Source: Tubiluchus corallicola | Lineage: Eukaryota; Priapulida; Priapulimorpha; Priapulimorphida; Tubiluchidae | NCBI GenBank assembly: GCA_030141605.1 | Contig: JAQGDQ010000056.1 | Location: 558,001-622,000, forward strand | Reading direction: 5' to 3' | Length of the DNA: 64,000 nucleotides | In this document: piece after piece, positions 1 through 64,000 of the stretch | Position numbering within the stretch: position 1 is the stretch's first letter | Layout of the letters: each line of letters begins with the position of its first letter | Program-made: the position numbers and the translations under genes | The notes under the pieces: generated by a model | The model's input: only the letters and a program-made list of their open reading frames with translations | Told to the model about the DNA's origin: nothing | The model's database searches: none

Positions 1-862
1 ATTCCGTACTGACAATTAAAAGTTTTAACGAGAGGACGACTACTGCCTTAAGGAGAGGACATCTACTGCCTTAATGTGTTTGACACGGTTACGGTTATCA
101 TTTGCCCGAAACAACAAGAAGACAAGATTGTTTTCCAGAAATATATGTAAATATAGCTCTATTCAATTCTAGCCAAAGCTCTGCATAAATATTTTGTGCA
201 AAACCAGAATTGAACAGTTATTGCTGTCTGTAATGTGCAAACAATCCAAGCAGTATTTCCTTCACTATACTGTGCCTCTTTAATGAGGGTAATACATTTT
301 TCTGAAATAGAAGACAAAAGTAGAGTGACCCTACAAACAGATTTGGTTAAAGTGTCGCAGGTTTCTTCACAATGTTGGCACAATCATTTGAGTTTGGAGT
401 TTCCCTTTCACAAATGTAAATACCTTACCAGGCTAAGGGTTGCTATATTATCCAGAAGATGCAGCAGTGCTGTTTACTCATAGCTGTAGAAGGTACTGGG
501 TAGTGATAATGAATAAAAGCCAGTTTCATTCTATGCAGAATAAACTGTCAAACTACACATTGAATATCTATCCGCAACAATTCCTTTCTGAAGTTACGGC
601 TTTCGCCTTTGGGAAAAATGGCAGAAATCCACAAAAAAAGTTTTTTTTATCACCACAGCTGCTATTTACTGAAAACAATTGATCATGTGTTACCAGCTTG
701 CATTACCATCTTTATAAAAGAGCTGTTATAAGACACCTTATCAAGCAGCAGGCAATAGTGCAAATGATCAACAATGATAACAGTGATTGTAAAAACATTC
801 CATTTGAACGTTCATTTTGTCTTCTTTTAAATTTATTAATTGTACTGAAGTTATTTAAATCT
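1..862. other. Left-edge stretch without a supported gene
   Basis: No exon with matching phase and a recognisable domain was found on either strand. The stretch holds a short imperfect direct duplication near 30-75 (unit about 22 bp) and, on the minus strand, the likely 3' flank of the inhibitor gene. If the last inhibitor exon is spliced rather than terminal, a further exon could lie here or beyond the edge. Confidence 0.5.
832..837 (-). terminator. Candidate poly(A) signal AATAAA of the inhibitor gene
   Basis: A minus-strand AATAAA lies 25 bases past the in-frame TGA (865-863) that follows the last thyroglobulin-1 module. This would give a very short 3' UTR. It supports exon 17 being terminal, but a GTGAGT donor-like sequence at 870-865 leaves the alternative of splicing open. 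Confidence 0.4.
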
Positions 863-1083
863 TCACTCACCTGGGCATACAGGCTTCTGTCCTTGCACTC
901 TAGTATTTATGAACTGGGCACCAGATGAATCTACACAGTAACATGTTCCATCATAAGGATCACACTGAATTTGCTCATAATTGCTTTCAGCATCACAGAA
1001 CGGAGTGGAATCCTCTAATGGCGTTGGAACATCTTGGAATCTTGTATCTTTCTGAGCATTGGAAGCCCTTTCTATTTGGCAAG
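863..1083 (-). CDS. Inhibitor gene exon 17: intact thyroglobulin type-1 domain and C-terminus
   Basis: Six-cysteine thyroglobulin-1 module with QIQCDPYDGTCYCVDSSG and a closing KPVCPG. Unlike exon 3, the third and fourth cysteines are kept. Reading on gives PGE and a stop at 865-863, followed by AATAAA. A GTGAGT at 870-865 could instead act as a phase-1 donor. The acceptor lies in a 27-bp tandem duplication. Confidence 0.75.
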
Positions 1084-4000
1084 CTAAAAAATTGTTATGT
1101 TATTGGTAAGCTAAAAAACTGTTATGCTATCGGCCAGATAACTATGTGACATTTGAAATAACAAAGCTGGAATGGGAGCGTTTATTTATGAATAAATAGG
1201 TTGAAGCTGCTATCCTCCTCTTTAGAAAAATCATAGTTGGTTGTTTGCAATTAGCCGGAATGCGTGTTGTTGATTTCTGATTTGCCTTAGAAATGAACAG
1301 CATAAAAATAACAGCATCTATACTGGCACTGGGTGATTTTACACCTCATTAGCTTGCAATGAGCAAAAGTCAACACATTGGACACACAAGAGTAATGCTA
1401 CCATACATTGAAAACACAGGGAAAAAAAGTCACATGAACAAAGAAATATATCATTAATAATATGTGCTACCTGAAAGCTCATCGGGAATCCAGCAAAGAT
1501 TCACTCCACAACCTTCAGCTGTGCAACACTTCTCAATCCCTTTGCAGTCTGCATCAGTGTCGCATTTACGCAAACCCAAACACTCGTCTCCCATTAACCT
1601 TGACAGATCTGGGCAAACTCCAGGCTTGTCATCCACATCAGCTAAAACCAAATTTTCAAGTGTGTGTGTGGCATATCATTATAGTTTAGACACAGCACTA
1701 GTGCAATGCTATCAACAAAAGCAGATTTTAAAACATGTATTACAATAACCCTGACAACATGCGCAATAATGACTTGTAGACAAAATATCATAAGTGCTCT
1801 CCACACTATGATATTTTTTGTGAGAGAAGTAATTCTTCTTCTGCTGCTGCGTCTATTAATTTTGCCTAATTGCATCTGTTTTATTCGAACAGTGGTTTAA
1901 TAATTTAGCAATTATGTTGTAAAAGAGAATAAGTAAATCATAATATCTATAAATATACATGTATATGTATACCGTTGCAGCGCGTGATACAGTCCAGAAA
2001 TGAGACAAAATTGTTGTCATTGCCTCCACAGCCCGTGTAGACAAATCGTTCACATTTTCCTGTAGCCGAGTTGTGAAACCATCGTATACTGTACTCACCG
2101 CATAAACCAGTATTTAATGGCTGGTCACAGTAATCACCCTGCCGAGCTAAAATAATAGATATTTATCTTCATTGTAAGAAAGTTCACCAAGTTTTCACAA
2201 CTAGTTTCGTGCGGTTGAATTAGTATGTATTAGAAACATTTTATTTCATGAAAGCTGAACAAATTTTGGTTTGATAGTATGTCACTTATTAAAGAAAATT
2301 TTGAGTAGAATGACGTTGCACGAAATGAATGCATAAATAGCTGCTTTTTGAATACTGCCGTGCCATCAATTGTAAGTTTTTTGTATTTAAGAAAATCCTT
2401 AGACTTATTAGAGTATTTTTTATTGGTTAAATTTGCTGGTAGTTTTTCGATTTGCAGTCTGCTTACGTGCACACTGCTGGCGACAAGCTTCATAAGTTTC
2501 GAAGTTATTCTGTGTTCCACCACAGCCACCATAGATAAATCTCTGACATTCTTGAGTGTCTTTGTCATACCACCAGCGTGGAATGTATGCTAGACAGGAG
2601 AATGCACCAGTATTTGTTTGCTGAGGTTGCTCACATACAGGTACATTGGTTTCTGGTTCTAAAACACAAAAACAGAATAGTGATTACACCTTGTAACTGA
2701 AGTTCTATACTCTCATCGTTTGAGCAAAAACTTACACAGATAAAATAACTAAAATTAAGCACAATTATTTAATGGAATATTTTTTCCAATAGGTAATGCT
2801 GTTATTTTAAAGTATTGTAAGCATGGAAAAATTCTGTTTGGAATGTGAAGAAGCATTTCAAAAATTACAGCACTACCTTCCTTTAATTCTCGAAGACAGA
2901 ATCTTATAAAGTGAACTTAGTTTCAAATGACAGGCCCCATTTGACAGCATTTTTACCTCACCACATATTTGTGTAATACTTGATGTTGAAGTAATAATAG
3001 CCAAGAAGCTTTTTTTAATATGTCATGATTGCTACCATCAGTCAATGGTCTAAAAACTCATTTTTGCATAAATATGCTTAGATGACTGTATTTATTTTTG
3101 CATTGTTATAGCTATTATAGCTGCTAACTAAACTCCTTATTTTAAAACCAAAACGTTTAAAATAGCAAACTGAACAGTATTTCTATTATAATTTTAAATC
3201 AGATCACCCAGAAAGTAATGAAAATTGGTACTGTTGATCGCTTATATATTTTAGTTTACAGTAACCAGTGAAAAAACATTGGAACTTGGCTAAAATAATA
3301 AACCCAATTCACAGTGTTACCTCAGAATTATCACGTGAGAGAGGGCAAATATTAAAAAAGCAGTAAAATGGAAGTTAAACCATCTAAAATTATTTGCACC
3401 AGTGGTTCGTGCTGTTACAATGAAATTTTTTCGAAGTCAGAAAATTTTTAGGATAGCACATGCTCTATTATTATTATATACTATTGTCAACATATCAGTG
3501 ACTTGACTTACCATTTCCAGTACTTCTAGAAGAACACTGACATGTTCTACATCCATCTCTGTCATATATAAAGCTAGTGCAAGACTCGGTATTTTGTGTG
3601 CATGTCTGGTCAGGACAACGTTGTTGTCTGTCATTTGAGCAAGTGCATTCGAAACAGCCATTACTGACAGCTAGTCCATACTCACATTGAAGACTACAGG
3701 AAACTATAGGGCAGTCTATAAAATAAAAATTCCAATTTTTGTGCATGAAAAATTTATTTTTCAAACCTGTACATTAATTAACATAATTTTCAGGAACGTT
3801 AATTTTCCATGGTTGTCTGAATGGTTGAGATGCTTATAACGCACTCAATTTTCAAAGCTTCAAGCAACCAATGAAAATGTTGGATAAATGGTTTTCTGGG
3901 CATTTTTATTGAGTATTAATTTTTTACTAGTACACAAAACTAAATGATACAGTGCAGATATAGTGAAGAAATAAAAGTGGATACAGTTTACAGAGAATCC

Positions 4001-7000
4001 TCGACAGAGAATATAATGAATTTATCAATAGTTGCATCAACACAAAAATCTCTGATCCTTGTCTACTTGTCGGCAGATTAATAGTGGTGCTGATTACTGC
4101 TCACTAGTGTGGCTATGTTAGTTTTGTCTACTCATCAGCTTTTAATTTTCACATAAAATAATTAACAAATCTCAGTATAATTCTAATGCCGGGTTATTAC
4201 CACTTTCATTTTTAAATTAAAAAAATTGGTTATGTCAGCCACATGCAAACCAATTGGATGTTGTATGTTGCTATTAGTAGGCCGATTGTTTCAGTTTAGA
4301 ATCATTGCAATCAATGTATGAAATTCATTACAAATTCATTGCAGGCAACCCACATTTGCTGATTTAAACTGAGACTAGTAGTAAAAATGCAATAAGCACA
4401 GATCTTGTTGTGGAGAATTCCCAAAGCTCATTTGCGAAGTAATTTGAATAAAAAAGATAGGTTTAGAACTGTTTGTACAAGCTGAGGTCATATATTAATC
4501 GATTTAATAAAATTGTTTCTGGGACTGCTAGCTAACATTTTGTTATTACCATAGAATCAACATTATCTAGGTTTATTACCAGCAACATCGCTGTCTTCGC
4601 ATTCACATAATCTGCATCCATTCTCATCGTATTTATATGTGGCACAACCTGCCCTGTTGTTTCTCACTCGGCACCTAAAAGATGGACAGTCACGCCTTGT
4701 ATTATCTTCAGAGCAGGAGCAAAAGAAACAACCATCACGTTTCTCTGCCAAGCCATTTCTACACTCCAGATTGCAGTTAATAGCAGAGCAAACTGAAAAA
4801 AACATCATGATTAATAAGGATAGTTTAATGCTCTCCTTGTTTTTAAAGCAGGTACCGAGACTATGCTGAGCTTTTTGTATATATTTATTTGATACATATA
4901 TAAGCAGCACAATCATGTATAGTAATAATAATTTACATAGTTTAATATTATGCGACTTCTACTGTAAACAGGTCGCAGACTATGCCAGTCCTAAATGGTT
5001 TGTAGAACACACTCCTCTCTGTATTCTGTGCCATTAATAACTATTATATTTCTACATAAAATCTGCGAGCAGGGATTAAGGAATTTAAGAAAAATTGGAA
5101 AAATTATGTTAGGTTTGGATACCTGAATATTCACTTAACAGGGCTTTACAAATTTGGGTAAAAAGCTTGATACTAAATATTTCATTTTTTGCTAACATAA
5201 GATAGCAAAAGAACTATTTCCTACTTACTACCAGTATCAAGCGAGAAGCCTTCAATGTCGCTTTTGGCGCATGAACATGTTCGACATCCATTCGCATCAT
5301 ACTCATAGTTGTCACAGTTTCCACTGTTTGGTCCTACGACACATTTAAAAATTGGACAGCCTTGCCTCGTTTTGTCTTCAGAACAAGAACATGTAAAACA
5401 CCCTTCTTTTCTTGCCAAACCATAGTCACACTGCAGGCGACAGAATAATGGAGGGCAGCCTGTAAAAGAGCATTCTAGCATTGAATTACTTGTTGCCACA
5501 AAAACAGTTGAAGATTTCTTCAACATTTAGATTAGATGTTAGTAATTAACAACAGATAACTTTTTCAAAATTAATTATAGATGTTTATTAAAAAAATTAT
5601 CATTCCCAAATGTGACTAAGCATGGATTCGATACCAGAGCACCATGAGCCCAATGCTATACCAATTATTGTATAATAGTTAGTATACTAGTGTTGAGAAA
5701 TGCTATTATGTCATAATTGATTCATGGTTCAAACAGTAGTGTAGCTGGGGGGGGGGTGTAGGAGGCGGTGCACCCCGGTTTTCAGAGCGCAGCATTTTGA
5801 GCAAGTGCAATGAAAAATTTGATTCTGTCAGATAAAAAAACCGACAATTTAATTTCTGCGAAAATGATGCTTACAGGGCTTGTGAAGATGATAATTAGTA
5901 ATTAATATGATAATATTTGTAACAGTTTGTCTTTGTTGACAAAGTTTCTGTAAGGTACACATTTTGATTAACTATAGAATACATTTATAGTCACGCTTGT
6001 AGCTGCAAGCTTATCACAGATTATTTACATAAAATTCCACATGGGTTTTAATGATGTGCTTGTCACTGGCATTTGGTTTCTTTAACACAGATGTTATTGC
6101 AATTACATTGTTATTATTTGCATAATAATGATTGTGATTCAGTGGCTTCTTGGCTCACCAATGTAGTTTTAAGAATTTTTAATTTTGAGTGCCTTTTAAC
6201 AATGTACTTGTCACTGGCATTTAGTTTCTTTAACACAGATGTTATTGCAATTACATTGTTATTATTTGCGTAATAATGATTGTGATTCAGTGGCTTCTTG
6301 GCTCACCAACATAGTTTAAGATCTTTTGAATAGCACCGTCAGAACGTGAATAATTGACATAAATACTTGTGAATCTATTGACTAGTTCATGAACACTAAT
6401 CTTAACTTTATTTCTGGAATATTTTGCTGACACTAAAATTTTAGCTTTCTTCATTCAACTGTTAAGAAGTTCAAAGTTCCGCATTAAATACAGCGGCCTC
6501 TTACAACTCTTAAAGTGTTACACTTTGAAGAAGCCTTTCAGTATCTTAACTTTTGAGCTTTGAAACATATAGAGTGAATTTATTTTTTTACAAACCGATT
6601 TTTTTATCTTTTCAGTAATACTTTTTTTATTTTAAGAATTTACATCCGCAACTTATTGCAACTACGGGGTAACACAGTTGAATTTTACAAAACTAAAATT
6701 TTCCTACATAAAAATTTCCATCGGGGGTGGGGGCGGGATGAGCGCCACTTTCAAGTGTTGCTTCGGGTGCCAAAAGATCTTGCTACACCATTGGTTTCAT
6801 AGCATTGGATTCATAGTTCGCTGGTATTGAACCCAGGCCTAGTTGCATCTTTTCTAATATCCAGTCCTTAAAAGCACCGAATGATTAATGCTTGGTAAAA
6901 CTCATGGTAAAACACTTGAATCACATTACGGGCAAATATATGATTTTTTCAGTAATTGATCCAGTTGATCTCTAATGTATGCTTTTAAAATTATTCTGTT

Positions 7001-10000
7001 TAGTATTTATTTTTCCCCAATACTCAAAGTGAAATAGAGTTTCATACACCATCTGGTCTGGGAAACTGCAATTCTGGAATTGCGGTACTTAAGACTATAA
7101 AGAAATTTGTGACCACTGGTAAAAAGTAGAGCACAGTATTTCAGTCGAAATCGATGTGTGCATAAAGTCAGACTTGCATGCAATGTTAAGTTTAGAAATG
7201 TGGTACCTGCTGCACTTCATATATAGTCTGTTCCTAAAGAAATGATGGCTAAGGACTTGCCTTTAATAAGAACATTGAGAAATCTCGATTTCCGTATTTG
7301 TTATTTTGAAACAGTCGATTATGAAATAAGTACGTGAATATTTATGCGAAACAGCAAATGGAAACTTTGCAGTAGAATCAATGCAGATGTCTCAGTACTT
7401 CTTCGATGGCTATAATAGCACCATGGTATGTACCTCAAAGTAAGACGAAAAAGACAGCAGAAGAAATTAAGGAAGAACAACTTTGCATCACCTGATTCCT
7501 CGTCTTCTAAGACACTTGTCATGACCTCCGTGAGCGAAACGCACTTGCAAGTTTCACATCCATTCTCATCTTTAGCTCTTCCCATCAGACAGAAGTTTCG
7601 ACATTCTACTGGCTCACACCGAGGCTCTAGACATTTGCAAACATCATATCGATCAGAATCTGATTTCAGCAACATTTTATTCTGGGTAGGAGACTGGTTT
7701 ATATATTTTTGGAAAACACAAACACAAGTTGCAGCCAGTTTCATCTTGTTTGAATCAATATGCTCATTTTTGCATGTCTTTCCTGGACAAGGTTCTGGCA
7801 TAAGGCGGACTGTTTTAGATTATTATTAGTCAGTGACTTTTAATGTCAAAGCTGTGGCAAGTTAGTGTGCAGAGTTTTTTTAAGCTTACCTTTTACAGTG
7901 TCGACTTCTTGCCTTGTTTCCAGGCATTCGCATGTGTCACAATTGTTTTCGTCTTTTGCACGCCCACCCTCACAGAATAATCTGTTACAATAAAAACAAG
8001 TATATACATGTAACAGTTTTGCCATTTTTACCACAGTTTGCAGCACAATTTCGAAGTAACTAAAAACTGGATCTCATTGGTGTAAGATCCAGCTAAAACA
8101 AAAGTGAGAATCTTTAGAAACCCACTCTTGTTTTCCAATGGGTTTTCAAAATTTGAGTAAAAAATTTTGCATTGTGTTCGTGAGCAGTACTATTCAAAAC
8201 CTTCCATCTCATTTCAGTTCTACTTTGCACATGGAAATGCAAGAACAGGATGTAGTTATAACATGTAGACAATGTTTCTGACGTGGACAGAAACTGAAGA
8301 TTTGAAAGCTATAATTAAGATTTTATTGAAATCACAATGACTGATTACACAGAAACTACACTTCACAATGAAATCTCAAACTTGTGACTTTTCAACACGT
8401 GACCTGTGGGTCAGGGATCAACCAATCTCGGTGTAACTTATACCATTCAATTTGTGTGATTGAGACCTTTCATTTGACGTATTACAATCTAGGTTTGGCC
8501 GACATTGTAAAGCATTTGTCTAATTGACCCCTATTTGCTCCCTAGTGGGGTCATATGTTAACCAGTCTCACTGTAACCTATACCATTCGGTTCGCTTCAT
8601 CGCGACCTTTCATTTTGGTATGCTATAAGATACCAATGTTCGACACTCCATGCATTTCTGTTTCGCGATGCCCATTTTTCAGTTTAATGTGGGTATCCAC
8701 AATTTTGCATTATGGCCGGAAGTTTAAAGCTTGTCAGCCTTTTAAAACCCAAGTTCCCATCTACCTCACAAATACTTGTGAAAAATATTGAAAAACCTAG
8801 GAGGCATTCAGTCATAATCATAAAACTGACCAATGTCCACTGCCCTTCACCCCTTGACCAGAGGTCAGAGGCCAACATACTGCTGTGAGTTTCATGACCC
8901 TAGCTTGCAAGCCTAACAAGTTATTAAGCGAAATAAATGTGGAAAATAAATAACAAATAAAGAAAGAGCCATATGAGAACCAATAAGATTTTGCTATAGC
9001 AAAAAAGGTGACAAAGTTAGGATGCAGCCTGGATTTGAACCAGGAATCTTCTGCTAAATTGCAGATGCATTAATCACTAGGATGCCACATCTCCCAGTTG
9101 TCAAAGCAGTCCAACTGGCCAACCATTTTAGCTGGCCAATTTCAGCATTTCTAATATTAGCTCGCTCACACTAGGGCATGTCTAACTAATTAGATTAATT
9201 TTCTATTTTGAGTAATTTTGAGCCAGGAATTTCCATGGGTGATTAATTAATTGTTATAATGTTAATGTCCAAGTAGTTATGGTTAGCCTAAGTACATGTA
9301 GTACCTGGGAATGCACAATAATACTGGATTTCAAGCAATTTCTGTGAAATTATTGTGTCAAAGCAAATTATTTACCTGCATATTCTTGGTGTACAGTGTG
9401 ATGGCAAGTTTGGATTAATGGTTCCCACACCGATACAAGTTGGCACTGGATCACAGTGTTCTTTTTTACAGACATCATCTTTTAAAGCACAGACTTGATC
9501 TCTGGGACATGCAAATTCCTAAAAGCCAAACCAAATGATTTTAAACAGAAACAGCAGCACAAGTTTCAAAAACTTTCAAGTCAGCTGCCTGTATGGCTAT
9601 AGTTGCATTTCAACATGTAGTTATTTCTCATGGAACCTTAAAAATTTTTATATTATGCAAATCTCTCAATGACTCACATTTCCCATGCCAATCAGTATGG
9701 AAAAGCTAATAATAATAATAACAACAATAATAGCGTAGATCTTTTTACTCCCAAAACTGAACATTAATAAGAAGTTATAGATCTATGCTCTTATGTGCTG
9801 GGACAGGTGACCCGTGTTGGCTGTTGACAGCCTGTTGTGAGAAAACAAGATGGTCAACATATAGCTTCACAATTAGCTTGTGATTCTTTATAGATAATTA
9901 AAATTCCTCACTAAATGAAGTTATTTAAAAATAAAATGAGTGTCGATGATGCTGTCTCCTGAGTCTCATGTTTGACACCTTGAGGATCTTGATATTCGAC

Positions 10001-13000
10001 AAAAGGACATTCCTGTTGGTCAAATTTTGTTGTTCAGGTGCCTCTTGGTCAAAATGGGTTTTTCAAGCCTAGATTTTATTCAGATTTTTGGTCATTATTG
10101 ACAATTTTCAGGATTCCTACATATGACCTCTGACCCCAGGGTCACTGTAGGCCATCGGCCAAATGTTCTCATCATTATCAACACACAACGTTCTCAATAC
10201 TATTTGCACTTGTTCAAATCTGGATCTGCCCTACTTACCTTAGAGGAAAGGGCAAAACATTTTGGTAAATGATGAAATGTCTATGTCTCACCACCTGTCA
10301 CAGTAATCTGGTTTATTTAATAAAAATTAATGCTGAGCTATTTGTACTAAATTTTGACTGTTTTATGCATACTTTACCAATTCATTTTGTTGATGGTTCA
10401 ACTTATAATATTTCTGGGAAAGCTGGTGGGTTGCCAGACAGACTAATCCCTCAAACCCTCCTTGCTACATCCATCAATTCATGGTTACAGCTACTGCAAA
10501 CTATTTTAGTACTGATTAACACACTGATTGTATTTTTACACAAGTTACTAGGCACATTTCTGCAAAATTAACAAATTAAAGCTAAGCTAATAGATCCCTA
10601 TACATCAGGAATGATAGCATTATTACAGTTTTTTACCGCACACAAATCATCTGGAGGCAGCGGAATACACGTAGGTACAGGTGGTCGACATGGCGCCATT
10701 TTGCAGATCACTTCTTGCAATGCACATACTTCGAAAGGACGGCATTCAATGTCCTACAAATTATACAGCATCATACAAATGACTAACATTAGTACAGAAA
10801 AATTGTCAGTGAGGCAAGTTTTAAGCAGAGTGTAGTTTGCTATTAATACTCTCAATTAAGACTGCTATTAAGACTCTTTTTTGATGAGTTATAATGCATT
10901 ATGTATCAATTTTTGAGTTTAAATATGGCAAAACTGAAATAAATAAGCCACTCTACAATGAAAGTAAAAAATTCATTTTGTCAAATTTAACAAATGTAGA
11001 CACTAACTTCACATGTTAGTTCTTTTGGTTCATCTATTGGCACACATTCTGGAACTGGATCACATGGAGCCCTAAAGCAAAGAACTTGCTGTAGTCGACA
11101 CTCTGTTCCTGCGTCACATTTTATATCCAAACAAGATGGCTTCTTTGCCTCTGTTTCTGAAACATTCAAAAAGAGCATGTACTTAAAAATCAGCAGTAGA
11201 AATAAAAGCTAGCATTTGCTTTTACACATAGTAGAAAGTGGCAATTATATTATTGCACTTTATACAATTTGTATAATTTTGCTTTCAGGTTGGTTAATGG
11301 CAATCTATACATAATGATCATGACAATAAAAAACATAGATGTACAGAAAAGCCTTTCGCTCATTAGCTCACAAGCCATTAGCAACAAACTAATGCATCAA
11401 TAAGAGCACAAGAATGTTAAGCTTTTTAAAAGCTGATGAATTGTAGTTCTCATGCTTTACTAACTTCAACGTGGTTTTTGTACTTGAACATTTCTGAACT
11501 TTCTTCATCATTTACCATAAATGCCCAAAAATATAACATTCATTTATATTTTTTTGGCTTGTTGATTTGGATAACTAGCTGATTCTGGAGGTTTGACGTT
11601 AGTAACATCAGGTCTGAAGATGGGGGTCAATCACTGCTTAAAATGTCTTTCATTTGAACAAAACAAACTGATATCTTACCAACACATTTAATCAGTTTTG
11701 GACACAAATCGCTGATGCATAGTGCGTCTTCTAAGATGCACTCTGATTCAGGTGGGCAACCAGAATTCTGAAACAGTGAATCCCCAATTTAAAAGCCAAC
11801 CTTAAAAGAAAGTGAAATTGTGAACAAAGATTTAATGACATAGCTAAAGCTTATTAAGAACCAATAAAATTTTGTAAAGTATGACAAAAATTGTTAAGTT
11901 TTTGTCTTGTCTTATATTTTTTTTACCCATAAATTCAGTGGAAAGCTCAGTACCTTGCAGGGGTGTGGCTTGCATTCGCATGTGGGACAGCCATCTTCGT
12001 CGGTTTCGTATCCATGTTCACATGGATCGCATTGTCCGATCTCATCGCATGGTGCCGAATCTTCAAATAAATATCGCTATTAATGTCAGTAATCCAAAGC
12101 GATATTTTATTGATCAGCGACTTTGCTGTAGCAGTGCAAAACATATTGGTTTTGACGAGGAATTTTGATTATTTCCCAAAATTCACCAACGAATAAAGCT
12201 AAATCAGCTTATTTTGATTATTATGCAGGTTTGAAGTATGTCATTTGGCTCTTCACATCAGCTGGTGCCCAATTAAGGATGTGTAGAGAAAGAGTAGGAA
12301 GTAGGGACACACTTCCAGGGTTTTGCTGGCTACCTATTAGAGCTGGCTTTTATAGCATTCAAAATACACATACCTGAATCACAGCGAGGGCGTCCTCTTC
12401 CAGGTGGCGTTCTTGTGAAAGGAATTTCGTTTCCTTGTGTATCAACACACCAGGAATAACCTGTACTTCCGTGAAACTGAATCTGCTGATATTCTCCGCT
12501 ATCTGTGCATTGAGGTTGGTATGAACCAATAGGAGGTAAAAGCTGTGAATTTAAATTAACTACCTGGCAAGCTAGAAATAAAAATGCAACAGTGATTATA
12601 CAATGTGAAAATTATCCATAATAGATAAAAATTCAGTAGTGAAAAAATAGATAGTTAAACAGCTCAACATAATTATAATAAATAAGGAGTACACAAAAAC
12701 AGGGCACAATTCTTCAAGCTAAAATATGTGATTGTGATAATTAGATTTTCTAAAGAAAAAAAAAGCAATTTGCAGGAGGCAATAAGAAGACAATTTGGAG
12801 TTCCATAAACAGAAGACAAGCAGTAGGCCTAGATACGATAATCATGTATTTTGTAACATGTCTCTCCAATCATAATTTCTACCTATATTTTGGCACTTTT
12901 GTTAATAGAAAGTTCACATGAAAGCAGCGCTGTGGAAAAGCATTCAACAGTTCTTTTACTTGTATTGTTAATTTACCTGTTAAAGCCGGTTTGCTACAAA

Positions 13001-14581
13001 CATGACAAACTCCACTAGCTGATGGACAACAAAGCTCCTCGTGTGAACAATCGTTTGATGATCTACACGTGTTTTCACAGTTCGTTAGACTAGCAGGACT
13101 TTGGCATGTTCCTTGCTTGTTTATTTTATTATCTGAATTTATTAAAAAAACGAATATGTTTTCAAAATCTAATTAAAAGTTATCTTAATTATTTGTAGGC
13201 AATTTTCCTAATTCATATATCAGGATATTGCACATAAGATTAAAATTATTTCCGAGAAGTCGTCTTTTTCTATATGCATTAAGAATCCAGAAGTGTGCAA
13301 CCACTGCGCTTTCTATGTAAATTAAAGAAAAGCTAAAGACTTGCGTCTGTGACTGTGATAGTTGTACACGATGAGAACTAGAGATTCTACGTTGAATGCG
13401 TTTTTAGTTCTGTTTTATACAGAAGAGAGAGAAAACAGACACTAAGAGAGCCACTTTTGTAAAAGTCATTAAAGAATAAAAAAACTCGAAATCAAAATTA
13501 GGTTTCACTTTTTACAGGCAGTTGGTGGTGCATACCATAGGGCCCTGACCAACGTAGTGAATTTAAGGTGCTGATGATGTACAAAACAACTAAGTGTTGT
13601 TTTTAAGGTATATTGTGCACCATTTTGCCATTTGAAAATCCTAAAGTCTAGATTAGTATAAAGGGGCTCGAGCAGTTAGATGAATAGGGCTGTACTCGCC
13701 TTGACCTTTATTAGTGCTGTGAGAATAAGTGAAACTTTGTTTGCAAACTACGCAGAAAAGTTTTGAAGTGTTTACCAAAAAGAAACTTGGTGAAATCTGC
13801 GATGCGTGTAGCCTAATTTAATACTTAACACGAAAGACAAGTGTGAAATTAATGTAAGTTTAATGTAATAATAACGAATAATAATATTACATAAATTATA
13901 AAAAAACAAAAGAAAGCAAATGTCAAATATAATGAAATATCGTAAGCAATTACAAAACCAGATATGAACCACAGCTTTTCGTGAGAAATATACCACTTTT
14001 TCCTCACTGTTAAAAAACGCACGAATAATCGACCAACAAGCAAATATTTCTGAGTCTGTGTTACTCACATTAGAGTGATGCAAATTAATTTTAATTAATG
14101 AGACTTATTTGCAAAAACGTTATTGACGTTCTAACATAATTTATAATAGCTACTAAACGCTTAGCATGAGTAAAAAATTAATATCAGGTTGTAATCAATT
14201 GACATGACGGTATTATTTATACAGGCCTACATGTGGGCTTGTAACGCCAATATGGCAAGTTCAAATCCATGCCATTCTCGACATTTTTTCTTTATTTCGA
14301 ATTTAGTTTTTTGGAATTGGGCCTATATTTAATTAATGAAAGCTTATTTTAGCATTCTAACAATATATAAGCTATTAGAATATTTAGGCTTGAACGTCAG
14401 TTTTGTGTTTAAGACAGTTACTGTAATTGGAGTTATAGTGGACCTTACCAAATACGTCAGGTGGAGGAGGTATGCTTCCTCCTAGTCCTCCTAGTATACC
14501 GCCGATGACACTCTGGGCACGCGTGTTTAAAGCTATCAGCGTCAAAATAAGCGCACACGAAATGCAGCTCTTGCTGTTCAT
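863..14581 (-). CDS. Secreted mosaic protease-inhibitor-like protein (WAP/Tg1/antistasin/Kunitz), 17 exons
   Basis: Exons, minus strand in transcript order: 14581-14449, 13132-12977, 12571-12374, 12060-11954, 11767-11680, 11156-11008, 10753-10637, 9518-9376, 7981-7890, 7809-7492, 5459-5232, 4792-4580, 3715-3512, 2658-2467, 2146-1973, 1641-1471, 1083-863. All junctions are GT-AG and phase-consistent, giving 2904 nt (967 residues plus stop). The start is the ATG of a clear signal peptide (MNSKSCISCALILTLIALNT, probable cut after TRA), so the protein is secreted. Domain order: WAP, degenerate Tg1, antistasin-type, four Cys-rich repeats, antistasin-type modules, two Kunitz, WAP, Tg1. These families mostly inhibit extracellular proteases, so a multi-headed inhibitor or matrix protein is inferred. 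From exon 10 on, every module is bounded by phase-1 introns. I do not recognise a named orthologue. The exact end is uncertain because TGA at 865-863 overlaps a possible donor. Confidence 0.85.
1081..1134. repeat. 27-bp tandem duplication covering the exon 17 splice acceptor
   Basis: Two adjacent copies, starting at 1081 and 1108, differ at a few positions. On the minus strand each copy carries a T6-AG acceptor, so the real acceptor (exon base 1083) has a decoy 27 bases upstream. Confidence 0.8.
1471..1641 (-). CDS. Inhibitor gene exon 16: WAP domain 2
   Basis: 57 codons with the full eight-Cys WAP pattern: KPGVCPDL, GDECLG, KCDTDADC, then KCCTAEGCGVNLCW. The first half resembles a canonical WAP module more closely than the exon 2 copy. 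Phase 1 at both ends. Confidence 0.85.
1973..2146 (-). CDS. Inhibitor gene exon 15: Kunitz domain 2
   Basis: 58 codons with six cysteines and the core CERFVYTGCGGNDNNF. The P1 position is Gly (TGLCGEYS), unusual for a canonical Kunitz inhibitor and suggesting altered or no serine-protease inhibition. Phase 1 at both ends. Confidence 0.85.
2467..2658 (-). CDS. Inhibitor gene exon 14: Kunitz domain 1
   Basis: 64 codons. All six Kunitz cysteines are present, with core WWYDKDTQECQRFIYGGCGG and closing CRQQC. The residue after the second Cys (the P1 position, by analogy with BPTI Lys15) is Leu in FSCLAYIP. This suggests chymotrypsin- or elastase-like rather than trypsin-like specificity if it is inhibitory. 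Phase 1 at both ends. Confidence 0.85.
3512..3715 (-). CDS. Inhibitor gene exon 13: double antistasin-type module
   Basis: 68 codons, phase 1 to phase 1, with CPIVSCSLQCEYGLAVSNGC then FECTCSNDRQQ, and a second half CPDQTC...FIYDRDGCRTCQC. The third tandem sister of exons 11-12; donor GTAAGT. Confidence 0.8.
4580..4792 (-). CDS. Inhibitor gene exon 12: double antistasin-type module
   Basis: 71 codons, phase 1 to phase 1, with INCNLECRNGLAEKRDGC then FFCSCSEDNTR, and a second half CPSFRC...YKYDENGCRLCEC. The same order and spacing appear in exons 11 and 13. The acceptor is a long T tract ending in CAG. Confidence 0.8.
5232..5459 (-). CDS. Inhibitor gene exon 11: double antistasin-type module
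   Basis: Encodes CPPLFCRLQCDYGLARKEGC FTCSC and then CPIFKC...YEYDANGCRTCSC, two antistasin-like half domains. It is a sister copy of exons 12 and 13. Two donors three bases apart are possible (ending at 5232 or at 5229, the latter followed by consensus GTAAGT). Both leave phase 1 and differ by one codon. Confidence 0.8.
5734..6793. mobile_element. Probable non-autonomous hAT-like element
   Basis: The left end reads CAGTAGTGTAGCTGGG and the right end, reverse-complemented, reads CAATGGTGTAGCAAG. Flanking 8-bp sequences GGTTCAAA (5726-5733) and GTTTCATA (6794-6801) agree at six of eight positions, as expected for an aged hAT target duplication. G-rich tracts sit just inside both ends. No transposase frame was seen. 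It lies in the intron between inhibitor exons 10 and 11. Confidence 0.5.
6059..6318. repeat. 148-bp-period tandem duplication
   Basis: Two copies of a stretch of about 112 bp (6059-6172 and 6207-6318) start with CTTGTCACTGGCATTT and differ at only a few bases, so the duplication is recent. It lies inside the hAT-like element. Confidence 0.85.
7492..7981 (-). CDS. Inhibitor gene exons 9-10: antistasin-type modules with long linker
   Basis: Exon 9 (7981-7890) encodes LFCEGGRAKDENNCDTCECL. Exon 10 (7809-7492, 106 codons) encodes a Cys-poor linker of about 55 residues and then a sister motif, CRNFCLMGRAKDENGCETC. The repeated GRAKDEN-x-C-x-TC core shows the two modules are paralogous. Exon 10 is open throughout, so it is called as one exon, though a small unspliced intron in the linker cannot be excluded. 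Confidence 0.75.
8270..8911. repeat. Dispersed repeat, copy 1
   Basis: Shares a common start (CAATGTTTCTGACG) and end (GTGAGTTTcATGACCCTAGC) with the stretch at 22978-23890. Internal units of about 115-140 bp carry CCTTTCATTTGATATGC-like cores. It lies in the intron between exons 8 and 9 of the inhibitor gene. No coding frame or terminal inverted repeat was seen, so its class is unknown. Confidence 0.7.
9015..9100 (-). repeat. tRNA-like SINE head or tRNA pseudogene
   Basis: On the minus strand the stretch resembles a tRNA: an A-box-like segment TGGCATCCTAGTGATTAATG and a B box GGTTCAAATCC about 45 bases later. A clean seven-pair acceptor stem could not be formed by eye, so a tRNA-derived SINE is more likely than a functional tRNA. 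Confidence 0.45.
9376..11767 (-). CDS. Inhibitor gene exons 5-8: four small Cys-rich repeats
   Basis: Exons 11767-11680, 11156-11008, 10753-10637 and 9518-9376. Each carries a similar unit: Cys, a C-x6-C step, then a Cys in a V-x-C or A-x-C context, and P-C-x-PVP-x-C. Examples are CRLQQVLCFRAPCDPVPEC, CALQEVICKMAPCRPPVPTC and CALKDDVCKKEHCDPVPTC; the exon 5 copy is the most divergent. Exon 8 also starts the antistasin-type module completed in exon 9 (CTPRIC joined to RLFCEGG across a phase-2 intron). Intron phases vary here, unlike the 3' half. I do not have a confident family name for this unit. Confidence 0.75.
11954..12060 (-). CDS. Inhibitor gene exon 4: antistasin-type Cys motif
   Basis: Short exon encoding CDEIGQCDPCEHGYETDEDG and then CPTCECKPHPCK. 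The spacing C-x2-C-x-G-x-DEDGCPTCEC resembles the second half of an antistasin domain. Enters in phase 1 and leaves in phase 0 into the Cys-rich repeat exons. Confidence 0.75.
12374..12571 (-). CDS. Inhibitor gene exon 3: degenerate thyroglobulin type-1 domain
   Basis: 66 residues aligning with thyroglobulin-1: C1 in ACQVV, C2 in YQPQC, then QIQFHGSTGYSWCVD and a closing RPRC. In the family the core reads QCH...CWCV; here the third Cys is Phe (QFH) and the fourth is Ser (SWCV). These two form one disulfide in intact domains, so one whole disulfide is missing. The fold is still recognisable. Phase 1 at both ends. Confidence 0.85.
12977..13132 (-). CDS. Inhibitor gene exon 2: WAP domain 1
   Basis: About 52 residues with the eight-cysteine four-disulfide-core pattern: single Cys, then three more single Cys, an adjacent pair (ELCCPS), then the closing GVCHVCSKP. 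WAP domains commonly inhibit serine proteases or act as antimicrobials; the specificity is not readable here. Phase 1 at both ends. Confidence 0.85.
14225..14285 (+). repeat. Weak tRNA-like fragment
   Basis: GGGCTTGTAACGCC followed by a B-box-like AAGTTCAAATCC resembles the 3' half of a tRNA-derived repeat. No matching 5' half was found. Confidence 0.25.
14449..14581 (-). CDS. Inhibitor gene exon 1: signal peptide and Gly/Pro linker
   Basis: Encodes a 22-24 residue hydrophobic signal peptide ending in NTRAQS, then a glycine-rich stretch (GGILGGLGGS) and PPPP. The donor is TTTG followed by GTAAGG, phase 1. The split codon G+AT gives Asp, joining DVF to DNKINKQG of exon 2. The next exon is 1.3 kb away. 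Confidence 0.8.
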
Positions 14582-15297
14582 CTTTTAACCACTGCTTTGC
14601 AAACTTTATTTTACAGCATGTTGATCGTAACAGTAATTTCTTGCTAATCACAGCTACACGTCCTTGAAAACTATTGCACACACAAGAAAGCTACTTTTAA
14701 TTCTACACTCCAAATGGAAATCAAAAATTCGATTTCTGTGCTTCTCGAAAATAAACAATGCCGCTCTTTAGCTATTCTGAATTTGATCTACGTGACTAAG
14801 CGCTTAAAAATAAATTAATTTCAAGTAGTAAAAGCGTGCATGAGGTCTGTTTTAAATGTCGTGCGTCCTTAAGCAGCCTCGCCACGGATGACTGGAAGCA
14901 CAGCAGTCGACAGTAGTAATAAATGACTCCACATTTGCAGGAAAGGTGGATCCAGGTGCTGCGCGGGGTATTCGCATTTACGGGGTTTCTGTGAGTCAGT
15001 CTATCATCCCTCTGGTCCGACATGCGCTAAGGTTAAAAAAATCTTTTGGAAGGGGGAGGGTACAAGATTTCCGTGGATTCAGTGCTGAACGATTCGTATG
15101 AACTACGAACGTACAAGCCCAATACGCTAACGTGTTCAGCCACCACCGAAAATCGTACATGAAGTGGTAACCTCGTGCTTTTAGTAGCATTTGTGATTTT
15201 AACATTTTTGGGTAATTCGTGTTGCTCGCTAGACAGGCAGCACTAGAAGTCAGAATTTGGGACTATTGAACATGTACGAATGCTATACATTCTTTGT

Positions 15298-15375
15298 CTT
15301 GGTTGGGGGCTGGGTTTGTCCTGGTCGAGTCGCCGCAAACACTATGCAGTTGTGAGTTCGAGTCTAGCGGCTGCC
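15298..15375 (+). repeat. tRNA-like SINE head
   Basis: CTGGTCGAGTCGCC (D-arm-like) is followed by a B box, GAGTTCGAGTC, at the spacing seen in tRNA-derived SINEs. An unrelated body follows, with short CATGTACCATACAT repeats. Confidence 0.4.
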
Positions 15376-16920
15376 TTCGTCATGTACCATACATATACCA
15401 GCGATACCATGTACCATACATGTTACTTCTTTGTGTGTGTGTTCTTACCTGAATTCTGTGTGTAAGTCGCTAAATGGCTATTAGTGCATGCTGTTAAACG
15501 AGCGGCAGTAAATAAACGTAGTATTCGTCTTTTCTTTGTCTTTGCAACTTTTGTCCATTTGGTTCACACTGAATTTCCAACAGTGAAATACTACCAGACG
15601 ACCTTCGGCGTTACTTTCTTGGAGGCTGAGTCATTGGGACTTGTAATAATTTGCGAACTATGATTAGTAGTTTGACTGAGTAAACTTATGTAACTTAAAG
15701 GGAGACCCAAAGACCAAGCTTTCTGTAGGGAAATGCCAAAATGTGCTTTAGTTTCTTATGGAAGCTTATGATGAGTCGATCTGTTAATCAGAGGTCAAAG
15801 GTCATCTCAAGTTCACAAAAACAACATTAAAACAAAGCACTATAGAAAGTACTAATATAATACCCTGCGTTCAAAGAATAAAACCGGGTTACCAGAATAA
15901 TTTTTGCCAAATTTGATCTAATACATCTATATAATGTATAGTAACAATTCCATTGTATATTTTCATTGTATTGCGTAATAAAGCGCAGAAAAGAGTAATG
16001 TAACACCGGCAAGAGACAATTACTGCGGAGGTTGGTAAATCTTTGTGACAGCTTGTCACTCGCAAAGCGTTCCATTAAATGCAGCTTCTTAATTAATCTG
16101 ATAATCTCATACAACATACCTAATGTATATATATATACCGTGTTATCAGTATTATGCCGATTAATATGGAAAACAAATGAATAATGAATGAATCGTATAA
16201 GTTGAATCATTAATTCGATGACAAATATGTGTTGTTTTTCGCGATACAAAGATATTTGCGACGTCACGAATAACTGACGGAGGTGGGAGGCTGAGAGTGG
16301 GAAAAGTAGTGCCACGCTTGACGTTTAGCTAGTGGACAGAGAGGACAGTTAAGTGTATTAATGCGTGTACACAATAGCATTGCGTGGGCCATGACGGAAG
16401 AACTATACACTATATGAGTGTAGTTTTGAATATGTGCATACTATACATGTAAATGTGATTTTAACAGATTTACACACTGATCGAGGCGCATGTTCATTTT
16501 TCTGTGCACTCTGGCCCTATGCAGCTGCCGCAATTGTGGTGGTAATACTGAAATTGTCAGTAGCATGGCCAGCATTGAGTTCAGGTCAGCTGTAACTTTA
16601 GTAATATCTTTTCTGCTGAGAAAACGATAATTCGTTCAGGTATCTATCGCAAGTTCACTACTTGCTGCATCAACTGAAGGGAGGGTGGCATATAATAGCA
16701 AAGTGAGCATTGCATCCTTGCCAAAAGCGGATATTGTCTTGAAAACTTTTCCGTTTACACCGACAAAGATTATCTAAGTAGCTAGGGCTGAGGTCGTCGC
16801 ACACACATTTCCTCCTACACCGCGTAGGAAATGAGCAAAAGTAACGGCCCACCTTTCAACAAATTTGAGACATTTATATGGCTCTAGGCCTACTTTGTCA
16901 CACGATAGAGCTACTAGTTA

Positions 16921-17455
16921 ACTGGTTCCCAAAATTTTGTTGACAGCGACCCCTTTCCAGAAGCCTACATCATATGGCGACCTCAAGAAGAACATGACCA
17001 CATGTTATACTAATACACATCATTATCGTTGGTATTCATTAATTTTAACTTGTTATTCAACAAATTATTGAACAATGAGTGATTGTTTCAGTAATACAAT
17101 CATGTGATGGTTGCACCTGTTTCTCAGTGACTGATATTGCAATGCAATAGGTATCTAAGGTGACCCGACATAAAATGAATAGCGAAACGCTTTCGGGCCG
17201 TGTACACTGTACAGAACAACGCGCATTTTCATTTTCCCGGAAAACCAAACACTGGTAAACCGCATTTAAAGCGGAAAACCCTGTTTCACTTTCTACAACA
17301 AACTGATGAGATGAGAGACTCAGGAAAGACCTACTTGCATACTTTTCTTGAAAACAGCATTTTTTTAAAAATGGTTTTTGGACTAGTCCGCGATCCCACG
17401 AAAAGTGCTTCGCGACTCCAATGCTGGCATTACTACATAGCTTTGAGGCCAAAGT
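16921..17455 (-). pseudogene. hAT transposase C-terminal remnant and element end
   Basis: A minus-strand frame (17452-17057) contains GFSALNAV and, near its end, VTEKQVQPSH. These match the ESGFSAL and EKQ-x-x-PSH motifs at the C-terminus of ZBED5-like hAT transposases. Downstream, at 16921, lies ACTGGTTCCCAAA, like the hAT terminal repeat CAGTGGTTCCCAAA, followed by GCGACCCC. The rest of the transposase and the other end were not found, so this is a truncated, inactive remnant. Confidence 0.5.
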
Positions 17456-18394
17456 CTAGTAATTAAGTATTTACGTTGATCAAACACTAATATTTAATGA
17501 TAAGTTAGTTGATTACTCTTTGATTCCAAACAAATGAAATACACTTCTTAACAAGGGTCCAAAAGGCAAAATGCAATGCCCATGCGGCAGGAAACAGACG
17601 CGCAGAATAAAGCACCACCGTGCTATATGTTACGTTGCGTTTTATTCAGAAGTTTTAAATCATAATTTTAAAATCGATATGCTCAGATGATTTAAATCAT
17701 TTCAAAATGACCTAGGATGTAGATAAATGCAAACGCTAATCAAGTTCTTGCCACACATTGCATTTTCTAGACGTTCAGAATTTTTTGGTATCTTTTGAAA
17801 AAGTGAACACTTCTGAAATAAGCTCAAAGCCCACGCGAAACTGGATGCATGAGTTTAATAGCCAGTCCAACCTGCTTTTTAGTGTGGACAAACTTCATGC
17901 AGATGTGCAATTCATATAAAAACAAATTTTGCTATGTAGCGGGGAAGAAATTTATTATACCCGATTACCGAAATCAGTTGTTATGAGGTACGCATCCACT
18001 GCAAGCTTAAATTCACCCGAGCCCCTCAACTCCAAGTCACAAAAAAGAAGTACTATTTTTGAATGAGTATTTTCCAGTTAAATGTCTTGTTAACTTGGGT
18101 ACCGTAGCAAGAAATACCTTCATTAAAACTAGATGGTTCGGTTAGCCGGCAACTATCTGTGATACTACTGAACCGTTTTGTTAAATCCAATAAAGTTAAA
18201 CAAAGTTTTTAAATATTTATTTTTTTTAAATTTGCAGCACCTTCGAATTATTCAATGCGTAAAAACAGTTTATATAATGCAGTTCTTTACAGTTTAACCT
18301 CTACAAAAAATATAATTGTCACAACACAAAGGAAAATGTATTTCAAATGATTTTTGGTTCCCATTGTGTGGTCTGAATAACTTTTAGTTGGCGG

Positions 18395-18490
18395 TCTTTG
18401 ACTGGTGGCCCTTTGTCTTTTCAAGTGAATCATTGACCAGTGGTCCTTTACTGGTGGTCGTTTTGTCCGTGGTGGTCCTTTGAACTACAC
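18395..18490. repeat. Degenerate GGTGGTCCTTTG short repeat
   Basis: At least four variants of a TGGTGGTCCTTTG-like word recur (CTGGTGGCCCTTTG, CAGTGGTCCTTTA, CTGGTGGTCGTTTT, GTGGTGGTCCTTTG). No coding or structural role is evident. Confidence 0.5.
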
Positions 18491-20049
18491 CCCTTCTTAG
18501 ATGGCCCCCGCCTCTAGAATATATAACAATATTCTTTCTCCGGACATTACTGTATTTGGCACCTCTCACTTCAACAAATTTGCTTTTCACTGCATGACAA
18601 TACACCAGGATATGCAAGTTCCTTATCAATATTTTTCAGGTGACAGGTTGTGGTAGTGTACTCAAGGTAGTTCCCATTTTGATTTAATTTGCACGAAAAC
18701 GAGTAATGCTGGTTTACACAAAGGAATCTTGGTGAAGGTCTGGGTGTAAGACTCCATAATAATAACGCCTTTGTAATATGGACGTAAAGTCTACTATGCC
18801 TTTCAAATCACTGTTTTAAACTAATGCTTGTGAGCAGACTCAGCAGACTACTTTCCCTGCAAACAAAAGATAAATTTGGTAAACCTGTTAGTTTTGACTG
18901 TTGGTGATTCTCAAGCCTTATTGTTTTTCTATCGTGGAGCTCTACATTGTATCTATTCACAAAGATTGTTAACCAGGATTATTTACTTAGCTAATAATCA
19001 GATTCTACGAAACTAGCCCAGCGCCATAAATGTATTCTAGTTAAATCGTGAGTGTGTGGCGATTTGATACTATGACTGCTAGTCAGTATAGAAAAGTAAT
19101 ATGGGTATAATATAGTTGTCAATTTAAAATTCTCATTTGCCTGTTACAGTATTTTATAGTATATAATAAATTCAATAAAATTTAATTAGTGTTGAACGCA
19201 GCAAGCCATCTCTGTTTTGCAGGTTGGTTTCGACTCGATGCTGACCCTCACACTATAAATTGGTATGATCACTAAAAGCAAACCGGAGAACGGAAATTTA
19301 AAGCGCAGACAAAACTTACAGGCTTTAAACTTATTGATACGTACTGTACAATGTTCCAGGCCTTTGTCTACCATCCTCCTAGGATCTTAATTTACGCCTT
19401 ACGGACAATTAGCTCCTCGGATTTTCAGCCTGTTATTCACATCACAAATTCAGTGTTTATTATTGTGCAGACTATTAAGGAATTATTATTATTATTATTA
19501 TTTTATTAGTATCATAATCGTAAACATTTAACAAAACATTAGTTCATCAAATTAAAATAAGTACAGTATGTACACAGTACCTCTAATTGCCGGTGAAATT
19601 GTTACAAGCTAATAAACTAACAATAAATTTTTTAAAGTTGACTTTCTGCAGTACGTCGTACATATATTATAACGTTGCATAATCATGTTAAAATAGGCCT
19701 CAATATACACAACATGTATGTACAGGTTTCTAGTAATACAATATATATATTTATGCATTTTGCAATAATAAGCACGTGACACTGGCTTACATAATTTACG
19801 TGCTGTGCAGTTAGCTTATCAAAATTACAAAATTTTTAGTTTGTTTTATCGTTACTTCAATATTTATCCTAACACGTACTTGTTTTCATACTTTATACAT
19901 ACTTTTCACTCACAGATACGTATAAATAAAGGTTCTCAAAGAATTGCTCTTTAATTTCTACAATTTCCCATTTTGAATTAATGTTTAATGAGTTGCAGAA
20001 ATGTTACGTTTAATCTATAATAATTTTGTAAACATTGTCAATTAAATTT

Positions 20050-20245
20050 CTTTTGCCCAATTATGTCCATGAAAATCGTTCTCTTTTCACTATCCACTAT
20101 CTTACACCTGTAGAGAATGTGCTCCGACGTTTGCTCTTCCTCTTCACATGTCTCTGTTCTTCTTCCTCTCCTCTTCTACATGTATAGTACACTGTGACTA
20201 TCCCGGAGTCTAATTTTCGCTATTGCAAATGGGTGGCTCGTGACT
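20050..20245 (-). pseudogene. Non-LTR retrotransposon C-terminal fragment
   Basis: The minus strand translates to ETCEEEEQTSEHILYRCKI, the C-x(n)-EE-x-T-x-EHIL-x2-C signature near the C-terminus of many LINE polyproteins. It follows, in the same orientation, the reverse transcriptase remnant at 21.9 kb and may be the tail of the same decayed element. Confidence 0.45.
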
Positions 20246-21857
20246 TAAGTGTAACCCTTAGGTAAAGAATAAAACACTTAGTCGAAAACACTGGGGAAAA
20301 ATCCACTGAATTAATAAAATAATATAACAATTTAATGAATATCTTAAAATACATTGCAAGACAAATAATAATAGTAAAGATTAAGCCGGTAAGAAAAAAA
20401 GGAACAATGTGACGTTTTTCACCAGTCCTGTCTCGGCATCACCAGGCGACTTTTCTCCTGTCCCATCCGCGTCATCTCTCGCTCTGATCAGGGGACTTCA
20501 TCGAGAAATGGTGTACCATAGAACGGTTGTCCACACTCCTGACGACGCCCTCGCCTCCACTTATATGACGCCAAAATAAAGTAGCATTCGAACTCCTGTA
20601 CTCGTCAACAAGGTAAGGATCAATAATAATCACAGCATGGAAGCACCAACGACAGTATCATCAGCGTCAGGAAAACGTAATCAGCAACAGGTTAAGTATC
20701 ATCGCTGGAATGCAGCTATCATCTCTGTCGTAATTATGTAGACAAATTGCTTTTCTACAAGTAAGCACCGTTACCACTAAACCATCATTTTATGACATGA
20801 GAACTTAAAGCGGAATACCTGTTCGAACGGCACAACCAAAACTTCGTCTTTATGGCTTCAATCACATGATATAGTAGTAATGCATAAACAGTGTCATTGA
20901 ATGTACAGGTGAAACCCTATTTCAGAACAAGTTGGCTTCTAGCGTCATGTCATTAAACAGTTTAACTAAACTTCTTTTATAAAAATTGAAAATAATTAAT
21001 GGTGGAATTATAACAGTTAGGCACTAATTACATAACCTGGCCTAAAATAAGCCTGAGCGTCACATACACTATTAGACCAATACGATGTGTTTTCTAAAAC
21101 TTCCTTGTCCAGTTAAAAAAATATGGCAACAGATTCAACTTTTCTTTCTGTTCGGCTAAGAGGGAGCTGTAGAGGTACAGGTTTGCATGTCCACTTATCC
21201 ATTTCTCCAGATATTGGCTCACCTCGCATCTGAAGATTATTATGCAAATCTGCTAGCCTACACAATATATATTTATATTCATCTGCTCTTTTGTGTAGTT
21301 GCACAGATGTCTGGGCATGTCCTTCGTTGTACTGTATCTTTGATTCCAAACATTTCAAAAACATTTTTTAAGATTAGCTAGGTGGCATTCCAAAAAGTGC
21401 TTGTCTATTCGATTCTTAAGAACTTAGTGCGATTGAGTCCATTATGATGTCTTACGATGGCAAAAATCATATTAATTGTAGTTTTAAACTCGATGGATGG
21501 AAGTAGCAACTTCCGTTGCATCGTACACGATATCATCAAAATACTCGGGTTCCATCTATGCTATAGATTCGTACAGGATGATAGGCATCACAATAGCTTT
21601 AAAAAGGCCAATTATAGCTCTGCTAACAAGAGGCCACTATATTTGCGACAATTATTTTTTATCTGTATCCATCTACGCCAGGCTTTCTTGCGCGTCTTGT
21701 TATTTTCCAAGCAACATACTTGCCAACCGTAACGCCGAGTACTTTGCTGCTCTTGACATAGAAGAGCTGGTCTGCACCCAAAATTAATTTACTAAGTTCT
21801 CCTACATTACCCATGGCCTCTGTTTTGTTTAGTCGCGTGTTTATTTCCAGTTAAAAT

Positions 21858-22000
21858 GTACTAAACCATTCAGCCGCCAGACTATCGCAACCTTTTAGCA
21901 GCATTGCCAAGCGAGTTTCAACATCTTTAGTTGCTATGTGGAAAGTGCCATCGTCTGCATATTTACATTTGCTCATATTCTTTTTCAGGAATGTTTTTAA
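21858..22000 (-). pseudogene. Non-LTR reverse transcriptase remnant (YADD box)
   Basis: The minus strand reads CKYADDGTFHIATKDVETRL, then a stretch ending AAEWFSTF before a stop at about 21858. Further interrupted frames follow (LEINT..., then SKVLGVTV). YADD is the catalytic box of reverse transcriptases (21961-21950), and the SKVLGVTV-type downstream motif is typical of LINEs. Stops and frameshifts show it is dead. Confidence 0.55.
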
Positions 22001-22977
22001 CAGAAAAATCGTGGTTGCATTTTTAGTTGCAAGATCTGATATTTTAGTAGGTTAAAAAGCGTTTTTTGTCCTATTTTATTTTATACTAAAAGTGTTTCCA
22101 CGTTTCTCTTATTAAAAGGAGTTAAATATAATTAAAGCCTTAGTTTTTTTCTATTTGCCTCTCTCTCCGTCCCTCTACTTCTCTCCCGCGATTTCTCACA
22201 ATTGCGTATATGCAAAGATCAACATGATTCGCAATACAATTGTTCTAGCGTCTACTTTCTTGCCTTAACGATTTGACCAAATTTTTTCATCATACAATTG
22301 CTATAAATCAATACACGCAGTTAAATAAATTACTTTTAATTTCGCATCATCTAACTGTGCTTTAAAAAGGATTTATTACGTTTTCCGTTGAATGGCAATT
22401 CTGGGAAATAGCTGTTTTGTGGGAAAAATCTTTTCCGGGAAGTAAATTTTTCTGGCAAAAAAGTTTTCTGAGAGGTTTTTTGTCGGGAAAATTTTTTCTG
22501 GCAAAAAACTTTTCTGTGAGACTAGTCTACCCCAATTATTTTGTAGCATTCTTCTATTTTTGATACAGGAAGGAATGATCTATGTAATATCCACTCATAC
22601 TAATATTTGTCACTTTATATTGTTGGTTTTTATTTTTCTTGTCTTTAGTCTTAATTTAATCCTATGGACCTGTTTTATGGGGAAAATTATTGTTTTGATA
22701 CCCAGAACTACAGTATAACAGGCAAATAATATAATTTATATTTACGATTACATAATTTTAACGATGTACAATTGTGCTTACTAGTCTCTAATACAACTTT
22801 GCAAACGCATTCATATGCATTCTACCAACAAGTATGATATGACTACCACTTTTGAATTTAAAGTTGAGACTTCTGCTGTCAACATGCCCGGGCAGTTTGA
22901 CTTTTTTTCAGCTTCAGTCAGTATAATTCTAACCTGTTGTATTGTTTCTAATTATAATACTAGTTGGCAATGTTTCT

Positions 22978-23890
22978 GACGTCGTTGCAAACTGAAGGTT
23001 TTGCAAACGATAGTTATAAGATTGAGCCTTAAAAATAAAGAGACGACAGCCTTTTTTTTTGAAAGTGCCTATTTTCTTCTATTGAATTCACCTTGCTCGA
23101 GTATAATAGAAAGTGCATTTCACAATGAAACCTCAACCTCAGCATTTAACTGTTCAGTATGTCACCCACGGGTCAAAGGTCAACCAATTTTGGCATATCT
23201 TATTTTATCTAGTTGGTATCATTGAGATCTTTCATTTGATATGCTACAAGGTACCATTGTTCGACACTCAGTGGACGTTTGTCCTCAACCACCATTTTTC
23301 GATTTTTGCTCCCTAGAGATGTTACAGGTTAACCACTCTGCCATTTGATTAGTCTCACCGAGGCCTTTCATTTGATATGCTATGTGGTACTACTTGTAGA
23401 TTCTCGATGTATTTCTGTTCCCGACCCCATTTTTCATCTCTGCATAACTTGTACCATTTGGTTTGTCTCGCTAAGACCTTTCATTTGATATGCTACAAGC
23501 TAGTTCCAGTCGACACTGGAAGGCATTTGTCTCCCCGATCCCTATTTTGCCTGTTAGCAGGGTAGCGGGTTAATTGTTTTCATTGTAACCTATACTCCCG
23601 TGAGTTTTGTGACCCTAGCCTTCAGTATGTAAAAGGTCACCAATTGAGGGTCCCAAATTCCGAATTTTGGCCCCTCCCATGGGCGTTTAAAACTTGTCCG
23701 CTTTTTAAAACTTCAGGTACACATCTACACCACAGTACCCAAATACAAACCGAAAGCCCTAAGAGGAGATGAAATGAAAGGAAAAACTGACCGGCGCCTA
23801 CTGTCCTTCCCTCTTGACCAATGGTCACCACACTGTAGTTCGTCCCCCGATCAGGGCTACCAACACTGTGAGTTTGGTGACCCTAGCTTC
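22978..23890. repeat. Dispersed repeat, copy 2 (longer)
   Basis: Homologous to 8270-8911 at both ends but longer because it holds more internal units. CTTTCATTTGATATGC recurs near 23230, 23365 and 23479. GTGAGTTTtGTGACCCTAGC occurs twice (about 23598 and 23868), suggesting internal duplication. Confidence 0.7.
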
Positions 23891-24459
23891 TTAAATTTCT
23901 TGGGTCTTCATATTATAGCAACCCAGTTAAAGCCTACATTTCAAACGATTTTTGCAGTTTTTATTCATGCCAGTGTGCAGAAGATTGAAGGGGGCAGAGT
24001 ATAACCAAAGCAAAACTATTACAAGGACAGTCTTATTTTCTAAGAAGCCACTTCGTGGTAAACCTAAAGAACCTAAATATTCTTAATAAGGAGAAATCCA
24101 GTATGTTAGAAATCAAATCAGAGTAATGGGTAAAAACTAGGGACGTTGTCTATACAAAAATTGCAAGAATCAAGCAAGTACACTTCTTTCCACTTACACA
24201 CTAGACACATCTCACTATGTAGATTTTTAAAGCAGGGTTCGTACTCTACTTTTCAAAAATATAGGACATTATTCTAAAAATTATCAGCCATTTTAAAAAA
24301 AATATGGGAATTATAGGACATTTGTCCTTAAAAACGAAAGTTCCTAACCTTACACTACAGCAATTTTCACAATTACTGCATACACCAGAACCATCAACCA
24401 GGCAATGAGAATACCAACTCTGTAAAAACATACATACTTTGCGATATCTGTAATTTAGA

Positions 24460-25276
24460 ACTTAGAATTTAAGATGTGTGTTTAAGATATAAATCCAAAA
24501 ATGATCAGAATGTTCTAGCAAGACTGTAATGACATCCCAAGGTGGTAGATCCACATGGTTCTGAATAAGAACCAGAATGTCATCAGTGTACCACTGGTCA
24601 CATAACACTGAATCCAAAAATGGGAAAGCTTGAAGAATGCTTATCTCAAAATAATCTATATGTATATCCGCTAAGCAGATACTAGCTGGTGCACCCATAA
24701 TCAAACCAGGTATCAGTGAATAAATGGCATTATTGTATCTAAAATAAAATTTGTGTGAATAGAATAAAATAGAATAGCTTTACACAGGCTGGCAGCTGGT
24801 ATAGGAACATTAAAGAATCCTGGAGCATTTTCTGTCCATATGCATTGAGTCTTCTAATAAATTGGGAAGTAGAGTGTTTACACATACACATTGTTACATC
24901 TGCAGTGAAGCTATGTAAATCAGATCTAATGAAGCCATACAAACTGTATCATGCCTAATATCCTTTAAATCTGAAACCACATTACTCAATTTGTGAATCT
25001 TTAATCTAAGATTTTTGACAGCTGGTTTTAATATCCGATCTAGTAATTTACTGCATAAGTAAGTGATCCCAGTCACTGGACAGACAAAATTATAGGCATA
25101 ATCATTCTGATACGGTTACCAACATTATGGATCTTTACAAGGCAAAAAAGTTTTTTCGACAGAAGGAACCAGCGTCTCACCGATCTCAATGAGATTAGTT
25201 CCTCCACTTTCAATAGAGCTAATAAATGGTCAAAAAGTATTGTAGGTTCTTTTGCATTTGCTAGAGTGGCAAACAA
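24460..25276 (-). pseudogene. Penelope-like element reverse transcriptase remnant
   Basis: Minus-strand frames in order: LFCLVKIHN...RIRMIMPII (25276-25073), GITYLCSKLLDRILKPAVKN with KDIRHDT...ASLDL (25076-24894), then IMGAPASICLADIHIDYFE followed by WYTDDILVLIQNH (to 24462). The order KIH, RPI-like, then MG-P-S--LAD and a Y-x-DD box matches reverse transcriptases of Penelope-like elements. The catalytic box is YTDD (24590-24579) where YVDD is usual. Frameshifts between pieces show decay. Confidence 0.65.
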
Positions 25277-25389
25277 TGTTAAAACTCATTTGATGCAAAA
25301 GTGTTTTACAGTTTATTATACAAGACAATAGATTTGGTAGTGTTACATTCCATAAATATTGTGATCTATATGATCCTAAATCTGGTAAA

Positions 25390-25715
25390 TTTGGATGACA
25401 ATGAACTGATTGCAATGATTGCCACTCATGTTACATTGGCAGGGTTAATCATATAGTTGATGCTCTGTTAAAAGAGCACGAGGTCCCTAAACTTGTAGTA
25501 GGTGAAGCAGCAACAGGGTTGGCCCAACACTGTGGGTAGGGATACTGGTCATACCATAGATGTGGAAAATATTGTAATTCTAGATTCATCAAGGTATTTT
25601 ACCAAAAAAAAACACTGCGGTTACCTATTGTACAATCAGAGGGCCCTTGAATATTCTCGTGATGCTAGTGGTGGTTGGTTCAGTTTATTCCAGTTATGTA
25701 ATTAGGTGCTGGTTG
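25390..25715 (+). pseudogene. Penelope-like GIY-YIG endonuclease remnant, opposite strand
   Basis: The plus strand gives TDCNDCHSCYIG (25405-25440), DALLKEH, then after a stop and a frame change RDTGHTIDVENIVILD and SSRYFTKK. This matches the Cys-motif plus GIY-YIG-type endonuclease at the C-terminus of Penelope-like elements (C-x2-C-x-x-CYIG, then GH-x-IDWEN-x-x-ILD). It faces away from the reverse transcriptase remnant, so two partial copies lie head to head near 25.3 kb. Confidence 0.6.
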
Positions 25716-26341
25716 GGATAAACTGAATTGTTAGGATTTAGTTATATAGACTACTAAATACAAGGCATTGTTTTCTTCTCTTTGTATTCTATTGTTGTTG
25801 TGATTCTGGTCTAATTTTAACTTCTAAAGTTCTAAATTATAGTTTGCATAAATTATACTGATGCGGGCTTATCTAGTAAGTGCCGTAGTATTTATATCTG
25901 AATAAAAACCATACACTGACCTTTTCATGTCTCTTAGTATGCTTCTAAATAGTTTCCCTACTCATTGCAATTTAGAATCTTTTTGACCAGTTAACTTACT
26001 TGTTATAGAATGTAAAAAACTAGAGGACACAAACTTAATCATGGACCACATCATCCACATGTAATTTTTCTCCTCAAAAGCTGAGAAATGTTGGAAAAAA
26101 TGCTATATATTTAGATCTTACTGCCAGACAAATGTAATCTTACTGGCATACAGCCGGCCCATTTTAATAAAAAAGTTCTTGCACACTGTACACAGATCAT
26201 GTTTCAACTTGGCACACCAAGAATAGTATTTATCATTTGTTAGCTCACTGGCAGGACATCAACTAGGCCACAAGTCATTTAAGTAAATCCACTAAAATTA
26301 ATACAATACCCAGTTAATATATATATGATAAACAATTACAT

Positions 26342-28376
<2,035 letters not shown>

Positions 28377-28380
28377 TTAC

Positions 28381-30260
28381 CTACAGAATAAAAAATATGT
28401 TGCATGACAAACTACATGTCAAACTTAAAAAGTAAATAATTAATCTGAGGTCGTTTATTTATAATTAGTTAAAAATTTACCACTTGATGTTGTTAAAAAC
28501 TTTAAGTACATTATATTAATCGTTAGTTTTAGACATTAAATTTTTTTAATATTATTATCAACAGAGCTTGCAACTACAAAGGTAATTCATCTGTCCTTTA
28601 CATTGTCTTAAATGTACTAATGCCATATATATGAACATTACCACTGAACAGATACACAATAATAATAAAAATACCAACCATAAAAAAATATCTTAGAGCC
28701 TTTCGTCTCTGGTTATACTTTAGACTATGTTTGAATTTGAAAGAATGACAGAATTTTAAGCATTTTTAACTACAAGTTAAAAAAACAACAATTGAAGCAA
28801 GTTCACTTAGAATTCAGTTACAGAATGTCATGACAGACAATAAATTGATAAATTAATAAAAGTTTATCAAATGTATGCAGAATACTTTGCTGAACAAAAA
28901 AAAGCCAGAAAAAATTCCTATGTAACTAATTCTATCAGTCCACCATTTTCAATGCAAACCAGATGAAAGTGTTTCTTCCAGCAGCTGATCATAGTTTGGT
29001 GCCAGCACTAAACAATTTTTTAGTTTCCCTGAACCAATCGGCTGTGTGCGGCCATCAGACACTTACTCTTTAACAGAATTCCACTTTTCATAGTTCAGAG
29101 AATTAAGTCCAATTTTGTCTTGATGCATGTATGCTAATAACACACTGTGAAATTTCAACTTTGCAGAACACTCGTTTCTTATTGTAGTCTAAATGTTGGC
29201 ACAAGTTTTACTGTGCCAACCAGTATAACATACATGTAAAATACTCTGACAGTTCAGTTTTTCATCTCAGAGGATAGTTATGATAATTGGCTACTTTTGT
29301 GTACTGTAAGGTCTCTCAACATTAGCACTACTATTATCAATCCATATCCATATCCAATGTTAAGGCTAGAGGTAGATCCATGGTAGAGGTAGACACCTGT
29401 AATGCCTGTTCTCTACTGGCATCAAGTATTGTACACCAGCCAGCTTCATATCACTCACTCTAACTTAAAAATGCAGGTGCACATTTACAGATCTGTTATC
29501 TGAGAGTGGCATGCTCAAAGCTAACTGCAGTAACATGACTAAACTATTCACTGTTACAGGTACCCACAAAATTTCAGTTACTCAGAACATCACGATTAAA
29601 ATAATCATAAACTATATGGAATCACATTCTGCTGTTATGACGGTGCTAACATAATTCTGATTATTTTGTATTTACACAGCAGCCACAGCTATCATACATA
29701 AATCTTTCAACTAGGCTATTTGCCTGGCTAGCACAGTACTGAATTAGTGTGCCCCAACAGCACATTCGCATGATCTCTTATTATGAGTTAGACCTATAGT
29801 ACGTTCTTATATTATTAGTGCACCATGAAATAAGTACATGATTAAGCATTATTAAGTTTAGTTTCAAACTTATCATAAAAGTAGAAACTGCATAATTTAA
29901 CTTGAAACACATACTTATCAATCTTCCTCCAAGATAGGCAGCCATAGAGAGGCAGCACTAGCGTTTTCCTTTCACATTATTGAAAATGTTTTATGTACAT
30001 TTTAAAATGTAAGATGCTTTGAGAAAAAAATCGCAAATTAATAGAATTAAGGTAACAACGTTTAGTCGGATTTAACGTATTTTATTTTATGTAATAAAAT
30101 ATTTTTGTTAAAATTTAATAAAGCTGTTGCGCCACCTATCGGACATTACAGTAACGAACATAGTATAATGCCGTTAGCTATGTTGGTATTATCGTATCGC
30201 AGTTGGCTGCACAATTTTTATGATTTTTCAGGAAAAACATGAAAAAAGAAAATTATCAAA
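28381..30260. other. RPS27A 5' intron and shared upstream region with TTC7
   Basis: No coding sequence supported. The first RPS27A exon must lie here. The 300 bases next to the TTC7 ATG contain the only CpG-bearing patches nearby (for example 30125-30205). Since the two genes diverge, one regulatory region probably serves both. Confidence 0.5.
29915..29955 (-). promoter_or_regulatory. Candidate first exon end / promoter side of RPS27A
   Basis: On the minus strand a pyrimidine-rich patch (GCCTCTCTATGGCTGCC) is followed by GATTGATAA and a GTATGT donor-like sequence at 29914. It could be the 5' non-coding exon joined to 28380. The ATG at 29945-29943 would, if transcribed, open a short reading frame overlapping the true start, which argues that transcription starts downstream of it or that this is not the exon. 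Confidence 0.25.
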
Positions 30261-33200
30261 ATGGCAAGTAAACCGACGAAGTCGTTACTCAAACTTGAGA
30301 CGGATGTGGACAAAAATAGATCTTTGTCCAACTGGAGAAAATTGCTCGACATAGCGGCTCAAATTTCAAGTACAGGATCCAAAACACCTGGTATTGGTAA
30401 GTGCAAAGCTTCAATCTAAACATCGATTCTTAAATTGGAACATTTTTGTCCAGTATAGGTTACAGGAAAAGTTTGTTAAATATAAAATAATTGTAATCAT
30501 GGGGCAGTACACGGATGGACTAAAGGGTCATCTAGTCTCCTGCCCTTTCATAAAGATAGATTGGTGTATTAAAAATATAGGCCTACGGTGATGCTGCAGA
30601 TAACAGAAACAAATTAGAAAAAAAGTAGCACAAATTGTCAAAAAAAAACGAAAACCAAAAAATAATAAAGTTAAATACATAAATGTAAGCAGAATAATTC
30701 AATTTTGGGACAACACAAACATGTCCACACCTAATGTCCACACCTATTACACGAGGTCTACCCGCAAAGGAAATTTTTTTCAAAAATGAATCATCTTGTG
30801 GTTTAAGTAGTATGCAACATAATGGTACAAAACTCTGGAATAATTTACCCTCTGAGCTAAAGTCGTGCACAGTTTTAACTTCAGCAGTGAAAAACTTAAA
30901 AAAAATATTAGTGAATAAGTACTCTCTCTGAATCTATCAACTATGCACTTAAGTGTTTTATGCATGCACGTGTGGTCATTTTCTTTCTTGTCTATATATT
31001 TTCTTGTGCTTTTTTAATTAACGATTTTAATCGTCAAAACCCACACTCCTAAAAATTCTGGAAATGACTATCACTATTTGTATACTGGTATTAATCAAAA
31101 ATTAATCTACATATCTCAAAGTCACCAAAAATATGACACTTTATAGTTGTTTGTGATAATATTTCCTCATGAAAAAATTGTCTTTTTACACCTTACGATC
31201 AAACATGTACGTGTCTATTTCTTTATTCATGGCAGTTCGCAAGTTCCATGTTTTACAAAACAGTATAACTATTTTATTTTCTGTTTATGCTTAGAGTAAT
31301 TCAGGCTTCTATACTATCTAAAATTAGATTAAAGGAGTTACTGGTTAAAAAACTAAAATTAAAAGAACAACAACACCATTATATTGTACTCATAAAAAAT
31401 AACTTTATTATTGTCTACAATGCTGACTAAAATTATTTATTTCACTTTATATAGGGGAAGGGAGTAAAAGACCGTATGGTCGTTCCTTTTTCCCACACTA
31501 TATAAATATTTACTTGTCAACTGACTATAGTCTGTATATCTTGTTATGTCTGAAATGAAAGTTCTTAAGTATTATGTTTGTAAATCGTAATCTTAATATT
31601 GTCACATTAACCAAAATAATAGTTAGAGGACTCACAAGAAACAATAAAGAGGACAACAAAGTCTATATACAAACACAATTATATCTATATGGTGCTGGTT
31701 TGGGTAAAGAAAATGAAAAATAATAAATAGTACTTGCAAAATATTTTTGGTAATATATTACAGCAAGTGATAACAATTTCATTTTTTTAGTATGATTTTT
31801 TAAAGATTGGGGGGATTTTATGAATGAAAGTAGATTATTCAGTAATTATTCAGTAAAGTAGGATTATTATATGTAGTTGTAGTATTAAAGTAGTAGTTTC
31901 AAACGGGGCCTTATTAACTGGAGAATTTGAATAAGGTTAGTGGGTAAACTTAAAAACTGAGAGTATGGAAAAAATAAGTGTGAAAAAAGCATGAAAAAAG
32001 AGAGTGTCTTGTAGCAAAATTCATGAGAAAAAAGTAATAGGAGAAAGCAAAAAAACTAGCTGGCTTGCTTATATGAGTCTTGCAAGCTACATACTACAGG
32101 TATATCCATTTAGTAGATTTTCGTGTATTTTTTGGACGTCTATATTTAGGAAAAGAATTTATTAACATGGACAGCAATGTTCTTAGGCCTTATAGATTCA
32201 TACAGCTTTATGAGTTTTGCTTTTTTGTAAAGACTGTAAAATAACAGAATCTTGCTATATAAAGTATATAGTGATTAAAGTATTTAAACTATTAAAAGTA
32301 TATAGCTGATAAGTCAATGCCTCTTACATTTTGCTTTCCTAGGAATATGTGCATTGTTAATTATGATGTTTTGATGACTGGTGACTTCCAGCATTACCTA
32401 GTTTCACTACATTATCCTAATATATATATTGGGAGGTCTTTCAAGCATGACTTTTTTGTGCAGGTGCTATGTAATTTAAACTAATACCTCAGTTCAAGTG
32501 CTGTTTTGTAAGTTTTATTTTTTTATAAGAATTGCATTATGCTTACTTTGCTGATATATAGTTTAGGCTCATGTGGCCCAGAAAAAGCCACAAGGGTAAG
32601 CAGAAGACCATAATACGTAAACCGGAATGATAATTTAAGCTTCTTCCATAAAGCTGTAGTCCATAATATGTAAACCCGAATGATATATTAAGCTTCTTCC
32701 ATAAAGTGTTTCACCTGATTCATTGGAGGTTCGTTGCTTTATTAAATAATAAGGCATTTTGTGTGTATATGAAAGTCAACACATTGCATTTTTTGCAGAA
32801 AATGTTGCAAAATTTCTTAATGGTGAAGCACAGTTAGAGCAGTATTTGGAGGAGTTTTCCCTGTTGGATGATGATGTTGGCAAAGCCACTTCTAAATTGT
32901 CTGAGCCCAAGAGGCTTTTGATAGATGTCCTGAAGGGTCAAACAAAGGTAGTTTGTTCGGTTTCTGTATAATATTCAATGTTTAACTCGCTAAACGACAT
33001 GTGTGCAGTGCTATTTTGAGAAAATTAATGCATTTATTATTGCAGACACTTCTTACTTATTTAAGAACAAGAATTTTAACAAAAATGTAAAACGGGGTAC
33101 TATTGGGGGTTAGAAAAAGTGAGAATTTTGTGGAATGAATAAGGTGATTTGGAGTTGTGTAATTTAAAAGAGCAAAGCTAAATATAGTCCGAAGAAGTCT

Positions 33201-36200
33201 GAAGAAGTTTGTTTTGTTCTCACTTGAAGGTGGTCACCGATGAGCAAGCAGCTTATTGTATCGTTAATTATGTGATAAAAATATCAGCATGATGATTTCT
33301 AGTGCAACTTACACTAGTTCAACAGATTACATGCAAATGTTTATGCATGGTAAAACATGATCCTAATAATACAATGTTTGATAATCGTTTGAGTTAAATT
33401 TAAGTTTTGTAGAGACACAAAGTACGATTCTTATTCGTATTTACATGTTTAGTATAATGTGCCTCAGTTCAGTAAGCAGTGTCATGTTTTAAGAACTATG
33501 GCATAACTGATATTTGTGATTTTTATTTAGTAAGAGTCTGTGAGTGTGAGGTTGCATTGACCGTTGAAGTGCCAATCTACCTGGTGAATAATTGCTCTAA
33601 AGCCTACTAATATGTAGTCTTCAAAGATGAGTTAATGTTTGAGGACTGTGGCAGTATTATGTTTCTGATTTACAGTCGCACAAATATATTTTACTAGAAA
33701 GAAACAATACTGGCCAAGGCTGGCCACAAATCTGCTTGCGTTTAGTTGAACATTTTACTGTTTATATGTATCATTTTATTGTTTATTTTATCTTATGTAG
33801 CCAATAATGTGGTTGGAATGCAACTTGTTACTTGCTAAGGTAGCATATGCAGTGAAGTCATACGATGAGGCACTGTCTTATTATGATAAAGTTGGTTTGG
33901 AGGATTTGACTGTAGATGTTGTGAGTCATCGCTTTTTAAGATTGCTGGCTGAAGGATATATAATTAAAGGTAAAGATTGTCTTGCTGTTAAATTTATGTA
34001 TGTGTTTTAAAACGTCATATTATGGTGATTGCAAGCAAAACTGCAATTAATATATTTTAGTGCTGCATTTTGGCATATTGTGTGGCACCCAACAACCATA
34101 AAATCAGTACAAGACAACCTTTATGCATGCGATTTTATAAATTTATATTACAACATGGGTGTTAGCACAGGAGAGAAGCGGTCATTTGGTATGATTGACC
34201 CATTCCGCTAGACTCTATGACTTTTGATGTTGCTTGTGAAGCTTTTCAAAAATTTTCTTAGTTTTTCTTGAGCTTTGAAACATACTTAGCATGTGTCCTA
34301 ACTAGTACCAGTTTATATGTTGTTATGGGCACTTTGATTCAGCTAATTAACATGTGAATTGTTAATCTCACATTTGTAATTTGATAGATGTAAAGAGCTG
34401 TATTGTAATGTTTAATTTGATAGCTGTATTGTAATGTTTAATTTGATAGATGTAAATTGCATTACAATGTATAATTTGATAGATATAAACTGTATTGTAA
34501 CATAGACACTAGTGCATAAGAGGAAAAGTCACTTGGTGTGACTGACCGTTGCTTTGCAATCATTCATCTTTACTTCTGATGGAGTCAAAATGATTTCTGT
34601 ACTGTCCTTTTGTTAAACATCTGTTTAATTTGACTTTTTACGCTTTTTGGAATTGTAACACTATAGTCTATAGCATTCCAAAACTAAAATTACTATACAA
34701 TAAATTCTTTTAAATGCTATATGTTTTTTCAGCATTTTGTTTGGAAAAGGTTCCATTGAAATCGTCAAGTAAGTTCACGAAGTTAAAAAGAGATAATACG
34801 GTCCTCTGCTTGCTAGAAAGAGGTGGTGATCTTGCATTAGTGTATTTACAGGTATGTGTGATTACACAATGAAATAAATAAAGTATCCTAATAGGCTTTT
34901 AGCAGTTTAGTTTTTTGTGTCCTAAATTAAATGGTTTGCCCTTACAAGAGCATCTTAAAAAGACGACTCAGTTTTGGACGATGATGATGTTCAGATTTTT
35001 TCTTTCATAAACTTTATGAGCGCTGTTTATATTGAACCACATTCTTAAGCTGAAACCTTGAAATGTGAAATGGCTTTATATTAATTGCCTGATCAGTGAT
35101 CACCAAGGTTTTAATGCCATTTACACCCTTCCGACAGTCGACCTTTTGTTGCAGTGCCAATCTCAAAAGTATTAAATAAGGCATGTTGTTTATCCAGGTT
35201 GAAAATTTATTGGCATGATTTCAGTCATGAGACCTTCTTCAGACTGGATCTATCTTTAAAACAATATTAAGTGTCTCATGTTTGCGGCTCAGTACAACAA
35301 GAGACCAGTAAGGATTCAATGGGAAATAAATTAAAGAGTTTACTTACAATAAGCGAAAAGCAATACTCCTGTCGAGATTCCTAAAGTTGCCAATTATGAG
35401 TTGAAGCAAACATGGAAGTTTGTCCATCCAGAAGGACAAAAAAGTGACTTTTTATAAGTTTCACAAAAAACGAAAACCCGCTTAAGAAATGATATTGTTT
35501 AATGATGATCTCAAGGTTTTATATTAAGAGAAATTTGTTTTCATTTTAAATTAATCTGCAAAACTGCACTAGGTTTGTCATATACACTCTGTGCAATATT
35601 GTCACGCAGTTTAAATTTAGGCAAAATTTACTGACTGACTGGTGATTAAAAGTGCTTGTTGTAATAAAATACTATTGGAAACTCTGGCAAAATGTGTCGA
35701 CTTAGCAGTGCAGCTATCCTGTGAAGACACTAATATTTAACTTAATATATCTCTGCTCAGAAAAGATGTGTGCACATTTTGAAGTAACATGTTAACTGCT
35801 AATGTTTAATGTGACTGTTGAAATATAAATAAGTATTTGGTAGAATCTGAGAACGTGAGTACTTTATTTGCATAAAGTTACGACATAATATTAGTAACGA
35901 TAACAAATATAAATAACGTTGAGTTTTTTAAATTGATATTAAGCTTCACTTTTCTGCTTTTTAACCCTAATGTATCATACAGTATATTTTGTCCATTGTG
36001 AGTAATCTCTGTTCTTTTGCGCTGCTAATCTTTTGTTGTACTGAACTATGACAAGTTTAATTTGATTTTAACAATTGTTACAGTCCTGATGCTGGGCCAT
36101 TCAGTTAATATAATATTATGTTGACAAGATGTAGCTTGAAGTGTGCGATTAGTGTGAGGCTAATAAGAAGCACTGTCTTTACTTGATATTTCATATAGAG

Positions 36201-37736
36201 TTTAATATAAATCAATTTAATTAATCAAAATTTGTTGCATTCATTTATTGCAAATCAAAAGAAAGTTTTAGTGATGAAATAAGCAAATATTACTGTAATG
36301 TGTAGATAATATTGTAAAATGTTTTGTAGTAGCTGAAAATTCCTTTTCAGGATGAGGACAAAATGTTTGGTTCTTCACGCAGTATCAATCAGAGTCTTTC
36401 CGAAACTAACACAGGGCAAATTGGGGAGTTATTCAGTGCAGCTATGCAACGGGCACCTTTACTGCGTATTCGACATGGGTGTGCAAACCAAACACTAAAT
36501 TTTTGGCTTTACTGAGCATCATTTGTTAAAGTTAAACTATGGACAAATGAAGTCGAATTTGTTATATCACAGAATATGTTCTTATAGACATCAATCAGAA
36601 CATATTAACTTGCAACCTTTATACCTAGGAGAGATGCACACTAAGAAAATTTAACACTTGTGTAAATAAGTGGATGATGATGTTAATTTTAATTTGTTTT
36701 GCCTTTTTTCAAAATTTTTGATGTAATTTTCTAATTGCTAATTAGATGTTTTTCCATACTTTTTCATTTGTTTGTACATCCATTTGTTACTTTGTTAAGT
36801 CATTTAATTGCTTATGCTAACACTCATTTACTCGGTATACTCACTTGCTTTGCTGCTCAATTATTTGCTTCTTTTCTTCATTATTTTAGTCATCCGCTTG
36901 GGAATAGTTTATTGTTTACCTAAATTGTAACGTTATAAAGTTTTCATAATCATTTTATAGAGAAATGTCCAGAGGTATTGGTCAATACAGAAGAATCCTT
37001 AAAACTGTTGAGTCTAAAGCTACTCAAAGTATTCGACAGTGTCTGGCTACTCAATTAGCGGAAGTATTATTGAGAGGTATGATTTTGTTGTGGTTCATAG
37101 AGGCAGTGGTCAAGCAAATAAAAACAGATATGTACCTGTTAGCTATATATATATAACAGTGCAGCACTCTAGCTTCTGCTCAGGCAGATATTTAAGTAAC
37201 GAAAGTTGAAATAATAGAAAACTTAATATGCAAGGCAGTTTGGACGCATAGTTTCAAAGGTGAATGTTTCTGAGTGGTCATCATCTGAATGATTTCTTTT
37301 GTTACTTAGCAGATGATGCACGTGTTCAAATGTTCTTATATTTACTGATATTCAGAAGTGTTTTGCATTCCATGAGAGTTCTTTGGGGCATTGGTTGTGT
37401 AGGTCTAGACAATTTTTGAACCAACCTTCTTTATATGTATGTAGCCTGTATTAATTAGATACTTATACATATGAGAATCCTGACAATATACGTGCTTTAG
37501 ACTTGAACTTTATGTGTCTGATCTGGCTAACCTGTGTGTTCTGGTATATATGACACATCCTGACATGATTTAAGATAACCCTAATATTTGGTTGTTTATA
37601 TAACAGGTGTGACAGAGACAAGTTATCATGAAATTGAAACTGAAGCAAAAGTGCAAGAAGGAAATAGAGACGCTTTTGTTAAGATGACTGATGGTTCAAC
37701 AACTTCTCTGATCCCACGAGAGTATAAGGGTGAGAG
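30261..37736 (+). CDS. TTC7: TTC7 exons 1-7 (N-terminal helical part)
   Basis: Exons 30261-30396, 32799-32947, 33801-33969, 34733-34851, 36351-36478, 36961-37076 and 37607-37736. They cover residues 1 to about 315. Exon 3 carries a TPR-like pair (CNLLLAKVAYAVKSYDEAL then SYYDKVGLEDL). Exon 5 ends at a less usual GTGTGC donor (36479); that choice is fixed by phase and by the conserved MSRGIGQYRRIL start of exon 6. Confidence 0.9.
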
Positions 37737-40700
37737 GTAAAATATTATTATTTTTATTTGTGAATTCATTTCTTCAAGAAGCTGATGAGTTTACTATTGG
37801 CATTTGGGTGGGATTTCATCTGAAACCGAATTTGATTCAATTCGATTTTCATTTTCTGATAGGGAATGCTCACCCCTTGTGTCTAATAACACAAGATTCT
37901 TTTATTCATAAATCATGTCTGTTTTGTGTTTTTTCCTTTCTGTGTACATTAAAATAATTGTGAAACAAATTGTTGTGTATACATATCTGAAATACTTGTG
38001 ATGCATCTTTTTCTTGTCCAGATGACAATTTTTACAACTTTCGGAAAAATGCTGTGTTTTTAAAAATTCATGTCTATTATATTTTAGTAGTCAAACTGGC
38101 ATTTAATAAATGATCTCTAAAAATGATGGAGATTAGAAATAAATTCAAATGTGAATCATCATGTCATATCTTATATATGTCCAATACATCTTTACCAAGT
38201 CTGTGGTCAGTTTTGGTGTATGATTTGCAGTGATAATGGTGTGATTAGTGTGATATAGTGTGAATTTTTATTTTCAGAATCTTTAAGCCGGAAACTGTAG
38301 AAGAGGAAATTCTATTACTTCTTTTAATCAGCGAAGCAACAGTAAGCCAAAATTCTCATGTTGGTAAATTCTAATAAATTATGATTATGAAGTAAACCAT
38401 GATAGCAGTCAATGATTCCTCATGTTTCATTAAATTGTACAGTCCCCATAAACATGATATGTGTGGGTTCAGCTGTTCTAATTCAAATTGTTTGCATTGA
38501 ATCACAAGCTGCTAAGGGATGTGTGTCGGAGTAGACACATACGTATAACAGTTGTCATTTAATGTATTGTTCAAGTATTGATCAATAGGTGAATGTGATG
38601 AATCATAAAAAAAAAAGCCATGATAAAAATGCTTCTTTGTTGTAAAAGTGTTTTTTGCAGTACTAACTTTTCACAATGACACGTCTGAGAAATTCGGATA
38701 GTATAATACATTATAGCAAGAATATAGTATGTTTTTTCTTTGACTGCTTTAAATTCAGGTCTTCATGGAAACGTTAAACTGTTTATTTTTGCCAGAGACT
38801 GAGATATCTGTCATTTGATGTTTGTGAATTTTCTTTGTATAATTTGCCTGAGAATTTTTCCTCGGTGTAAATTTACGGATTTTTGCAGGTTTATGTTAAA
38901 AGTTTGAAATGCTGGCATTTTAAGTCTGCATTGCTTGATGTTGTCTCCTTGGTTTAGCAGACCACATTATGAGATATTAAGTTGTATGTTAGTGACAAGT
39001 AAAATCTTGTTATGTTTTATGTGTATTTCTAGTGTACTAGTCCTAGAAAATTAATCAGAATAATTTTCAAATGGTATGATAATTGTGACTTGATACTGGA
39101 AAAATTGTCATCTTTGCGTTTTGTCCCAATCAAAAGTCATGGTAGGGGAGAATCCATGTTTTCTGGTATGCTTACTTTGGCTATCTACACTATGGTAGAA
39201 AGCATCAAAGTACATTTCTGAGTACTCAGAAGTTTTATTTTATTATTACACCTACTTTGCAGGTAACCAGAGAAGCTGTACTGAGTCGTGCGCCTGAGTT
39301 TCATGAGCAGAGGATCCAGTCTATGACAAATTGCCTTCGTGTTTACGATTTGCTGACAGTCTTACTAGTGCGCAGAGTTCAGTTTCAAATGCTGTGCGAT
39401 GTAAGTACACTGTACTTTGCTGTTTTCGCTTCACTGTTCTGCCTTTTAAGGTATAAATCTTCTAGACTAAATCTATTTGACATCATTCTGTAATATTGAA
39501 ATATTGTCTTTGCTTGAGTTTGCATTTTGATTTAATTTTTTAGACGTTTGAACGAGCTCTAAAATTTTCATTGGAAGAATTTCATATCTGGTTTCAGTTT
39601 GCTTTAGCATTGATCTGCAATAGCAAGGTTAGTACAATGTTTTTGTACTACGTGCCTCATACTACGTGTCACAAGCTCTTTCTTGTTTGTGTGAGTAACT
39701 AAGTGTAAGTTAAGATATTTAGAGTGGCTGTACAGATATTTGTATATTGTTAATTTATAGGTACTAGGGAGTATGAGATTATCAATGTTTTAAATACCAT
39801 TATCAATTAGCTAAAATACCATAGACTTAAATTGAAGAGACTTCCTTCAGGTAATAGTAAGTCCTGTTGTGTGATGGAGATAGAAATTTATGATCAACTA
39901 GCATTTTTGGCTGGTCCTAGTTTGGAATTCTTAATAAATTCATTAACACTTGCATGAAATTTTTATGAAAGAATCAGTTTTATGAAATATCAGTTTTGAG
40001 CCACTATAATATTTTGGTGTGTAACTAAATTAAGTTTTTTATGTAACATGTTCTGCTGCTGTAAGTTAAAGTTGTTTTAAATTTTTAGCACAAAAGAGCA
40101 CTTTTGGTATTAAAAGAGTGTATGAATATGAATCCTGCAGATGCATTGGTACCACTGTATGCTGCTAAATTGTGCTTACAGCACTTACATAAGGTAATAA
40201 TTGTCTGCATTATTGTATTTGTTTTATATTCTACTAATTTACATTCTTTAGACTAATTAATTAAAATAACTTTTTCAGCTGTTAAACAGTTTTTGCCTCT
40301 TTGTGGCAAAATTTAATTGCTGTTTAGTATTAAAATGTTTTAGTTCTATAAACAGTTGCTCAGCAAGCAGCAAAATGACGTTATTGTCTAAATATTATGT
40401 TTTTTGTTACATATTACTTTTTTGTATAGTTGGATGAAGGCATTAGGTATGCTCATCAAGCAATAAGTATTGGTGAGAACTCTGCTCTCTGCCACAAGGC
40501 ATATCTGGTATTAGGTATTGGCTATAGCATGAAAGCAGATGAGGCACACATACAGACTGACAGACAGTCTTTTCAGAAGAAAGCATTGGATGCATTTTAT
40601 AAGTAAGGCCATCTTTCAGTTTCACTAAAATTGTAAAGATGTAATTACTGTTTTTTCTCCATGGTTCTGTTTGTCTATAATCTGGCTACATAGCACTGTA

Positions 40701-43700
40701 ATGTTAAAAAAGTTTATCACAGCCATTCATTGTATGGTAAAACAGAAAGTTACATTTCATATCAGTTGTGACGACAATTGCGTGTTGAATGCTGCTGTCA
40801 ACCAAAATTACCGAAAAGTAAAATATTACTATAACTGAGGTACATAAATTGGAAAGTAAAGTTATTTATTTTTTGTAATTGATGTTTCTTATTTTCAATG
40901 AGTTCTTGTAATACCAATGAACTTATTAGTATTCGTAATACTAATTTTGTATAGTGTATTTTGTCCAGTTTAGAAATCTTTTTTGTTTTCTTTATTTTGG
41001 TTTCGTCTACTGCATTAGTTCATTTTGGACTGTTCATGATGCTGGAATTTTCTTGTGTTATATTGCAGAGCTCATTCATTGGATCCTGGAGATCACTTGT
41101 GTGAATTTTACATTGCTTTTCAACATGCCATTGCAAGACAGGTATGAAGTGTCATCATGATGAGCTATTTTTTTACATGTAAATTAGTGCATTTCATCAT
41201 ATACTATACAGGTAGTCGCACGATCTACGGCCTATGCGAATTATGTCTGCTCGACTTACAACCCCACCACGGCTTAATCAATTATATGAAACTAAAAATA
41301 ACTCGTATTTCTACTTTTTAAGCAAATTAACTTTAAATTGCTATCTGTTTCGATAAATTCATCCTCAGGCATGGCCTTACTTAGTGCATCCACACATATT
41401 ATCTTACCGGTAGGGGCACACAGTTAAAACTGACTGTGGTTGTAAGTCTACAACTACCTAAGCAAGACTTCAAAACAGTACCTCTCCTGTTCTACTAAAC
41501 CTGTGGAGTTATTTGAAGATAAGTGGCACAATGATGGGCTTCCTGTTCTGCATCTGATTTTACTGACTATTCTTTCATCTCAGGTAGTGCTGGTGATGGC
41601 GAACAATGCTTTTGCAGGGCATCACTGACTGCACGATAAAAAAGTTTACATTGGCTTAGCAAGAACTCTGTTAAAACAAACAGCATTCTTTTATTTATAG
41701 CAGTGATTTTCAACCTTTTTTGAGCCACGGCACATTTTTTACATTTCCAAATTCCTCGGGCACACCACCAACCATTCTGACTGATGCGTCACATGACCAT
41801 TCTGACTGATGCGTCAGCACAGAAAGTGGTGAACTCTTGAAGTCTCACGTGGCAGGCTAGTCACATAATCGTTCACATCTCCTGCCTCCAAATTGTGGAA
41901 TTCTTTGGCCCTACAATTACGCTTGATCAAGTCGATTGACAGTTCTAAAGAAGCCTGAAAACTTACTATATTAATGAAGCCGTCTGTGGTTGATTGCCCG
42001 CAACACATTTACATTTGTATATATAGCAAACCTAAACTATGGTATATCTAAACCAGTTATGTGCTCAAAGTAAACTGTATATGAATTTACTAAGCAAACA
42101 TACAACAGCGATAATTCTCTTGTTTATCATTCAATCCCGCAGTGTTTTGAGAGTCAAGTTAGTATATTTGTAATGATGCTGTACATAAACACTAACTCTA
42201 CTGACTTTACAGGCATTTATCGCTCTCTGCTGCCACCCACTGAAATAGAAGAGTATTACATTATCGGCCACACTTTATTACAGCACAGACACAAGACAAT
42301 GGTTAATTAGGTGATATTAGATAATTTCCCACGGCACACCTGATGATCTCTCACGGCACATCAGTGTGCCGCGGCACACTGGTTGAAAAACACTGATTTA
42401 TAGGTCATTGTATTTACTTCTTTAGCAAGAACTCATTTCAATCAAGCAGCGTTTTTTGATTTGCAAGTTAACATGTTTATTCTTTCTTTGTCAGGGAGTG
42501 TTTCACAGTCACGAAAAATGGTACAGCCATTTTTAATTGAACGTCATTAGATAAGAACCTTTGATTTTTTTCTTCATTTTCTCTGATAAGTCAGATTGGT
42601 TTTTCGCTAGTACACTATTATTAAAACATATAAACGTATTACGTATATTACTAACACGTGTGGAATAGAGGTCACAATAATATTCAATGGTGCCGAGCTG
42701 TGTTTTACATTTAAAATAGTTGTTTGGTTATGTGATAGTTTACAAGCTCCATGTCAAAAAGTACCATAATATATGTAGCCTCCCAATATTTTTTGAAGTT
42801 GAGAACAAGTGATTAAATCTTGCCTTTTAGGATTTTTCCCAAAAGTTGCTGACTCGCTTCTGGTGTGTTCACTTGCTTTGTCTATGATGCAGAACTGTGT
42901 TTATGTTTGAAAATTATTTTGCTTGGGATTTCTTTTAGATTCCTCAAGCTCTAGAACATGTCCGAACGGCTTTGGACATTAACTCAGAACACATACATTC
43001 CTTGCATTTACTTGCCTTGCTCTTGTCAGCTAACAAACACTATAGGAAAGCTCTGCAGGTCATTGCATTAGCTCTCAATGATTATCCTGATGATATTGAG
43101 TAAGTACTTTTGAAACAGATCAGATTAATTTGTTTACAGTTATTACATGTCGTTCTATGTTGTAGTAAAGAGTTTAAGCAGGGGAAACGATGTCATATTT
43201 ATTGTGTACAGCTTTGTAAATTTTTGTGTAGTGTGACCAGCTAAGTAAATAAGGTACCGCCTAGTTATGGAAACTTTTCAAGGGCTAATCAAGTTTTATT
43301 TTGATCCCGCATCAGCCCCATACCATAAAATGCAAAAACAGATTGATTGTAAGGTTCTCAGAACTGCATATTTTGAGCATACGTTTGTTTTTGATCTTTT
43401 TCACTATGATGCTTTTTTGCAGTCTTATGTTTACTAAAGTATCGTTAGAAGAACACTCTCTTGGTGTAGATGAAGCTCTTTCAACTTGCAAGTACATGCT
43501 GTTTAAATGGAGAGAGGATTTTGAAGTGGAAATGGCAAAGTATGATCATCTTTTTTAATCTCATTCTTTTTATAAATTTATTTCTTAGATGTATGCAGTG
43601 TAAGACTGTGAGCAGCGACCTGAATTGCTGTTTACGAAAGTGAGGGAAAATGATATATTTGAATTAGATGGCAAACAATGAATAATACATTCTACATACA

Positions 43701-46700
43701 TAGTTGCTTGCTAAATCCAACTGCATCATAGCATACCTATATCAACATGGATATTTCATAATTCTGTTATGCTTTTGAATACATAATGCAAATTATCACA
43801 GTTTTTCATTTTCATAATACTGCAATTGTCAGTTGGTCTGCTTTCAGATTACACTGAAGCTACTTTTTCTAACTGAGACTTTTTTTTATATTAAGTTGAC
43901 CAGGTTAGCAATTAGCTAGTACACAGTGACACCTTTGCATGAAGTATGTGAAAGCGGTGTTGTAGTCATTTCTTTAACGTTTTCAGTTTTGTGGTCATAA
44001 ACACAAAAAGTGCAAGTCTAGAGACAAAAGCCTTTCGAAAATGTTTATTAATGTTCGTATTTTTGATGTTTGGGTGAGATTTGCTTCACCTATTGTTTAC
44101 CTCAATATATAGATTGGCAGAAGAGCCGGCACCAGAGGTGGCATACAGTGATATACGCAGTACTGCTCACCTTACTGATATCATCGACCGTGATTCAGGT
44201 ATAGTTTGTATGCTGTGATCTTTCTCTTCACTCATTTTCCCATAGTTCACCACTTTTTGCTTTATAAACTACATTTTATGGGAGAAGACTGTTTGATAAA
44301 ATTTGTTCAGTCTATAAGGCTCGTCTTTGCACAGTTTCAATTAATGACTGCTTGTTGGAAAAAAATATTATTTATTGAAATTTAACCATTGAACATTTCG
44401 TGTTAATTTTGAATTTGAATTTTATTCTAATTAGTTAATAGAGTATTATTATTTTAATAGCAGAGAAAAGTCAAATTGCATGTATTGATTCAAACTCATT
44501 ATGAATTGTTGGTCACTACTATACACTGCTTTTCCTATAACATAGCACATGAGGAAAAAACGGGCAACTTGTTAGTATGTTTTTACACTGTGTGGGCAGT
44601 GTTTGCAAAAATCTTGTAATTTGCTATTAATAGTGTACTTGGCCTAAAACAAAAGAGCTCTCTTCCCTACTATGCAACTAACTGACTGTGCACATTCATA
44701 TGTATCAAATCAGTTTCAAGACAAGTGATCATTGCTCTTTACTGAGCAACTAACAATAACTGTTGTAAAATATGAAAACTGTTTTTAAAGGTCAACAGAT
44801 TTAGCACTTTTTGAGACAGTTGATTAACTGTGACATAAATTATGTTGAATTTTCATTAGCTGCTCATCGCTAGTAACAACACGTGTATCATGTCAATATG
44901 TTAATGATTTATAGGTGTGTATAATTTAAGTAATAAATAAGAATGCCTGAAAATTTTCACACTGGGATTTGAACTCGTGTCTCTGAGCATCTGTGCTAGC
45001 TAGTGCTCTACAGATAGCTCAGTTTTTTGAATTAATAAATTAACTGTATGGGTTACTCAGAGCTGCAGGCTCTTTCAAAGCATTGTTATTACTTATATTA
45101 TGATTTTTTGCCGAATGCTAGGTTCGGTACAAGCAAATTCCTTAGCTGCTTCCAGAGTGGAGCATGCTCTTTCTGAAGTCGTATCTTCTATGACTAGTTA
45201 CACTCCTAAAACAGGACCTCACAGATCATGGTTGATTCAGGCACAGATTTGGATGCAGTTGGGTAAGTGACAGGTGATTACAACAGTAAAAACTTAACAT
45301 TATAAATTTCTAGTATAAATTTCTAGTATGACTTAAAAAATGGTGTCGTTGGATTTTGATCAAGCCGTGAGGAATAATGGCTGGAAAACTGCCTGAGCAA
45401 ATGGTCAGCAGTCGAGAGTTAATCAAATCACTGTTAAAAATCTAATTGCAAAAATAATGTTTATCCATCATTTCTGCTTCTAGGCTTTTAGGTTAAATGT
45501 TGTAATCCTGGTTTGTGACATCCATAAACATTTTTGTTCATTGGACTGAAAGAGCCAGAGCAATGTTCACATGATTTTTAATGCTAACAGCTACTAGTTT
45601 TACTTACTGAAGATTACTTAGTCATAAATTGCATTGATGATGATCAATACTCTATTGATTTACTATATCAGCATTTCAACTTGCATACAAAGTTCATAAC
45701 TTCGAATGTTTCAGGTGAGTTATACTTGGCTGCAGACCAGGCTACAGAAGCACAGAGTTGTGTGCAAGAAATTTTGACAATATTTCCACTTTCTCATCTA
45801 GGATTACACATGGTAAACCATTTTACTCTTCAGTCATTGCAATTGACATTTGCTTGAAATAATGCAGAAAAAACATCGGCTCTTGTTGATAACAACATGT
45901 TACCTAGTAAATGCTTATATTTTGTTGCAGTCGGGCATCATCATCAGAGCTCAAGACAGCTAGAAATATAAATTAAATTATAATTTAATAAATGCTACTA
46001 TCCTGTTAATTATCTCTGAATAAACACCAGATGAATCATGTAATTCACAGCCTAACAACCCCAAAAAAATTTTGCACTCACACATCAAAAATGTCAATTC
46101 AATTGAGAAGCACAATTGTACAAAATATTTTAAACTCGCTTGTCTAAGTCTTCATCTGATAGGATCACTTACTAATTACTATCATTAATCCATAATTAAA
46201 TCACTTCACAAGTAACTTGTAAATTGCTAATTTCACATCTATTTCTTGCAAATGACTGCTTTTACACCAAAACCCAAAAAATGAAACAATTAAGATAAGT
46301 GTGTGATTTTTATTGTTTTTATAGATAAGCTAAAACTAGCTACTTTAGCTAAATAGCTTAAAATATTTTGTGTAATTTTGCTTACAATTGTTGTTTTTGT
46401 TTTGTGAGTGCTAAAATTTTTCCGGTCGTGCCGTGAATTACATGATGTGTTTAGTGGATATTTAGGGCTAATTAACAAGATACCAGCATTCATTAGGTAG
46501 TATTTAATATATATTTCTACCGGGCTTGCAAAAGTGCTCTGATTGTGATCCGGAGTGCACCGAAATGTAAGCAATACCAGTACCGTGTGGTTATGAATAG
46601 AGAGTTTCCTCAGCAATCGCATAATGCTTTTTTGATTGTAGCAGCAGAACTGACGTCATCCTGCTATTGCAGTGATTGTAGACTAGAATCATTGTACTGT

Positions 46701-49700
46701 AGAGCGCCTTAGTTTAAACAATATCTTTTTACATGAAAGTTAATGATCGAAAAAACATTACAATCGCGTATGCAATAGTAATAAATGCAAGTGTAATTAC
46801 TCAAACGGCGATTGGCTAACAGGAGAAAACCTATATTAAGGCTTTTCAGAGTGTACATATATCACTTATACAAATTCGTAAGTAGACAATTTTAAAAAAA
46901 AATGTTAGTTAGTCATTTAAAATAGTTATGTAACTTGTTGTTAATGTAGAGCGCCTGTTAACAATTACAAGCTGATAGTTAGCCATCGACAGTTTCTGCA
47001 TGAGCTAGGTAGCACCAGCACGTGTACTTTAGTTCATAATTGTGTGTTCTTGTCTCGTGATGCCTAAACGATTTAATTATTTTAAATTCTTCAAAAACAG
47101 ACTGCAGCGAAACGTTCCAGACATGGTTCTGACTAACCGTAGAAACATCATTTCAGAATCAAAAGTTTTTGCTGTTTGACTGCAGCAGAAACTCTATTAA
47201 CAGCTGTTGTTTTTGTTGCGTAAGACTCAGGTTCCCTAAGAATGAATCAGTTTATTTGAAGTAGTTTATTTTTGGTGCTATTTATTGTGTGAATCCTAGA
47301 AATTGCTTCCTATTACAATTAAAATATCACATCATAATTATTATATTAGTTGCTCATTTAATATTTGCATTTTCTTAAAAGCCGAGCATCATAAGGTTGT
47401 GCTGCATGAAAATGTTTTTAGTCACTTCCACTGTACTACGTAAAAATTCTGCTTTGCTTTTGGCAACATGAATAGTTCACATAACAATGGCACGATTTCT
47501 TAGTTTGTTGTCTGTCGGCTTTATTGTTACACATTCTTCATAGTGCAAGACTTGATAGAGTTATCTTGGCTACCTTAATAATTATATAGCAGTTAGCGAA
47601 ATATCAATAGTTTCTGGTTTTGTTTTAGAAAGGAAGGATTCATGAATACAAAAATGAGTTTTTTGATGCAGAAACTTTTTATAAACATGCCACTGCCATC
47701 AATCCATACTATGTCAAGAGCTTGCAGCATCTAGTAAGTACTTGTTTTTATTAACTTAGTAGTTTTCCCACTACAGGAGTTGTAGCAGAAATCTCTGCAC
47801 TAAGTTTTTTCAGGCATGGTAAAGACTAAACATATGCTAAGAAATGTTAGTAGTGGGTGTAAAGCTGTATACCTGAATTATGATTCAGGGTCATTTTCAG
47901 CAATTTTGATTTTCTGGCTTTTGCTTTGGTCGAAATTATTCATTGCCAGCCATTGACAAAATACAATATTGCTACTGAACTTGTGGTGAAACCTTTTTAA
48001 ATGCAAGTTGTACTTTATTTATTCAGTTGCAGTTTATTTCATTGTGTCTATATCAGAGGTCTCCAAAGTCATCGATATTGACCCCTGAGAGTCGATTGGA
48101 TTATCCAAGGTGTCAATAAATACCTGAGGGTCAACATTTTTTATGTATTTAAGGGGGAAGGTGGATATTCACAGGATGAAGGGATACAGAATAACGGTTT
48201 CGCAGTGCTTGGTATTCAGTTTTCCTTACTGATGTATATGGAAGCAGCATTTGGTATGCAGTTCCCCTCATGGAAACTGCACATCTACTTAATTATTATT
48301 AACATTTATTTTTTTGTACATGCCTGAGGTCGATGAGAAATCAAGGGTTCCATGATGGAGCCAATGGTCTAAATTGTTTGGGGCTCCTGGTTTATATTGT
48401 AGTTTTAGAATAAAATCATAATTTTTAAAGCTAACGAAATGACTCAAATTTGAAAAAAGCCCTCTTTACAGAAATTTAATTGAAAATACATATATTATTA
48501 TTAATAAGAACAATAGTTTTGCATACTGGATCCAGGTTAGCTAAGCTAGTACAAATTTGTCTAAACTAAATATACCAAAACGATGTGGCAACTGTAATAA
48601 TTTTATTGTGGAATTTTGCAATGCTAGAAAGCTTTAAAATTATTTTACAATATTTTTATCAGTATTACTATTGTTCTTTTGCATTTGCAATTGTTTTATG
48701 CTGCCAGTGTAGGTTACATTTATTTGATATGATTGATTTGCAATTCATAATCGTAGTTTGCAGTAAGTAGATAGAACAATATTACAGCAGCTTTTTGATA
48801 TGTTTTATTTCTTTTTAAACATAGTTCTTATTATAAAAACAAGGAAAACATTATGAAAATTTGATGATGTAAAAGTTCGTCTGCGTAGCACAAGTAAACT
48901 TGTTAGTGAAAACTTGATGTGGAAAACTGGTCATGTAAAAGACAGTTCTTCATAAATGGAAGCACTTTCTCGTTAAGAGAAATTTATAACGAAAAATTTT
49001 GTCTTGTAGACTAAGCTTTAGCTTTTTCTGTTTCACTGGAAGTTTTGCCTTTATTTTTTGCTTGACTGAAAGGTTTTTAGATTCTACTTTTTTACTCAAT
49101 GTGGAATTTTTGTTTTTAGATTCTCTGTTTTTTCCTTAACCGGTTGTTTTCATTTCTATATTTGTGCTTTTTTCTTCTTGAGTGGAAGTTTGCAGACTTA
49201 CCCTTTATTTGTTTGTTTAAATGGAAGTACTGTCACTTATCTTTTAGTTTTGTGCTTAACAGAAGGTTTTCAGATTTGCGTTTTTACTTGTCTGCTTAAA
49301 TGGAAATTTTCATTTATAGTCATTAAGTAGTGCTTAATTAAGGAGTTTTTTGTCTTTTAGCGTTGCTTTTATGGTTAACTGGAATTTTGATTTTCTCTTT
49401 AGGTTTGATTTTTATGGTGCATGGCATTTCTTCACTGTTGGTTCTGACTATTTATGCTGAGAAGTTTTTGAGTTTAAGCTGTTTTTATGCGTACCTAATC
49501 AATTTTTTTCACTTTAAGGATTTTACTTTTTATGCTTTATGATGTCAGACTTTTCTTTCTGCTTGGTCGTTCTTAAACTTTGTTTGCGTTTATGAGCGCT
49601 TTTACCTTTAATGATATTTTTTAAGTTTGCTGCTCGCACACTTTAACACTAATATTCATTTACTTTATAAATTATGTAGGAACATATTGGCGCATTTGAG

Positions 49701-52700
49701 CTTGACGTCAGTTGAGTGACGCGCGCTGAGCTACATCAATAATTACACTGAATCAATTTTCCCTTCTGTTAACCGGCTGGTGGCCGGTACATTTATGCAA
49801 CATCACGTGCTGATAGGGGTCCAGTAGAAGCTTAACACTTTTCACGATGAAGCATATATGTTTACAAGAAATCACCTAACTGCACAGGTCTGCCCTATAT
49901 TGTAAATGTAGTTTACCCTTATTCAAATAATGATTTTCTTGTTGGTATGAAAATTTTCTGGGCATTCGATTAACACAAAGCAAGGGTAAATGTTCACTGT
50001 AGAACAATTTTCTTGCAAAACTTGTTTTGGACACTAGCGAACACAGCTGTTTATACTGAGGTTTTGAATTTTTTTTGTCCTTTTAAGCATGGAGAAACAG
50101 AAAACTTTTTTAGGACTGGGCAATTAAAGGAATCTATGACGACTCTAACTATATACGTACTAAGGACGAAATGCAATTATGAATGGTGTGATTAATGTAT
50201 TGTAGAAATTGGGTTGAAAGTTATATAAGAAGGAGAAGATTATTAAGTCAGAAACATTCTTTAAAACTGTACGTCCTCAAGTTTAATAATTTACTTTTTT
50301 ATTAATTTACATTATTAAAGGTCGGTGTTTCGCAAGGCCAGATGATTTATTCTAATTGACATTGTATTTTCACCATAATTAGCTTAATGCTTACATATGA
50401 ACAACTAAAATGACCTTGTATAGTGAGTATGTAATTGTACATAATTCCTAAGTTTTGTAACTGTTGTAATTTAAAATAACCTTTTGCTTTTTTGTTATTT
50501 AAAATAACATGCTGATAATGCATTGTGTACAGTAAAATTTTCAGCTTTCCTTTTCGACCCTAATAAGAAACAATGTTGGCACCTTTTGGAAGCCAAAACT
50601 GAACTTTTCTCAAGTCTATTTCTCAATCCTGATTCATGAACTGTATCTCTTGCCTTGCATTTCGACTTGTTTTACCTGTGTCAACTTATTCTGTAGGTCG
50701 TTTTGCAAGTATCAAACTAATGAAGAGTTGTCACAAGTTATTTTTTGACCACATCTTTGGTAGCCATTTATTAAACTTAACATTAGCCTGTCATTGTTCT
50801 TGTTTGAACATTCTTTTATCAATGCACACCTTGATATTGGAAATGTAACTGCTGTCATTATTACAAAAATGCAGTGTTGAACTATATTTATGTAGCTTTG
50901 ATTTTGGCAAGTAAGGATATTATAAATGAATTATTCGCTAGCCTCAGGTAGAGACCTTCTCAGGTTGTTTGCTATCCCTTCACCAGCATGTCTGTGTTTT
51001 GAAGATAGTTCATGAATAATTCAAAACAATTTCCTGCTGGCTGACATTTGTCTGCACAGTGAAGAACCATGTTTTCTTCTCCTTAGGTCATTATCAAATC
51101 CCATGGAATTTGTTATGAGCCCATTGCGCGCGATTAAACAATTGCTGTCCATATTTTGCATTCTGCAATTCAGTGATGTATTAGAAGACATATCGTGACC
51201 GTTTTCAGTTCATAAACGTTCAGGATCTTCCAAGGCATTTCCACATGCCTTTTACCTTCAGCATTGATTTTGCACACCTGCATTATCCTCCGTCAACATC
51301 CTGATAGAGATTTCTTCACTATGTCACACTGTACTATCACAATGTTTCCACCACTTGCCAGTGAGCTTGTTGTTCTGACTTTTAATTTGTAGTCTAATGA
51401 ATTTATGCTGGTTCTTTTAACATTTGTTGTTGAAGTTATAATTCCTTCTAAATTATGTTCGTTCATCAGCAACTTTGTCACCTTTGTCTTTTCGTAGTTG
51501 TGTCTAACTTCTTCACAAAACTCGCACTTCACTGAACAATAACTCTATTGATATTGTTGGAAAGGTTTTTGTCGCCTGTTAGATATATCTGCTTGCGAAG
51601 GCATCTTATCTTAGGCCTACCGTTTTGTGCCATGTGGTTATTAATAACAATTACCATAAATCCTAGTTTTTATCTGCTGCCCAAGTTTACATTTCCTTGG
51701 CGGGGCTTTTGCAGTTTTTTTTAAAGAAAAGTCGATTCTGCTGTTATTCGCTGAAAGCTGGAGCTTAGGGCCGACCCGTTCACAAGATGAGCAACCTAGG
51801 ATGGGGTTACAAAGCCGCAAACATTTGGTTGGTTGAAACCTAATGTAGTCTAAGTCGTTGTAAGGTTCGCCCATCATGTGATGAGGGCTTGCTATCATAG
51901 CAGTCTCGATTCTCAGTTACTGCGATACTGTGTGTGGTACATTTTTTGAATACAGTGCATTCATTAAAATTTTGAAAAGTTGTGGCGGCCGCGCAGAAAT
52001 TCAGCTGGGCGCAAGAAATCAAAATGTGTGACTAGTTTTTTTTTCATTGCGTCAGTTTCGCTGTTTGAATTAGTATTCAAGGATGTGTTTTTGTTAATAA
52101 TCAATTATTGAGTGGTAAATTCATTTAATTTATTTAGAAATATGCAAGCAACCTTGGTAGTACTAACTCATACTGCAAAGTATAGCTTGGCATACTGAAT
52201 TTCATACAGACTTTCATTTATCTGAGATATCTTATGTAAATGTTATTCAAGATTGGCCTACCCGTTATGTGATGACTGATGAGTCACTTTATTAAGACCA
52301 AATTTTTATGGTTTCGTTATTATAGTCGCAGCAAGTCACGATTTAAAGCGTAATGTGTCCGATTTGTGTTTTAGTTTGTCTATTTCAAATTGTTTGTTTC
52401 TTTGCCACATTAGGACTAAAATCAGTTACAATTACAGGGTAAGCATAGGTGTAGAAGTATAAGCGAAATTGGCTAAATGCATTTATCTTATTAAAATGAA
52501 TTCATTTAAAGGTTATACTTGGAAGCGGCTTTAATTTGATTAAAATCTTTCAGTTGTTAGTTGGAACTTCTACACTTCGAAAAGGAATGTATTTATTGTT
52601 TTTGTTTGTCAAAAGTTTAGCCAGGTTCAGTACTAAGTTGTCCAAGGAAAGTATAATTATTTTGTAATAAAAGGTGTCTAGTTTTTCCTAGTATGAATTA

Positions 52701-55700
52701 TGAGACAGCAGTTACTGTACATGAGCTCATTCTCGTCACTAACGCGTGAAACTAGCACCGGCTTCTCGGCTTCTCATTTAATTTTCATTATCATTATAAA
52801 AGTTGTCGGTGAAAGGAAATACGAGAATGGCAGAAAGTGCTTGGTTTATTGATTGAACTGCTAGTAGCTTCCTGTCAACAACTGAACAACATGCTGTTCA
52901 CATGTAATAGTCAGCAGAATTAACGTTGCTGAGGCTATTTTGCTTGGTATATGCACTTGTTTGTTTGCTTTTGTGTTTGTTTGTCTGTCTGTCCAGAGTA
53001 GTATCTAGCTGATGCCATTAAATTTGGCGAGGCTGTTTAAGTTTAGGTTCTCTGTTTTTTATAGGAGCTCGGGCGCAATGCTTTAGGTCAAGGTCAAGGC
53101 CACGGGCTACTCAGGTTAGCAGTGACTGTCATTGTATATTAATTTTAGCGTTACTCAACCTGGCATGAAAGTGTAACAAAGCGCTGAAAGTCAAAGATCA
53201 AGACAGACAACGGCAAACAGAAACGGCTAAGGTTAATACATGTACAGTACCTAAGCACAGTTTCCTTAGTTACTTGAGGGTGTTCTCCATTTTTAGCGCT
53301 TTGTCTTACTTTCTTCCGGGTAGAATATCGCTAAAATGAATATACAATGACAGTCACTGCTGGCATGAGTGTACTGTGACCTTGACCTTGACAATGCTAA
53401 TACCCGCAAACGAACTTAATGAACCTGTTCAGTTTACTCTTTTGCTGCTGGATTCGAATATAGAGATTAAAGCTGAAAGGTTAAGAGGATGAACTCATAG
53501 TAAAGTTGGGAATGTGTGATACTGATCCTTTTAATCCTGATAAAGAAAGCTTGCGACTCTTCATTCTGACAGGAATATGGGAATGAAAAGTGAGTGGAGG
53601 TTATAGCAAATTTGAACTAGTAGTGATTGTTTACCTTTTTACTGACGGCTATATTTCTAGTTAATAATTGTGACCGGATGTGTATATAAACATGAACGCA
53701 AGTAGCAGGTACTTCGAGGAATTGAATGGCAAACGTCTCTAGCCTAAGGCGCATATACATCCCTTTTCTCACAGTCGCACAGTAGCCCTAGTCGTACAGT
53801 AGCTATGATAATACTATGCTGGGTGACGAATGTACCATACAGCGCTAATATATTAATATGCTAGTGCTGATCAAATTTTAGAAGTTCACCTAGATTAGGC
53901 TACTTGTGATTGCTGCATCATGCAGCTTGCTTAAACGGGGAATTATTTTTTTTTAGAAAATCGAATGTCACGCGCCATTTTATAGCTTAGTTACTGTATA
54001 GACTACATTCAGATGTTCGATGTTAATCCAGAGTTCTTATCAACTTATTGGACTGTCAGATTTTTGTAATCCTGACAAATGAGTTAGGCGTTTGTGCTTA
54101 TCTTTATGTAAACATCAACAGGAGAATGATAGTGTGCAATCCCCAAGTTTTATAACTTCTATGCAAAAGAAGCTTAATGTACTTATCTCCTTAAATAAGC
54201 ACAAGTTGATATTTATCTCGTTCCTGCAATGTAAGATTTTTTTTACAAAACTACAGTATGCCTTGGTGACAGGTAATAAAATCACAGGAAAATGTCACGG
54301 AAATGTCACAATATTGGCTAGGACGGCCTTAAACCCAGGTAAAAAAGTTACAGGTAAAAACAGCCACAGATGAAAATGTGACAGAAAAAAGTCACAGGAA
54401 AAAAGTTGTAGGAAAAAGTCACAATTAATTTTTGCTAAGGTTAAGGTCAGGGCTGTTTCTTTTTTTCTGTGACTTTTTTTATCTGGATTCTATGTCGTCC
54501 AGGGCCACAACACTGGCTCAGCATAAATTAATTTGGAAGCCGATTTTTGTAAATGACGGTTACGCGTACTTTGAGAAAGTGTGGAACTATGATTTTATAT
54601 AAGTTTCGGCAACTGATATTACGATCGCTTTCTGTGTAGTAATCAGTAATATAATGTGGTTGTTTAAATTTATTTCCCTGCTCTGCGTCTTGGATCTGCT
54701 TTTCTTTACTGAATGACGATTACACACAAGAATTGCAGCTGTAATGAGATTTCTGTGTAACTATAGATTTTGATTTGCATGTTTTACTAAAGAGAGGTTT
54801 TCAAATGACTGTTACTACGTACATGATCAATTTATTTCAGGGCCTGATTCATTATTATCTTGGCAACAACAGCATGGCGGAGAAAGTTTTACGCGATGCG
54901 GTGAAAATTGATCCGACCTCCCACGAATCTTGGTGTGTTTCCTGCTTTCTTAGAATTAATTACATTGTATTAATTAGTGATGTTGTTAAGGCACACCTGC
55001 TTACTACTGCAGCCAGTAATACGTTAGCCACATAAAAGTGATAGCATGAAACAACAGCATTTTGAAAACAAGTTGTATACACAGTGACTAATTAATTTTT
55101 TTGTAAATATGTAATAAATAATAATTAACCGGATAGTAAAGATGTATAAATGAAATGAGCAGTTATGGCAACATCGTCTTACTTTTGCCCTGTGACAGGA
55201 CATTGAACATTATTATGTTTATGAAATTTTGTTTCCCTTGCCTGTTGTGTAACCCACTGCGCGATATTAAACTATTGCGTTCCACGTAAACATTTTATCA
55301 GTTAGGTGTGAGCCATAAGGAATGCTTACTGCAGTACCGCATTGCAGTGCTTGTGCAGTAGACACTAGTATTACATTATAATAATTTCCTTTGGGGGCGT
55401 GTTTTAGTGTTTGTTTTACAGTCATGCAATTTTAATCACTAACGGAGATTCATAGAGTGTAACCATAATTTCCTTTTGCAAGTGCTAACGAACTCATTAT
55501 TGATTAAGCATTATTCCTTTTAATGTTGCTTGTATTTTCCTTTTTATTTACATGAAAAGCAGTCAATAAAGAAAAGAAATTTAGATGGTGTTAAACAGTT
55601 GTTGGAAGACTTTTCATTACATGTAGTTGATACATAATTGTAATGACTGCAAAACAGTGAGCAATGAAAAAATGATCTGAGAGCATGCGACTTAGCATGA

Positions 55701-55891
55701 TCTGTCACTGTGGTAAATAAATGACGGCTATGAATGTACGTAACTTTTACTTTTACAGGTTTAGAATGGGGAAAGTTTTAGAAGCAAAGGGAGACAGTGA
55801 GGATGCTAGTGAATGCCTTTTTACTGCCATTGAGTTGGAAGCTACATGTCCGGTGTTACCATTTACAACCATTCCTCGCTTTGTACTGTGA
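30261..55891 (+). CDS. TTC7: Tetratricopeptide repeat protein 7 (PI4-kinase complex scaffold)
   Basis: 21 coding exons, 2517 nt, 838 residues, close to vertebrate TTC7A/B (about 840-860). All junctions are GT-AG and phase-consistent. TTC7 holds PI4KIIIalpha at the plasma membrane together with EFR3 and FAM126, supplying PI4P. The start is ATG at 30261 (MASKPTKSLLKLETDVDKNR). Family landmarks include GEAQLEQYLEEF near residue 50, ATQSIRQCLATQLAEVLLRG near 255-272, the acidic-hydrophobic EEEILLLLLISEAT near 325-337, TPR helices through the C-terminal half, and the end PVLPFTTIPRFVL. One gene matches the pre-duplication state of vertebrate TTC7A/B. The largest intron, 7.1 kb, lies between exons 19 and 20. 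Transposon insertions are confined to introns. Confidence 0.95.
30690..30931 (+). pseudogene. LINE open-frame C-terminal end in TTC7 intron 1
   Basis: The frame from about 30734 contains HNGTKLWNNLPSELKSCTVL, then KNLKKILVNKYSL before a stop. The G-x-K-LWN-x-LP-x-x-LK word is a hallmark of the C-terminus of CR1/L2/Jockey-type non-LTR reverse transcriptase proteins. A 5'-truncated copy, same strand as TTC7. Confidence 0.6.
32608..32706. repeat. 53-bp-period tandem duplication just upstream of TTC7 exon 2
   Basis: Two copies starting CCATAATAxGTAAACC and ending TTCTTCCATAAAG, at 32608-32653 and 32661-32706. The second ends about 90 bases before the exon 2 acceptor. Confidence 0.8.
34374..34505. 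repeat. Short tandem repeat in TTC7 intron 3
   Basis: About four copies of a unit of 25-40 bp built on TGTAATGTTTAATTTGATAG with variable AGATGTAAA spacers. Confidence 0.7.
38278..41141 (+). CDS. TTC7: TTC7 exons 8-13 (central part)
   Basis: Exons 38278-38341, 39263-39400, 39544-39627, 40089-40193, 40430-40602 and 41069-41141, residues about 316-528. They include the conserved LLLLLISEAT helix, QMLCDTFERALKFSLEEFHI (exons 9-10) and TPR units with central alanines such as ADALVPLYAAKLCLQHLHK. Introns 8 through 11 are phase 0. Confidence 0.92.
41701..42395. mobile_element. hAT-family element with perfect target-site duplication
   Basis: The left end CAGTGATTTTCAACC and the right end, reverse-complemented CAGTGTTTTTCAACC, match the hAT/Charlie terminal pattern. 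Exact 8-bp direct repeats ATTTATAG flank it (41693-41700 and 42396-42403). At 695 bp with no transposase frame it is non-autonomous. It sits in TTC7 intron 13. Inside, a short tandem CATTCTGACTGATGCGTCA duplication lies near 41780-41815. Confidence 0.88.
42939..55891 (+). CDS. TTC7: TTC7 exons 14-21 (C-terminal TPR region)
   Basis: Exons 42939-43099, 43423-43539, 44113-44198, 45122-45262, 45715-45812, 47629-47733, 54841-54932 and 55759-55891, residues about 529-838. Exon 14 is a clear TPR (ALDINSEHIHSLHLLALLLS). The last three exons encode two further TPRs (FYKHATAINPYY, VLRDAVKIDPTSHESW, MGKVLEAKGDSEDASECLF). TGA stop at 55889-55891. Confidence 0.93.
44955..45030 (-). repeat. tRNA-derived SINE head in TTC7 intron 16
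   Basis: On the minus strand, GAGCTATCTGTAGAGCACTA (A-box region), then B box GAGTTCAAATCC about 35 bases on, as in tRNA-derived SINEs. The reverse orientation relative to TTC7 is evident. Confidence 0.5.
45960..46520. mobile_element. Foldback (MITE-like) element in TTC7 intron 18
   Basis: Arms of about 120 bp are inverted copies: left 45960-46090 and right 46385-46520. Shared words include TAGAAATATA, CTGTTAATTA/CTTGTTAATTA, ATCATGTAATTCAC and AAAATTTTxGCACTCAC. The divergence suggests age. No target duplication was confirmed. Confidence 0.6.
48054..48389. mobile_element. Small hAT-like MITE in TTC7 intron 19
   Basis: Starts CAGAGGTCTCCAAA and ends (reverse complement) CAGGAGCCCCAAA. The flanking 8-mers GTCTATAT (48046-48053) and GTTTATAT (48390-48397) match at seven of eight positions. 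Confidence 0.65.
49035..49390. repeat. Degenerate minisatellite, period about 39 bp
   Basis: About ten T-rich units, each with a TGGAAGTTTT-like word (near 49040, 49102, 49183, 49223, 49303 and 49379, with weaker ones between) followed by TTTAGATT and a CTTAA-type end. Spacing is 30-43 bp. Confidence 0.6.
51100..51900 (-). pseudogene. Unidentified decayed coding-like sequence in TTC7 intron 19
   Basis: Minus-strand frames stay open for long stretches with protein-like composition: 51532-51293 (CEFCEEVRHNYEKTKVTKLL...), continuing past a stop to about 51190 (MQVCKINAEGKRHVEMPWK), and 51898-51641 (YNDLDYIRFQPTKCLRLCNP...). I do not recognise the family. A transposon-derived gene fragment is the likeliest reading; chance frames cannot be excluded. 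Confidence 0.3.
53083..53392. mobile_element. Foldback element with GGTCAAGGTCAAGG ends
   Basis: The left arm (53083-53187) and right arm (53295-53392) are inverted copies sharing GGTCAAGGTCAAGG, GCAGTGACTGTCATTGTATA, ATTTTAGCG and ACAAAGCGCT. A 7-bp direct repeat CAATGCT flanks it (53076-53082 and 53392-53398), consistent with a target duplication. It is in TTC7 intron 19. Confidence 0.7.
54265..54480. repeat. GTCACAGGAAAAA repeat cluster with inverted copy
   Basis: The word TCACAGGAAAA or a close variant recurs at least five times (54280-54425). An inverted copy (CTGTGACTTTTTT) follows at about 54467, so the stretch could fold. It lies 360 bases before TTC7 exon 20. Confidence 0.6.
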
Positions 55892-56783
55892 TATATTTCT
55901 TGACAGTCAAGGCTTTTTTGTTGAATTATGACTTCATTATAGCTACACGTCCTGCAGTCATTTAGTTCAGTTACCACTCTTTTTCTTTTAATGTGTTCCC
56001 TCTGAAAAATGGCAATTCGATAATAATGTGGTCCAAGTCTAACGTGTCTTTCAAGTAGAGTATTCATATTTGGTACAGGCATTGTGGTTAGTCAGCGTGG
56101 ACCAGGATCCTAGAACCGGTGCACCCCTTAGAACACAATTATGCACCTCCTTGTTTAAAGTACGCTAATTTTAGTTAGTTCACCAATAATATTAGTAGAT
56201 GGTGACACTAGAGGAGGGCTAGTAATGCCAAAGTATTATGTACAACACAGTCACATATAGGTTAGAAAGAGAGTTCTGGCAGTTAGGCCTCAATTTTGAC
56301 ATGCTTGTAATTATACATGTGTGTAGCTTGATACTTTAGCAATTAACAATAGCTTTGCTATATTTATTATTAATAATATTATGTGAAATAAGTTTATTGT
56401 AAGTTATTAAGGTTTTGTTAAATATATACATGTAGTTTAAATTAAATTTAGAGTTTCTAGTTGTTTCCATTATTGTAGATATTTAGTTGTACATATGTAT
56501 AATTGGACAAAGGTGTTCTGCATGTCAGTTAAATGAACTGCACAGACAGAATTAGGATGTCATCAGCAGCCTAGAAGTATAAATTTATTGATGGCTATTT
56601 TATTTGTACCTTTTATGTTTGTATTATTAGTTTTATGATAATTGTGAATAATGCACAATATGTAATAAAATTATTAAAACATACCATAGAAACAAAGTTA
56701 TACTGGTTGTAATTGTCAATGCATTTCACAAAAAAATGAACATCAACATTTTGCTAAAAGTTGTACAGCTGTATGTGAATAAA
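55892..56783 (+). terminator. TTC7: TTC7 3' UTR with candidate poly(A) signals
   Basis: No coding sequence. AATAAA occurs at 56664-56669 and 56778-56783; either gives a 3' UTR of about 0.8-0.9 kb. The convergent calmodulin 3' UTR starts from the other side. Confidence 0.45.
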
Positions 56784-58474
56784 ACCTTTTTGTATTTTAG
56801 AATTCACCAAACATTGATATAGCATTGTAGCATACATCGATCGTTTAGACAGACATCTTGGCCAGAAGACAAATCATGATATTTATCAATTTTTATAATT
56901 TCTGTTTAGTCTTGGCAGCCTGTTTATCTGTTTAGTCTGTTTATTCGTGTATAATTATTTTTTTGACAGGTGGCATTACTTTAAAGTGTAAAATATACTA
57001 ATTTTGTGTTACAGCACATACACACCAATCTTGTTTAATTTGTTTGTATATTTGATTTACATCTTGCCATGTGGTGGGCATGATTGTGCAACCAATATAG
57101 TGGTAAACCCTATGTATCACACCAATCACAAAACAACGAAAACTAAATTTGGAGAATAAAAAGGTTTTAATTCACAAATTTGATAATAGTACGTACAGAG
57201 TTTCAATTGTAACAGAGACTATCGATTCAAAACTGATGAAAAACTTCAGCTGGATGCATTTAGAATATTAATTCATAAAATTTTCACAAATGTACAAGTA
57301 ACAGAATGGAATGACGTGCTCTGTGTGCATACAAATGCAAATATAATAGAGTAGTTTTTTAGGAAAAATTGATAAAGTGATATACTAAAGTGAGTTACAG
57401 AAAAGCTTGGTGGTGCAAGTCTAACATAGATTATTTTGAAGAAAGCAGAGAACACTATAAAAAACAACCATTAGGTTTCTCATAGATGATTATAATTATA
57501 TACATAGTCAATATTGTCACAGATTCAGGCAGCCCAAGAAAGAAAACATTAGGGCCATGATCACACACATGGTAAAAAACAATGGGTTAACCAAAATATG
57601 CAAAAAATTGTTTCATATATGCAGTATCTGAAGACAGTACCACAGAAGCATACAAACAAGACATGAAACATTCTAGAAAGATGGTTTTAAGCAGCAAGAA
57701 ACTTAACTCACAAAAAAACAAATGCAAAAATAACAGTTTTATTACTGCAAAAAATTTATAGTTTCTACGATACTCCATACTAATAACTGAAGAAATAACT
57801 ATCACATGAATTCATGCAAGCAATGTGTAGATCAAGTATCGATTTTGCAGTAACATGGAATAACCAGCAACATGCCAAACACAAGAAAGCAAACATACAA
57901 AAACTTCCAAACTAGTTGCTGGAAAATGAAAACAGATTCAGCCACAGTGCCCTTTCTACCAACGAAAGGTAACTTTCCAGTATTTACAGCTTGCTATCCT
58001 ATTACCCATATTAAATATAATTAATCACTCCTTAAGATTACTAAGTGACAAAAAACAAGGCAGAGATGTTTACACCAGAGACACACTTCTAATATCTAAT
58101 AATATATCATACAAAAATGTACACGTAAGGAAAGAATAACCAGCTAATGTTTATGCCCCCGTAAGTAATTACACCATCATGCCTAAGCACAGTGATTTGT
58201 ATATACCCCAAACAAAACATAACAAAGATTACAAACATAATAGAGTAACATCCAATACGATTAAGAAAATAAACAATTGTATGTTGGATTTTGAGTTTCG
58301 GCACACCAACATAGATCAGTTACATTGAAGACAAACGGCATAAATAAACAACAAAATGATCAACTTTAAATCCTCTACAGCAGGGTCCAAGAATAATCCA
58401 GATGATTAGAAATGTGCTTGGGTAGTACATGACATACCATATTCACAGTGGAAACAAAATGTAGTCAGTCAGTT
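56784..58474 (-). other. Probable calmodulin 3' UTR and intergenic gap
   Basis: The minus strand after the calmodulin stop is T-rich and non-coding. An AATAAA lies at 57743-57738. The distance between the two convergent genes is therefore only about 1 kb or less. Confidence 0.4.
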
Positions 58475-63028
<4,554 letters not shown>

Positions 63029-64000
63029 CTGAAAGATAATAAACAAGGATATTATATAGCTACTATGTAACATACAGTTAATAACTTTTAAAGAGAAACT
63101 AATTTATTGTTTGTACAACTCTAGGTAAGTTTGAGTACAAGACTACAAGTAGTAATTTCAGTAACAATACAATTACACTGTACCCATTGCTCACTAACTC
63201 GCTATTAATTTGGTCCTCTTAAAATGGTCCTGTCACAGCTTATGAAGATTATTTAACATAAAAACATCTTTATTCTTACAGTACATTTTCATAAACATGT
63301 TAAAATATATAGTTCAGCATAATGGACAGTGACTATGTAGTATGTTACAGGCAAAGTGCGAAAGAGGGCATTCTATGAAATGCCCAGACATTTTAATGAG
63401 TACCAAAACAAACCAGGTATAATGGCTAAAATGATTTCTTCTACACTTTTCCTATGCACTATAAAGCAAAAGTTTTATTACGCAAAGTATGTAAATCTTT
63501 TGTTTTGGATATACTCTGTTCATGAGCATTTTATAATTAAAACGTTGCATAAATTTTAGATAAAGTAAAGGATAACAGAATGATCAACTGTCTTGAGGAA
63601 ATTTTTCTCTAGTGTATTATATAATGCCAATTTTGTTCTAGAGAATGAGCGAAATAAGCAGCACTGCCAAATGAAATTCGACTAGGTCTACATCACTAAT
63701 TAGTACACACGCCTTGTTATACAGCTGCAGACTTGCAGTAGCAAATGCTTAGTGTAAATGTCTGGACATAAACACACAACAAATAATCATAAAACTGAAA
63801 TACTAAATCATTTTTACATACAAATATTTATTCTACTATACGAAATAACTAAGTTTAACATGCCGGCGGAAGCGGTATTTCCTTTGGCGGCAACGAACCA
63901 CGTAATGTTATGTTCAACAGAATGAAGTGAAATTAGCTAAATTAAAGTTATTGTTAATTATGACGAAATAAACAATCTAATCTTTGGTAGGGAGTACAAT
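63029..64000 (-). other. Calmodulin first intron (partial)
   Basis: No exon recognised. By phase this is intron 1 of calmodulin, running off the right edge. A GC-richer patch lies at 63860-63900 (GCCGGCGGAAGCGG). Confidence 0.6.

Follow-up and report, generated by a model that had tools for sequence, protein, structure and literature searches.

The window, a stretch of 64,000 nucleotides from Tubiluchus corallicola, holds the first part of what on balance looks like a single gene of roughly 28 exons that seems to run over the window edge and is predicted to encode a secreted multi-headed extracellular inhibitor. Seventeen exons lie within the window (Table 1), and the chain continues past its edge on the same strand for another 12.9 kb. 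We infer that all exons are joined into a single message. The matching WAP-Tg1 pairs that seem to bracket the protein most likely result from the position of the window edge.

Gene model

The 17 phase-consistent exons proposed in an earlier sequence-only reading are present on the minus strand (window positions 871-14581), with an AG acceptor before each of exons 2-17 and a GT donor after each of exons 1-17. The signal peptide named in that reading corresponds to a leader-like stretch in exon 1, recognised by eye and from its hydropathy (2.96); a stop codon in the same frame closely precedes it. Eleven more exons follow exon 17, namely 18-27 and a tentative linker, 19b. The full model comprises 28 exons, 27.5 kb and 2,232 residues; exon 1 lies inside the window and the stop codon outside, at C1961:545123. 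Its 27 introns are mostly of phase 1 (21, beside five of phase 0 and one of phase 2), and all are GT-AG except for one GC-AG intron.

An open frame from exon 19 to exon 20 requires the 56-nt linker exon 19b. Its donor is a weak one, equalled by 16% of GT sites, and its support is a short NEEP motif common to the paralogue on contig C2314. An alternative exon 20 acceptor that bypasses the linker scored −3.1 versus 11.5 and was rejected.

Past the edge, the domain order is antistasin, Cys-rich (CR) repeat, WAP, Lustrin-type, Kunitz, 14 Kazal domains in one exon, two WAP, two Kunitz and the stop codon. The full chain would begin with WAP, Tg1, antistasin, four CR repeats, an antistasin array, two Kunitz domains, WAP and Tg1, and continue into this outer series, in which the Lustrin-type part would consist of two repeats and a third seen by eye.

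Table 1. Exons of the gene model (window positions unless a contig is given)
Feature	Position	Strand	Content	Basis or remark
Exon 1	14449..14581	-	start codon, hydrophobic leader-like stretch, donor GTAAGG (phase 1)	in-frame stop just upstream
Exon 2	12977..13132	-	WAP, 8 Cys	Pfam 15.9 bits, below cut-off 20.8
Exon 3	12374..12571	-	Tg1 without third and fourth cysteines	Pfam E 4.7e-14
Exon 4	11954..12060	-	antistasin-type, plus first Cys of next repeat	Pfam E 5.6e-5, 24 bits
Exon 5	11680..11767	-	CR repeat 1	local HMM seeded with exon 5; no Pfam match
Exon 6	11008..11156	-	CR repeat 2	local HMM
Exon 7	10637..10753	-	CR repeat 3	local HMM
Exon 8	9376..9518	-	CR repeat 4, then first part of antistasin unit (phase 0 to 2)	local HMM
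Exon 9	7890..7981	-	antistasin unit, Arg at P1 by cysteine spacing	Pfam
Exon 10	7492..7659	-	antistasin unit, Arg at P1	Pfam; weak hirustasin alignment, E 0.036
Exon 11	5232..5459	-	pair of antistasin-type units; P1 Arg in the first, from cysteine spacing	Pfam, local HMM
Exon 12	4580..4792	-	antistasin-type units	Pfam, local HMM
Exon 13	3512..3715	-	antistasin-type units	Pfam, local HMM
Exon 14	2467..2658	-	Kunitz 1, P1-P1' Leu-Ala	Pfam
Exon 15	1973..2146	-	Kunitz 2, P1-P1' Gly-Glu	Pfam
Exon 16	1471..1641	-	WAP, 8 Cys	Pfam E 1.6e-7
Exon 17	871..1083	-	Tg1, all six cysteines; ends at donor CAG/GTGAGT	Pfam E 7.4e-11
Exons 18-27 and tentative linker 19b	C1961:545123-557581	-		outside window

One gene or two

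The protein had been read as ending at position 863. It probably does not, since the TGA at 865-863 forms bases 6-8 of the intron behind a strong donor and further exons follow. Scored leave-one-out, the exon 17 donor belongs to the best 0.16% of GT sites of the same strand of C1961:528101-573000, and the exon 18 acceptor is unremarkable, with 12.9% of AG sites reaching its score. If the TGA were used nevertheless, by two genes or a short isoform, the second WAP-Tg1 pair would close a first protein, and another secreted protein would begin just ahead of exon 18. An AATAAA 26 bases beyond the TGA would suit such an arrangement, as would the frame directly ahead of exon 18, which is uninterrupted back to Met codons and includes a leader-like stretch (MYCIAAGLFHFLLNIL), a combination found before the exon in only 2/27 introns. 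We nonetheless regard it as distinctly unlikely. The TGA sits within a near-perfect donor, AATAAA or ATTAAA is commonplace (23 of the 27 introns), and the hydrophobic stretch covers the acceptor's pyrimidine-rich tract, whose translation is usually rich in Phe and Leu. Moreover, a search of the exon 17-18 intron for a spliced leader exon found none. In the C2314 paralogue the order of domains is the same, the frame read through the donor of the exon 17 equivalent is free of stops for 13 codons, and no Met occurs in the open frame ahead of the antistasin exon. As this paralogue is colinear across the disputed junction, it provides the best evidence for a single gene.

Exon 17 thus probably ends at its donor rather than at the TGA. 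The idea that the same WAP-Tg1 pair opens and closes the protein is rejected for the closing role, with reservations, because the exon chain goes on and the paralogue is colinear. Calling it the same pair was also imprecise: both are WAP-Tg1, but their Tg1 cysteine types differ, exon 3 lacking two cysteines and exon 17 having all six. The case warns that a window edge, together with a donor containing a stop codon, may lead to a wrong architecture being read.

Domain families

Most of the domains named previously are borne out by Pfam, with both Tg1 domains, antistasin, the two Kunitz domains and the second WAP over the cut-off; the first WAP falls short of it, though it has eight cysteines. 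The matches of Tg1 (Table 1) and Kunitz (9.8e-33) are beyond chance. Kazal (PF00050) exceeded its curated cut-off in 14 stretches, all in exon 24 (E 6.1e-144). Across three pieces of the model, five Kunitz/BPTI domains (PF00014) with the six-Cys pattern did so as well. Antistasin (PF02822) was likewise over its curated cut-off in nine stretches, eight of them in exons 6-13 (56.5 bits) and one in exon 4; the antistasin of exon 18 was not among the Pfam matches. By reading, all five WAP domains (PF00095) have eight cysteines, cleanly shown for three; exon 16 alone scored over the Pfam cut-off, and exons 20, 25 and 26 were not reported. A Lustrin match (PF14625) in exon 21 covered two stretches at 20.4 bits, below the cut-off of 27, and exon 22 was assigned by eye; these repeats are therefore named Lustrin-type only. 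The piece spanning exons 1-5 matched the p41 fragment over its Tg1 (E 1.2e-9).

Papilins are defined by TSP1 repeats and a PLAC domain. Pfam scans of the model pieces found neither, and the protein was not assigned to that family.

The CR repeats matched nothing in Pfam at E<=10, where the tool filters out most weak matches, and nothing in the prokaryote-centred NCBIfam library at E<=1. Against PDB, likeness was confined to the first half, which matched an eggshell membrane protein rich in Cys (whole chain E 8.2e-6, single repeats 0.55 or worse) and a 27-residue toxin chain (E 2.1e-4). This likeness probably reflects a shared Cys pattern. The predicted structure of exon 6 (pLDDT 73.5, pTM 0.43, 4 sequences) gave no match to PDB folds at E<=0.001.

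P1 residues and proposed inhibition

P1 was placed through alignments to hirustasin, Kunitz inhibitors, rhodniin and ovomucoid, using what we take to be the P1 position in each. The 14 Kazal domains carry Arg (six), Ala (four), Thr (two), Leu and Glu (one each), and the five Kunitz heads in order Leu, Gly, Arg, Gly and Tyr. Arg thus occupies P1 in ten heads, i.e. six Kazal, one Kunitz and the antistasin units of exons 9, 10 and 11. P1 is unpromising in two of the five Kunitz heads and in three of the 14 Kazal heads (the two with Thr and the one with Glu). The C2314 Kunitz domain at the place equivalent to exon 14 likewise has Leu-Ala at P1-P1'.

The protein is most likely a secreted inhibitor with many heads that, by these residues, would act chiefly on trypsin-like serine proteases. 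Its heads would present substrate-like loops to serine proteases. Those with Arg would block trypsin-like enzymes, whereas the Ala and Leu Kazal heads and the Leu and Tyr Kunitz heads would suit elastase- or chymotrypsin-like targets. The two Gly-P1 Kunitz heads are probably non-inhibitory, and the remaining chain may act as a protease-resistant spacer that raises avidity. If this is right, the protein illustrates how numerous inhibitor heads with unrelated folds can be combined in a single chain.

Thyropins are by definition inhibitors of papain-like cysteine proteases. Of the two Tg1 domains, the six-Cys one in exon 17 may target cathepsin-like enzymes of this class, whereas the exon 3 Tg1, two cysteines short, is less likely to act on cysteine proteases. 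Of the earlier proposal, a multi-headed inhibitor aimed at several protease classes, the first half remains the best reading and gains 14 Kazal and three further Kunitz domains. The second half is weakly supported, as the P1 residues point to serine proteases and one of the two Tg1 domains has six cysteines.

A paralogue and further relatives in the genome

The C2314 paralogue has, on a single strand, Kunitz-Kunitz-WAP-Tg1-antistasin (by eye)-CR-WAP-Lustrin-Kunitz and a Kazal array. Its intron phases, compared by eye, match at the equivalents of exons 17-19 and at the following WAP exon. The WAP-Tg1-antistasin-CR unit is repeated, and occurs also on contig C1692 and in a giant uninterrupted open reading frame on C2307. 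These searches used local HMMs whose seeds were domains of this gene plus some from C2314 and C1692. E-values on C1961, C2314 and C1692 therefore carry some circularity, which does not affect order and strand. The C2307 frame contains EGF repeats, WAP-Tg1 arrays and a membrane anchor. Pfam found no Tg1 at E<=0.01 in its first 3,333 residues, though the local HMM search does find Tg1 there. Comparable WAP-Tg1 giant open frames lie on four more contigs (C859, C2138, C1755 and C1730). Among 20 Tg1 domains compared, 16 lack the two cysteines absent from exon 3, and the Tg1 tree has no starred branch. As to the animal group, a single let-7 match (62.5 bits, gathering score 53.5) makes a bilaterian probable. 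The mollusc haemocyanin and annelid linker families gave no match, a result without weight because no control responded either, and a search for COX1 found none.

We tentatively suggest that the WAP-Tg1-antistasin-CR cassette may be one evolutionary unit in this lineage of animals, multiplied as exons into secreted mega-inhibitors (C1961, C2314, C1692) and, in intron-free form, into giant cell-surface proteins (C2307). The same module would then underlie protease shields both in solution and at the membrane, and the C1961/C2314 pair together with the uninterrupted giant frames would be a case for studying cassette shuffling and amplification.

Comparison with known systems

A literature search of titles and abstracts, with subscription papers mostly outside its scope, found no protein of the same domain order. 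Lustrin A combines Lustrin-type Cys-rich repeats, the feature it would share with our model (there below the Pfam cut-off), with a WAP-like C-terminus. In contrast to it, our protein contains many other inhibitor families, and no Gly-Ser-rich region was seen in the model.

A structural role in the matrix of a shell, cuticle, egg case, tube or mucus appears rather doubtful. The disulfide domains would then be stable modules suited to cross-linking, and any inhibition would be a by-product or would shield the matrix. Such a role would accommodate the Lustrin-type repeats (below cut-off) and the fact that 33 of the 47 Lustrin matches in the genome lie on C2314. However, a structural role has no need for Arg at P1 in ten heads, and no long acidic or Gly-Ser-rich stretch was seen by reading the 2,232 residues. 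Multi-domain proteins with WAP and antistasin domains do occur in limpet shell matrix, Lotgi1|239125 as a major and Lotgi1|201804 as a minor constituent (PMC3374290). Both, and abalone perlwapin, have WAP arrays, as read in our model, and in the two limpet proteins antistasin-like domains lie in between. Unlike here, the passages describing them mention no Tg1, Kunitz or Kazal domains, and the limpet proteins are shorter, at about 85 and 103 kDa (PMC3374290).

A role like that of WFIKKN, in which inhibitor folds would bind growth factors and antagonise them, seems highly improbable. WFIKKN/GASP proteins do unite WAP, a Kazal-type and two Kunitz domains in one chain, as here, but they also have Ig and NTR domains (PMC3427181). 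Pfam scans of the model pieces found neither Ig nor NTR, which speaks against WFIKKN membership, and Tg1, antistasin and Lustrin lie outside the organisation listed there. The Kazal part resembles rhodniin and other multi-Kazal inhibitors, whose tandem domains have the same C-x-C spacing; the difference is that here 14 copies are encoded in one exon, inside a larger mosaic.

Domains and exons within the window

The 17 exons of the model run on the minus strand from window position 14581 down to 871 (borders read in three frames). Exon 1 provides an ATG start with an in-frame stop upstream of it and encodes a hydrophobic leader; phases agree along all exons of the model. A Pfam scan of six pieces of the joined model, exon 19b left out, matched Tg1 (E-values of 4.7e-14 and 7.4e-11), the two Kunitz domains within the window (9.8e-33), antistasin in exon 4 (24 bits) and in eight stretches across exons 6-13 (56.5 bits), and the second WAP (31.9 bits). 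The first WAP reached 15.9 bits, under the Pfam cut-off of 20.8. Given these matches, the domain list of the sequence-only reading is right and not due to chance. Elsewhere in the window, a short minus-strand open frame (26345-26491) is similar to the ribosomal end of ubiquitin-RPS27A. A match to let-7 suggests that the animal is a bilaterian.

Probable continuation beyond exon 17

Exon 17 ends with TGC CCA G|GTGAGTGA, and direct read-through leads to a TGA at 865-863, in line with a protein ending at the second WAP-Tg1 pair as originally proposed. However, this TGA overlaps a probable splice donor, CAG|GTGAGT, which ranks among the best 0.16% of GT sites (same strand, 45 kb studied), and exons from antistasin to Kunitz continue on the same strand in the 30 kb examined past the window edge, so that the proposed end probably does not hold. 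The joined model comprises 28 exons in 27,459 bases of genome and encodes 2,232 residues with 276 cysteines; its 27 introns are of phase 1 (21), phase 0 (5) and phase 2 (1), with GT-AG borders in 26 and GC-AG in one. The likely GC-AG intron lies behind exon 22 (CAG|GCAAGT). An AATAAA follows the final Kunitz exon at C1961:544818.

Features of the joined model beyond the window (C1961, the contig carrying the window)
Feature	Position	Strand
Antistasin	C1961:557469-557581	minus, as window exons
CR (Cys-rich) repeat	C1961:557243-557330	minus
Exon 19b, possible linker, 56 nt	C1961:556713-556768	minus
WAP	C1961:554721-554916	minus
Lustrin-type repeats x2	C1961:554163-554570	minus
Third Cys-rich stretch, Lustrin-like by eye (exon 22)	C1961:553731-553934	minus
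Kunitz	C1961:553058-553219	minus
2,034-nt exon with 14 Kazal domains	C1961:550222-552255	minus
WAP	C1961:548820-548993	minus
WAP	C1961:547240-547398	minus
Kunitz x2, then TGA	C1961:545123-545481	minus

A gene border could instead lie inside the intron that separates exon 17 from exon 18. An AATAAA is located 26 bases past the TGA, but AATAAA or ATTAAA is present in 23 of the 27 introns. The open frame up to exon 18 reaches Met codons (C1961:557684 and 557630) and a hydrophobic stretch, and such a Met precedes only exons 12 and 18 (2/27 introns); the stretch, however, overlaps the pyrimidine-rich acceptor region. The exon 18 acceptor is ordinary (12.9% of AG sites score equally well), and a spliced leader exon sought in this intron was not found.

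A single gene is favoured by a paralogue. Searching the whole genome with models for Tg1, WAP, antistasin, Lustrin and Kazal, which gives lower-bound counts, led to contigs C2314 and C1692. The C2314 minus strand reads WAP, Tg1, antistasin, CR, Tg1, antistasin, CR, Tg1, antistasin, CR, CR, CR, antistasin, then Kunitz, Kunitz, WAP, Tg1, antistasin (recognised by eye, not by HMM), CR, WAP, Lustrin, Kunitz and a Kazal array, beyond which Kazal is intermixed with WAP and Lustrin. Over the stretch that begins with the Kunitz pair and ends at the Kazal array, C2314 has the domain order of the C1961 gene, the disputed junction included. There, the C2314 Tg1 exon has a phase-1 donor past which the frame stays open for 13 codons, and the open frame ahead of its antistasin exon lacks a Met; both speak against a border. 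This colinearity is the strongest evidence that the 17 exons would belong to a single larger gene.

Between exon 19, which ends in phase 1, and exon 20, which starts in phase 0, an intervening piece is needed. Exon 19b would restore the phase; its acceptor is good (among the top 2.9% of AG sites), its donor weak (matched by 16% of GT sites). Because it opens with ENEEPQ and the WAP exon at this place in the C2314 paralogue with PNEEPE, the sequences suggest that exons 19b and 20 correspond to that exon, divided by a later intron.

The reading of C2314 covers sequence on either side of 72-99 kb, and as a whole this run of domains may be one gene. Further Kunitz domains lie at 67.9-70.1 kb, and 66-151 kb holds a very large one-strand series of related exons with many Kazal and Kunitz domains. 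At least 33 of the genome's at least 47 Lustrin-type matches, among the matches listed, are on C2314; four of its repeats read as Lustrin-WAP pairs. Lustrin-type matches and one Kazal on the plus strand of C1961 (492-506 kb, about 39-53 kb from the gene end) are perhaps a neighbouring related gene on the opposite strand.

The repeated unit

C1692 carries on its plus strand WAP-Tg1-antistasin-CR three times, followed by a Kazal domain. The antistasin of the first unit was not found, the two initial CR repeats, which are divergent, were assigned by eye, and the stretch holds 2,465 N in 40 kb. The repeated unit is WAP-Tg1-antistasin-CR rather than the WAP-Tg1 pair initially seen to open and close the protein. 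Its two copies in the C1961 gene are not close twins, since in a 20-domain Tg1 tree of the examined loci exon 17 clusters with its C2314 counterpart and not with exon 3 (support 90/87; no branch reached the starred level). The third and fourth Tg1 cysteines, which pair together in known structures, are missing together in 16 of the 20 domains, including exon 3 (window 12374-12571), and retained in exon 17 and its C2314 partner; one of the remaining two is cut at its exon start.

The subtype devoid of these cysteines is common to the multi-exon genes and a giant frame on C2307 (112786-126903), uninterrupted over 4,706 codons. At its N-terminus this frame encodes what looks by eye like a CUB region; some 24 EGF repeats follow, then some 41 WAP domains accompanied by Tg1, antistasin and CR repeats, and finally a hydrophobic helix with a short Cys-rich tail (by eye). 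Domain searches revealed comparable WAP-Tg1 open frames, 1,954 to 6,684 codons long, on C859, C2138, C1755 and C1730.

The CR repeat, with 20 copies in the examined loci, mostly follows C-x5-C-x6-C-x4/5-C-x5/6-C; at antistasin-CR junctions an extra leading cysteine is encoded by the preceding exon. It had no Pfam match at E<=10 and no match in a fold search at E<=0.001. Every other domain family is already well known. A full-text search of the literature collection available listed no protein with the C1961 domain order and, judged from the literature alone, the novelty seems to be the domain combination and its scale.

Proposed function

The P1 residues were located by alignment with solved inhibitors, namely hirustasin (antistasin, E 0.036), Kunitz inhibitors, and rhodniin and ovomucoid (Kazal), whose P1 places served as reference. 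The 14 Kazal domains carry Arg (6), Ala (4), Thr (2), Leu (1) and Glu (1), and the five Kunitz domains Leu, Gly, Arg, Gly and Tyr. Arg also occupies the hirustasin P1 place in the antistasin units of exons 9, 10 and 11, in exon 10 by alignment and in exons 9 and 11 by equal cysteine spacing, by eye. Because of Arg at P1 in Kazal, Kunitz and antistasin heads, ten heads would fit trypsin-like enzymes, which favours a putative multi-headed inhibitor of serine proteases over a protein with a purely structural role. Of the inhibitor or matrix protein first envisaged, the former is hence preferred, with serine proteases as its probable targets. What speaks for the less favoured structural protein is that, according to PMC3374290, proteins with WAP and antistasin domains, as in the C1961 gene, also occur in limpet shell matrix.
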